A stretch of 64,000 bases of DNA from Branchiostoma lanceolatum (taxonomy: Eukaryota; Chordata; Leptocardii; Amphioxiformes; Branchiostomatidae): positions 8,065,501 to 8,129,500 of the forward strand of contig NC_089727.1 of assembly GCF_035083965.1 (NCBI RefSeq), given 5' to 3'. Of the stretch, positions 1 through 64,000 are shown in pieces. Positions within the stretch are counted from its first letter, which is position 1, and the number at the start of each line of letters is the position of its first letter. Position numbers and translations under genes: made by a program. Below the pieces are notes generated by a model. It was not told where the DNA came from and made no database searches. It worked only from the letters and a program-made list of their open reading frames with translations.

Positions 1-552
1 TCACTTCCCTGCAGAATATTCTGGCACCTCTTAATAGAGAAACAAACTTACGGTAACGTCAGGTAAACTGACTCAGAATTAGTCCGGGATAGCCTTTTTG
101 AAGCCGTGTATAGGGGCAGTGGGTTGTTATCCACTGTGTATTCATAGAGAAACAATTGGCATTTATTAAATAAGTATTCAACTAAAATGTACGCCAAATA
201 GAACTTACTGAGTATGATTTTGGGAACGGTTAAACGTTTCAAGTATAAACGTTTCAACTGAAATGTAGACTAGAGTTCTGATAAGCTCCGAGTCATACGG
301 CCCTCATAATGGTAAATAGTAACAGGGTTTGAACAGGCAAGTTTGATCCCCATTACACTGTCTGAGAAATATACGATTCCCGAAGTAACGCAGGACATTA
401 GGACCAAACGTTTCACCTTTAGCACTCTGAAGTAGCCATTTGGCACCCCATTCTGTGTTGGTTACAGAGTTAGGCAGCAGGGAGAAGGTTAAATTGGGCT
501 GAGGGCCAGACTATTTTGCATGAAAGCGATAGTTAGAGTGAACGGGATTTAG
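1..552. other. Probable intron upstream of the first visible exon
   Basis: No open frame or repeat in this stretch could be supported as a gene. It ends in an acceptor-like 'ggatttag' directly before the open frame at 553. An in-frame TAG at 550-552 lies just before that border, so the stretch is read as intron of the gene that follows. The 5' part of that gene would then lie outside the window. Confidence 0.4.
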
Positions 553-3500
553 AATGGGATGGATTCTAGGCTAGTATCATCTATGGGTAGCCCTGAAAGC
601 GTTGTGGTGCCTCCCCTGTCCAGTCCCCGGTACCAGCACTATGGCAGGGACTATCACAGCAGGGACTATCAGGGCAGGATGTACCACGGGTCCCCCCACG
701 GCCACAGGTACAGCTCCCAGGGGAGGTATGGTCAGTCCTGCCAAGTCAACACCACTGCCACCAAAAAGATATGATGTTTGATATGCACTGCCTCCTGGAA
801 AATGCACAAGAAAAGAGATAAATGCTTTTATCACCCTTTTCTAGTTATTCTCTTGAATTATAACATTTCCAATTTCTTATTACCACAAACCACATAAAAA
901 CATGAGACCTTCACACAAAGTTTCACCCCATAAGAATATGAATGGATTTTTGAAGAATGTGTTAGCTTTGCATTCTAGATTTTGCAGAAAGTGTTTGCTT
1001 TGTATTCTAGATATATTGTATGTCAAAGACAGGACTGGTGTCTTTGCTTGCATTGATTATAAATGGTTGCCAAGTGCAGTCAAACCTGGCTGGCCAACAA
1101 CCTGGCACAGCCAAGGTCCACTTCACATTAAAACTGTTCCATCCGATTTTACATGCCTTGGTATTTACTAGTTATGGCCCTCTTGTCTGGAGCAACCTCT
1201 CACCAAACGTTTTTCCTCTGTCCCTTGAGTTGTTGTTGAGACCAAGTTTGACTGTATCAGGATATTAGGGAGCAAGTACTGTAAGTCTTGAAGCATTTGT
1301 GATGAGTTTCATTTCACAGTTTTAGCGATGACCACTCCACTGCAAATTCGTGGCACTGTGAATATGTCTCCCTTGTATCGCTACGTATACAGTTAAAACT
1401 GGACTACAGTATTGTTTTAACCACAAATTTCTAACACTGAGAAAACCTTTTCTCCCCTACTGCGAAATAAAACCAGTCCACGAAAGTAAGTGAATTTGCA
1501 GTGCTTTATCTAGATCTCACCATAGCTTACAGCATGTCTGCTGACATAGGACCTTAGGCCATGTTGATTTGATTGTATGGATGACATCCACGCATGCATC
1601 AATTTTCGTCCGTTTCCAAAAGAAGGTTTTCTACCATGTAAATCTTGCATAGCATCTACAAAATGAGCAGATATATGCTGTAAATTGCAAGAAGATAATT
1701 TTTTTTTTCGCACGCTCGCATCAGTTTTGGGGTTCCCAGAGGATGTCATCCATATAATCAAATCTACATGGCCTTATCTTTTTCAATAACGTGCCTTAAT
1801 TTTAGCCCCCCCCACCCCCTTCCATAAAAACTCTAAGTCTTACTCCTTTTGACAGATGGGCAATGACACACACGAGTGCGTCCGTCCTTGTAAGAAGTTG
1901 CCTCAAATTGAGAGGTTGCCATGAGCCCCACGTAAAACTACCGGAAAATGAAGGCAATACGTCATAGTTGTCATGGACCTGTTGGAACTGGGCGCCTTTG
2001 TCATAAAACATGCCTCCCCCATTTTCCCCGCTTCATACTCTCCATATTCATAAAATCAAGTCTGAAAGCTCTAAAGGAAGAAGGCCAGATTGATATGTAT
2101 AGATAGCGCATTAATCATATAGATGTCATTTTTCTCTCCCTGCATATCATAAATTTGTGTCTTTAAAATTGAAGAACAAATATCACAGCCTGCTTTCCAA
2201 GCGCTATAAGCTGGCTTCTTTTTTTCATTTTTTTTTCATATACATTTTACCACTCCTAGGCGTAACACACCTTGTCCATTTTTGTGCAGTAGGAAAAGTC
2301 TGCGAAAGACAGGTCTGGACTGTTAGGTTTGACCCCTTCTATTTTCAATAAGTGCGGTGGGATCTTTAATGTGCTCGAGGTGTGGCTCTCCTCAAACATG
2401 GGGCCTCCGGATCCAGCTTTACGTCATTTGAGAGGACCTCCCTAACCAAAGCTAGGTACTCATTTTCACTAGAGTAGAGTAAAAAATAGGTGTAAAGTGC
2501 CTTTCCCAAGGGCACAACATTTGTGGCCTGCTAGGGATTCGAACCAAGAACCTTCAGATACTAAGTCAACACCATCAAGACCAACTTGTCACCTGATTGT
2601 TTCTCTTTCTCCTCATTCCCAGGAACCAGCCGCCGCGCTTCATGCGACAGGACCAGATGGATGGGAGGGGTCCTGGGCCGCGGCCAGGCAGCAGGTCAGC
2701 ACACTTAATGAACCAACGGCTTGTTGTGCACGGCATAACTCTCTTAGGCATTATCAATCAATTAAGAACTGTAACAGATTGAAGCAAAGACATAGGATAT
2801 TGGAGATTCCTTTTTACACAACCAGTAAATCTCACTTGCTGACGTTTCGGTGTCTGTCAGACACCTTCAGTCAGCAGATGAGATTTACTGGTTGTGTAAA
2901 AAGAATCTCCAATATCCTATGTTCTACCAACCTGATGAAGTTATTTTCGGAAATGAAGCAAAGACAGTTTTGAGCAGTGGGGTTTTCATTTCTCAGATTT
3001 ATTCCTTGCCCTTCGTTTAGTCCAAGGACGTCTGAACATAAGTCCTAACAGCAGGTCAGCAAGCTTAATGAATGAATGAACGGCTTGTTGTGCACCGCAG
3101 AACTCTCTTTGGCATCATCCGTCAATTAGGAACTCTAACACATTGAAGTAAAGACAGACTGAGTGCAGTTTTCAGCAGATTTTCATTTCTCAGATTTATT
3201 CTTTACCCTTCTTCTCAATGCTTAAGGACGTCTGAAATATCGAACATAAGTCCGAACAGCAGGTCAGCATGCTTAATTAATAAATGAATGGCTTGTTGTG
3301 CACGGCAGAACTATCTTTGGCATCATCACTCAATTAAGAGCTGTTAGAGATGGAAGCAAATATAGTTTTCAGCAGTGCCGTTTTCAATTCTCAGATTTAT
3401 TTCTTACCCTTCGTTTAGCCCACGGACGTCTGAAATATCGAACATAAGTCCGAACAGCAGGTCATCACACTTAATGAAAGAACGGCTTGTTGTGCACCGC

Positions 3501-6500
3501 AGAACTCTCTTTGGAATCATCACTCAATTAGGAACTCTAACAGATTGAAGCAAACCTATAATTGCAACTTACTGTACAGTTTTTTTTTATTTCTCTACTT
3601 ATTCCTTGCCCTTCTTTCTTACCCAAGGACGTCCAAAATATCGAACATAAGTAATTTAGAAAACTTGATGTCTCGAAACGTTGCTCTAACTAATTACGGT
3701 TCTTCCTCTTAAATTCTTATTTGCCTTGTCCTCATAAGGACGAACCTTGTTAAATCTCGTACATTGATGTACGTCTAGCCTTTTCAGGCGGGAAAATCCC
3801 AATAGATACTGATGTCTGCAATGTAATAGATTGGCTGATTCTTGCCTATAAGTGGCATGATGTGTTATGATCATCATGATAGTTTGGTACAGGTTTTATG
3901 TAACGTTTGAGGATAATTTAGGTCCCTGCAATGGTCTTCCTGGATTACGTTGTACGATTGCACATCCATTCTCGTTTGGGCCCTGATTCTAATTACACAA
4001 TCAGGGTGTCCCTAAGGCACTAGGTGTTAAGGCGTGGTTGTGTGGGGGAGGATTATGATAGATTACTTCAAATCCTAAGATTACTGCTCAAACCGTTACG
4101 GAGTTTCTAGTATTTGCATTCAAGCTGACAATACTGACAAATCGTAAAATGACTTAAATGTAGATTTACAATTTCTTGATGCTGGTAGAAGCTCATGTTA
4201 TTATTGCAGTAGCTGAAATAACGAAGTCATTTTTCACTAATTTGTAGATAAGTGTATTAGATTGTGCCCTTGAATGGCCTTAAATATGATTATTCATCCA
4301 TAGAATTTAATGTACATTTTTGGCATGTGTTCAAGTACAGACTGTAGGATTAGATGGTAAGACGTGTGGCAGTGTTTGGCCCAGAAACAAGAGGTCCTGG
4401 GTTTGAATTTCTTGACATACTGTAAATGCAGAAATGTTTGCGGTTGTTTTATATTCACAGTTTTTGCAGTGAACTCTTTACCGCGAACTTAAAACCACCG
4501 CGAAAAGCTGTTTCATTGTGTGACAATAGCACTACTATTGTTTCAAACGCAAACTCAAAACCACCGTGTATTCTCCATTTTCTCCCTACCGCAAAATTAA
4601 ATTTCCGCAAACATTTCTGCATTTATAGTACCCCTATGTTGAATGTGCCGTTGGGAAAGGCACTTTGCACAAATTTCCTACTTCACTCACCGAAGATGAG
4701 TACTATACCTAGCTTTGGCTAGGGACGTTCCTTCGATTAGAGCATGTTAAATCGGGGTCCTGTGTTTGAGGAGAGCCACACCACCAGTGTCAGTGGTTCA
4801 AACCCTACAGTCTGGTCTTTGTGTTGACTTCTTGAAAATGTGATAGTGACCTGTTATGCAAATCCTTCCACAAATGTGGTAAAACTCGATAAATGAATAG
4901 AATATTTAGTTTAACGAGTTACTTTTCCCCCCACCCAGGTACCAGTACAGTCATGGGCGTGGTCGAGGCCGTGGCAGGAATACCCCCACCCCTCCCCCGG
5001 GGCCGCCCCAAGGGGAGATGGACGAGAAACAGGCCATCGAAGAATCCATTGTTCTGTATGAGCTCCAGCAGAGAGACCCTGATGCCTTCCCTGCACTACC
5101 GGTAAGGAAGCACTTACTACATTGTTTTCTCTTTCTGTTTATTACCTTCGCCGAGAAGGTTATGCAGAGGGTAGCGTTTGTCTGTCTGTCTGTCTGTCTG
5201 TTTGTTTGTAGTGGCACAGGATAACTCGAGAATGCCTTGATGGATTGTCTTGGTATTTGGTATGTTGGTAGGTTTTGATGAGACCTAAAAACGATTAGAT
5301 TTTGGGCCCCCTAGCGGCTTCTTACGGTACTGCAGTGGAACTTCCTTTTTTGATATCTCGTGTTCTGGACATGCTATGGAACTTATTTTTGAGTGGTAGA
5401 TAGATCTTTGGACAGAGAGTAAGTGGTGTGGGTTTGGGCCCCCTAGCGGCTTTTTTGGAACTGCAGGAGCAGGTTTTGCGTCTGACTTTGAAAGGGAATA
5501 ACTCAAGAAGGGCTTGATGGATGGTTATGATTTTTAGTAGGTAGATAGCTTGAGTGATGATGTACATGATTAGACACTTCTTATGCAAATCAGTATCTAA
5601 TTTGCATAATTAATGAGGAAAGTTTATACATCCGCCAAATTCCATGATAGGACTCTGAAACTTGTGACATATGTAACTGAGGAAGAGAGAAATATTAATT
5701 GATATGAACTATGCAAATTAAGAACTCATTTGCATAATTAATGAGAAAATACTATAACATGATGGCCTTGATGGATGGTCATGATTTTTGGTTTGTGGAT
5801 AGCTTGTGTGATGCTTAGTATGATTGGACGATAATTATGCAAATCAGATTCTAATTTGCATAATTAATGAGGCAACTTTTAAAATCCGCTTTGTTCCATG
5901 ATATGACAATTCAAATTGTAACTGAGGAAGAGAGGACTGTTGATAGATAAAAAATATGCAAATGTGGGCCTTATTTGCATACTTAATGAGTAACTTCTAT
6001 TATTCCACACTGGCAAAAGATGGCAATTTCATACATTTAATCCTTTTTTGTGGCATCGGGACGTTATGTGAATGTGAACATCGTTGAATCAAATTATGCT
6101 AATAAGGGCCTCCTTTGCATAATTGATGATAAATTTGTTAAGCTCATACTTTGGACATGTTATATTTTAAGACAATCAACTGGTATGATTTATAATTGAT
6201 GAGAAACACTCCTAATACGTCAGTCATAAAGGTTAAAATCATTGGGCGAAGGTATGAGGTCGTGGAACTCTAGTTTGTCTCTGCCTCTCTTTGTCTCTCT
6301 CCCTCTCTCTCTCATAGCCTGGGTGCCATCCTATTTCTACCGGGGCTCCTACACTCGCTGCCCTAAGAAACTATTTTTTTAGGGTAGCGAGTGTAGGAGC
6401 CCCGGTAGAAATAGGATGTCACCCAGGCTATCTCTCTCACTCTCTCACTCTCCTTTCTCATTCTAAATCCATTGATACAAACTGTAACAGTTGGTGCAGT

Positions 6501-9500
6501 GCTTATTGCCAAAGGAGGAGGTTTATTTTCATGATACCCTGATTGACAACCATGTAGTTTCCCACTTGTTACCTGTTGGTTATGCATGGCCAAGGTTTAT
6601 AGTGCCATCTTGTGTTTTGTGATGGTACTGCAGGTAGTGCTTTGACAGATGAGAGTTTTGCTCTTCAACCTTTGTACTGCCAAGGGCTGTAATGCCATCT
6701 TGTGTTTAGTGATGGTACTGCAGGTAGTGCTTATAACTGTTACAGAAGGAAGTTTTACTCTTAAACCTTTGTTAAATCTTACATTCATCTATGATGACAT
6801 TCCAAGTTAAAGAATGTATCCTTACAAATTGGCTATTTCTCTGCAGACATCTAACGGACAAGTGCAGCATGTCCAGAGTAACACAGTATGGGGGAGGGGG
6901 CGAGGTCGGGGCATGGGGCGCCGCACCCCCACCCCTCCCCCTCCCTCCACCACGCCCAGCGATGGAGGCCACAGCATGACCATGGAGGAAGGCTCTCTCT
7001 GTAGCAGCATGCAGGAACTCAATATGAACGAGAGGGCCAGTCCTGGTGGGTGTTCATATATTTTTCTGTCATGTTTGATACTTGTATGATTTGGATTTAC
7101 CTTCTCTAGGCCTTTGCAACAAAATTTGTATTTTGGTTAGTATATACTGCTGCAAGAAAAAAAAATGCAAGTGTATCAAGAAGAGTAGGGGTGGGACAAT
7201 GTGCTTGGCTGAAAACACGAACCGTAGCAAGCTAGCATATTGCATTAGCTACTTGGAAACGTATTTTGCTTAACCTAAATTGAGGATGGCTTCAAACAAA
7301 CAGTCAAACACTGTACTGCAACAGAAAGATATAATTGTGAAGTATTGTAGGCTACATTATAGCTGTTGATCAGTATAGATTTGCAGAATCTGGAGTGTTG
7401 AAGTGAGTATAGATTGTTGACACACAAGCTGTTGTAAATGTTGATATTAAAGCTGCAACTACAGAATAGAGAGTATTGTTCATTGTAATCTGATTAATAG
7501 GAGAGTTCAAGGAATCTCCATGTTGCATTGAACCTGTGTCTGCTATATTGGTGTCTGTTCTTCTTATGGTAACCCATATGAAACAGGCTTTAGTGCAAGC
7601 CACAACAGGACAGGGATAATTTTTCTTTAGCTGACATGTCTCTAATTCCTTTCCGTGATATTTCAGACGGTGAGCGTATTTGTTCACCAGTGTCACACCA
7701 GATGGAAGTGCCTCCCATGAAGCGAGTCATGACCCCCACCAAGGAGTTTGTGCCACGTTCCTCCCGAACACCGTCCCCATACCAGAACCCCACCCCACCA
7801 CTGCAGAGTCAAAGGTACAGCTTTAATAAAGACAATAAATAGTACAGATTTACAGACTTAAGACTTAGACTTTATTGAAGAAAATCCATTTTTAGATTAA
7901 TTTTTTTTTTTAATTTCAAATTAAATTTCCTTTATTTTCACATTATTCATATTTTTCATATTTTATACATATTCTTATTTACATTTTTTACTAGTGCCTA
8001 CTTTACAATTTCAATCAATCTATTTTTTTACATTTTATTTATAATTTTCATATCTTTATTTTTTTCATATTCTGTATTTTTCAGTCTTTTATGTTGTATT
8101 TACTGATAATCTGATGATTTTGATGATATAACCATATACTGTGCCTATGAAAGGTTAAAAGACAAAATTAATGCAAAAAAGAATGCCTGTAGATATTAAT
8201 AGTATGAAGAGTTACTGTCTGTACTTAAAACCTTTTATTTATGCTAGATACTATACCACTGAATAAATGTACCAGAAACAAAATTCTATTTAACATTTGG
8301 ATTTCGCAGCAAAGGATGTAGTTCTAGAAGGGTAGATTCTAGGGTGTTCTTTAGATTGTTAGATCCTCTAAATTGTTCTTTAACATAATCTGTATCTCTC
8401 ACCCAAAAACTGCGTGCTAATGCTTGCTTTTTCTGCCAAGTAGGCTCACAACTTTTTAGCCAAAGGATGCAGTTTCTTGTACTTTCTAGGACTTCTACAG
8501 GGATGATAGCATGCGATACATACACATCTATTAGTTATAGTACTCTAAATTTGTATGTTTATGTTTGTTCCTCTCCCCACCACAGTGCCAATGCAGAAAT
8601 CAGCTCTTCCAACAGCGGCAGTAATCAGCAGATGTCCACTGACAGCACTTCCTCCCCCGCCTCGACCCCCAACACCCCCCCACCCCAGACCGTAGCACCC
8701 AACGGTTACGTCCCGTACGTGCAGCCCATGCACGTGCCCTTCTACCCCATCATGATCCAGGCCACAGACAACCTGACGGGTCCCGTCAACCTAAACTTTG
8801 GGCCCTCCAGGGATCCGTATGGGAACGATTTGCCACATTCAGGTGAGTTTTGGTCAGATTTGTGAATACTTCAATCTGTGAATAGTACATCAGGTTGGTT
8901 AGTCACTGAATAAAAAGACTCTTTGTACAAAATGTGGGTCAAGTGATTTAATCAACCAACGTTTCAGTGACCATCTGTCAACTTCCTCAAGGCAATTCTG
9001 AATGGTTCACATCCCACTGCACACAGGTGTCGCTGCTTGTAGATGCGTTCCCAAATGCAAAGTATTTCCCGCACCCTGTAATAGTATGATATATATTATC
9101 TACATTGTATAAGCAGTGACACCTGAGCTGCAGTGCATTGTGAACCAGTCAGAATTGCCCTGAGGAAGGTGACAGATAGTCACCAAATGTTGGTTGAATA
9201 AATCTTTTAGTTCTGTAAAGGGATATTTTTATTCCGATTTGTATGCTGTATAATACTTCTATTTTCAAACACACTATGTCTATGTCTTCCATAATTGCTT
9301 TTGCTTAGAACTGTGTGTGAAGATTTTCTTGCATAAACCTACTGATCAAATTTGGCTGATATTTGAAAATACACTGATATTTGTTGTCAATTTCATTTAC
9401 AGATGTGTCCACGCTTAGATTCTTCTACAATTTGGGCATTGAGGTAAGGAAACTTGTTGGCTGAAGCTTCAAACTAGTAGATCTATCTGAACATGATATG

Positions 9501-11622
9501 TATTGAAGGAAATTTAAGAATATGATCCATCAGAAAATACCCATGTTACAAGCCTATAAGACAACAATAACAGTAGAATCAGATCATTTTCCATCTCAAC
9601 TACCTTCACAGATGCACTGGTGTGAAAACTGTGGGGAAATCCATTGATGCTCTGTGCATTGCATTCGTTGAACGTTTTGTTTTCACTGAGCCCTTTTTTG
9701 TTGCAGTACTATCGCTGCTGCATGAGCATGATGGCCATACAGCACCAGCAACAGGAGGCAGCCATGGCCAATGCTTACTACTACAACCAACAGGCACAGG
9801 GGCAGGGGCAGGTACTGGAGTTTCCTGTATACAGTGTAACTTAAGGTTCTGGAATCCATTGTATCTTCCAGTTTATGACATTTAGTTATAATAATAGATC
9901 TTGGCAAAACAAAGGATAATTTGTTGTTGGGTTTGTTCAAAATGATTATTAAAAAAAAAGGAAAACTTTGAGTATGGGCCTTTGCAAGTGGTTTTCTAAG
10001 ATCCTGCAGGGGATCTTACAGTTTTAGTTTGATTGCTCATATTGACTGGTACATACCATTAATTTCACAATTCAAATATGTAACATATGTTATTCGCTGA
10101 AATTTACAATCATAGATCTCAGTTTTTATGTTGTGTTCTGGACAATGTACAGGGATGACTTTGCTCAAGCTGTTCACAATGCCAATTTTGGATTAAGAAT
10201 TTAATAACAATTCTTGTTTCCCAGCCACAGTACCAGCCATCCAGCAGTACTGATGGACCGAGTAGCAGTCAGCAGGCCCAGGAGGGGGAAGACCTGCAGC
10301 AGGAGGGGTCGGACCAGCTGCCGCCCAACGGTCAGTCCCAGGACAAGCCCCTCCCCCAGGGGCAGGGCGCTCATGTCTACACTTCCACCAGCTCCTTCAA
10401 TCCCGGCAATCAGCCTGTCGATTACCATAGCAGCGCTGGGTGTGATTACCCGCTCAGTAAGACTAAGTCGTGCAGCAACGATAATTCTAACGATTCTGTA
10501 GGTAAAGATGTGTCCGTGTCCAGGAGTAACTCCATGACTAGTGTACAGTCTAGTGGTGACAGTGCGATGAATGTACAGTATGGTAGTGATAACGTGTGTG
10601 GTAGTGTTTCCTATGTGCAACCGTCCCCCAACGCCCTTCAGCAGACGTCGTCGAGCACGACGGTTGGTAGCGAGGACTCGTCCCCGGACTACACCGACTC
10701 GGGTGTAGCGTCCGAGGGCAGCGGGTCGCAGTCGTCCATACCCCGCCCCACGAGCCTCGGCCCGGGGTTGCCCAAGAGGCATTACATGGAACACCGCGGG
10801 TCCCCTAAACTCATCCCCGGGAGGTGGAGCACTCCCGAACGGTCGGGCAGTAGTGATAGCCTGAACCAGGATATGTTCCATACAGGCAGACCGTCATATG
10901 GGCCGAAGCGAGGTCCACGAGACAGGCAGGCCGCTTTCTACCGTCCCTCGTACTTTCCCACGCGCCCATACATGTCGCAGCCCCCCCGCCGTCCGTACGA
11001 GGGCCAGCCCCTGTACCACTCGCAGCTGTACAACCCCGTCCGCTACTCCAACCCCGCACACATGTCCCAGCCCCAGCAGTACTACACCAACCAGTACACC
11101 GCCCCCTCCCGCATGGCCCTGCATGGCAGTATGGGTAACCAGGCCGCCAGCATGTACGGCCGGGCAGCCGGCATGTATACACACCCCTCCCAGCAACTTA
11201 ACGTCCCCCAGGGTGTTACGTCCGTCCCCTACCCCCCTATGTCACCCAGCTTGCATGTACCCGCTGCCGCCTTGCATGCGCCTAACATTGCTTCCTCCCC
11301 TTCCACAGGTCAGTATTACCCCGCCCAGGCCCCCGGGCCGGTGGACCCCAACCCCCAGGGCCCCACCCCCATCCCCGTGCCCTCCTCCGCAGCCAATGCC
11401 ACCTACTACACCGCTCATCCCGGAGGGGACATGCCCTCTCAGCAGCACTATGCATCAGCCTACGACAACCAGGCCAGCTACCAGTACCCTGCCACCATGG
11501 GCTCCTGGCAGCCTCCGCACGGCGTGCCCTTATACGGCAGCCCCAACAAGGTCACGGTCGCTTACGCCACCAACTCTCCGCCGGTAGGGTATCAGGGATA
11601 CGCAGGGGCCCCTCAGATGTAG
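553..11622 (+). CDS. RG/Pro/Gln-rich protein, C-terminal part, ALG13/OTUD4-like (9 exons, 5' end outside window)
   Basis: Nine exons join with matching phases: 553-725, 2623-2694, 4939-5101, 6847-7045, 7667-7814, 8586-8842, 9403-9443, 9707-9811 and 10225-11622 (stop TAG). Every intron is GT..AG. They encode 851 residues. In order these are a Tyr/Gly/Arg-rich start, GRGRGRG and PTPPP tracts (RNA-binding RGG-like), an acidic helix with IEESIVLYELQQRDPDAFP, and Ser/Thr/Pro linkers. Then come YVPYVQPMHVPFYPIMIQA and the motif DLPHSDVSTLRFFYNLGIEYYR, followed by a Gln/Tyr/Pro-rich tail. From memory, the DLP...L.(Y/F)(Y/F)FNLG motif with a Tyr-rich continuation resembles the C-terminus of human ALG13 and the related OTUD4. 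The OTU and Tudor parts would be upstream of the window. Family placement is moderate; the exon structure is strong. The ATG at 559 could be read as a start, but an acceptor precedes it. Confidence 0.75.
1320..1500. repeat. Possible degenerate copy of the TACTGTAAATGCAG MITE
   Basis: The stretch has a weak likeness to the MITE seen clearly at 4418-4630, for example 'ctcccctactgcgaaat' near its end. The terminal repeats are not intact, so this call is tentative. Confidence 0.25.
1553..1775. mobile_element. Foldback MITE, family A (ends GGCCATGTWGATTTGATT)
   Basis: The left end reads 'ccttaggccatgttgattt' and continues through 'tgtatggatgacatcc'. The right end is its near-perfect reverse complement (ggatgtcatccatataatca, then aaatctacatggcc). 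Arms are about 38 bp and the element about 220 bp. Partial relatives occur at 21795-21850, 41545-41606 and 51280-51362. No coding capacity is seen. Confidence 0.7.
2320..2590 (-). mobile_element. tRNA-derived SINE, family S1
   Basis: Read on the minus strand, the head contains a B-box-like 'ggttcgaatcc'. It is followed by a body shared with 27330-27632, including 'cctagctttggttaggga' and the stretch that reads 'gtgctcgaggtgtggctctc' on the plus strand. The head lies about 30 bp from the acceptor of the exon at 2623. It is a non-coding retroelement. Confidence 0.65.
2690..3660 (+). repeat. About 200-bp direct tandem repeat array starting at a splice donor
   Basis: Units begin with 'cagcaggtcagc' and share 'cggcttgttgtgca', 'actctctttggcatcat', 'agattgaagcaaa' and 'ccaaggacgtctgaa'. 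Starts lie near 2688, 3049, 3256 and 3453, so the period is about 195-208 bp; the first interval is longer because it holds the foldback at 2791-2921. The first unit overlaps the 3' end and donor of the exon at 2623-2694. Confidence 0.8.
2791..2921. mobile_element. 131-bp near-perfect foldback element inserted in the tandem array
   Basis: The sequence starts 'cataggatattggagattcc' and ends with the reverse complement. The two arms of roughly 65 bp meet at a central 'ggtgtctgtcagacacc'. It interrupts only the first unit of the 200-bp array, so it inserted after the array or after that unit formed. It is non-coding. Confidence 0.8.
4346..4830 (+). mobile_element. SINE family S1 copy interrupted by a MITE
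   Basis: The head at about 4346-4417 (with 'tcctgggtttgaattt' as B box) and the tail at about 4631-4830 ('ggaaaggcactttgcac', 'cctagctttggctagggac') match the family order seen at 27330-27632. The MITE at 4418-4630 sits between them. This gives a relative age: SINE first, MITE second. Confidence 0.65.
4418..4630. mobile_element. MITE family B (TIR TACTGTAAATGCAGAAATGTT)
   Basis: The element starts 'tactgtaaatgcagaaatgt' and ends 'acatttctgcatttatagta'. The interior carries inverted 'accaccgcgaa' and 'ttcgcggtggt'-type blocks. Two further copies lie at 26455-26667 and 31125-31273. It has TA at both borders and no coding frame. Confidence 0.8.
5130..6250. repeat. Repeat block with about 125-bp units carrying paired octamers
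   Basis: The block opens with 'cgccgagaaggttatgcaga' and a (TGTC)n run. Five units follow near 5583, 5711, 5837, 5957 and about 6096. Each has ATGCAAAT or a close variant facing ATTTGCAT, followed by 'aattaatgag'. A single further unit is at 23325-23368. It lies in the intron between the exons at 4939 and 6847. Confidence 0.7.
6314..6431. mobile_element. 118-bp hairpin-forming foldback element
   Basis: Two 53-bp arms, starting 'atagcctgggtgccatccta' and ending with the reverse complement, differ at only two or three positions. They are separated by about 12 bases (gaaactattttt). The element sits in a CT-rich microsatellite stretch of the same intron. Confidence 0.8.
8940..9211. mobile_element. 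Foldback MITE, about 270 bp
   Basis: The left arm 'aatcaaccaacgtttcagtg' continues through 'cttcctcaaggcaattctg', and the right arm is its imperfect reverse complement (cagaattgccctgaggaagg, then tggttgaataaatc). Arms extend about 95 bp. It is intronic, between the exons ending at 8842 and starting at 9403. Confidence 0.7.
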
Positions 11623-13900
11623 GGGGGAGGTGGAGAACAAACCTAGCCATTAGCATGCCTTTCTTCAGGTCTCGGTTCCGACAGGAAGTTGTTGAAAACG
11701 TGGTGGTGTTTCAGTGTTATTTATATAGCCTGTGGTTGCCCGTATGTTGTATGTTGTATAAAGGTTCGGAGAGCACATTCCATCCCAGTTGCAAAACCAA
11801 CCGTTGTGTTCGTGGGTGTTGCTTTCGAGCTGCGAGCAGTTGGACACCTTACGACGTTTTATATAACTTGAAGTTCTCGTTAAGCCTTAGGCGTGTCTGA
11901 CCCTCTGTGAGGATACTTGGCAGTGGTTGGTTGACGGTGGAATGACACAGTTAACTATGAAATATGTAACATGTCAATTTCTTACTGTGTTTGTAATCAG
12001 GATAATACAAATATGAAACATATTGGTGCTTATTCTTCACAAGCAATATAAAGAATTCTTCTTGTTGAAAATAAAACAGGCCCAAAACTGTACCAATAAG
12101 TGCAGGAAAATAGTTGAAGTAAAATTTTGGAAGGTTTTCCAAATTTTCTTGTTCAGATTGCCAGGTTGTTCGATTGTAGTTGATGCTTTACAATAATAAA
12201 CTTTTGAAGCAATATTCAAAATGGGAGGAAACAAACACAAACTCCCTATCTGTTCCATTATACCATCCCCAGCCAGGTATTCTTATGGAGGGTCAGTCCT
12301 TACAGAACACAGTAAAACATGAAACTGTTGTGTTGTCCAGTTTGAGAGGTGTGACCTCTCCATAGACAGTGTTGTAGATGTTAGAGTTGGAACAATGCAA
12401 TCATGGGTGTGTGATGATCATGTAGCTGTTGCATTGTAGGTAGAGTATACACCATCCTCATTGGTCAAGATCCCTAAAAGCTGTTTGCTGTGATATATTT
12501 GACCAATCACCATCCAGCTGGCACAACTTTTGAACCAATCAGACACATGATAGGTCATTCCTCCTACTTAATATTAATGAGCTTTTGTCAAGCTCCCCAA
12601 GCTTCTTCTGTCAGGTAAGCACTGATTGGCTGGAAGCTAGGCCATACCAAATATGGCAAGCTCTTACAACGGAAACATTTAAAAAGTGTCAGAGGTTGAT
12701 TTGCCAGGTGTACTACAGCAAAGAGCTGTTTAAGTTTCTGACAAGTGAGGATAAGCACATGTTAGCACCACCATACTGTGTAAAAAAAATGTGTAGAAAT
12801 ATTTAATGTGTTAAGTTGTTTATTCTCACCATTTGTATTGAAGCCTTAAAATGCAATAAACTTTAGTTAGTGATTTAAGTTATAATGCTGTAGTATTTTC
12901 CTTCCGACTTCTCCAGAATGTATTATGTCTTTTGTGATTAGAAAGAAGAACCTCACTAAAGTTTAGTTAGTTGAACCTTTCAGCTGTCAATAGATAAGTT
13001 TTAAAGGTGAAAAACGTTGTTAGTTTGAGAGGTTTATATGTATATGTTGTATGGCTGAGGAGGGCATTTTGCTAGTTCTCCTAGTTAAGCGAGAATAGGT
13101 GTAGAGCACAAGAACAATGTGGAAAGAGCGAGCGAAACATGTCATGTTGTTGAACTTCATATCTAAGAAGCTCACAGAAAACAGGAATAGAGATGTGTCG
13201 GCATGATGTTGCAGAAAGTGTATATTTACAAGTGAACGTTGTTTTTTTTGTATCCTTGATATGAGATAGTTTCTTTGAGTTCTACGTTGATTTCTCTTTG
13301 TTAGCAAGCTGAAGTATTTTTGGCGGTGCCTCCGGAGCGGAGCCTGCTTTATTTGTTGCTTTGCTTCTCTAAAAAAAATGCATGCCAAACGTTAACTAGA
13401 GAAGATGAAAAATAACAGGAAAGAGATGTAAAGAGTTCACCCCGATGAGTGCCTTTTGTTTGATGACCTGATGATGATCACACCATATTGCTTTAAATCT
13501 GAGATCGTAACCAAATAGAACTGCTTTGTTGTTGTTTTGCCTTTTTGTTTTGTTTACCAGAGATTGCTTTCGGTAAATTTGTGGGCACAGTATTTATTGC
13601 AAGAGATATGAGATTGCTGCAAGAAAAGCCTTATTTATGGGGTGCAATAAGAAGAGATTATGTATAACTGAGAAAGCGTTTTTTCGTTCAGAGAGATGTA
13701 TATGAGAGAGACCGTGAAAGACAAAGCAGTGAAGACTTCTTATTTCTTTAAGAACCTTCAGTTTCAAGCCATTTCTTTTCCTTGTTGTTGTTCCGGTGCT
13801 TTGCTATTGCATGGAATGGCAGCTGACTTCCTCATCTGCAGAAGAACTATTTTCAATACAAAGTACAGTGCAAGTTTTTTTGGCTTCAATAAACTTTTCC
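11623..13900 (+). other. Probable 3' UTR of the RG/Pro-rich gene
   Basis: No long frame follows the stop at 11622. Candidate AATAAA signals are at 12195-12200, 12855-12860 and 13888-13893, and the last two are each followed by T- or GT-rich sequence. Which one is used cannot be decided from sequence. Confidence 0.45.
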
Positions 13901-14484
13901 ATTATAGTACTTTGAGTGGACTCTGTCTTTTGTTGTGTGTGTACTTGTGTCAAAACTGGTGGGTTACGCCGAAGGGTGGTTATACCAGCTATATACAGAT
14001 ACAGAAAACACTGTTTTATGGGATAAGTTAGGAACCTTCAAGAAGACTTGAGCAGATAACAACTGTGGACTTGTGAAATGAGTACAAAGTTTTTGAAAGT
14101 CATAGTCGGTATCAGAAAAGCTACAAATCTCGAAAAACTGATTAACCATCAATAAAAAAAAATCTTATGCAAAAACAGCCTCTTTTCATCCAAGGTTTGT
14201 CATTTTTCCCTAAGATCTGTAGGCCTTATCACCCAACTCATGTTTCACATAAATTTTTACAATTTCCAAACCAAATTAGATACACGAAACAAAAACTTGA
14301 CATGTATGTATTCCACAAAAATTTCTATGAATTTGATAGAATCCAATACAAAAACATCCTTGTACATGTACATGCACATATTTTCTATGAGTTTGTATCT
14401 GAGTTCTCTAAACTGATCATACACTCTGGTGATTTTTACTTTAAACAGAGATGGACATGTGTAAGCAAAAGGCTTAAAGGAAAC

Positions 14485-17400
14485 TTAATCTTTCTTGCCA
14501 GAAATGTGTTTCACAAAGCCCTGACACATGAGCACAAACCAGTAGTAATTCAAACTGTTAAACAGAAGACACCCTGAGACGTAACACAAGGACACTTGAA
14601 GAGGCAGCTCGTAGAAGTCGTCTTGTGTTGCCATGACCTTGACAAGGTTGAAGGTCCCGATGGCTGTCACCACCACGCGGGCGATAAAGAACGTCACCAA
14701 CATGACGACACCATTCACAACGTAGAGCTTAGTCTTCTTGTAGCCGAAATCCATAAGGAGATATCTGCCAGTACAAGAAAAATGGAAAGCGATCAGGTAA
14801 TAACATTTGCTAATGTAGATGTTTGATGATTATTGCTCATTGTGAAATGTATCATTCATTCAGTTTATGCCAGGCTGTCTCCAGGACCCGTCCATCCGTC
14901 CCAGGACGGAAATTTGCTTGTTAGGACGGAAAAAAATTCACACTGTCCTTCCCAAAATCTGAACTTTATGACATGAAATTGATGAAAATGCATCTTTGTA
15001 AGCTTAAAATGATGACTTTAACAACGAAAATACAAAACATCCGCACCCAAACAATGAGTGTGGTTGAAAAAAATTTGAAGCTAGAGACAGCCCTGAGTTA
15101 ATGTTAAGTTCTCCTTTTTTGTATCCTGATTTGTTATGATTTTGTAAGGGCTCCCTTGGAAGTCAGTTACTTGGTTAACTGAAGGGACCCCCCAAAAGAT
15201 TCATTAAAAAATAAACGTACAAGTTTGTAGACATCAGATTTTCAGATAATGAACATTCAAATGATTTTTAAGTAAGAATATAACAGTCATCACCTAATAT
15301 CCAAGCAGATGTTTGAGGATGCTAAATCATTAAATGTACTACATGAACCATCAGGGACTCGGTTGGACACTCAGATGGAAGACGTAACGATTTAGCTTCC
15401 CCCAAATATCTGCTTGGAGATTGGGTATCACCTTCTACAGTCATAATAGAGTTTTGTTCTTAAAGGGTATAATACACCAAAATACAACATTTTCCTATTA
15501 TCTGAAATAGGAATAGCATCATTGAAGGAATAGACACGTTTAAAACAAATCACATCCTTCTGATGTCATCTAACATTGAACCATCAGAAACCATACTTTC
15601 ATGGATCCAACTCTTTATTTTTATCTGATCTTCTCACCAGGTGATTACATTAATTCATTCATTCATTCATTAATCAGTGACTAAATACCTGCTCATGACG
15701 TCAGAATGAACACGGCAGCCGGTTAGGAACCTTACACAACGGCTTGCGAAAAACATTATTTAATGGGCAAACAGTGCTTAATTATCGTGATAACATTTAA
15801 TTAAAGGATATAACAATATCTCTTTCGTGTTCTTGTTAAAATAACGTTCTTTCCGAGCCGTTGTGCAAAGTTCCAAATCGACTGCCATCTTCGTTGTGAC
15901 GTCATGAGCAGGTAAGTCACTGATTAATGTAATTACCCAGTGGGAAGAGTCAAAAGCTAGAGGTATGATGTTTTCATGGTTCGATGTTCAATAACATCCG
16001 AAGTGTGCATATGTTGTGAAAATTTCTATGTTATTAAACATATAGTATTATGTTTTAAGTAATTTTAGGACATTCTTAATGTTGATGTCATTGGTGTCTT
16101 ATGCCCTTAAAGATAAGAATAAAGCTGATTAAGAGAACTCAATGGGAGATGGGAGTCAGAACTTGCATTCTCCTTGCCTTAGAAAGACGCTTGGGTTCGA
16201 CAGTTCCATCATAATGGTTATGTTGCCATAGAATGCCATACAGGGATAAAACTGTGAGGAAGAACAAGTGAAGTTGTGAACATCAACAAATTTTAGGTAC
16301 AGGTACAGGTTTAGATAAAGCTACCTGTTTGAATACTGTACCGGTACACAGCTCTGTTTACACATCTTTGATTAAAATAGGCACAAATTACAGTAACTGT
16401 AGTTTAACATTGCCGCATGATAACGGCTTCACCAAAAATGGACGGGGAAAACAACAGAACACTCCGAATATGACCTTAGTTTTTTACAAGCTGCGTCATG
16501 GTTTTAACTGCTTATTGCAGTGAGATGCATTGTGGGTTACATGATAAGTAACATCTCAAAGTTGTAGGCCCCTAGCTGAGACAAATGGAATTTGTCTGGA
16601 TATGTACTTAGAACTGATTACAAGTTAGGGGCCTTCACCATTGACATTTACCAACAATGCATCTCGCTGGACATGTGCAGTTTAAAGGAGTCCTAAACTC
16701 CAGAAGGGGGTGTTATTTTCCACTAGATTATGTATCAATAAATACATAATCAGACAACTTTTCACAAAATTCTGCTTGTGGTGAATTGCACAAGGCGTGT
16801 TTGGTAAAACAATATGATACTCACTAAACCCGTGCAGACCCTATAACCATGTATTCCCTATGCGTAAACATACATCTTTAATCGTAAATATTTTTGGCAT
16901 AAATGAGGGTGGTTAAGCACAATAAGAAGGCCAAATGTTGAGAAGATATAAAAGAACACATAGCCAGAAGGTTTTTCTTAACCACCCTGACATTCTTTTT
17001 GTAATCTAACTTTTGTCAGGCCTTGTAAGGCACATTGTATTAAGCCATAGGCTGAGATTTTTTGATTTAATTAATTAGAAAATAGAGGGTCACCTGGGGA
17101 ATTTAGTAGAATACTGGATGCTTTTTGATTCGCACGGATCTAGTGGGTACTTTATCGTATACTGTAAAAAATATCAATTTTTACTTCCTAAAATTATCAT
17201 CTATTGGAAAATAGCTCCCCCCTCTGGACTTTAGGACTCCTTTAAACAGTGAATCAGCTTATTGGAAGATTCCACGTACCATTCCGATGAATGAGCAGTA
17301 CAGAGACATACAGTGGTGGGCCACGTAGAGCTTGGTGGACAGCTGGGTGTGAAGGGCCATCAGCAGAAGGTCTGTGAAAAGATTCCCACTTATGTAAGTA

Positions 17401-18883
17401 GCTTGGTTAAAAATATAAAATAACACCACATGTAGCTCTGCTGGACTTATGCATGCATTAACTGCTTTGGAATATGACAAGGCTATATTGATTAGATTAC
17501 ATGGATAACATTCCCTGAGCACCCCAAAATTGATGCATGCGTGCAAAGCAAATAACAAGTTGGGCAAAAAAATGACCTCATTATGAAGTGGTAAAGAACT
17601 TCAAGGTTCTTTCATATCTTCTTTGACTATTGAAGACTTCGGTCGAAATACATTTTGTGCTACGAGTAAGTTTACGACAAAATCAGTATGTTCCATGATA
17701 GGAAAAGAAGCATTGTACGAATAAGTATCAATCTTCCAATTTTTTTTTGCAATTTATGGCATATATTTGCAACTTCTTTGTATAATTTACAGTACGGTTG
17801 CAAATTTTCTTCTTGGAAAACGGACAAAAATTCATGTAGTCAAGTCAGTATGGCAATTATGATAACTAGTGCAAAACAGATTCGGTATATTTTTTCACAC
17901 TCTGAACATTACTAATAGTGTAATTTTCTTTTACAATTTTCAATCGTCCTATAATTTCCAGTCCATACAATTTGACCATATTTACCTGTGCATGCATATC
18001 CCATGTACATGGACGCTGCCAATCTGACCCAGGGGGAGTCAAACCTGGTGGTGAAAAAACATCACAGGTATTCATAAATAGTGAATATGGATGATACAAA
18101 AAGCCAGCTGTGGACATTAAGATTATGATACAAAGTAGTTGCGATCCCACAGCCTATGCCAACTCCGTCAGAATGTAGCATAAAAGCATAAAAGTGCAAA
18201 TATTTGACGTAGCCACTCTCTCATTTTTCGAACCGATAATTGCCATGCTGTCATTGGTTTAGCTGCTGATTGTGATGGACAGTCAGGGTCGGTCTATTGT
18301 TGGTATTGTTGGGAACAAAGTATGCAGAAACGTGCAAGCTGTTGCAACTTTCGACAAGTTAGATGGGTTGCACAAAATTGATTTGCTAGCCACTTTCCAT
18401 TTATTGGTTCTTATACTAAAGCAATAGCAGTACGTTATGACGCGCTGACTGGCATGCTAACAATTGAAGCACATATTTTGTGTATCAAAAATCGTGGCCA
18501 CTCACCATACGCCCCCTGGCGGCAGCTCGGTGCACATGTAGGTGTACCATGACAGGATAGTGGCGGGTATGGCATGACAGATCACCTTAAAACTGAGGAG
18601 AAAATAAAATTATTTGTACGATTCAACAATACAGCTCTGAGACAGAACCTTATGAACGAAATTTTGTTACAGATAGGTTGAAATTCTAGCGGTTTCACGT
18701 GCAAAACTCGTGTTGAAGTTGAGAGAAAACCTACTTGTCGTCCACTGACACCTGTTTTTCCCTGGACATCGCCCGATACGTTACAGAAAATCGTCCGAAG
18801 ATTTCACGACTCAGACGAAACACCAGTAACCATGTTAAGAACGAACAGACAGAAACCAGGGGATAGATAGTTTCTACTGCCAT
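14485..18883 (-). CDS. TLC-domain multi-pass membrane protein (TMEM56/TLCD4-like), one internal exon not found
   Basis: Minus-strand exons are 18883-18735 (ATG at 18883), 18592-18506, 18044-17986, 17371-17280 and 14764-14485 (stop). The first four join in phase. The start MAVETIYPLVSVCSFLTWLL is a membrane helix. Later segments include FKVICHAIPATILSWYTYM, ELPPGGVWFDSPWVRLAASM, TDLLLMALHTQLSTKLYVAHH and CMSLYCSFIGM, which place a conserved His pair as in TLC (TRAM-LAG1-CLN8) domains. The last exon carries LYVVNGVVMLVTFFIARVVV and NYYWFVLMCQGFVKHI with a Lys-rich end (GKKD). The 17280 exon ends in phase 0 but the 14764 exon needs two bases from upstream. A short exon, about 70 bp and normally carrying the EFSTPF-like TLC core, is therefore missing from this model. 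TLC proteins act in lipid synthesis or sensing in the ER or plasma membrane; the substrate here is unknown. Confidence 0.75.
15291..15434. mobile_element. Foldback MITE, family C (TIR CCAAGCAGA)
   Basis: The left end 'cacctaatatccaagcagat' and right end 'atctgcttggagattgggta' are inverted repeats with arms of about 40 bp. Relatives are at 49268-49513 and 53388-53563. It lies in the long last intron of the TLC gene. Confidence 0.65.
15463..16109. mobile_element. Large foldback element with TTAA borders (piggyBac-like MITE)
   Basis: The left terminus reads TTAAAGGGTATAATACACCA and the right TGGTGTCTTATGCCCTTAA. Inner arms pair over more than 200 bp, including 'acctgctcatgacgtcag' with 'tgacgtcatgagcaggt' and 'tgattacattaatt' with its complement. 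The TTAA at both ends fits the target site of piggyBac transposases. No transposase frame is present. It lies in the last intron of the TLC gene. Confidence 0.65.
16517..16680. mobile_element. Short MITE with 'gcagtgagatgcattgt' ends
   Basis: The left 'tgcagtgagatgcattgtgg' and right 'aacaatgcatctcgctgg' are imperfect inverted repeats, and an inner 'taggcccctagc' pairs with 'gttaggggcc'. It directly abuts the next element. Confidence 0.5.
16681..17247. mobile_element. Foldback MITE, about 567 bp (TIR TTTAAAGGAGTCCTAAA)
   Basis: Left end 'tttaaaggagtcctaaactc' and right end 'ctttaggactcctttaaa' form terminal inverted repeats of about 45 bp. A nested 'gggtggttaag...cttaaccaccc' pair lies at about 16908-16987. 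Its right end is 33 bp from the coding exon at 17280-17371. Confidence 0.7.
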
Positions 18884-19798
18884 CTTATCTAACGTTAGCA
18901 CTGTCTCCTCACAATCTTGCGACGTTAAGTAGGAGAACCTCTTAGAATTGTGTACACCGTTGGACTCTGTACTAAAGGTTTAGGCAACAATGGTCAACAA
19001 AACACACAGTGAAATCCAGGCCTGGTCAGATCAAAGTCCAAAAAGTAAAAAATTCCGGGTCTATAATTGGTTAAGAGCAGCGTTTGTAAAAGGACTGTGA
19101 CCCCAGGAGGGGAAAGCTCTGATCATTATATATTCATGTGCTGGTAATAAACAGAGAATGTGATACCATTTGCATGTCTGCAATGTTGATTAAAAAATAC
19201 CATTGTTAGTTTTGCTTCATGATTAATACATAATCTTTCTCCGGAAACCCTCGTGATTTGGGCGCCGTGCATGATAAAATCCCGTTGTTGTTGCCAAACC
19301 GTAAAAGTCGCATGAAATGCCAAAGTTTCTATAGATATATGACGTCACGGTCTCCGGTCGTAAACCGTCAAGTGACTGTAATCTAGAGTTGTAAATAACG
19401 CCCCCGTGCGATGTGTTTTGGTACTTCTCATATGTCTAACATTCGTTGCTACAGTCGGGTTTTCAAGTATTTGTCCTACTCTGGTCATACTTACGTTGCG
19501 TACCATGCTCAAACGTTTGATGGATGGTACAAAACATGTCAGAATAGAAAAAAGGAATTCATTGTCATTGTCTCCGGATCTACTAGCCCATAACCCAAGG
19601 AATGCATCACCCAATTGACATTTAAAAATACCCGTCTTATCAAGGCCAGCAAACACAGATTCCGGTGCTAGAATGGGCTAAGCAAACTATGGCGTTGTAA
19701 TCTAAAGCGCTGCTCAAACGTCGTAAAAACATTGAAAATCTCTGCAGCCAACGCATCGTTCTCACTGACAAAAAAACAACTACTTTTTCGGAAACAAA
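18884..19798. promoter_or_regulatory. Divergent intergenic region between TLC and GPA2 genes, with one CRE
   Basis: This 915-bp head-to-head gap should hold promoters of both genes. A perfect TGACGTCA lies at 19340-19347, about 450 bp from either start. No TATA box is convincing. A 103-codon minus frame at 19345-19656 lacks exon-like support and is not called. Confidence 0.4.
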
Positions 19799-21508
19799 AT
19801 GGTGCGCTTCATTCCATTGTTAGCCATACTGTTTGTGGTAGTTTGTAGCGGTGTGGCTCACGTGTTACCAACGACCGATGAACGGGCCCAGAACGAAGTG
19901 GAACAGCCGAAAACTAGTAACGTTGCCGACCTGACGTCTGAGTGGAATCTGGCGCTTCACACGTCGAGGCAGACGGGCGATTGTCGCCTAGCGGGTACGT
20001 AACAGCATACGTCAAAACAATTTCTCAGTCTGTTTCAAACTAGCCTAGTAAGGGTATTTTACCAGCCCTAGTACTTCTAAGCATAGGCCTTTTTCTGACT
20101 ACCTTCCCAGCCGACCGATTACTGTCGTACCCGTGCGGGGGGCGAAGTAATAGAATCCAATACCATAAAAATTCACGGTTGCGTTAACGGGTCTGGACGG
20201 GCGGGCAACACCACCAGTACCGTAGAGATACCGGGGAGCTCTCGATGGTATGCCGTATGGTTAACAGGCTATTTTTGTAGACATATTCATGAACAAAACT
20301 GATGATGAAAACATACAGGACAGGAATGGGATAAAGGTTCTGTTTTCATTTCTCTTAGTGCTGCTTTGTGGCATCCTGTCCCTTACAACTAGCTTTGAAT
20401 TTATTGTACAATGACAAAATGAAGAGAACGAAATTTAGTGAAGTCCCTGAAACCGGCCGGAATCATTGACTTATACAGTCAATTCAGCGAAAACTTTTAA
20501 TTTTGTAATGAAAAAATAAGACGATGTCGTAGCAGAGATCACAATGTCTACTCTTAACGTTACAAATGACAAGGATTGTTTATCTGGCATAGTTGACATG
20601 ACGTAGCGATGTTTTTAGTTAACAAGTTAATCTTCATCAATTCAAATTAAGGCCATCTAAATTGCTACTGAGAAAACAGCAACCTGTTTGAATCACGTAG
20701 TTGCTTTGATACTACTTTAGAGAATGGAGAGTTCTGTGTGCATGGGGGGGGGGGGGGGGTCCCTCTATCATTAAAAGCTGAAAATGAAACTTTTGGGTTT
20801 GTCTGAATGTCGTTTTAGCTACTTTGATTCTCAATCTTGCAACGTGTAGTCGTTAGGGCCTATCGTAGTTTTCTTTCTTTAAACCCATCTCTAAGCCTTT
20901 TTGCCAGATGAGAAACTGCGTCTCTGAAGTGAAGATAACACTGCCTTGTATATATAGACCTATTCAACATGGTCTGAAGACAAGTTTATTCCCCTTTTAG
21001 GCTATATAAAGAGGATTGCGATGCCGTGGTGTCACACGGCCACCGTTCTCATCAACGCCTGCCGCGGACACTGCGAATCCGAGACCTCACTGTCCCCTTA
21101 CGCCACCGTGCGGGCCTCGAGTGGGCTGCAAGTCTATACCACCAGGGGGAGCTGCTGCACCATAGCAATTACGCATCAGGTGAGTAGTGTATTGGTGGTG
21201 CAGAAATCGGTCTGTGTATACAGAAAAGAATTCCTTTGCATTGAAATGATTTAAAATGTTAAAATATTTCTGGTATGCTGTACCATGGTAGATGGGGTGT
21301 CATAATGGAACAGCATATAACAAACAGGGGATTGCAGATTCTGTATGTTCCGCCAGAGGGGTTAAGGTTTGACATCTCTAACTGCTTTGTTTCTTGTGTT
21401 CTCCCCTCACAGGTGACGTTCAGCACGTTGTGTTGGGACGGTGTGCGCACCAACACTATCGAGTCTGCTGCCAGCTGCGCATGCGGAGTATGTGACTACA
21501 ACCAGTGA
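19799..21508 (+). CDS. GPA2: Glycoprotein hormone alpha-2 subunit (thyrostimulin alpha), three exons
   Basis: Exons 19799-19994, 21001-21179 and 21413-21508 join in phases 1 and 0 and encode 156 residues. The start is a signal peptide (MVRFIPLLAILFVVVCSGVA). A linker of about 40 residues precedes the cystine-knot domain. The mature part has ten cysteines in the GPA2 order: DC, WC, ACRGHCES, SCCTI, LC, SCAC and VC. The blocks NACRGHCES and GSCCTIAITHQV match the alpha-subunit pattern A-C-x-G-H-C-E-S ... C-C-T-I. GPA2 pairs with GPB5 to act on a leucine-rich-repeat glycoprotein-hormone receptor that raises cAMP. GPB5 is not in this window. No N-x-S/T glycosylation site is evident within the knot, which is worth noting because vertebrate alpha subunits are N-glycosylated. 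The protein ends VCDYNQ without an extended tail. Confidence 0.88.
20744..20759. repeat. Poly-G run (16 bases)
   Basis: An uninterrupted run of 16 G lies within the first intron of the GPA2 gene. It could fold as a quadruplex and is prone to length errors in sequencing. Confidence 0.8.
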
Positions 21509-22574
21509 TGACCATAAATTCACCAGAGAGATTCTTAGCCTAGATACTAATGTCTGATTTATCAATGATAAAGCTACGTCTGCAGAAGGTTTATATGGGT
21601 AATTCTCTGTGTTGGACGAAATTGCAAGGAGCAGAATTTTCATTCTGATGATGCAGACTTCAGCTTGACCGTATCACATTAAAACATGTTATTCTGTCGT
21701 TTGTTCCATACACTGAGTAATGCTGTGTAAGGCACTTGGCCAGAATTATGTTTCATAATGTACTAGTATCATTACATTTTAAGGCCACAGCAAGTAAATC
21801 TTATGGATGACATCAGCGCGTGCATTGATTTTCGCCTGATTTTGAAAAAAAAAAACATGATTTTTTACCTTTGGCAATAAGAACAGCTCAGAATGGGGAC
21901 TGAATGGTCTGAATGCCATACGACCGCCACATGGCCTATGTAGCTTCTTGTTTACTTGAATAACTTCGGTAGCAGATCATACAATCAGTTGTTACCCCCA
22001 TGAAAATGGTGGTATTGTTTTGTCTGTCTGTCTGAGTGTGTATTTTTGCATCTTTTTAATACATGCATCAAGAACCTGAGTTTCTAACGATCTTCACTGT
22101 GTATATGTCCGTAACATTGTACAAACTACGGTTATCATATTACATTCTCATGGTTAAATAGATTATAATGATTCCATCCTGCAAAAGGAGAGAACCCATG
22201 TATCTTGTTGTTTTTGTATGATCTAGACTATCAATGGCATTAGATAATGTGCATTGAATACTAACATGAAAGCTATTTATTATTCAGCCATCCATTGGTT
22301 GTGCCACATACATTGACTATCATTTTCAGTTTGAGAATTTCTTAACGAATCACCTATCCATCTAAGACGGTTTTTTTTTCAAATAGCATAACACTGTTCC
22401 CCGTGATCCTTTTCGACGTGCTGTTTGCATTAAAGTACAAAAAATCTCATGCAATAAATTCTATATGCAAATAAAGCAGTAACAATAGCTGGTAGAACCA
22501 TTGCAAAACTGCGAAACAGTAATAATAGTACTAAGTAACACGCGGTGTTGCTTCGATTTCAGACCCAGTCGAAC
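21509..22574. other. Intergenic gap between the convergent GPA2 and lectin genes
   Basis: The stretch holds the 3' flank of the GPA2 gene, a partial family-A MITE (21795-21850), a short (TGTC)n run near 22020 and otherwise AT-rich unique-looking DNA. No coding frame is supported. Confidence 0.5.
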
Positions 22575-22580
22575 TTTATT
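22575..22580 (-). terminator. Poly(A) signal of the lectin gene
   Basis: AATAAA on the minus strand lies about 185 bp downstream of the lectin stop codon at 22766-22768. Confidence 0.5.
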
Positions 22581-22765
22581 TTTTCAACTACGCGCAGTTT
22601 CGGTTGCTTGGATAGATCTGATGGCAATTCGGAGCATGGAATAAGAACCCGGTTTATGATCTGAACACCGTTTGTAAATGTAGTGAAAGAAATAAGCTGT
22701 CCGATGGGGTCTGTAACGAAGGCCACACACGGTACACGTTGGTCCAAATCCACTTCTACGATGAC

Positions 22766-24309
22766 CTAACCGAACATGTAGAGGTAGGCCAAGACAACGT
22801 GAGCCAGAACGGTTGAAGCCAGGGCGCTGCCGGCAATGGTAGCAACACGCGCTCCGGAGTCTGTCAACAGGTACGAATGGTAACATGTAAACGCCATTCA
22901 AAACACTTATCTAGTGCAAAAAAAGTTCAATTACTGGTTGAAAACTCCTTCAAATAGATCTTTCCAATTGTTAAAACTGTTCTAACCCCTATTAGGGCAG
23001 CCCTGTGGACTTACCGTCATCAGCTTTCTGGGCTGCAATGCCAGGGGGCATCGTTGCGTCAGGCTGCACTTCGGTAGTCATACCACCAAGAGGCACTGTT
23101 TGGTCGTTCTGCATTGCAGTGGTCAGACTGCCATGAGGCACTGTTGGGTCGGGCTGCACTGCAGTGGTCGGACCGCCAGGAGGCACTGATTGGTCGGGCT
23201 GCACTGCAGTGGTCGGGCCGCCAGGAGGCACTGCGAGGTCGGGCTGCACTGCAGTGGTCGGACCACCAGGAGGCGCTGTGTGGTCGGGATACACCGCAGT
23301 GGTCAGACCGAATATATCAGTTGTAATGCAAATCACTGAAAATGGGTCTAATTTGCATAATCAATGAGGAAATTCTCTAATACCCGTGTTTTCAATGCGC
23401 TAGTATCTTTTATTTAGGGTTATTTCTGAAAAAAAAACTTCTGAGAAAAGAGCAAGTTAAATATAATGGGTTTTACCATCTTCTATCTCACAGACGTAGC
23501 GGAAGTGTGAGAGGCAGTGTGCGTCGGCCCAGTTGTCTCGGCGTTCCCCCACTTTATCACCGAAGACGATGTGCGAACAGTTGTAGCCACGAATGTCATC
23601 GTCTGGCTCCCATGGTGCCCAGCTCGTAAAACTGCCCAGTGCGGTGCCCCTGCCGTCTTTCCACACTCCTGCCGTGACCATTATACCAAGCCAGAACTGA
23701 TCGCCACTATATTGTTGAATGTAGAAGTACGTTAACGTTATATAGTCAGCTTGTTTTATTGTTTTAACAGCCAGTGGGTACCCATCTTAGTAATGAAGCT
23801 GTTTTAGCGTGCTTGAAGCACATGGACGAACAAGGGACCTCCATTTTACGTCCCTTCCTAAAGACGGTGCAGCTCCAACAAGGACACCCTTCCCCCGATT
23901 CGAGCTGTGGTCTCCCTGTTACCAACTAATTGGAACCTCGTACCAGGAGTTCAACTGAAAAGCCGCCACCACATGAGTTAGTATACATGGACACCCCAGT
24001 TTATTTCTGCTTATTATGATCTGTACACCAAAATACCCATTCAACTGAGAACGTGGACTAAAATAACAGTGATACCCAAACCCTGTGTAGTTAAAGCCCT
24101 ATATGTACTTCAATTAATAATTCACCTGCTGACGCAGTTCTTTAGGAATACCAGGTCCCTGTTTTCCTCCTCGTCCCTCGGTATCGCCACGATGCCGCCT
24201 CGTCGCCTGCATTCTTCCTGCGCACCACTATAGGTCCTGTAGTCATCAGCTGCGGAGTACGTCTTACCGCTGGGTAGTACCAGACTATCGTCGTGCGGGC
24301 AGGATGCTT
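22766..24309 (-). CDS. C-type lectin with tandem-repeat stalk and C-terminal hydrophobic anchor (5' exon not found)
   Basis: Minus exons 24309-24126, 23706-23477, 23335-23015 and 22860-22766 (stop TAG) join with matching phases. The first two form a C-type lectin domain: SCPHDDSLVLPSGKTYS, then TYSGAQEECRRRGG, FWLGIM, WEPDDDIRGYNCSHI and DNWADAHCLSHFRYVCEIED, with the usual paired cysteines. The Ca2+-site motif is EPD rather than EPN or QPD, with WAD in place of WND, so sugar binding is uncertain. The third exon encodes about seven 15-residue repeats of the type VPPGGPTTAVQPD, a Thr/Pro stalk likely to be O-glycosylated. The last exon encodes SGARVATIAGSALAS followed by a hydrophobic run to the stop with no cytoplasmic tail. 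That pattern suits a GPI-anchor signal or a tail-less membrane helix. The signal-peptide exon should lie upstream (above 24310) but was not recognised. Confidence 0.8.
23040..23310 (-). repeat. Coding minisatellite, 45-bp period
   Basis: Seven units with 'tgcagtggtcggaccgccag' on the plus strand translate on the minus strand into near-identical 15-residue Pro/Thr repeats within one exon of the lectin gene. Units nearest the centre are the most alike, typical of ongoing unit exchange. Confidence 0.8.
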
Positions 24310-24911
24310 CTAAGATTAATGTGATCAGGACAAAGATTTCTCAACCAATAAAACGGACCGGTAACTTTGGATCATGTCCACTAGTCTCTACCAGATTAAC
24401 TACGTCGGCTATAGGGAGAATATTTGCCAGCAGGGTTTCATTTGCAGGCTCCTACGCGGGTGAAATGTGATCTTCACCGTGGACTGACTCTGCTGGCTAA
24501 TTATTCCTTTTTCTGTCTAATTCTACGATCCATACGCCCGTAGGAGGGCCTGGTGGAGGCTACATGTCCGCGTGTTGAGGTGCATTATGCGAGAGCCAGT
24601 TATCATGAGCAACAAAGAACGTATAAGTGTAATCCTCAGTCATGACTCTCCTTTATACAAACGCAATGAGATAGGTTTGCATCAACGAAACAACAGAATA
24701 TACTCATGAAGCCGAAACAACAAGTCACTTGGAAATGTCATGCATGACGTATCTTATATGCAATTCGACACCGCATATTCTATCAGTTTGTTTTCTTACT
24801 CGCACGATTGCAAGTATCTAGATTTTTAAAGTAGCATGCATTCTATTAGGTAGACTTATATATATATTATATAACTTCGGTTTTATATATATAGAACTGT
24901 AGTTATGTACC

Positions 24912-25073
24912 AGCCATACTTTGTACCTTGTACAATTGTTGCGCAATAAAGTTACCTATCATGACATCGTACACATATTCACACTTGTTTAACGTGCACT
25001 TTTCCAAAGAGACGACAGCTAACAGAAGATATTACTGCTCATATAATTGTTGTGCAATAAAGTTATATATAAG
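24912..25073 (+). mobile_element. Two LINE-like 3' ends
   Basis: Two short related pieces, 'aattgttgcgcaataaagtt' and 'aattgttgtgcaataaagtt', lie about 115 bp apart in AT-rich DNA. They look like 3' ends of non-LTR elements; no coding part remains. Confidence 0.4.
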
Positions 25074-25310
25074 CCGAATTAGAAGCCGATTTGCCGAATA
25101 GGAACCTTGCGAACTATCATCGCAAAGAATTTTGTGTGCGGAGTAAATGGTTTATGGTATACTGTTTGTGAAGTAGTATTTCTTCTACAAAGCACAGGCG
25201 CAGACTATCCCAATGCATGTTATGTTTATGTTTATGGAGCTACCAACAGTCGAAATCCGAAACAAAGACTATACAGCTTGAGGGTAGTTGTTTCTGACAT
25301 GCCCAGGCTA

Positions 25311-25480
25311 AACGTCATCCTTTGTTGTTCCAGGCTCTGTTCTGTAAAGCTAGGCAGAGCCTGGGACTAAACACTGTAGTCATAAAGAGTGTCATCCTGT
25401 TTAGTTCCAGGCTCTGTTCTGTGAAGGCAGAACCTGGGAGTAAAACAGGGTGACACTCGGGCTACTTTATGACTAGTGTT
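25311..25480. mobile_element. Compound foldback element
   Basis: A hairpin (ttccaggctctgttctgt with aggcagagcctgg) is followed by a second that reads 'agtcataaagagtgtcatcc' and ends 'ggtgacactcgggctacttt' then 'atgact'. Both share the 'ccaggctctgttctg' core. It is non-coding. Confidence 0.6.
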
Positions 25481-25487
25481 CTACTAA

Positions 25488-25805
25488 AATGTCCCTGTGG
25501 CGCAAGTGGTAACGCAACCTCGCTGCTTGGCCATATGAATCAGATATCGTGAATCCGTGGGCCGGAGTTCGATCCTATGGTCGGCCACATGTTGTAAAGG
25601 ATTGAATTCGTCAGTCGGATGGTGACGTAAAGTCGGGGACCCCGCGTATGAGTGAGTTTCATGTTTAAGCCTCAAGCGCCAAACCTCTGCACGTAAATGT
25701 ATACAACACACTTATCGAGAAGATAGAGTGGGGGTGACCCAGCGTGCTTGGCTAAATACGCGAGCCGTAGCAAAGCTGCATTGCACTACTCGCTAGCGAG
25801 AACGC
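25488..25805 (+). mobile_element. tRNA-derived SINE, family S2
   Basis: The head has an A-box-like 'tggcgcaagtggtaacgc' and a B-box-like 'ggagttcgatcc' about 50 bp later. A body ends with 'gcttggctaaatacgcgagc'. The tail recurs at 7170-7265 and 26046-26125. The acceptor arm does not close as a tRNA, so this is not called as a tRNA gene. Confidence 0.7.
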
Positions 25806-26045
25806 GTCAAACTCTGCACGTATGAGAACCCAACGCACTATCTAGAAGAGTAGGGGTCCTTCCCGGTGTGAGTGGTTCAAAACCTACAGTCTTATGGCCG
25901 CACATGGGGTAATTGCCGTACGCGTATTGAGGTCACCTGCGCGCCGAATCATCGGGCAGTCGCTCCAGACCCTTGCGATTTAGCCCCGCCAATTGTGCGC
26001 TCCTCGCAATTCAGCCTCTGGCTGTGAAGAGAGAGTATTCGGCCT

Positions 26046-26125
26046 ACCCAATGATAAAAAAGGGGTAACCCGGTAAGCGTGGTTAAAACGCGAGCCGTAG
26101 CGAAGCCACATTGCACAACTAGCTA
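26046..26125 (+). mobile_element. SINE S2 tail fragment
   Basis: The piece shares 'cgcgagccgtagcgaagcc' and the following bases with the S2 copy at 25488-25805. No head is attached. Confidence 0.55.
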
Positions 26126-26454
26126 ACGAATTCGAAACAGCGCCATGCTTCGTCCTCAGTCTGAGGTTCGTCCGCTTTAACTTTACCTTATCTTTTTATT
26201 CTACCTATGGACTAGCTAGTTACACAACAGCAAATGCACCTGGCAGAGACTCTGACCCAGACTCCCTGAGAGAGTAGCATAGACTCCACAGGAGCATCAG
26301 CGATGTAAGAGTAAGCGCCAGGTTCCCCATTTCTGCTACGAGAACGGCTGCCCAATGTTGTACTAATTCGCTGTCGTGAAATACTGATGGATATTTTTAC
26401 CGGCGCACGAACTCACCGTACCATGTACTAGTAATCAACAACTTGTGCGTGCGG

Positions 26455-26667
26455 TACTGTAAATGCAGAAATGTTGGCGGTGGTTTTATGTTGGCGGTTT
26501 TCGCGGTGAACTCTTTACCGCGAACTTAAAACCACCGCGAAAAGCTGTTCCATTGTGTGACTGTAGCGCTACTGTTGCTTCAAACGCGAACTAAAAACCA
26601 CCGCGAACACTCCATTTTCTCCCTACTACGAAATTAAATCCCCGCGAACATGTCTGCATTAACAGTA
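26455..26667. mobile_element. MITE family B, second copy
   Basis: The copy reads 'tactgtaaatgcagaaatgt' at the left and ends 'tctgcattaacagta'. It is closely similar over its whole length to 4418-4630, including the 'ctgttccattgtgtgactgt' interior. Confidence 0.85.
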
Positions 26668-27329
26668 TTTCAACTGGAGCACGAACTCTCGCGTCAACCT
26701 CTACCAAATAAGGCAATACCTCCGGTAGTAGCAGTGTTAGTGAGAAAAATCATTAAATGATATTGACTTAATTAGTTTCTTCCTACCAGTATTTTCTGAC
26801 GAGTCGTTCGTGAATTATTCAATGACTGGAATTCCGTGACTCCCTGTAAACATTCCGGAATCTTCTTTATTTATGTACACAACACATTCTTCTGTCCATT
26901 GAAAGTGATAGTTAAGTTGAGTCCTTTGTGCAGTATATTTCAATATTCTAAACGTTGGAAAATTGTCCATTTCATGAATGAAGAATTATGATATTTGTAT
27001 TCTTCTGTTTAAGCGTAGCCGTCATTTCCTAATACAAAGGAGTGAAGAATATTCAAATATCGTACTTCTTTCTATAACTTGTTTCTGTTAAAACACATGT
27101 TCTGAAGAGTGTATCGGTGTTTCTGCCCAGCCCTACAAAACTACCTAGAAGGTGGGCTCTCATGACTCGGATAGTTGACCTGACCCGGAAGATAATGCAC
27201 ACATTATTTTGGTGGGAACTTTAAAGTGTTTGTTTGTTTGTTTGTATTGTACACCCGGTAAACCGCCTCATGGCGTAACACACCAGGTTTGTACTGAAGA
27301 GTACAAGCTGCATATCTGGACAGATTCAC

Positions 27330-27632
27330 TCACACTGGGAAGGACCCCTACTCTTTTCGATAAGTGTGGTGGCTTCTTTTGCGTGCTCGATGTGTGCTCG
27401 CTCGCTCTGAAACAGGGGACCTCCATTTAACGTCCTATTCGAGGGACGTCCCTAACCGAAGCTAGGTACTATAGTACTCATTTACACCTGAGTACTATAC
27501 AAAGTACCTGAGTCATACAAAGTGCCTTTTCAGCGTCAACGGTACAAGCCAAGGGGCCCCGGATTCGAACCCAGGACATCTGGGTTTGGGGCCAAACACC
27601 CTGTCACTGGGCCAACACGACGCCACCTGGAA
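27330..27632 (-). mobile_element. SINE family S1, near full length
   Basis: On the minus strand it begins near 'ggtggcgtcgtgttggccca', has the B box 'gggttcgaatccggg', then the body with 'cctagcttcggttagggac' and ends near 'agagtaggggtccttccc'. It is the best reference copy for 2320-2590 and 4346-4830. Confidence 0.75.
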
Positions 27633-27829
27633 TGAAGTTAAAAAGTTGCTATTTCATCTGATTTGCTAACGATTCTTTTCCAGATTAGAATGAAATATTT
27701 TTGCTGTGACAATTCAGCCGAAACGTCGTGTTACAACGTACTCAAATAAAGCAATTTTCGCCATTCTAGGATGAATGCAAATGAGATTCATGATGATATG
27801 CGTGACGTCATATTCAGGACTCTGCTGTC

Positions 27830-27905
27830 ATGGCGACTTGCCTGTAGTTTGTATTACCGAAACGAGGTGGGCAATAAAGGTCTTTCATTCATTCATTCAT
27901 TCAAT
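27830..27905 (+). mobile_element. LINE 3' end with ATTC microsatellite tail
   Basis: 'gggcaataaaggtctttcat' runs into a (CATT)n tract. A simple-repeat 3' tail of this kind is typical of CR1/L2-type LINEs. No reverse-transcriptase frame is attached. Confidence 0.5.
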
Positions 27906-28610
27906 ATTGTGAAGCAGGAGGGCCAAAAGGGGTACATTCGAAATTAAAGAGACCCAGCATGTGTTTTTTTCAACCGTCTTAAAGCCAGTAGATACTTTCA
28001 AAAATGGTTCTAGACGTATTTGCATACATCTTGATGACCTTAGAAAGGATCGGTTTTTAGGCATTGGCGAGGAGCCCATGAAAAGCGCCACCTACATTCA
28101 TGCATTCATCATATCTTGTGCGTTATTAGTTGACTACAATATATTTGTACACCGTCCGTTTTCCCTTTACAACTTTGCCTTTTTCATTAACTGTTCATCT
28201 GCTTATATGGGGAAAGAGACGGAGGCCAGCCACCACTCTACGATCTTTCACTCCAACATCCTTGCTCGATTTCCTATGTCAACTTCGGCCTTTTACTTCA
28301 TCACTCTAATCAAACTCCTTTCACACAGAAAACACGGCTTTTGACAGCACTGTGTTCTCAATAATTTTTGTGGGAACGTGTACTAGAGGGCTGTTGTATC
28401 TTGTGTTCTAGTTAGATCAGTAAGATCTTTCGGTGACAGATAGTCGTTGGTCTTTGGAAGACTTGGTATAGATTTAGCCCCCAGGAGCTAGTTCTTTAGT
28501 CATGTGTTCAGACTTTAAAACAAGATAATCACTCACTATAACTATAGATAACGCTGTTGCCTGTTGGACACCAAAAACAACGACGAAGAGCAAGATTATA
28601 CTTCATTCTT

Positions 28611-28616
28611 TTTATT
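28611..28616 (-). terminator. Poly(A) signal of the Glu-rich gene
   Basis: AATAAA on the minus strand lies about 55 bp downstream of the stop of the Glu-rich gene, so the 3' UTR is short. Confidence 0.6.
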
Positions 28617-28671
28617 CTAATATCAAACACATACACATAAGACTAATATTAACATTAATTTCTTTTTCGCT

Positions 28672-31603
28672 CTACGGGTCTACACAGCTTCTTCTACAGC
28701 ACGAGGAAAAGAGGGAGAAGACCCTTCTCAGCCTCCTGGCCACCCTCTTCCCCCGTGCCTTCCACCCCGTCTTATGTTTCTTCTGTCCCTCCTTCTCTTC
28801 ATAAAGGGACTCCTGATTATGAAACCTCTCCAGCTCCGCCTCCTTTTCTGATGTCTCCTCTGTCATGGTTTGTGCCACCTCCTTCTGATAGAGGCCCACA
28901 TCCGCTACTTCCTCATCCATGTTGTTGTTGTTTTCTTCCTCCACCTCCTGTCCACGAGATGAAGTCAGTTCTTCTTCGAGCTCTAGGTAAGCTTGGTAGA
29001 TAGCTGTTGATGAGAGGAGCTGGACGGCATTTTCCAGTTCCTGATCTTGGGAGGAAGTGTTCTCCCGGAGCTCCATGCAGGCGTCCTGAATGGCCGTCCT
29101 GCAGAAGAGCTCCACGAGCGTCTCCAGCTCCTCCTCCTTCTCTCTCATCTCCTCATCCTTCTTCTCCACCTCCTCTTCCTTCTTCTTCACCTCCTCTTCC
29201 TTCTTCTCCACCTCCTCTTCCTTCTTCTCCACCTCCCCCTCCTCTTCCATATCCTCCTCCTCCATCTCCTCCTCCTTCTCTTCCATCTTCTCCTTCTCCT
29301 CCTTCTCTTCCATCTCTTCCTCCTTCTTTGCCATCTCTTCTTCCTTCTCTTCCATCTCTTCTTCCTTCTCTTCCATCTCCTCATCCCTCTTCGTCTCATT
29401 ATCTTCCATCTCTTCTTCCTTCTCTTCCATCTTCTCCTCTTTCTCTTCCATCTCCTTCTTCTTCATCTCCTTGTGTTCCATCTCTCTCTCCTTTTCTTCC
29501 ATCTCCTCCTCCTCTTTCATCTCATCCATCTCTTCCATCTTTTCCTCCTTCTTCATCTCCTTCTCTTTCATCTCCTCCTCCTCCTCCTCCTCCTCCTCCT
29601 CCTCCTCTTCCTTCTCCTTTTTCCTTTCCTCATTCTTCTCTTCCCTTTCCTCCTCTTCCATCTCTATCTCCTTCTTCATCTCCTTCTGTTCTATGTCCTC
29701 TTCCTCCTCTTGCTCTTCCATCTCCTCCTTTTTCCCTTCCATCTCTTCCTCTTCCATCTCTCTCTCCTTCTTTTCCCCATGCACAGTCGGTGCAGATGCT
29801 CCCTGTTTACAACAAGTAAAAAAGACATGATAAGTTTGGCTGCAAAGGAATTCTCTTCAGACATAGAGCAAACAAGAAAACAACAAGACAAACAAGAAAA
29901 CAAACAATTGCTGACAAGTAATGTCCACAAGAACACAATTTAGTCAGCTAGTCTTATAACTTCTTACTGGCACATTTGGAAGATGTCTCTTTCTCTTTCT
30001 AGATCAGAACTCACCTTGTTTGGTACAGAGCATGGGACGTCCGACCTGTCCACCAGAGTAGGATTACTCGAGGAAGTGTTCTGTAATATACAATAACAGG
30101 TTTAGACAAGAAAAATATGAGAGAGGGCGCTCAGCTACTATAACGCTGTGGAAGTGTTTCTATATGTCCTTTACTATATGTCATAATTAGATTTACTTCG
30201 ATACAGGAAGTAACAAAAAAAGTAGGTATAGGATTTACATTACATCTACGTTTGCCATGACAGAAGAAGTACATTAGCTAGAACAATGTATCTTTAACAT
30301 GTAAAACTTCTCTATTCTTCATACACGCCTGATGTCAATGTACGTAAGCTAGCCCTTTCTTTGTCATGTGGTAGCTACAGACAATAATATATAAGAACAC
30401 GTTTGATGAAATCAGCACCAAGGACAGATGCCGGACTGTACAGCATATGGGCGGTGTTACTTTACTTTGTTTATTATCTTACACACATTACAGAATACTA
30501 ACTAGTTGACTACGGATTAGATTTGTAAGCAAAATACGTCATGTGCTACAGTCAATAAGAACTCGTGTGGTCAAATCAGCACCAAGGACAGATACCGGAC
30601 TGTACAGCATATGGGCGGTGTTACTTTATTGTATGATTTTTCTCTCATCAAAAAATGACTACGGATGAGATGCGTTTAGTCTAAAATGTTCCAGTGAAGA
30701 AGGGAAACTATTAGCCAGGGTGACGTACCTTCTCCTGTGGTTGCGACAGCGGTTCCTGGCGGGTCACCACATCACCCTCCGAGATCGAAATGGGAACGGG
30801 TGCAACTGCTACAGTCTGACGCTTGGATGGCGCCTGGGGTAGAATAAAGACATATGCATGATATTAGTGATAACCATTATTGTACATTCATCGCATTCCC
30901 CTATCACGGACTAGGTACAGTCATATGGATACAAAATACATGGTAACGATCACATGATGACACTGACAGGACTTCTAATACTAATCTAAAACAATGGATC
31001 TAAAACTACTATAATTCATAGGTTCGGCTTCTTCCCGTCTCTTTATGATGTTAGAAATATAAGTTGAGTTTGATTTGTTTAATATTAAACGTTAATATAT
31101 CCTGGGGGAAGGAGACTTACAAATACTTGAATGAAGAAAGTGGTTTATGTTTGCGGTTTTCGAGATGAACTACTGTTTCAAACGCGAACTCAAAACCACA
31201 AACCACCGCGAACACTCTTTTTTCTTTCCTGCCGCGAAATTAAATCCCCGCGAACATTTCGGCATTTACAGTACTATGAGGAATACGTGCTTTACGTAAG
31301 TTAATGGAACAGCGGCAGCAATGTAATGCGTTCTAGAACATCAGTCGTGAAGTTATAAACGTAAACAGGTTTGGAACACCTGTATCGAAGTCGTTGAAAC
31401 TTACTGATCCTATTCCAGCTTAAGTTCATAACCTTTGCGGACGACATTCGTGTAAGACTTCATCTTGCAACCACTAGATGACTCACCTTAGGGAGTTGAA
31501 TGCCCCGTTCTTGGAGAAGGCGCTCCCGCAGTCTGATTTTCCTTACACTCTCGTTCAGTTCGACAAAGTCGAGCAAGTAGATGTTCTCTTGGCTGGAAGC
31601 CAT
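28672..31603 (-). CDS. Glu/Lys-rich coiled-coil protein with two AKAP-like helices (4 exons)
   Basis: Minus exons 31603-31487 (ATG), 30833-30729, 30080-30015 and 29802-28672 (stop) all join in phase 0 and give 472 residues. The N-terminus MASSQENIYLLDFVELNESV is followed by basic/hydrophobic helix and Ser/Pro-rich linkers. Residues about 105-315 are almost pure Glu, Lys and Met in short repeats (MEEKEEE), predicted as a long charged helix. Two imperfect 30-31-residue repeats follow at about 320 and 350: LETLVELFCRTAIQDACMEL and LENAVQLLSSTAIYQAYLEL. Their spacing of hydrophobic residues resembles the PKA regulatory-subunit-binding helix of AKAPs. The C-terminus is basic (KARGKRVARRLRRVFSLF) with two cysteine clusters (SSCCRRSC), which could bind membrane and be lipidated. 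I know of no named family with this layout. The exon model is firm; the function is a guess. Confidence 0.75.
29100..29790. repeat. Polypurine/polypyrimidine tract coding for the Glu-rich helix
   Basis: The plus strand is almost only C and T with few A or G, organised as TCC/TTC trinucleotides including an uninterrupted (CTC)n run near 29571-29606. It codes on the minus strand. Such tracts can form triplex DNA and change length easily. Confidence 0.85.
30363..30630. repeat. Direct duplication in an intron of the Glu-rich gene
   Basis: Two blocks at about 30383-30475 and 30545-30630 share 'aaatcagcaccaaggacaga' and 'ggactgtacagcatatgggc'. They lie about 170 bp apart between exons 2 and 3. Confidence 0.7.
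31125..31273. mobile_element. MITE family B, third (shortened) copy
   Basis: It matches the inner 'gtttgcggttttcg' and 'gcgaacatttcggcatttac' parts of the two longer copies but has lost most of the left terminus. It lies in intron 1 of the Glu-rich gene. Confidence 0.65.
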
Positions 31604-31741
31604 TGCTCGATAAAGATATCGATAGTTCGTGGAAACAAAATAAAGTCACAAAGACAGGGTCGCTGTGAAAGCAGCAAAAATTTTTCGCGTCTGCTCTAGA
31701 AGTAGGCAAACAGTTAAATGAACAGTTCGTTTTGCGACGAA

Positions 31742-31749
31742 CTTTTATA
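31742..31749 (-). promoter_or_regulatory. TATA box of the Glu-rich gene
   Basis: TATAAAAG on the minus strand lies about 140 bp upstream of the ATG at 31603. A start of transcription near 31715 would follow. Confidence 0.55.
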
Positions 31750-31790
31750 CCCTCGGTTAGCTCGAGTGCGCTGTGACCTAGGCTGGTCGA

Positions 31791-31798
31791 TGACGTCA
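31791..31798. promoter_or_regulatory. Promoter-proximal CRE
   Basis: A perfect palindromic TGACGTCA, the CREB/ATF site, lies about 45 bp upstream of the TATA box, a usual position for a functional CRE. Confidence 0.6.
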
Positions 31799-32068
31799 TC
31801 AGCCGTCGTTTTTAGAAGTACTTTTCTCCCTATTTATCGAATGAAATGAAGTGATACTGTGACTTTATGTAGAATTTGACCTCTGGAATCGTTTTCAATC
31901 CTTGTTACACTATGTTGTGGTCGTACAACTTGTAATTTCGCCCATTTTGTAAGCAGTGCACTCTGCTCTAAGCAGCTCTGAGCAAGGTGTACTGGTCACG
32001 TGACCGGGGCACAACGAACCGTGGACTATTCCATTATGAAATTGGGAAGGGGTGTTTTCTAAGGCCGC

Positions 32069-32171
32069 CTACGTCATAAATATCTAGAGACGTCATAAAC
32101 ATGATATGACGTCATAAACATGATATGACGTCATAAACGTGAAATGACGTCATAATCATCATGTGACGTCA
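32069..32171. promoter_or_regulatory. Six-unit CRE array, exact 19-bp period
   Basis: Four perfect TGACGTCA sites start at 32107, 32126, 32145 and 32164. Two further units with one or two mismatches start at 32069 (CTACGTCA) and 32088 (AGACGTCA). All steps are 19 bp and the linkers are variants of 'taaacatgata'. The array is about 470-570 bp upstream of the Glu-rich ATG. Confidence 0.7.
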
Positions 32172-32179
32172 CAAACAAA

Positions 32180-33224
32180 TCTATTTGGTAGCGGAGGATG
32201 TCTTACATTGATTTCGAGCTAACGATGCCGTTTACTTACCGTATATCCTAGGTTGATGCTTGACGATATATCTAGAAGGGTAGGTGTTTAAGAGGCTTTT
32301 CTGTACCCTGTGGTTGAGTGTATAAGATTGTGGTGGATGCAGTTACATTGTTACCTTGAAGAACGACTCTTATAGCTCCACAAAATGACTAGTTGAAAGT
32401 TCACTGAGTCATTATAGATCTATGTTTGTCTGCCGAGGCACGCCCAGGCGTCGGCAGGGCGTCGATAGGCTTATCAACGGTCGGCCGAAGCTCGGACGGC
32501 GTTAGCCCGAGCTTCGGTCGATTTCAGTTTGGTGAAAATGTTTGGATCGGGGTTAAACAACTGATCTGTTGACTTTGTGGCTCCTGCGCTAGTATTCGGA
32601 TTGGTTTATGACAAAATTCCTTTTTAGGTTATTATTTTCAGTGTGCCCACCCACTTCACTCATGTCCTACAGATTTGCCACAACTCAGAAAGTAAAGTTG
32701 GTCCAAATTTGAGCTTGTTACCTGGTCAGTTGATTCTGACTTCATCCGTGTCCAAGAGATGGTACCGTCTTATGTGGGATTTATGATTATTAGTGTTCGA
32801 CGGACGTCGCCCGAGCTCCGTTCAATTTGTGACGGGGCAGGTTTTCAGCGAAAAATACGGTCGACGTTCGGGCGAATTTGAAATTCGGCGAGCTTCCGGC
32901 GATTTAGAAAATCGGCCGATGCTCGCATGAATTGTGACGCCGGCTTTAGGACGCAGGGTATCAAGATAATATAAGTCATCAGCTGAGTTCGTTTACTCAT
33001 GACTTGGCTATGATTCACTCTGAAATGCAAGTTACAGGTCGATGGCAATCAGCATCAAGGACAGGTTTATATCATTAAACAACTTCCTTTGTAGCATCCA
33101 TCACATTACCTTCACAAAATCGTTTCTGAGGACTACAGATCTGGACTTTTATTAAGGGTACTTTGAAATGACTTTAGTCCAGCAAAACATCGCTGAAATT
33201 CTATTTCTGCTTTTTTCGCAGGAT
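32180..33224. other. Intergenic, no gene supported
   Basis: The stretch contains short self-similar pieces with 'cggccgaagctcgg' and 'ggcgagcttccggcg' in mixed orientation around 32450-32930, probably a decayed repeat. No exon-like frame is seen. Confidence 0.4.
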
Positions 33225-35823
33225 ATCAATAATAAGTTTATTGCAAATTCATGCCCGAAGGCTAAATGCAAATAACATACATAAAAGAACGGTGTACAAA
33301 ATAGGTATAAAAGCTGCTTATCTAAATTATACAAATGTAATTGTCTATAACTAGGGAAGGGTTTGACTTCTCTTTTGTAAGCAATGGAAGACGTAATGTC
33401 CCACCTTTTCTATAATTTGTGGGTTTTTGGTAGTTAAAAGAAGAATAGTCTTTTCTTTGTCTGTAAGCTTAGGGAAATTCGGATAGATTTTAGTGGTCTT
33501 AATAGACAACACATTTCGTGCATTATCATGAAATGAACAGTTTGAAATAAAGTGTATTTCGTCTTCCACGGCATTTGTATTGCAATACTTACAAAGTCTT
33601 TCGTATATAAGTAATTTTCTATACCGGCCTCTCTCTATTTCAAGAGGATGAGCACTAACTCTAATTTTGCTAATGGCTGAGCGCAGATCAAAATCTGCAA
33701 GATCAAGATAACTCTCTAAATTGTACATGGTTTTACATTTTGCATAGAATCTTAACTTACCGCTGTCGTTTACCAAGGTATGAAAAAATGATTGTATATA
33801 TATATCTGTTAGTCTCCTTCTCAGCGCTTTTCCGACATGTTCAGGTTTACAATGTGTATTACCGGGGTGCCACAAATAGGAATATCCATTGTAATCTAAT
33901 ATGTCTTTAACACGTTGTAACAATGTTCGTCTACGGGTATTCGTCGGAAGACTTTGCTGTAGATGGAGTGCGTCCGCTTGGAGGGGGTGTGTAGATCTAT
34001 CGATTTGAACCAGACGTAACCAGAATTTAACTATATATATATACATATATCTATATCTAATGGGAATCTACCTAAATCTGCTCTACATGCTACATTGCTA
34101 CTATTTCTAAAAACACCAAGAACATTTTTGCAGAACTGGTTGTGTACGTTTTCAATAGGCGACGCATCATGTAGTTGTTCTGTCCCCCAGATTTGGCATC
34201 CGTACAGAAGGATCGGTTTTATGTAGGTATCAAATATCTTTAGAAGGCCGCGTGGTAAGACTGATGAACGAATGGTAGATTTAAAGCTATAAATGGTTTT
34301 AGGTGCCTTAAGTGACAGCTGCTTTTTGGCTAGGGTGAAGCTACCTGATGATGTGAGGGTTAGGCCTAAATAGCAATAAGAGGGGACATTGTCTATTGTG
34401 TTATTTTCAAAGTAGAACTTTTGCTTTGGAAAAGAACGACCTGCCTTGTTAAATATGATTACTTTTGTTTTCTTCATATTTACTTGGAGCTTCCATTTGC
34501 TACAAAAGTCACTTAGTCTGTTAATTGCAGATTGCAGACCTTTGTCTGATTCTGAAAATATAACAACATCATCTGCATACAATAAACATGAAACATAAAG
34601 ATTATATAAAGTTGGTGGCATACACTCTAAGTTATCTAACTCTTTAACTAAATCATTAATAAATAAATTAAAAAGGGTGGGGCTCATGTTGCAACCCTGA
34701 CGGACACCCTTGTCGGTCACAAATGGTGGTGTTAGACCAGATTTTGTTTTTACACAAGTTTCAGGTTTACTATATAAACATTTGATTAACTTATAGAAAT
34801 TCCCTCCTATTCCTGAATTCAGCAATTTGAAACGGAGCCCTTCCCTCCAAACTGTGTCAAATGCTTTTCTAAAATCTATAAAACATGAATAAAGGCGTTT
34901 GTTGTTATGGAAATATTTGGTAATTAGCGAGTCTAAGACAAAGAGATTGTCATTTGTGCCGAAGTGTTTTCTAAAGCCGGCCTGGTTGGGGGAGATGAGT
35001 TTATTCTCATCTAAAAAAGTGGTTAAACATATATTCAAAACTGATGTGAATAGTTTGGCCAGGCAGCTGGTACCGAAATTCCTCTGTAGTTATCTTTTGC
35101 CCCGCCCTTGTGTAGGGCCACAATGTGGCTAGTACACCAATTCTGGGGAAAATAACCAGAGGAAAGAAAAAGGTTAAATAGTTTGGTCAGGGGTTCTATA
35201 AGTGTGTGCGGGGAGCTTTTTAACATTTCATTGAGGATTAGATCATTACCTGAGGCCTTTCCATTTTTAAGGTCTGAAATTGCTTTACTGATCTCGTTAC
35301 TCAGAATCGGACTGTCTAGGGGGTTGTCTTTTAGGTCGTTCGCTAACTTCAATAATTTGCTTTTTATTTGAGTTTCAAAACTGTCTGATGATATTGAAAC
35401 GTTGGAGGTGGATTCTTTACCATAAAGATTTTTAAAGTGCGAATGGAGTTTTTCTTCGGTAATTACATCTTGAGTATTTGACTTACTATAGCTATTGGAC
35501 TTGAAGTCTTTGAGTGACCAAAATGACGAAGGATTGTTATCAGAGTAAGAGTTAAGTTGATTTAGGATATTATTTTTGAAATCTTTTTTGGTTTTGCGTA
35601 TGAGTCTTGTGTATTGCTTTTTCTTTTTAAAATAGGACCCTATGAGAAATGGGTTACGTGGGTCTTTGGAGAGAAGTCTACCTAGGTTTTTAAGTTCTTG
35701 TCTGGCCGAAGCGCATGTTTGGTCGAACCATCTTTTTCTGCTTTTTTTTTTATTACACCACTGTTTTCGTTTTTCAGGATACACAAACTTATTTGGTCTA
35801 AAGATACACAAATGAGTCAACAC
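33225..35823 (-). mobile_element. 5'-truncated non-LTR retrotransposon (LINE), frameshifted
   Basis: On the minus strand the linker after the endonuclease (QWCNKKKSRKRWFDQTC) leads to reverse transcriptase. RT motifs in order are FPQNWCTSHIVALHKGG, FIDFRKAFDTVWREGL, GVRQGCNMSPTLFNLFINDL and the catalytic YADDVVIFSES. A C-terminal region (DEIHFISNCSFHDNARNVLS) with a typical LINE end follows. The frame is broken twice: by a one-base loss near 35070, between YRGIS and the continuing CLAKLFTS, and at a TA microsatellite near 34030-34050. The endonuclease domain is absent. The 3' end is near 33225-33260, with an AATAAA in 'gcaataaacttattattg'. The clade (CR1/Jockey/I-like) is not decided. Confidence 0.85.
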
Positions 35824-35842
35824 TTTCGTTTGCAGCAGTATG

Positions 35843-36937
35843 TAACGTTGGGTAACATAAATTCGCGGGGTACTTAAATTCGCGATTTTTCGAAAACGGC
35901 GTATTTAGGGATATGTACTACATGCAAAATCAGTTATAACGCCAGCAATGCAAAGCAGATAGACTAACGTATTCAGAACACTGGCTGAAAAGCTTCGATA
36001 ACCATGCATTAGAAGTTGGCGACGTAAAAAACTCTCCGTCCCTTATTGACAGAGTCTGGGGGCTTCGTGGGAGAATCACCCAGCACGGTTGTTCGCTGGT
36101 TTATAAGACAAATGTCACATCTCCTGCCTGCTAAACACAATTATTTATAAGACAACTTATTACAATCTCTTTTGCTAACCCTGCAACTGGATTCTAAGTG
36201 TGATCAATCATCAAAACTCCTCTCTGTTGCTACAACCTACGGCACGTGTATTTTCCCGCCGCCATATTGTTAACCAGAATCCTGTTGTCAAGCAGACGAC
36301 AAAGGTTTGTGAGGAACACTTTTTTGTCTAAATGCTGCGTGTGATAGTGGACTGAGGAAGATATTTTCCTCAAAGTTTGCTCCTAACACAACAAGGAACA
36401 CATGGACATAGTAGTATTACCATTGCTACGGCATCCAGCTAACTTTCCATGAATAATGTAACGTTACACGTTGCCCGATGATGACGATGGGCCGACTTTG
36501 AGTGAAGTTCTACCGACTCAACACACGGGTTGTTCCGGAACTGGCCTGATGTGTGCGGTACGGCCGTTTTTTCGTGTATTTTTTTTACTTGGACACGTCT
36601 ATATCCATAGCACTCTCCTCAAGCCAAGGATGGAACGAATAGCTGCTGTATAAAATGTGATTAGCGGTAAGATATTCAAGACGAATCTTCTCTCCCGAAT
36701 TAATGTGCCCCCCTGTCCGACAGCACCTTTATTGTGCGTGCGGCGGACGGTAGTTTCAAGTTGAAATATTATGGTGTCAGCACGACTAGAGACAAAATCT
36801 ACCATATATATGATTAGTGCAAAGATAGTACATGATACTGACAGAATTATAGAAAAAAAGGATGGTTTATTGTTCTGCTAGATTGATTTCAGTCAACCAT
36901 TATCGGAAAAATCCCGAATTTATGTTACCCAACGTTA
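35843..36937. mobile_element. Non-autonomous DNA transposon, 1.1 kb, TIR ACGTTGGGTAACATAAATTCG
   Basis: The left end 'taacgttgggtaacataaat' and the right end 'atttatgttacccaacgtta' are terminal inverted repeats of about 22 bp flanked by TA. The interior has no transposase frame. It sits about 20 bp from the truncated end of the LINE. Confidence 0.75.
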
Positions 36938-37059
36938 TACTGTTAAAGGACTTGGGTATGTAGTTTGATCCAGGTACTCACTTAAACGAAATAATTGACT
37001 CCACACATGTAACACGTTACATACATGTGTAATCTTTATTTCAAAACATTCCAATGCCT

Positions 37060-37560
37060 TTTCTCATATCTCAAAACTATGACAACTGTGGAAAGAACTA
37101 AATCACCTTTCCTTTCATTTCAGAATCTTGAAAAGTATATAAAGCCGTTATGCAGCCAACAATGCAACCACGGTACTTAAATCGATAAGAAAACATTGTG
37201 CGAACATTTTTTATCTATGTTTATGTTGTTCTTATATGATAAAACTATGAAAACGGTAGAATGCTGCAACATTCAGAATCATGAACAGTCTATACATGTG
37301 GCACACGATTAAACAACAGTACTTAAACCACCAAGAAAAATATTACGAACATTTGTTTCATTTTTTTCTCTCATACCTCAGCACTATAAAAACGGTTGAA
37401 AACTGTGGAGAGAGTTTTTGTTTTAAAAACCTTGAAAAGTATATAAAACCATATATGGCCCAAAATTGCACCACAGTTAGAAACCAAAACAAAATTACTG
37501 TTTTTTATCATTTCTTTATTTTTGCTCTGAAATACAATTGTCACAAAATGTGTTTTTCAC
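37060..37560 (+). repeat. About 160-bp tandem repeat, three divergent units
   Basis: Units share 'cttgaaaagtatataaa', 'acttaaa.c...aagaaaa' and 'atctcaaaactatgaca'-like blocks. Divergence is high, so the array is old. Confidence 0.6.
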
Positions 37561-38208
37561 ACAATTAAGTCGGCAAAGGTTTCACTGCTCTTGAACACTT
37601 TCCCCGTACCAAATATAACCGCTATATACATGAACATATTATCAAATCATTATCAAAGAATATCAAGAAGGGCTTGGCTGATAATTGCGATAATATGCCA
37701 TTCTTTTGAAAACTCGAATATAGATCTTATCTAATAAGCAAAATCAATCAGGCTCCTTTGATCTCAACCGACAAGACACTGTGAATCCTCTGCCTCGTGT
37801 CCTGCTGCCGAAGACTCACGGCTTTCCGGCTTTCCTATAGTAACATAAGGAAATCAGATTAACTTCACCTGAACTGGCCGAAGAGAAATATCCTTTTTCT
37901 TTGGTACAATGTTGCAAAGTCTAACGTTCATTGATTGATGATTCGAGCAGATAGCCATAATGTTCATCAGCTATATCTTATGGCGTGGAAACTTTATCCC
38001 GTACTATCCAGATTAACGTTTTATAAATACGATGTAACTTTGTAAAGAACTAAGTATAGGGGTACCCATGCATGCCTTATACCCCCATAGCGACCTCGAT
38101 GCGCCATGAAATCAAAGATTACACATATTCAGTTAAGGTTAAAATTGCAACGTGATCGTCGTCTAGTGGAGTGGGGGCCTTAGGCCATGTTCCTTTAAGT
38201 CAAACATG

Positions 38209-39970
38209 TTAGTCAATTATGACGTTTGATTCACCTATAATTTGTACCAACAATGTCTGTTCAGATCTATGACGTAAGTCACCTTTTGTCCCCTCCTCGT
38301 CCTGCTCCTGATCCAAGTCCACCACCTGATACCTGTCGCTCTTTTCTGTGACGTCACTCACTGCGCTTACCCAGGATTCCTTGGACGCGTCTTTTGTGAC
38401 AGGGATAGACTTTGGGTCGGCTGCATCTTCCGCCATGCCTGAGAAAGAAAGAAAAAAACAAAATTTCATTTTGGCCACATCAAGTAAATCCCTTTAGACT
38501 TGTCGACATGAAATTTCTGTTCATACATACCTCCACCGCCAAAAAGACTAGAATTCTCGTACGCACAAAGTTTCAACGTAACGTTACAACATCATCATCA
38601 TCATCATCATCCGTCTTCCTCTTACGAGGTGAAGCAAGTCAAGTTTTTTGTTGCTGTGTTGTGGGACAACAAACATACAAAAAAGAGGCAATTCTAGTTA
38701 AAACTCACCTGGTAGAGACGTTTTTGTGTTCAGGTTCACGGAAGTGTTAGAAGGCTTCTTCAGCTCAGCAGCGTTCACAGGCTTTCTTACTCTCTCGGCG
38801 TAACTTGTCTTCACAAAGAGGTGAGCTTCCCTGTATAAAAAAGGTCACATCAAATTGCAAGTTTGCTCAACAAGTGAAAAACGAATAATCATTATGAATT
38901 AAAGAATGAAACATGTGCGAGCGTGAAATGAAACCGCTTCAACATTCAGAAGACTGTTTATGAAAAAATGACAATCTTTATCTGTAAATAATATACGATA
39001 ACGTAAAAACGAAAATAATATATGTTTGAATATGTTTGTTTAATTCTGTTTGTTTAACTAAGTTTTTTTTTTAAATTTTGCTCCATGCTTAAATGATACG
39101 TACAGGAGGACAGCAACTATTATGTGACGTGATGTTCTAGAATATAAGATGGCTCCTATCCAAGTTTTCCTCTCCAATGGACCTTCTAAAATCATAGTAC
39201 AAACACTACTGTGATATACTTACTTAATATTCATAGGAAGAATCAGGAATTGTGGCTCACCTATTTCTCCTGATATTTGTAGACAGTTCCGGTCCGACCA
39301 CGCCAGTCTTGGACAGTTTGAATTTCTGGTACCGGAATCCTATCAGGATCTTGTCTCCCGTGAAGAACGCCCCCTGGCGATCTTCCACCGTCACCTCAAC
39401 TTTCAGACTGCTGGCGTAGAAGGCCTCTGTGACGACGTACACAGCCTTGGCTTTACTCAAGTCATCGTTGTAGTTCATTTGAAGACGCAGGTCACCTTTC
39501 TTGAGGGTCAGGTGTACCACCTCCTTGACGACGCTGCCCACCTTGACGTAGAACCTCTTCCTCTCGCCATCGTGCTCGTTCCCGATCGTGTGGGTCCACG
39601 GAAAGCCCGAGGGAGGAGCCTCCCAGTTCTGGTCGGCCTTGGGGGTGAGGATCGTCCGCAGGTTAGCCGGCGCGCTCACGCTCATGTCTTGGACGGTGCC
39701 GATCGCCCGGAGAGTTGTGTGACGGTGGGCGGCCTTGGCGGTCAGCGACTGAGGATCTTTCACCAGGATGGTACCGAGGTCGAAGCACGCCGAGTCTTCG
39801 GGGCAGGACACCGGGACGACATCCGAGCCCAACAGCCGTTTGATGACCAGCTCTCCGCCCAGCTTCCATCCAAGGTTCGGGTCCGCACCGAGCAACTTCT
39901 TACACATCTTCTTAGGCATCTCCTTGCGAGAACTGGCCCACGAGGACGTTTTTGTGACAGATTTAGTCAT
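38209..39970 (-). CDS. Uncharacterised 353-residue protein, possible gasdermin-like N-terminal region
   Basis: Minus exons 39970-39261 (ATG), 38830-38709 and 38438-38209 (stop) join in phases 2 and 1. The N-terminal 240 residues look like a folded beta-rich domain: GWKLGGELVIKRLLGSDVVP, FDLGTILVKD, RFYVKVGSVVKEVVHLTLKK, AKAVYVVTEAFYASSLKVEV and GDKILIGFRYQKFKL. The VYVVTE block, the xLxxIL block before it and their spacing recall the gasdermin pore-forming domain, but only weakly, and no other family is evident. The C-terminal 110 residues are Lys/Ser/Asp/Glu-rich and look disordered. No signal peptide or membrane helix is seen, so the protein is likely cytosolic. A frame continues upstream of the ATG to 40012 without another ATG. 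A perfect CRE lies 113 bp upstream of the ATG. Confidence 0.65.
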
Positions 39971-40082
39971 GTTTTGCGAGTGTTTTTTCACAAGACAGTT
40001 TGACACAGTCACAGAGTACGTCTGTACGTAAGCCGTACTAAGAACAGAGTGATCCTAATACGGTCGCTATGCTCTAGAACTA

Positions 40083-40090
40083 TGACGTCA
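40083..40090. promoter_or_regulatory. CRE upstream of the 39970 gene
   Basis: TGACGTCA lies 113 bp upstream of the minus-strand ATG at 39970. It is the same palindrome found upstream of the Glu-rich gene. Confidence 0.45.
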
Positions 40091-40877
40091 GAAACGCGTC
40101 AGAATAAACATATGCGTGGAACATCTCTACCGTGAAATTGCTTGGCGGGACTAACATCATCGATTCTGGAATGATTTACCGCGAAACGAGCAACCATGTG
40201 TCTGGAACGTGTAACGACCTGCTTATAGTATAACTACACGAGAAGGATCGAAGGATAATTCTCGTCGCAAGGAGAGATTTGTATTGGAATTATAGTGATT
40301 ATGATCTCTTGTAGATATTTATCGGTCTTTTATTCGTTCTACCGCCCTTTCATTATAGACTTGTGCGACTCGATTGAAGATTTTGAAATACTGAAATTAC
40401 AAATCGATTTATACATTATGGTATAATAATATGTACTATGCAGCACTTAATACATTGATGAAGGCTAGTGACATTGAAGAATATATAGAGTGATGGATGT
40501 CACTTGAAAATTTGCGTATCTTAGCCAGTTTTAGAAATTGAATTGTCTTTGAATATGCAGCAATTGTTTATCTACATGGCAGCTATATATAATATAGCTA
40601 ACGCACAATAGATGATTTTTTATTACTGTCTGTCTGTACATGTGCGAGGAGCATATAGGACCAGTTTTCTTTTCATAAGAATGAAAGCTACTTTCTATTT
40701 ACCACGAGCAGTTTCTGTTGTATTTGTTAACATCAAAGACATAAAGGTGAACTAATTATCGTCGTCGTCCTTTTCAGAGGTTGCGATCAATCAACAGCTG
40801 TCCCGATAACCTAGTAATACATGTATGTCTTCCATTCACGAGCGGATAACAGTGTCACCGATACCGTATGCAGATAT

Positions 40878-41028
40878 AGCCTCTACCAGGCTCCGCTGAT
40901 CGCTGGGAAAATAGTAGTTGGTCGCCTATTGACCTTCCCTGCATAGCGAACTAACCTTGGCATACTATTCACTCTATTTGGCCGATTTCTATTATTTTCC
41001 CAGGGATCAGCCGAGCCTGGTAGAGGTT
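40878..41028. mobile_element. Foldback MITE, about 150 bp
   Basis: 'gcctctaccaggctccgctg' at the left faces 'cagccgagcctggtagaggt' at the right, and 'ctgggaaaatag' pairs with 'ctattattttccc' inside. Confidence 0.7.
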
Positions 41029-41099
41029 AATGCAGATAGACCGTACTGAAAAAGTAACTGCTGTAAACTAGAGCTGAACGCCATACAAGTGTTGATTTG

Positions 41100-41165
41100 A
41101 TTTTATTTTATTTGACTGTAGGAAAGTACAGCCAGGACTACCCAACTAGCCGAAGGCTATTACAA
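41100..41165 (-). mobile_element. LINE 3' end fragment
   Basis: On the minus strand 'agccttcggctagttgggta' leads to 'caaataaaataaaatcaaat', like the end of the LINE at 33225-35823. Confidence 0.4.
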
Positions 41166-41629
41166 GTGTTGATAAATGTCAATGTCCTTAGTGCTGAACA
41201 CAATCTTCGCTGGAATAAACGGCTATAGTTTAACTGTCCGTTAACAGTGCTAAACGCCATACACAGACCGTTTTTTTGGGGGGGGGGTTCATTCTGGGAC
41301 GGGGTGTGTGTCAAATATGCCTGTCAGAAGCTCGTTGCCATGGAAACACGACAAATCATGAACTTACATACTAAATATGAAATTGTTGCCAACTAAATTT
41401 CAGGAAAAGTCACCAACTTTGGCGGCTCTAGCACAGCTATCATTACACGTTTCCCTTTTTTTGTTTGCAATTTTACAGCATCTATTTTTCTGATTTTGCA
41501 GCGATTTACAACATGACGGAAAAGTTTTTTTTGTTAATTTGTAAACGGACGAAAATTGAAGCGCGGGCGGATGTCATCCATATAAAGAAATCAACATGGC
41601 CTAAACTGCACTCAAATGAGCAACATCCC

Positions 41630-41890
41630 TGGCTACTGTCCTTAGTGCTGAACGCCATCTTCGCGCAAATAAAAGGCACGATTCTTCGTAGGTACGCCAT
41701 TTGCACCTAGAATGACTCTGTCCTTCGTGCTGAACTCCATCCGCCCGAAGATTAGGGGCACTGTCCTTAGTGCTGATCGCCATCTGCACATATCTTATTA
41801 ACAAAACTATAAGCAGCACTGTTCCTAATGCTGAGCGTCACCTGCGCCTGCATGAACAGTCCTGTCCATAGTGCTGAGCGCGATCTACCA
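41630..41890 (+). repeat. Minisatellite with 'cactgtccttagtgctgaacgccat' core, first locus
   Basis: At least five degenerate units of about 50 bp share 'gtccttagtgctgaacgcca'. The same unit is amplified at 45640-45930. Isolated pieces also occur at 41180-41270. Confidence 0.65.
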
Positions 41891-42857
41891 CTGTTGTTTG
41901 GCCAGACAAATCTTGACTTTTCAATGAGTGACATAAGCGCCTTCATTGCATTTGCCCTGCCCTCCGTCTGGGCCGTCTTGAAGTCCCACCTATCGATCAG
42001 CTCCGGTATTACATTACTGTCTATTCTATTGATGGTCTGAAAAAAATTACAATTACAGTGTCTATTGATGATCGCAAAACTGATCGTTTCATCGCTCCCC
42101 TTTCCTTAAGCTTTGTATTCTTCTGTGCCTAACAGATATAGTAGCGAGCATGGTTTTGTAGTATACAATGACGTCACTGACTGAGAAACATATTTACATA
42201 CATCAACCGCAGTGCTCCACCTGTCGACTCTCATCAAAACTGCAAGCAACTACCAATTACCCGCAGATGGGGTGGTTATCGATTTTCTGAAGTCTGAAGG
42301 ATGGTAAAATTAATTGGGGATTACATACAATGGATGGACGGATCAAGGGTTAGGAAATAATCGGGCATGAAGTGTCATTAGTGGAAATTCTAGTCATACT
42401 CAGTACATCTGAATTAAGACCAAATGTACGTCTTCATTCCGAAGGTTACAGTCAAAATGATCTTTCCAGTTGTGTTTTCTTACACCAAAATGGAATGCGT
42501 CCTTTCTGAAAGAACTTGCAATAAGAGGGATACTAAGGTCTTTATAGATACTAAGGTGCCTATCTGTGATAATGACACTATTAGGTAGAAATGAACAATC
42601 AATCAAATTTGTTTGTAAGGGATTCTGAAAATGAAACGCCGTATATCACCGACGATATCTGGTTTATCTTTGTTGATAAGCCGGTATAATCGCCATCAGG
42701 TGTGAAGCACCGGCTTTATGGACACGCAGGGACGAACATACTCATATCGAATCATAGATAAATCAAATATTAACGATGTATCAAGTTAATGCCATTATTA
42801 TTCATCCCTTTGGTAAGAAGCTAAAGCCCAAGTCATATAATTGATTTTGATATTTTT

Positions 42858-43345
42858 TAACAGACCGTCCTTACAACCAGTAAATTATCCAACTAACCAA
42901 TTGCAACCAACCACCCAACCAACCAACCAACCAACCAACCAACCAACCAACCAACCAACCAACCAACCAACCAACCAACCAGCCAACACTATCCAACCAA
43001 TTGCAACCAATTCAACCATCCGTCCACCCATCCATTTTGCCAACCAACCAACCAACCAACCAACCAACCAACCAACCAACCAACCAACCAACCAACCAAC
43101 CAACCAACCAACCAACCAACCAACCGACCGACCGACCGACCGACCGACCGACCGACCGACCGACCGACCGACCAACCAACCAACCAACCAACCAACCAAC
43201 CAACCAACCAGCCAACACTATCCAACCAATTGCAACCAATTGCAACCAATTCAACCATCCATCCATCCATCCATCCATCCATCCATCTATCCACCCATTC
43301 GACCGACCGACCGACCGACCGACCGACCAACCAACGAACCAACCA
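42858..43345. repeat. Tetranucleotide satellite (CCAA/ACCG/ATCC)n
   Basis: About 490 bp of tandem CCAA is interrupted by a (GACC)n block at about 43124-43172, a second (GACC)n at 43299-43328 and an (ATCC)n block at 43254-43290. Two nearly identical pieces ('ccaaccaattgcaaccaatt' and the following bases) show that a longer unit duplicated. Long frames of Pro-Thr-Asn-Gln repeats are a by-product. Confidence 0.9.
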
Positions 43346-43789
43346 ACCATTCATAAACCAAACCACCCATCCGACAAACCAACTAACGGACCGACTAGTC
43401 GATTTCAAAAATCAACTCAAACATCATCTCATAGGCCAACCGACAAGCCAACTCACAGTCTAACGAGATTTCAAACTGATGCACCGCAAAGTAGCTGACA
43501 AACAGACTACAATCTGGCTAAGTCTGTTCCCTTGGGCATAGCTGTTGCATAGAGTAATCTGTATTCATATGTATAGTTCCATTGCCAGGGGCAGTTAAAT
43601 CATGAAATGACTCACATAGGCAAAACGTCGACTGACCAAGATTGCAGTCAGTTATATGTACCATATACGACGTAATTCTAAGAAAAAAAACACGTTAATC
43701 CATACTGCTTAAGCTCACTTTTTCAATGTGAATTATTCTAGCGAGAAATACTAGTACGACTTGATTTCTTCCGTTCATGGTAAAAAGCT

Positions 43790-44678
43790 CCCCTCCCCTC
43801 TCCAAATAAACTAGTCGCCGGAAGCTTCATTGGTTATGGATGACGTTGCCACACTCATCACCCTCAATGGAGCAAACACGGAGAACTGAGCCCTTAACGA
43901 CGAGACAAGATGGTGCGACTCGTTAAGCTTAAGGCGTGGGAGAGAAAAGCCTATCCAAGAAGAGACAAGCCGTCGATGCGTGTTGACTACTGACAAGCTC
44001 GTTGAAGATCGGGAGTGAAGTGCTGTGGAACTCTTTCGGACAGACGACGGATAAACTGTCTACGGAAGGTCTGGGCCAAGACTTGCTGTATAATTTGTAC
44101 AGATTCATACAAGCCGAGCTGTGACTACGAAAAACGAAGGTATTTTGCGACTTTGGCGTTTTCTCAAACTTCAAATGGGTTTTCTAGACAGTTGGTCTAC
44201 TACAATGGAAACTACCGACCCAACAGATCAACCGTAAGCAGCCATTTGTTAAAAACCGGACCGACTAGGTTACAGTTGTGTCTCCAGAGCGCCCGGTCAG
44301 CACAAGCGTCACAGGCGGTACAGTGCCAACTTCTCAGCCTTTGTCTCGTCCGTTATACTGTTCACAGTTGCCGCTTTAAAATGTCGGTGTGCTTCTAAAC
44401 TTTCCCTCTCTTACTAAGAAAGACGTTGCAACATTCTTGGACTATCTTCTTCATTGCTGCGAGCAGGACGTGGATATTATCCTTATGTAAGTGCAAGAAG
44501 TGAAGAGGACTGGGTCTTGCCAAGCTCCGCGTAACGCGCAAGGCAATCTACGGGCCACCCGTGCAACAAGCATATACCGCTGGGAGAAAGCATACAGTAC
44601 ACGCACAGAGTATTCCCATAATGAAACAGTTGTGTGAGAAACGACGGCTAGGATAGCGGCGTCTGCGAGCCGGAGACC
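43790..44678 (+). promoter_or_regulatory. Probable promoter and 5' UTR of the channel gene
   Basis: The stretch is less AT-rich and less repetitive than its flanks and leads into the signal-peptide exon at 44679. No TATA box is convincing. Short upstream ATGs occur, for example at 44015 and 44381. Confidence 0.35.
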
Positions 44679-44760
44679 ATGAGGGGCGTTCATCTGCTTC
44701 ACGGACTTGTCCTGTTCCTAGTCACCTTGGGCAAGCATGGGAGCGTCCTTTCCAAAAAAG
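44679..44760 (+). CDS. Signal-peptide exon of a nicotinic-receptor-like channel
   Basis: The ATG at 44679 opens MRGVHLLHGLVLFLVTLGKH and continues to SVLSKK before a donor (AAAAAAG|GTATGT) in phase 1. Basic, then hydrophobic, then polar order is that of a cleaved signal peptide. Nicotinic receptor genes usually have a separate first coding exon with the signal peptide ending in phase 1. The phase fits the exon at 63586 exactly, giving an Asp codon across the junction. No closer exon with such a fit was found, so the two are joined across an 18.8-kb intron. The link is inference from phase and family layout. Confidence 0.65.
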
Positions 44761-45511
44761 GTATGTTTTCATTAATCGAATATATTTTAGACAGTTGTAT
44801 GGACGTTTGTACATTAGTCAATTGATTTGAACGCAAAGGAAAGTACACTGAGGATCTTATACTGTATAATGATATACAGCAAAGATATATCAACAGTGGG
44901 TTCGTACATAGCTAACAAAGTTACTAGATTTTACCCAGGCAATATAATGTCATATGTTTTCCGTTCTGTCTTGTTTTATCCTTCGTTATGTACTAATGTT
45001 GTTAGAAGCTGAATAGATGTGCTATGCTATGGGTAAGGATAGATGATGTTGACAGAAAGCTTGTCCATGAACAGAGCATATAAACGCTTACACCTTTCAC
45101 CAAAGCCTGTTTCGTAAACGTTGCATTTCTAACAAAGACGACAATGATTTCCGTATTAAATGTGAACGTAAGCTACACACCAATTATCGTGATTATGAAT
45201 ATCGTGTTTTTGTTTGTTTTACATTTTGGACTGTTTGAAAGCTAGCAGCTTTTATGAATTATTGCACTGGTCGTATTTTCAAGTTTGTCTTCGCGATCAA
45301 AGTGTTATTTTCCTTCGCTGAAATCGCAGTTACACATTGTCCAGATTTTCACCTGCTTTTACGTTATCCAATGTCTTAGATATCCACAGTAACGCTAATG
45401 CGACGCAGTAAGAATATTTCTGAATGCATTGAATCGCGTATGGTGATTTGAGAATTCCCGTACGGTTCTTTTCTATGAGAGATCTTGCAAAAGTGACCAT
45501 TTAGCGCTGTG

Positions 45512-45600
45512 GCCAGGTTCACAGCGATTTTGCCCCCATGTGATCTCGCCCCCAAATGGACGAAAATCACAGGGGTGGCGAAATCACTGTGACCCATGCA
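45512..45600. mobile_element. Short foldback element
   Basis: 'ggttcacagcgattttgccc' at the left faces 'gtggcgaaatcactgtgacc' at the right, with the arms meeting around 'cgcccccaaatgg'. Confidence 0.6.
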
Positions 45601-45639
45601 GTAGTCCCAGCCAACAGTGGCTTACAACCAAATGCCTTT

Positions 45640-45930
45640 CGCGCTTAGATAAAGGCACTGCTCTTAGTGCCGAACGCCATTTCCGCGTTTGAATAAACGT
45701 CACTGTTCCTAGTGCTGAACGCCATATCTGCGTTTAAATAAACGGCACTGTCCTTAGTCCTAAGCGCCATCCGCGCGTACATAAACGGCACTGTCCTTAG
45801 TGCTGAACTCCATCCGTGCTTAAGTAAATGGTACTCCTTACTGCCGAACGCCAATCGCGCGTACATAAACAGCCCTGTCCTTAGTGCCGAACGCCATCCA
45901 CGCTTAAGTAGACGCCACTGACTTTAGCTC
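45640..45930 (+). repeat. 49-bp minisatellite, six units
   Basis: Units read like 'cactgtccttagtgctgaac', then 'gccat.cgcg' and 'taaataaacgg'. They are related to those at 41630-41890, about 4 kb away, outside the channel gene. Confidence 0.8.
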
Positions 45931-46489
45931 TGAACGCATTAAAAATATTTCCTTACTTTAGTTCCTATCCAAACCAAGACAATTTTGAAGGGTTTGGATC
46001 TTTTACGAAAAACCTTAACACAAATCCGCTCCTGCCTGGAGTGTGAGATAGCCCCTGGGGAACGATAGTTCATTTTCCGTTAATTATAAAGGGATCACAC
46101 AAAAGGTGGCAAGTCGTTAGTTGGCTGAACATCGCTCAGTGATGACAAGATGATACCGCTGTGTCTCTCACGGGAATCCTACTCATCAATAGAAAATGTA
46201 GAATTAAATTTGGCCATATATCTGGTGAACTGTTATTAAACCTTCGTGGAAACAAGAAAAAATAATCTAATATAACAAAAACAACACCCGATTAATGAAA
46301 AATGTTCATCAACTTTTTCTTTTAATGTATGAGAGGATTTTCTTGCTTATCCGGAAGAAAGTACCCTTCCAGGAGTTGATTGTGTTTGACTTATGTCTGG
46401 CGGCAGTGAGGCTTTGCCTCTTGATTAAAGGATTTATAGAGACATGCCCTAGCCCATAGGGACTTAACCTTCGACTTTGACTGGTTACT

Positions 46490-46960
46490 TCAACCGTTAC
46501 TGTATGTAAATAGTGTTACCGATACAGTGTTTAGGATCGGTACAGGAAGTAACAAAAATCACGTATTTTTCTTCATTTTTTTTCAGTCATAAGGCACTTG
46601 CCAGTGGCAGTGTGACAGTTGTATACTGGAAGTCAACTTGCATATCTCCTTCTCGTTATATAACGCTATAAAAATGCTTTCGAATGAATGCAATATTTGC
46701 TTGTAGTCCGCGAGGTCTACGTAGCCAACCTTGACTGTATGTAATTAGTGTTACTGATACTCGGTAAAGAAGGTAGAAAGCAGGCAAAACCATCTTTTTC
46801 AGTCATAAGGCACCTGTAAGTGGGACAATTGCATGCTGAAAAATCTAGCTGTTTATCCCTTTGCAGCTTTAAAAGATGTGAAAATACTTTCAAATAGATG
46901 TAATAATTGCCTATAGTCCACGAATTCTACATATTATTAACTTCATGTAGGGTAAAATGC
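46490..46960 (+). repeat. About 235-bp tandem duplication
   Basis: Two copies share 'actgtatgtaa.tagtgtta', 'tcagtcataaggcac' and 'gcctatagtccacga'-type blocks, starting near 46498 and 46733. Confidence 0.65.
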
Positions 46961-47119
46961 CATTACCACAGCATGTTGCTTTCGGTTTTATTACCTCCTT
47001 GAACGGAGGTATTTTTTTTCTGTTTTGTCTGTCTGTGCTTCCACAGTTCAGTATCTCCATAAGCTAGGCACGTTTGAACCACAGATTGAGAGAAATTTGC
47101 ACGGGACATTTACAGGAAG

Positions 47120-47790
47120 TTTCGGTCAAAAGTGTCAAAGGTTATCTCATTTCCTATCTTCAATTTCCTGCTCAATCTTGCCTTAACTATGGGGGCCAGT
47201 TCGAGAGATGTTTGCCACTATTTGGAGCTTGCTTCACAGTCAAAACGCTGTTACTTAACTTCAATTTTACGATGTACAACGCACACGTCGAATGTACCAT
47301 TAAATGTCATAGGTTATCTCATTTCCTATCTTCAATTTCCTGCTTTATCTTGCCTTAACTATGGGATCCAGTTTGAGAGGTGTTTGCCACTATTTTAAGC
47401 TAGTTTCACACTGACACTGTAAAAACGCTGTTGCTGACCTCCCATTTTACGATGTACAACACTCACGTCGAAGGTCCAATAAGTGTCAAAGGCTATCTCA
47501 TTTTCTATCTTCAATTCCTTGCTATTGATGGTAGCTTTAATTATATTAGGCTAAAGCAAATGGGAAAAATCTGTTTAAGAGATGTTGTTTATCGCTATTT
47601 CAAGCTACGCCAAAAAACAATTACTCAAGCAAATTTTATCCAGTTGCTTGAGGAACTATTTTTTGGCGTATCTCATTACCTGGACGTCTAACCTTCATCA
47701 ACCTATTTCAAGCTAGTTTCACATAGTCAAAACGCTGTTGCTGACCTCAAATTTTACGATGTACGGCACGCATGTGAATATGACCGTGGG
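47120..47790 (+). repeat. About 190-bp tandem array, three to four units
   Basis: Units share 'aggttatctcatttcctatc', 'gtttgccactattt', 'caaaacgctgttgctgacct' and 'ttttacgatgtaca'. A mini-foldback at 47606-47670 is inserted in the last units. Confidence 0.8.
47606..47670. mobile_element. 65-bp mini-foldback (TACGCCAAAAAA..TTTTTTGGCGTA)
   Basis: The arms 'cgccaaaaaacaattactca' and 'ttgaggaactattttttggc' pair around a loop of about 20 bases. It is related to 48032-48104. Confidence 0.65.
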
Positions 47791-48031
47791 CGAACCACAA
47801 GACTTGAATTAAGGCAGTCAAGAGGCGGAAGATGGGAGTGATAGTGCCCTTGAATGTGTACGCCCTCGGGCTTGCATCCATACTCCAACGCTTTTTAACA
47901 AGGTCGATTCTCACCATCCATACTAATCTCCAAACAGATGTACGTGAAGCGTCAGTCTCAGTCTTTTACGCATGTTTCTTAAAACTTTATTTTAGTACCT
48001 TGATGAAAGTTAGACATCCGGGTAGTAAGAT

Positions 48032-48104
48032 ACGCCAAAAATAGTTACTCAAGCAACTGAGTAAGCAGTTGCTTAGCAGTTGCTTGAGTAACTATTTTTG
48101 GCGT
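48032..48104. mobile_element. 73-bp near-perfect stem-loop of the same family
   Basis: 'cgccaaaaatagttactcaa' followed by 'gcaactg' pairs perfectly with 'agttgcttgagtaactattt' and 'ttggcg'. Stem length is about 28 bp. It lies about 430 bp downstream of the related copy. Confidence 0.75.
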
Positions 48105-48289
48105 TTATTTTAGTAGTGCAGCTGTTTTTCTTCTTTTAAAACAAGACATTAAAACTTATATAAAACACAGAGACCAAAGCGGTTTCTACGTCTACTTGGA
48201 GATTAATGAAAATTTACGCAAACTTTACGACATTGCCAGTGGAATCCGCATGTAGGTACGTCGGTGTTTTTTTTGTTGGCCGTGCCTAT

Positions 48290-48935
48290 AAGAGCAACAC
48301 ACACCCAAGGAGCATGAACAAATTCCTTTTTTCGTGTGGTTATTATCGAGTTAATAATGACCCGCCCTTATAGGGTGTCATAAGGCATGGTTGCTTCCTA
48401 TAAACACCGAATAAACCACCGAGTGAGCGAGCAAAACCACAACACACCCAAAGAGCATGTACAAATTCCTTCTTTCGTGCAGTTATCATCGAGTTAATGA
48501 CCCGCCCTCAGGTGTATACGGTGTTATAAGGCATGGTCGCTTCTTATAAACACCGAATAAACCACCGAGTGAGCGAGCAAAACAACAACACATTCTAAGA
48601 ACATACATATATATTTCATGTACATGTATGTTTCGTCTTTTCGTGTAGTAATGTATGATCAATGACCTGACCTGAGCGTCATAAGGCATTGACGGTTCCT
48701 ATAATCACCGAATAAACCACCGAGCAAGCGTGCAAAACCACAACACATTAAAGATTATATATAAATTCCATCTTTCTTGTCAAGTGTCGAGTTGTCATAT
48801 GGCGTTATCTGCCCGTATAGCCTATAGGTTAGTATAATCACCGAATAAACCACCGAGTGAGCGAGCAAAACCACGCCACAATCAAAGACCATGTGCAAAT
48901 CCCTTCTTTCGTGTAGTTACCGTGTTCTATCAACT
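48290..48935 (+). repeat. About 130-bp tandem array with a conserved 35-bp core
   Basis: Five units keep 'caccgaataaaccaccgagt' plus 'gagcgagcaaaaccac' nearly unchanged while the rest of the unit diverges, for example 'aaattccttctttcgtg' and 'gtcataaggcatggt'. Confidence 0.8.
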
Positions 48936-49267
48936 CATTCGCCCTTCATGGTTGACGGAAGAGGCGCACACTTTGCATCGACCGTTTACAGCGAAGTTGG
49001 CAAGATAATCCTCTTGAAAAGAACTTTATGTCATTTTGCATGCCCGAAGCATGTTTAGTGTTAACGGGCCTTAGTATTCGTCACGCTAATCAGTGGCACA
49101 CTAAGGCTACTACCTGTCACTACCCACTCTCTTCATTATACAGGTAAGCCATGAGGTCTATGGATTAGAAGCACGTCGCTGTCTTTGCTATCTTTAGTTT
49201 CAGTCGATAATCATCACAGCCATCTCATGTCCTTGGCCATGGGTGATTTTCACGTAATAGGGATCTC

Positions 49268-49513
49268 TTACGAATCTCCAAGCAGATGTTGGATCTACAA
49301 CTTTTCTGACCGTTTGTTTCTCTTCATGGTTTCCATTTCCGTCTCATTTGTTTGTATGAATGTATTGCCTAAAAGAAAGGCAATTAAAAAAATCAAGAAA
49401 TTAATCTTACCTACCGGTCGACTTTCCTAACAATAAAACAGTCCACTGAACCTCAATTCATTGTATATGTTACATCTGGGAAAAATGGTAGTAATTGTCC
49501 ACTTTCCATCTGC
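49268..49513. mobile_element. Foldback MITE, family C
   Basis: 'cttacgaatctccaagcaga' faces 'tctgcttggagacg' about 230 bp away. The arms are short and the middle diverged. Confidence 0.55.
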
Positions 49514-50039
49514 TTGGAGACGAGCCCTTACACTAGTTACAGCGCTTCATGTCTGTATGAAATGTTCCATAATTAGTGCAAAAGGCAGTAAATGCTCCTT
49601 GATTTTATGTCAGCCATTCCATTTGACTCTGGATTGAGAGAATTTTAACACTGAACATAGCTTAGGCTTCTGATGTTTGCAGGAATTTTAGTCTATTGTT
49701 GCCACCCATTTTGTAAGTAGACCCATGGGAGATAAAAAATACCTCATCTGCTTTAACATAAAAGAGCATGAGATGATTTGAAGTTGAGTAATTCCCATAT
49801 ACGTCATTGCAATTAGTGAGAAATACATGTCATTACCGTCTATTTATCGTTAATGTGTTTATTAGGAAGACATCCTTGATAAGCAATTTCGCCTTTTGCA
49901 TGATCCTCATGATCAATAAAATGGGAACGAAACAAGATAAAGAAATACAGAAGCTCAACAAATGTGATGTACGGCCTATTGATACAGACTTATTATCAAA
50001 CGCGCATCTATGGACATGCACAAACTAGATTTACTTTGA

Positions 50040-50600
50040 TTCATACATATTTGTAGTATGTGGGTGAGTTGAAATGTTCACTGTCCGCTGTTGCCCGCAC
50101 ATAGTGCAAGCTTGTAACATTATTTTCACTCACTAGTACTGTACGATATCGTCATTTTTCTGTATTTATTTGGCAAAGACATATTTGCAGTATTTGCTGA
50201 GTTGAAACGTTCACTGTCCGCTGTTGCCCGCACATTGCGAAGATTGTAACATTATTTTCACGCATTAGTACTGTACATTCATTGTAAGATATCGTCATTT
50301 TTCTGTATTAATTTGGCAAGGACATACTTGTAGAATTTGGGTGAGTTGAAACGTTAACTGGCCGTTGTTGGCAAAATATAGCGCAAGATTGTAACATAAC
50401 TTTCACGCACTAGTAATGTACATACATTGTAAGAATCATCATTTTCTATTTTTTGGCAACGACATATTTGTAGTATTTGGGCGAGTTCAAACGTTCACTT
50501 TTCGTTGTTGGCCGCAAATTTTGGAGAATTTTACATAATTCTCACGCACTAGTGCTGTGTATACATAAGCAGTCGTCTTTTTTCTGTATTTATTTGGCAA
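50040..50600 (+). repeat. About 135-bp tandem array, four units
   Basis: Units share 'gagttgaaacgttcactgtc', 'gattgtaacattattttcac', 'gcactagtactgtac' and 'tttctgtatttatttggcaa'. Confidence 0.85.
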
Positions 50601-51284
50601 ATGGGTTAAGAATACACATGGTGAACCTTGATTTCAGGGCTTCGTTGCCATGTTTATCGTTTATTCGCCCTGCTGCTTACCGTAGAATCTAATTTTGTAC
50701 CGACCCAAATATGCCATGTTGTCATGCTTAACATGCTCATGCACGTTTGTACCTAAAAGTTACAACGCGACTTCTTACACCTTACTTTCGATTAGGTTTT
50801 CCCAGATGCTTGTCAGTTTGCGTACGCGCTAGCTATAGCCCTACCTGATCTTTTGTGTCAAAATATGCATACAAAACCCTTACCTAAGGCTATGCACTAA
50901 AATGTGCTTGACCAATTCTTTCTTTCAGAAAACTGCAGAGATGGTGTCAAAATGCTTAGGGATGGGTTACGGTGACATTCAAGGAGCAAATACCCGGAGG
51001 AGGCGACATTCCAAGTTTAAGCGAGGTCTCTCCAGTGAATTCACCCAATATTGCGTAGGCTATTTTGATCCAACGATTACATGTTTATATTTCAGCCCCG
51101 CGATGGCATAGCAGGTAGTGTATTTGCCAGGCATGCGGTAGGCCGTGGCCATGGGCTTCATACCAAAGATATTTCCACAAATGATACATAGACCTTTCTC
51201 TGCTTAGCACGTACATGTGTAGCTTAGCTTCAACCTTCCTGACCACTTGGATTTCGTATAATGAAGGCATTCTTTGCCAGCCTT

Positions 51285-51362
51285 TTTTTCATTCGCACGC
51301 TCGCATCAGTTTTGGGGTTTCCAGATAATGTCATCCATGCAATCAAATCAACGTGGCCTAAA
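51285..51362 (-). mobile_element. Half copy of MITE family A
   Basis: 'cgcacgctcgcatcagtttt' and 'atgtcatccatgcaatcaaa' followed by 'tcaacgtggcct' match the right part of 1553-1775. The left part is missing. Confidence 0.6.
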
Positions 51363-51689
51363 TCGTAACTACTTACTTAGATCTTATTCCGAGCTTGTGT
51401 TAAGTAGAACTGCGTCATATTAAACCACTTGATGCGATTGATTGTATGTTGTTTGTTTGTTTATTCGGAATCTCTATTAATGGTAAAACAAACAAGTACG
51501 CATTAATATTCATGGAGTCATCTACTAATGCGATAATACATCATACGAATGAAAATCACAATAAACATATTATTACAAATTAATAAACAATCAAACAAAC
51601 AAACACATAAATACCTTAATAACCCCAAATAAAATCACATAAAACTAACTAGGGCTACACATTACTATTAATTAACCTAAGATAAAAAG

Positions 51690-52260
51690 TGTTAATTAGT
51701 GACTGTTAAAGTGTGACAAGTACAGTATGACCTTCGTTTCAAGTCTTGGCCTACTGTTCAGTCTTCGAAAATAGCCATGGAAAATTAAAGGGGCATGTGT
51801 TTGATCATTTTTTACATTATTTCTCAATTAGTGACTGGATGAACGTGAAAGATACAGAATGGCCATTGTTTTAAGCTGTAGCCCACTAGTCATGGTTGTG
51901 CTTTTCACATACAACTGGCGGAGTAGCCCGGACACCTGTATGGCATGTTGCTTCACTTGTCAAAAGGAGCTAGGGCAACTGAAGGTGCATGCGTTTAATA
52001 AGATGTTGTTTTTCAATTAGCGATTGTATGAGTGTGACAGATACAGTATAACCTTTGTTTCAAGCTGCGATGCTCTGTTCGTGATTGTACTTTTCAAAAA
52101 CAACTGCTTGAGAACCGCAGAGGCACCTTTATGTTATATTGTTTCACTTGGACGGAAAGGGCATGCGACTAATGGTACATCAATTAGCGATTGCATTAGT
52201 GTGACAGATACATTATGACCTTTGTTTCAAGTTATCACGCTCTGTTCGTGTATGTTTAAG
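51690..52260 (+). repeat. Tandem array of about 150-190-bp units
   Basis: Four diverged units share 'caattag.gactg', 'gtgacagatacagtatgacc' and 'tttgtttcaagct..gc.ctctgttc'. Confidence 0.7.
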
Positions 52261-52707
52261 AAAACAACAACTGGAGGAACCACAGAGGCACCTGTACATA
52301 CTGCACATAGCGTCTAGATATTTATTGTTACGACCAGTTGAAGATTAGCTTCTCAGTGCGCTAAACTGGATACAGAGACACGTTTCAATTCCAATCGGTA
52401 TGTGACAGGCGCTAACCGTATATCCACTTACTGTGCTCCAATGCAGTAGATAACGATCACATAATGTCGACCATTTCAAGAAATAAGTACCTCTTTTATT
52501 CCGAGGTTAATATAGGCCACTAACCTTCCATTGCAGATGTCAATGACGATAATTCTTTGTTAAGTACAGCATCTGTGACCACGACCGCTCCGAAAAGTCA
52601 GACATACACTTGATAATCTGACTGTATAAAATGTACAATGCCTGAGTTTACATGTCCAGAACAAAGTGACCAAAATGCGTACCTCAAAAGGCTAGGTTCT
52701 ACTCTAT

Positions 52708-52997
52708 GACAGGAATGTCCCTGTAGCTCAAATCATAGCAGGCTCACAGTTAATCTCCTGGTTCCAATTAGTTGTTAACTTGGAAACTAAGGTCCAAATC
52801 CTGGGAAGGGCATCTCGGCTGGGCTCCACCCGTGTTTCGGAAGGGACAAATGCTCGAGAAGATGCCTCGAGTACGTTAAAGAGGAAGGGTTAACAACCCC
52901 TCCCTGTGAAGTTATACCCTGCTACAGAAGTAGCAAGGAAACTTGTTGACCTATTGGCCACTTGGAAGAACGTTATAACAACAACAACTACCAATCT

Positions 52998-53042
<45 letters not shown>

Positions 53043-53045
53043 AGT
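52708..53045 (+). mobile_element. tRNA-derived SINE, family S3, with CTA microsatellite
   Basis: The head 'gtccctgtagctcaaatcat' resembles a tRNA A box and 'ggtccaaatcc' a B box. The body ends in (AAC)n, followed by (CTA)n from about 52998 to 53040. No cloverleaf closes. Confidence 0.65.
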
Positions 53046-53387
53046 CTGATTCTATTCACTGCACGCGGGCTCATAGGGGTATGTACATGATAAAGTAAAG
53101 CACCCCTTTACCCATATGATGGAAAAACGTTACATATGGACCTCCCCATTCACGGAGACCGTTAACAATATATTTCTATTTACCAATATGGTCTTTTGGA
53201 CGACCTCTCCCTATGTGGAGCCGCTCTATGTAATAGCAGCATAAATCGTGGAGCCTTGACGAATAGACTTATTTAAACACCAGCATCGACAGTAGATAAT
53301 ATAAAACCCAATAGTGATACGTTATTTTTGGTGCACAGTATGTTTTATAATAAGGTATCTTGAAGCATTTTAGTTTTTCCTTTACTG

Positions 53388-53563
53388 ATACCCAAGCAGA
53401 GGTTAGTTTCCGGCATGTTTCGACTGTCTTTTTATGTGTTTTTATCGGGCTTTCTTTTCTGTAAGGTTTTCTTTTTGTCCGTTAGGCTGACAAAATAGAC
53501 AGCAAGATAAAAACGCATGGTAAGACATCCAAAACAAGCCGAAGTCTAACCTCTGCTTGGAGA
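53388..53563. mobile_element. Foldback MITE, family C
   Basis: 'acccaagcagaggttagttt' at the left and 'agtctaacctctgcttggag' at the right are inverted repeats. The inner 'gactgtctttttatgtg' pairs loosely with 'cgcatggtaagacatcc'. Confidence 0.65.
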
Positions 53564-56500
53564 GAGAACTGAAATGCTGCCTACTGGAAGTACATGATTA
53601 GTAGTCCGGTCGGTGCCTCGAACTCAATCGTAGACTTGACCTGGGGTCAACTCGCTAGATCTTGTGGGATCGTCCCAGATACCAACACCTGCCCCTACTT
53701 AAATCTGCCAGACTGACTTACCCCTGACGTTAACTATATGCTTTCTGTATTTAATACCATCGATCGATAACCGTGATACCCCAAGAGACCCATTATTTTA
53801 GCGAAATGTACTGTAATTCCTTTCTATTTGTCTGTTGAGGGCAGAATATTTCTTCGAAGATTTACAAGACCACAACGCAATTGTGTTCGCCTGTGATGGA
53901 ACGCTGACACGTGCCCTAGACCGTTGTATATTTCATACAGGCTGTATATTAGACCGCGAAATTGCTTCTTTCAGCCAAAGATATTGGCTTACACTTTGTG
54001 ATAGCGTTTACTAGAATGAAGATTCTTATGGTATGCCAGTGTTTTGACGGATACATACCCTTCACCATGAGCTACGTACAGACCGTATTTTAATGCATCA
54101 AACCGACTTCTAATGGCAGAAAGGAACATTAGTATGTTCGATGTGCGGCAATAGAAGATATGCCGGTGCACTTTAAGAAACGTCAATATACTCAGCACTT
54201 AAGAAAAGGCTCTAAGTGTTTTCAGTAGTTTCTTTGAAGTGAAAGCTGTATTCTTAAACACGAAGTAACGGTGCAGTACAAGTCTCTAAAACGTTATTAC
54301 TTGTATGGCATTCATTTGCCACCAGTCTTAACGTACATGTTGTACTCTACATGTTTAACATATACAGTTGTTTAATACATAACATTTTCTTTCCGTTGGT
54401 GATTCATGTATTTTGAAATTATTGTATTGCTATGTATTCAATTTTTCCTTTTTGTTGAATCAAAGACTTGATACTCTCTGAGTATGACGTCACGATTTGA
54501 GACAGAGGAAAATTGGATCCATCTCCGCCCTCGTTTTCATGCGAGCTCACGTCCGTTCTCGCCAGGCAGCTCTCGCGAGAACTCATTCCAAAATGGAAGA
54601 CAACATCTCCGTCCTTATCATCATTATCAAACACAACATTTTCACACACCGAAAAAAAAACAGAATATATTAAGGATTGCTTTTACACTAGATAGTTAGG
54701 GCTCATCTTCATTAAACATGTTATGATTTTAGAGCCAAACAACATTTAAAATTCTTCAGTTGGTCACGTATAAATTGTCCGGTTTCCATAAACCTCTAAA
54801 TGACAAGCAACTTTAAGATACATGTATATGCGATACCACAGTAGATACGGTCTAGTTTAAAGAGATTTGTCGGTTTCTCTACTTGCTATTTTCATCTTCA
54901 TAACACGGTGCATCAGTGTCTATTTCGTCATATTGATTTTAAAAGGGGCCAATGACATTTCTGAACTTCAACGGATTGAGTTCATATCGTAATTACACAT
55001 CAATTAATCAACCAAATCAAGATCACTCTGTGGACAACTGCATGAGCGAGAGCATGATCCTGCCTAAGTTAAACATAATTGGTAAATCACTTTCTCTCGG
55101 GTAACAGGTTTGGCCGGTCAGGTACATGACTTAAGATAAAGCACTGCTTCACGGATCATTAGTTAATAGAAAGACCGCATACATCAGATCATTATCTGTC
55201 CCCTTGAACTAAGTTCTGGACGATCTCTTTCTATCAAACGAAAATAGGTGCTGTATGGCCACATTTGATCAGCCGTAGAGTATAGTCTAAGAGCCTCAAA
55301 GAAGAACCTATTTGACTAAATTAGCTTCTTCTCTGAGGCTTTTAGCCACTCAACATACATAATGAATCCAATACCATAGAATTATATAGCTTGTTGTCTT
55401 CCATAATCTTTAATATGCAAATAGTAAACTACTGTTTACTAAGGTCCAGGTGGAAAATTATGGTTCTTTGAACCTTTATGCAATTTTTTGTAGATTTGCC
55501 CATAATGGTACGTATAGCAGCAGAACTCGCGTTTATCACTAGTACGCTTCCAAATGTGATCTTCAAACCAAAACATGGCCGCACATGGCTGACCGCTGCC
55601 CTGTGCAGCCCGATTGCCCAGGGCAGTGGGTTGCCTGTTGACGGTTTCACCATAGTTTTTGTTAAACCAGGCCAGACATATTTACAAGATTTATTGAAGT
55701 TTTGAAGGAAAATCAAAACCAGTCTGTTGAAGATTTACAAACTAGTCTTAGTTCATAATGATTATCATATCGTATCCTAAATGTCAGAAGGTGGAGTATT
55801 TCCATAAGAAGAATATCATGATAACATGTGATAGCCTAAAGTGTGCATAATAAATAACTGATTAGCCTATCCTAGGGGACCTACCGCTAGCTGATCTACA
55901 GTTGTTGGTGTTGGAGTCTGTGATGATGTTCTAACTCAGCGAACCCTCTGCAGAATGTTTTGCTCAGTACATAAACACCTGAAATGTGAAACAATGGTAA
56001 AAATATGCTAAAAAGTGTTTTACATGTCATTCACGTGAAAGTTTTATTTTGAAAAAAATTGGGGCCAAAATGTTACATTGTGTATCTTTAATAGAACAAT
56101 TCTTGCAATTTGCTAATGTTTCTATCATTACACGGCGCGTTTGTTAACTTATCGTTTGAACACTCCTCGTTTGAACATTTAGAAACTGCAGTTTAGAAAC
56201 AGACAAATATGGAGGGATAGAGGCTGACAGCAATAAATATTAATGCTGACATGTTTTGTTGCATAGACCTTTGTCGGTTTATAATGCCAAACATACATAT
56301 TTGTATGTTCTGTTCTAGCATTGTTTATACAGTATTTCAATGGTCATTGCCTCGATCTGCCATCTCAATGTACTAAACAGTGTTATGAAAGGCACTAAGT
56401 TTAAGATAGCATGCATTTGTATTCTATGTCTCCTTCCAAGCTCAAATAAGATAGCCTCCTTAAAGGATTCCTCCTCCTCTAGTGTCCAAATGTCAAGATC

Positions 56501-57279
56501 TTGCAGAACAATATCACTTACGTGGGTCCTCGTGATGATATGGACTGTCACGAGAGAAGGGCGCACAGGTTAGTCAATGTCTGTATTTCAAAGGTCACAT
56601 TATCAAGTCAATCGATTTCAAGATACCAACACCGTCTCCCTTTATTCAACAGTATTCGTACGTTATGAAAATAATTTCATACTGTATCCATTTGTACAGA
56701 TTGAATTATTTCACTCTTCAATTTCCTGGAGGGCTGATATTCACAAACGGGTTATGATACATATATTGGAAGAAGAAAAATGTATTTCTATACAAATGCT
56801 GAATAGGCATTTAGGGCCCTGGTTGTTCAAGTAGCTGTTTCCAAATATTTACCATCATAAACTTAATTAGATATAGAAGATTACACGTTGCGTTTTCTCA
56901 TTCATTTTTCAAATCTTTCACATGATCCTACGAGATAAATTGAGAACAAGCTGTGCCGATAAAAGACGTAAGGTGCTTAGATATTAACAGTTAATAGCTA
57001 ACCTCTACTGTTTTTGATCTTGCTGGAATTGAATTGTTTGGTAGGTTTGTGAGAGCCTGGCACTCCGATGAAGTTTAAAAGTGGCATGAATGACATACAA
57101 TGTCTGCCCACCATATAGTTGCTCACCCTCCTTATATTGAAACCACCATGCCAGTAGAATGTAAAGTGCTTTAGAATTGTTTGCCATTCAGTAAACCATT
57201 CACGTTCGTACACACTAACAGTTTAACGCCGTGATTGAATTAGCAAGCAAGCAAACTATGCCCAGAACAGATTAATATG

Positions 57280-57304
57280 GCATATATATATATATATATA
57301 TATA
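57280..57304. repeat. (TA)n microsatellite
   Basis: An uninterrupted dinucleotide run of about 24 bases. Confidence 0.85.
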
Positions 57305-57814
57305 CAATGTGTTTCAGAGGTGCTGTTAAAATCTATACTCACTTTAATCAAGTCAACAAGGAATTTTACAACTACCCCAAATTGCAATCAAAAGCAGTAA
57401 TCCTATTCCATTGAAATAGACCATTAAAATGAAAGATCAACTTTGCACAACGGACTTGAATTTCAATCGCATGTCTCAAAAAATCTATGTAATACTGCGT
57501 TTCGCTATGTCCAATTTAAAGTAGTTTTGACGCTAAACGAGTGTGGTGATCGGTCTATGCCGATTTATGATATGGTACGCTGGGCGTGCGATGGACCACA
57601 AGTGGTCAAGTCTAAACTATGCTGGGGCTCATTTACAGAAGAACGTGAAGGAAATGTTGAGCATATTTGGTGGGAGGATAGGCACTCAGTCACAAATAAC
57701 AATTGGGGTACAATTTGTAACGAGTTTGCCTTTAGAGGTTACTATTTAGAACGAACATCTTGATTCTAACTGTGGAATCAACACGTTTAATGTTAAATTC
57801 CTGGACGTTTCCAG

Positions 57815-59560
57815 AGAGCGGTAATCGCCATGACTGTGGTTACGGCACTGGTGCCATTACTATTGCTCCGGAAAAGGCGAAGGCGGCCGGAAAGGAAAAT
57901 AAAGGTCACAGTTCACAAACTGAACGGTATTTTCTGGCAGTAGTAGAGTCCATTCAGGCCCTGAGCAAAGTAGCTGAGGAGGTACCAAAAATTCAAGAAA
58001 TCAGTCATGCTGGTCATGCTTCTGGTTACGGCAACGATGCCATTGGTTCCGAGAGGCAAATACCATGGGAAAAATAAAAGGTCTTAAGGTTCCGGTTCGG
58101 AATTTGATCTGACCGCCCTTACAAGTAGTTCGTGAAATAAGACGCAAATCCTAGGTTTTCTCAATAGTTTTGTCTCCAGATTTTTCGGTTATCGCTATAG
58201 CAATGTGTAATCTTTTATATTTCCTGAAAAGTCCGTTCTTCGTAGCGTTTTTCGACGGCGCAGGTTTGGGCGTCCGGCGTATACTACCTGATGTTTTTGC
58301 GCGGAGACGGCAACGCGGCTTTGTCGCCTGATTATCCAGATCATGCGATCTATGTGCGTTTTGTATGTGTTAGCACCATTTGGGATTGCGGCAAACGTAT
58401 CCTAAGGATTTTCTTCATGTATGCGTATTATATAGACAAAGTATTGACCTTTATTGCTGGGTCAGTCATTCTCCAATGAATTTTTTTCCGTACAGCGGCC
58501 TGTGAAAAAGGCCCCTAAAATAGGAGTCTATGGTTGAAAAATTATTTTAATGATCGTTTTTACAAAAAATAGCATTTCCACAGAAAATGTCAACCGAGTC
58601 TGTCGATCAGCGACAAGGTGTCCATTTCCACCGGAAACATTGAATTGTCCGGAAAATGATGTTTGGAGAAGCGCTAGCCCTTTTCTCAGAGACAGTCGAA
58701 TCGGCCCCACATCTTAAAAAAACTCCGAACCGAGACCTTGATTCACAACGAAACGGTATTTATCTAGTCGTAGTAGAGTCAACTCAGACAATAACAAAGG
58801 TAGCTGAAGAGTTACCGACAAGTCAAGAAGACAGCCATGATCGTTATGTCTCTGGTTACGGCAACGACGACATTGCAATCGTTCCGGAAGGGGCAAATAC
58901 CATGGAAAAATAAAGGTCGTAGTAGAGTCCATGCATGCACTGGGGGAAAACTGAGTAGTTAACTGGAACGTCAGTCAGACAAACAGCCGTACTCGTTATG
59001 CCTCTCGTTACGCCATCGGTGCCATTGCCAGTGGTTCAGAAGAGGCAAATACCATGGGAAAATAAAGGTCACAGTTCACAAACTGAACGGTATTTTCTGG
59101 CAGCAGTAGAGTCGCAAGGTCGCTGAGCATTTACCAAAAAGTCAAGAAAACAGTGATGCTGGTCATGCGTCTGGTTTCGGCAACGACGCCGTTGCCATTG
59201 GTTCGGCGGAGGAAAATACCATTGGAAAATAAAGGTCTTAGTTTAAAAGACTTTAAACTAAGATATTCATCTAGTCGTAGTAGAGTCCATTCAGACCCTG
59301 AGCAAGGTAGATGAGGAAAACAGCCATGCTCGTCATGCATCTGGTTACCATCACCATTGGCATTGGTCCGGAAGAGGCAAATACCATATGCATGGAAAAA
59401 TAAAGGTCTCAATTCACAATCCATTCAGACCAAGAGGAAGGTGACGGAACTTCGGCCATGAGCGTACAGTCATACTCGTGACACCACTGATTATTAGGGT
59501 TGCCATATTTCTAGAAGAGGCAAATACCATGTCAGCATAAAGGTATCCATTCAGTACCAA
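57815..59560 (+). repeat. Six-unit tandem array with about 150-250-bp spacing
   Basis: Units share 'ctggttacggcaacgacgcc', 'ggcaaataccatggaaaaat', 'aaaggtcacagttcacaaac' and 'gtagtagagtccattcagac'. Some units keep an open frame over their length, but stops and shifts differ between units, so no protein is called. Confidence 0.75.
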
Positions 59561-59754
59561 AGCGAAATCTTTCTGACCCTAAAGTAGTCAGCTTATTTAG
59601 ACCACGAGGATTTAGGTATATCTGAGAAGTTACTATTACCTCGGCCAGATAGATATCTGTTACGTTATGAATTGATAATCATAGTTTTCCGGGTGAAACT
59701 ATTCACGACATAATCTACCTAATGAATAATTGTATCATCATTCAAACAGCAAAC

Positions 59755-60000
59755 TGACTGACAAAGCGTCCAAAAAGACTTCTCAAGCAAATTTTGTTGA
59801 CATTATGACGCACGATAACAATAGATAAGTAGATCTCAGAGTCATATGAATATGTAGCAAAATAACAAGTTATCAATCTTCAGCATCCAATGTTAGAGAT
59901 ATCAATCAAAAGATTACTCAAGCAAATTTTGGCGACTCTATGACGCACAACAACAATAGATAAGCAAATCCCAAGGACACATGGATCTTGCAAAGTAACA
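59755..60000 (+). repeat. About 140-bp tandem duplication
   Basis: Two units share 'tctcaagcaaattttg', 'atgacgcac.a.aacaataga' and 'gttatcaatcttca'. Confidence 0.7.
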
Positions 60001-61771
60001 ACATATCAATCTTCAATTCAATGCATTTATTTCAGTCATGAATCATCAAAATGTCAGTATGAGTTGGATTCATGATTAGCAACATACTTAGCTTAAGATC
60101 TTTTAATGACATTGAACATTATGATCATTGTCAAAGGCTCAAGCAGTGAAAATTCAAAAGAAAGAAATTGAATTTGAAAATTCCCTAGGTACTGATTTAG
60201 ACACATGTATTATAGAACTATGTTTCTGAGGTATAGTCTTGTGGTCCTGCGGAAAGATTCGGTTCTTTTTGTTGAAGTTGATGAAGCAAGCTGGCAATGC
60301 GTGAATGAATATATAATGCATCTGAGTCATAGCCACTTCGATTATACTTTTATCAATGTCAAAGTATTCTTATCTGTTAAAGCACACATTTTCACATATG
60401 CATAAAGCGATACATTACATTTTGAACAATAGAGAATTTTACATATGAATGGCTGGCCGAAGTTGGTGGTGCGAGAATGTTTCCACTTTTTAGTATAACT
60501 TAGATTCATTTTAGTCATCAGAGAAGTCGTACTAGTAGCAAAAATGGGGAAGGAACATAAATGTTAGGTTAATGATACTTATACTTATGTCATACCTGGG
60601 CCGCGAAAACGTTCGATACGGGTGTTTCGGACCGGGTGATAATTTTCCGTACCACACGGGGTTCTAGACTTGTATCAGTGTATTCCGCATCACCCTCGGT
60701 CCAAGCCCTCCCGTGGGTCGGGTCTGGTACCTCGGGTGATACGGAATACCCCATGTTGTATTCTAATAGATATATACATACATATGTACCCTATGCTATG
60801 TACGCCTGTATCTTCAGTCGTCCACCGACACAATAGGATAGAAATATTCTGTAACGATACGTAGTTATTTTGTAACGTTACATGATATATCTATTTTACT
60901 GTTGTCTGCGTTCATCCAATGAATGTGATTACGCACAGTGTGTGAAAACTTTCCGCACCATCTACATTGTCCGAATTTATATCCCATGGACCCATTTACC
61001 TCGCCCATTCTCGTCCTTAGATCCTAATTTTATAGCATTTGTTGACGACTTAACAGCCTCCTTATGGGCCTGCGTTTCCTTAAGACAGCTTAAACTTGCA
61101 ATTCACGTCTTGGTATTTTGCTGACAAGTAATACAAGTCGTAAAAGGTTCAATTTGCTGCTAAAGAGAATTGATTGACGGGTTTAGCATTAGCACCCTAC
61201 AAACTTAAAGAACAATTCAAGCAAGAGTGAGAGTATTGACTTTCCTTGTACTTTTAAATTCAGCCCTGTACGCTACATTGTCAACGGTAGTAACTATTAC
61301 TGGTACCCGATGTGACTATAGTAGGCCAGGGGGTGCCAGATTTCATTTCGATAAGGGAGACCTCTTCCGGATAGAGTATAGAAGTCATGGGTTCCCCAAG
61401 ACGGTAAGATGGTTCTAATCGAAATGTTCATCACTTGAAATGCACGCTATATATGGCAATCTCCAGTACACGCAAGAGCGTACAGGGTTGTAAGAGTCAG
61501 GAAACGTGTATGCATCGCAGCATGTGTCTTTGAATGATGTATGGACTTTTTCGGAAAAACTATCAAAGGCTGGGAGCAGTCGGTTGAAGATTTAGCGATA
61601 ATTTTAGAGGCTTGTCTGAACATTCAAGATAAGGACGTGTGGTTTGCATGGACATGTACGTCCGGGCGTGTCGGTGTAGCATGCCGGAATATACTCCTGG
61701 TCAGAATATACCTGGTTACATTTTGGCCAGGGGTGTATTCTGGCTAAAATGAATCCGAATCCTTGTCATGA

Positions 61772-61890
61772 CTATCAAAAATATGCAAGTGTGGATCGGA
61801 AAAGCATATTTGTTTGTGTATTTGCGAAAATAGATTCAATATTTTATATACCGTCTGTAGACAAAAAAAGTCCACAACTAAGTACGTTCA
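61772..61890 (+). repeat. First copy of a dispersed duplication near exon 2
   Basis: 'atgcaagtgtgga' followed by 'aaaagcatatttgtttgtgt' and 'ctgtctgtagacaaa..agtccacaa' recurs at 63450-63555. Confidence 0.75.
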
Positions 61891-62299
61891 AAGTCCAAAC
61901 GATATCGCATTCATATATTTTCAAATACACATTTTACTTTATTCAGGCTCTGGGCAGCTTTTAAAGTATGCAAAAACTGGAAAATTCCTCATTAGAATGA
62001 ATCATGGAAGAAATAACTTTTTAACACTATCGGAGATATTGTCCGCAATAACACTCGGGCAGGCTATATGTGCCTACTTTATAGTTCATGTCGGTGACCC
62101 GTCAAACCTGACCTTCTCCGTAATATCACCGGACCTGTCAAACATCAATCATTATCCATCCTGACTCATGGACACGCTAATGTCCTCTCGGATTGCCTGT
62201 GAAATTATAGGTGACTTTGATAGGGTTCATATCGCAGACTCGGTGCGCGCATAAGTTACACATTCTATAAATTATTGACTTTTCAAGAACCGACGGTGG

Positions 62300-62640
62300 T
62301 CCGATATCTATTTCAAATGTCCAAATGTCCCATGATTACGAAAGAAGTGAGCTCTTCATAGAAGCTGTCAAATGTCATTCAAATTTTTCCATCTTTACAG
62401 ACAAAAAGAAAACTACCTTTCTCTTGATATCAACATCACAGAACCCACAACTTACAGAAAAAAGTCTGGGCTTTGTACATGTCTTCGAGGAATTCTTAAG
62501 AAGTCAAACTAGTTGAGTTTTAGCATCAGCATTTAGAACAGATCTAATGATGTGTAACACTGCTCTTCATGCTCATTGACTGTTCTTGTCCTGTTACTTG
62601 CAATTGGCCCTCAGTAAAGAATTTGAAACAGACGTATCAT
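62300..62640 (+). mobile_element. LINE C-terminal fragment
   Basis: The frame HDYERSELFIEAVKCHSNFS, then FTDKKKTTFLLISTSQNPQL and a closing helix resemble the end of the LINE protein at 33351-34046 (DKEKTILLLTTKNPQIIEKV). Only the last 60-70 residues remain. Confidence 0.55.
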
Positions 62641-63125
62641 TATATACCACTGCCATATATCGTACTAAATGTACTGGGGTATAAATGTATACTATTTTTC
62701 CTATAGTCGCCACTGCAGACAGACAAGTGTTGACGATACATTTGATCTCGATGACTCTTGGAAGACTAGTGCACTATATATGAATGCAGTCCAAGAAACA
62801 AACGAACCATCAACGCTACTTGGGACAAATATTCACTCTTGACCATCAGATGAAGCCTGATTTAGAATATTGTGTCTTTCATTATGACCATTAGCATACT
62901 TGACATATTGCATTTGTTTATGTCATCTTGCGTCTTGTATAATGATGATGTACACATGTAAATCTATGGTACTTTTTGGCTTTGATCACTAATTATTAGC
63001 CTAAGTGTTCTACACTGGGTGGGATTGCTAACATTTAGTACTTATGTACAGCCCTATATTCATAAGATGTACACTTCTAAATCTAATTCTCTAACTACCT
63101 ATGGCTACTGCATGATGTTATCTTA

Positions 63126-63345
63126 CTATGTGAAATAAGTATGTAGTTCGCTTCGTCTTCCATACCTTACAAATGACCTTAGTCTAACTATTTGACTGTT
63201 GGGGAACCATAGTTTTTTGTTTCTTAGCGTTTCACTCAGTGTCATGACTGTCCATTCTCTGATATCATCCTCCCATCTTTTCTGTTGTCTATCTCTCCTT
63301 CCTCCTCCCTGGACGGTTCCTTGCATGGTAGTTTTGGCTAGTCCC
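63126..63345 (-). mobile_element. LINE C-terminal fragment, other family
   Basis: On the minus strand GLAKTTMQGTVQGGGRRDRQ continues to QKRWEDDIREWTVMTLSETL. The pattern GTxxGGRRRGRQxKRWEDNIREW is a common end of non-LTR retrotransposon proteins. It is about 240 bp upstream of the channel exon. Confidence 0.65.
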
Positions 63346-63449
63346 GATGATTTTCTTATCTTTCATGTGGTTAGTATTTATTTATTCATCTTAAAACATA
63401 TGGGTAGTCTCTTCAGCCAAAGAAAAGCTGATTTCCAAGAGAGACCATG

Positions 63450-63555
63450 ACTATCGAAAAAAATGCAAGTGTGGAAAAGCATATTTGTTTGTGCATTTGT
63501 GATTATCTTCAATATCTTTTATACTGTCTGTAGACAAAGTCCACAAATATGTAGT
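63450..63555 (+). repeat. Second copy of the duplication, directly upstream of exon 2
   Basis: It matches 61772-61890 at about 90 percent by eye and ends some 30 bp before the acceptor of the exon at 63586. Confidence 0.75.
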
Positions 63556-63585
63556 TCAGTTGTAATTGTATGAACTGTGTTTCAG

Positions 63586-63710
63586 ACCCCCGGGGCCGCC
63601 TGTATCATAAGTTGTTTGATGAGTACGACCAGGACGTGCGGCCTACCCTGGCTCCTCCGGATGTGGTGGAGGTCCACTTCATCGCTATTCTCTCACATAT
63701 TGTAGAGGTG
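63586..63710 (+). CDS. Nicotinic acetylcholine receptor-like (Cys-loop channel) exon 2
   Basis: The exon between 'gtgtttcag' and 'GTAAGT' encodes DPRGRLYHKLFDEYDQDVRP, then TLAPPDVVEVHFIAILSHIVEV, 42 codons when joined to the phase-1 exon at 44679. The pattern RLxxxLFxxYDxxVRPxxxxxxxVxVxFxxxLxxIxxV is the N-terminal start of the extracellular ligand-binding domain of nicotinic receptor subunits. That part would be followed by VDEKNQ in most members, which must lie in the next exon outside the window. The donor is in phase 0. The subunit type (alpha or non-alpha) cannot be told from this part. The ligand-binding loops, Cys loop and membrane helices are all beyond the window. Two more donor-like sites follow within 80 bp. 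Confidence 0.8.
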
Positions 63711-63900
63711 GTAAGTTTTTATTTTCTATTCACATATTGTAGAAGTGGTAAGTCGTAGGCTAGATCAGATACATTGTAAAAGAGGTGAGTTGCAGTTTAG
63801 ATCAGATACATTGTAGGCAGTGATAACTTGTAGGTTAGATGAGATAATTTGTAGAAGTGATAAGTTATAGGTTAGAAAATGAAATCGAACTGATGCCTAG
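63690..63900 (+). repeat. About 37-40-bp imperfect tandem repeat spanning the exon 2 donor
   Basis: Five units resemble 'cacatattgtagaggtggta' followed by 'agt'. The first contains the end of exon 2 and its donor; later ones read 'ttgtagaagtggtaagtcg', 'ttgtaaaagaggtgagttg', 'ttgtaggcagtgataact' and 'ttgtagaagtgataagtt'. Confidence 0.75.
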
Positions 63901-64000
63901 TGTGTTAAATTTTACCTTTTTGGGTGCCAATGATATTTCAAATAGCAGACTAAACCTCTTGTTATATCAAAAATTGCACAAAAAAAGAAGTGCTTGGGTC

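Follow-up and report, generated by a model that had tools for sequence, protein, structure and literature searches.

Features of the locus

The window, namely the whole stretch of amphioxus DNA that was analysed (64,000 nucleotides), holds on its minus strand a Glu-rich gene model, built from the sequence alone by splice consensus, and upstream of it a TATA box, a promoter-proximal CRE, an E-box and a tandem array of CRE-bearing units. These features are listed below by ascending position, so that the model, being on the minus strand, reads from the later entries to the earlier ones.

28672–29802, minus strand: exon 4, predicted, with a Glu/Lys-rich stretch, two related segments, a basic Cys-containing C-terminus and a stop
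30015–30080, minus strand: exon 3, predicted from splice sites, phase 0
30729–30833, minus strand: exon 2, predicted from splice sites, phase 0
31487–31603, minus strand: coding exon 1, ATG at 31603, donor GTGAGT
31743–31749, minus strand: TATA box TATAAAA, the sole TATAWA match on both strands within 31603–32420
31791–31798, unstranded: perfect CRE in the context GATGACGTCATC, promoter-proximal, 41 bp upstream of the TATA box
31994–32005, unstranded: palindromic E-box GGTCACGTGACC of 12 bp, containing GTCACGTGAC, between the proximal CRE and the array
32069–32182, unstranded: tandem array, 6 x 19 bp, each unit with one CRE or CRE-like core
32069–32076, unstranded: unit 1 core CTACGTCA, two mismatches
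32088–32095, unstranded: unit 2 core AGACGTCA, one mismatch
32107–32114, unstranded: unit 3 core, perfect TGACGTCA
32126–32133, unstranded: unit 4 core, perfect TGACGTCA
32145–32152, unstranded: unit 5 core, perfect TGACGTCA
32164–32171, unstranded: unit 6 core, perfect TGACGTCA

The four-exon model gives 472 residues plus a stop, including 156 Glu and 57 Lys; all of its joins are in phase 0 and an AATAAA follows the stop at 28611–28616. Pfam searches of the long Glu-rich frame returned no families at E up to 0.1, and none at E up to 10 for its N-terminal 109 residues, while at the latter limit the C-terminal 152 residues gave four sub-threshold families, the best of which was PAAT-like (E 0.0074, 16.2 bits vs a cutoff of 27). 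The C-terminal piece of the same frame gave one match in a PDB sequence search (E 0.33).

Beyond the array, as seen from the Glu-rich gene, the nearest stop-to-stop frames of at least 120 aa are three at 33351–35904, on the minus strand; Pfam was run on two of them and one matches the reverse transcriptase family RVT_1. These overlapping frames are probably a frame-broken non-LTR retrotransposon reading towards the array. The frame at 39257–40054, also on the minus strand and reading towards the array, matches DUF4663 (E 3e-18), and a PDB sequence search with it found none at E up to 1. Given these neighbouring frames, the Glu-rich gene is by position, and by position only, the natural target of the array.

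Neither Rfam at gathering thresholds nor a tRNA scan gave matches in the window. A transposon origin of the array, for which a second copy or bounding inverted repeats would speak, finds no sign within the 64 kb that were searched. The blastn comparison of 31400–33300 with the 64-kb window returned only the region itself and no second copy of the array; closer than 800 bp to the array just one exact 12-base inverted pair occurs, inside the array itself, and none of the three inverted pairs in 31400–33000 bounds it. An exact 27-base array pattern had no matches in viral contigs.

The array lies 319–422 bp from the TATA box. The sequence-only reading that drew attention to this locus had placed a seventh perfect copy at 31791, where it is indeed found, and had put it 45 bp from the TATA box, a gap that measures 41 bp. 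The E-box at 31994–32005 is a possible second regulatory input.

Anatomy of the 19-bp array

The array is composed of six head-to-tail units at an exact period of 19 (32069–32182), with the unit consensus TGACGTCATAAACATGATA; the six starts first read from the letters (32069, 32088, 32107, 32126, 32145 and 32164) are correct, as is the count of four perfect units. TGACGTCA is thus perfect in 4/6 units, and ACGTCA, with its CpG, is intact in all six. Tandem Repeats Finder reports the array as 32089–32177 (period 19, 4.7 copies, 87% matches, score 136) and, in a second row, as 32071–32177 (period 38, 2.8 copies, score 142); since the latter begins at 32071, both altered bases of unit 1 may be flank. 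From left to right the units match the consensus at 12, 18, 19, 17, 16 and 13 of 19 positions, and the boundaries of the array are sharp, because the 19-base stretches outside it match at only 1–5 positions (5 and 5 on the left; 2, 1 and 2 on the right). As a tandem repeat the array exceeds chance.

Two descriptions apply to this DNA. With head-to-tail repeats and degenerate edges the array is a minisatellite, and the sites at 31791–32171 are a homotypic cluster, i.e. several sites of the same family within a few hundred bp. In fact, six sites with at most one mismatch fall in 31791–32171 (five in the array, plus 31791), vs three in the densest 400 bp found elsewhere in the window, starting at 15696. 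Neighbouring cores are separated by gaps of 11 bp at the 19-bp spacing, and 19 bp corresponds to 1.81 helical turns (10.5 bp per turn), with successive sites rotating around the helix. Since this is not a whole number of turns, the sites do not line up along a single face of the helix; the word "phased", used of the array before, holds for the constant spacing and fails for the shared face.

The core is, with moderate confidence, better preserved than the linker within the array. Variable columns amount to 2/8 in the core vs 9/11 in the linker (Fisher p = 0.022; column shuffle p = 0.026), and the difference persists when any circular 8-column window is allowed (p = 0.011) or only units 2–6 are taken (p = 0.0095), whereas the four interior units alone give p = 0.15. 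Within 32071–32177, departures from the consensus affect 1 of 46 core cells vs 11 of 61 linker cells, with a p of 0.008 computed on cells that share a history and are not independent. All these tests of variation concern one array of six related units.

CREs across the window

One such 8-mer per about 64 kb had been expected by chance, and 100 shuffles of the window bear this out with a mean of 0.92 copies. The window actually holds 13 perfect TGACGTCA, namely the four of the array, the 31791 copy and eight others, a number reached by none of the 100 shuffles. A view of TGACGTCA as rare in the window is ruled out by these 13 copies.

Outside the array there are nine copies vs 0.8–0.9 expected from dinucleotides. 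With the array masked, the nine copies exceed the expectation under Markov orders 2–4 (0.88–1.55, P 4e-7 to 4e-5) and order 5 (2.9, P 0.003), and are not significant under order 6 (4.75, P 0.053). Among palindromes of equal composition TGACGTCA has nine copies and the runner-up five; by observed/expected ratio, again with the array masked, it ranks third of the 8-base palindromes, behind two TA repeats. In raw counts, the 13 intact copies compare with four of the CpG-decay forms TGATGTCA and TGACATCA together, and the CpG observed/expected ratio of the window is 0.76. Passages of PMC3464117 describe CpG as the fast-changing part of mammalian CREs, yet in the array it is unchanged in all six units, a point in favour of a kept core.

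Two of the single copies belong to a fold-back element at 15600–15978, whose imperfectly inverted arms (15600–15773 and 15828–15978) each hold a perfect TGACGTCA at the same aligned place (15696 and 15897); such an element, if mobile, could spread CREs. The copy at 38349 falls within a possibly coding stretch of 52 codons, free of stops in one of the three minus-strand frames. The copy at 40083–40090 precedes the chosen first ATG of the DUF4663 frame by about 110 bp and is accompanied by a second half-site, TGACGCG. An inverted-repeat search around each of the CREs at 19340, 27803, 42169 and 54485 found none.

Because of this excess of single CREs, including a possibly coding one and those of the fold-back element, a TGACGTCA at this locus is not necessarily a functional promoter site, and the over-representation across the window makes the 31791 copy mildly surprising at most. 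The 300-bp flanks of the array are expected to hold 0.08 single CREs at the observed density and 0.008 at the composition rate. Passages of PMC3464117 place TGACGTCA preferentially in human proximal promoters; the 31791 site fits this localisation and resembles the single proximal CREs of animal promoters, whereas the array is farther upstream and multi-copy.

Regulatory reading and its alternatives

Our leading interpretation, held with evenly balanced confidence, is that a small minisatellite with a CREB/ATF-type bZIP site may serve as a homotypic enhancer of the Glu-rich gene. The array itself is real, a tidy minisatellite of CREs whose position would suit an enhancer. The units hold all or most of the CREB/ATF binding sequence, so that the repeat is probably a natural multi-site enhancer; the argument from the 31791 copy is weaker, because single CREs are common across the window. 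The earlier proposal of a CREB/ATF enhancer is partly supported, in that it fits the multi-site anatomy upstream of a TATA gene and the preserved core. Judged from its letters, TGACGTCA alone cannot separate CREB and cAMP from ATF2/ATF7, JUN-ATF or other bZIP factors.

In the mechanism that we infer, in which binding, activity and target gene of the array, the start site and the cAMP or stress-kinase input are all predicted, bZIP dimers (CREB, ATF1 or ATF2/7-like) would sit on several neighbouring units at once and recruit a CBP-type coactivator. The array would then cooperate with the proximal CRE at 31791 on the TATA promoter of the Glu-rich gene, from which transcription may start near 31718, a guess made from the TATA position; a factor bound to the E-box GGTCACGTGACC would perhaps contribute to transcription from the same promoter.

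Homotypic CREB/ATF clusters and synthetic multimer CRE reporters are characterized by several bZIP sites at short spacing before a promoter, and the array is probably a further case of this multi-CRE type, as far as its letters tell; the reporters are designed, whereas the array is natural and has the anatomy of a minisatellite. If active, it would be a natural counterpart of these laboratory reporters and would directly exemplify an enhancer born from tandem duplication, and its site number could differ between individuals, tied to the strength of the response.

The tandem CRE of the human alpha-subunit promoter has two copies, both TGACGTCA, in an 18-bp repeat nearer the start site, in contrast to the six copies at 19 bp described here, and the genes are unrelated. 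The two systems share tandem CREs upstream of a promoter, as passages of PMC11049346 describe for the human one. According to the same passages, deletion of the tandem CRE lowers the forskolin induction from 6.6-fold to 2.7-fold and abolishes the response to activated MKK6 (p38 pathway), an older transient assay cited there saw no loss of the 8-Br-cAMP response without it, and cAMP/PKA, p38 and Gq/calcium signalling all converge on the element (PMC11049346). Binding to CREs is inhibited by CpG methylation, as stated in passages of PMC3464117 that cite earlier work; methylation of the array would thus weigh against the enhancer reading. Open-chromatin motifs in gastrulae of four deuterostomes, amphioxus included, are the subject of PMC11240583, whose passages do not concern this locus. 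In the literature, judged by titles and abstract beginnings, no such array is among the matches listed for CREB and the cAMP response element in amphioxus, nor among those for minisatellites with this element, which is no proof of absence.

A tentative but serious alternative is a neutral minisatellite without regulatory function, born when slippage or unequal exchange multiplied a 19-bp unit that held TGACGTCA by chance. Tandem arrays are common in the window, as indicated by its 40 Tandem Repeats Finder rows (some overlapping), and the nine single CREs outside the array make it likelier for a duplicated piece to contain a CRE. In minisatellites generally the edge units are the most diverged; here too degeneracy peaks in the outer units (12 and 13 of 19 matches, vs 16–19 inside), and the conservation of the core loses significance on the four interior units. 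Against neutrality, over all six units the core varies less than the linker and the CpG is kept in every unit. The coincidence of a CRE with an array would also be uncommon: the probability of TGACGTCA in a given 19-bp unit is about 0.00025 at the composition rate, and over 22 array periods picked by hand in the window 0.013 CRE-holding arrays are expected at this rate, two figures that ignore other noticeable motifs and the high CRE density of the window; scaled to the observed CRE density, the expectation for the same 22 periods is about 0.14.

A bZIP enhancer that does not answer to cAMP is unlikely; in this case ATF2/ATF7/JUN-type stress dimers would be the main readers of the palindrome ATGACGTCAT, or a homeodomain factor would recognise the GTCATAAA part that overlaps it. 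The proximal site has the form GATGACGTCATC, a preferred ATF2/ATF7/JDP2-type 12-mer, and TAAA follows the core in 4/6 units. Also in line with stress dimers, the human alpha-subunit promoter responds to p38 wholly via its tandem CRE, according to passages of PMC11049346. However, no feature of the array favours one bZIP over another, and past ACGTCA the flank is constant only in part. RTAAAYA, a forkhead-type reading of overlapping letters, fits only 3/6 units, in favour of the CREB/ATF one. A structural role, with palindromic units forming hairpins or cruciforms that mark a fragile or recombination site, is very improbable, since the single-strand DNA fold that would speak for it (-23.7 vs a shuffle mean of -11.4 kcal/mol, z = -5.1, 0/200 shuffles as stable) is expected of any tandem array of palindromic sites and was compared with a shuffle control that destroys the repeats.

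The enhancer reading can be extended to the protein. Exon 4 encodes two related segments, CRTAIQDACMEL and SSTAIYQAYLEL, at model residues 330 and 360. The strict PKA-anchoring motif has no matches in the Glu-rich protein; a relaxed form, loosened after the sequence had been inspected, has two, a number equalled by 2.3% of 5000 shuffled tails. The loose resemblance of the two segments to PKA-anchoring helices is a lead only, and it is a far-fetched proposal that the copy number of the minisatellite sets the cAMP sensitivity of a lineage-specific Glu-rich gene whose PKA-anchoring-like segments would close a cAMP feedback loop. The basic Cys-containing end of exon 4 might anchor the protein to membranes.
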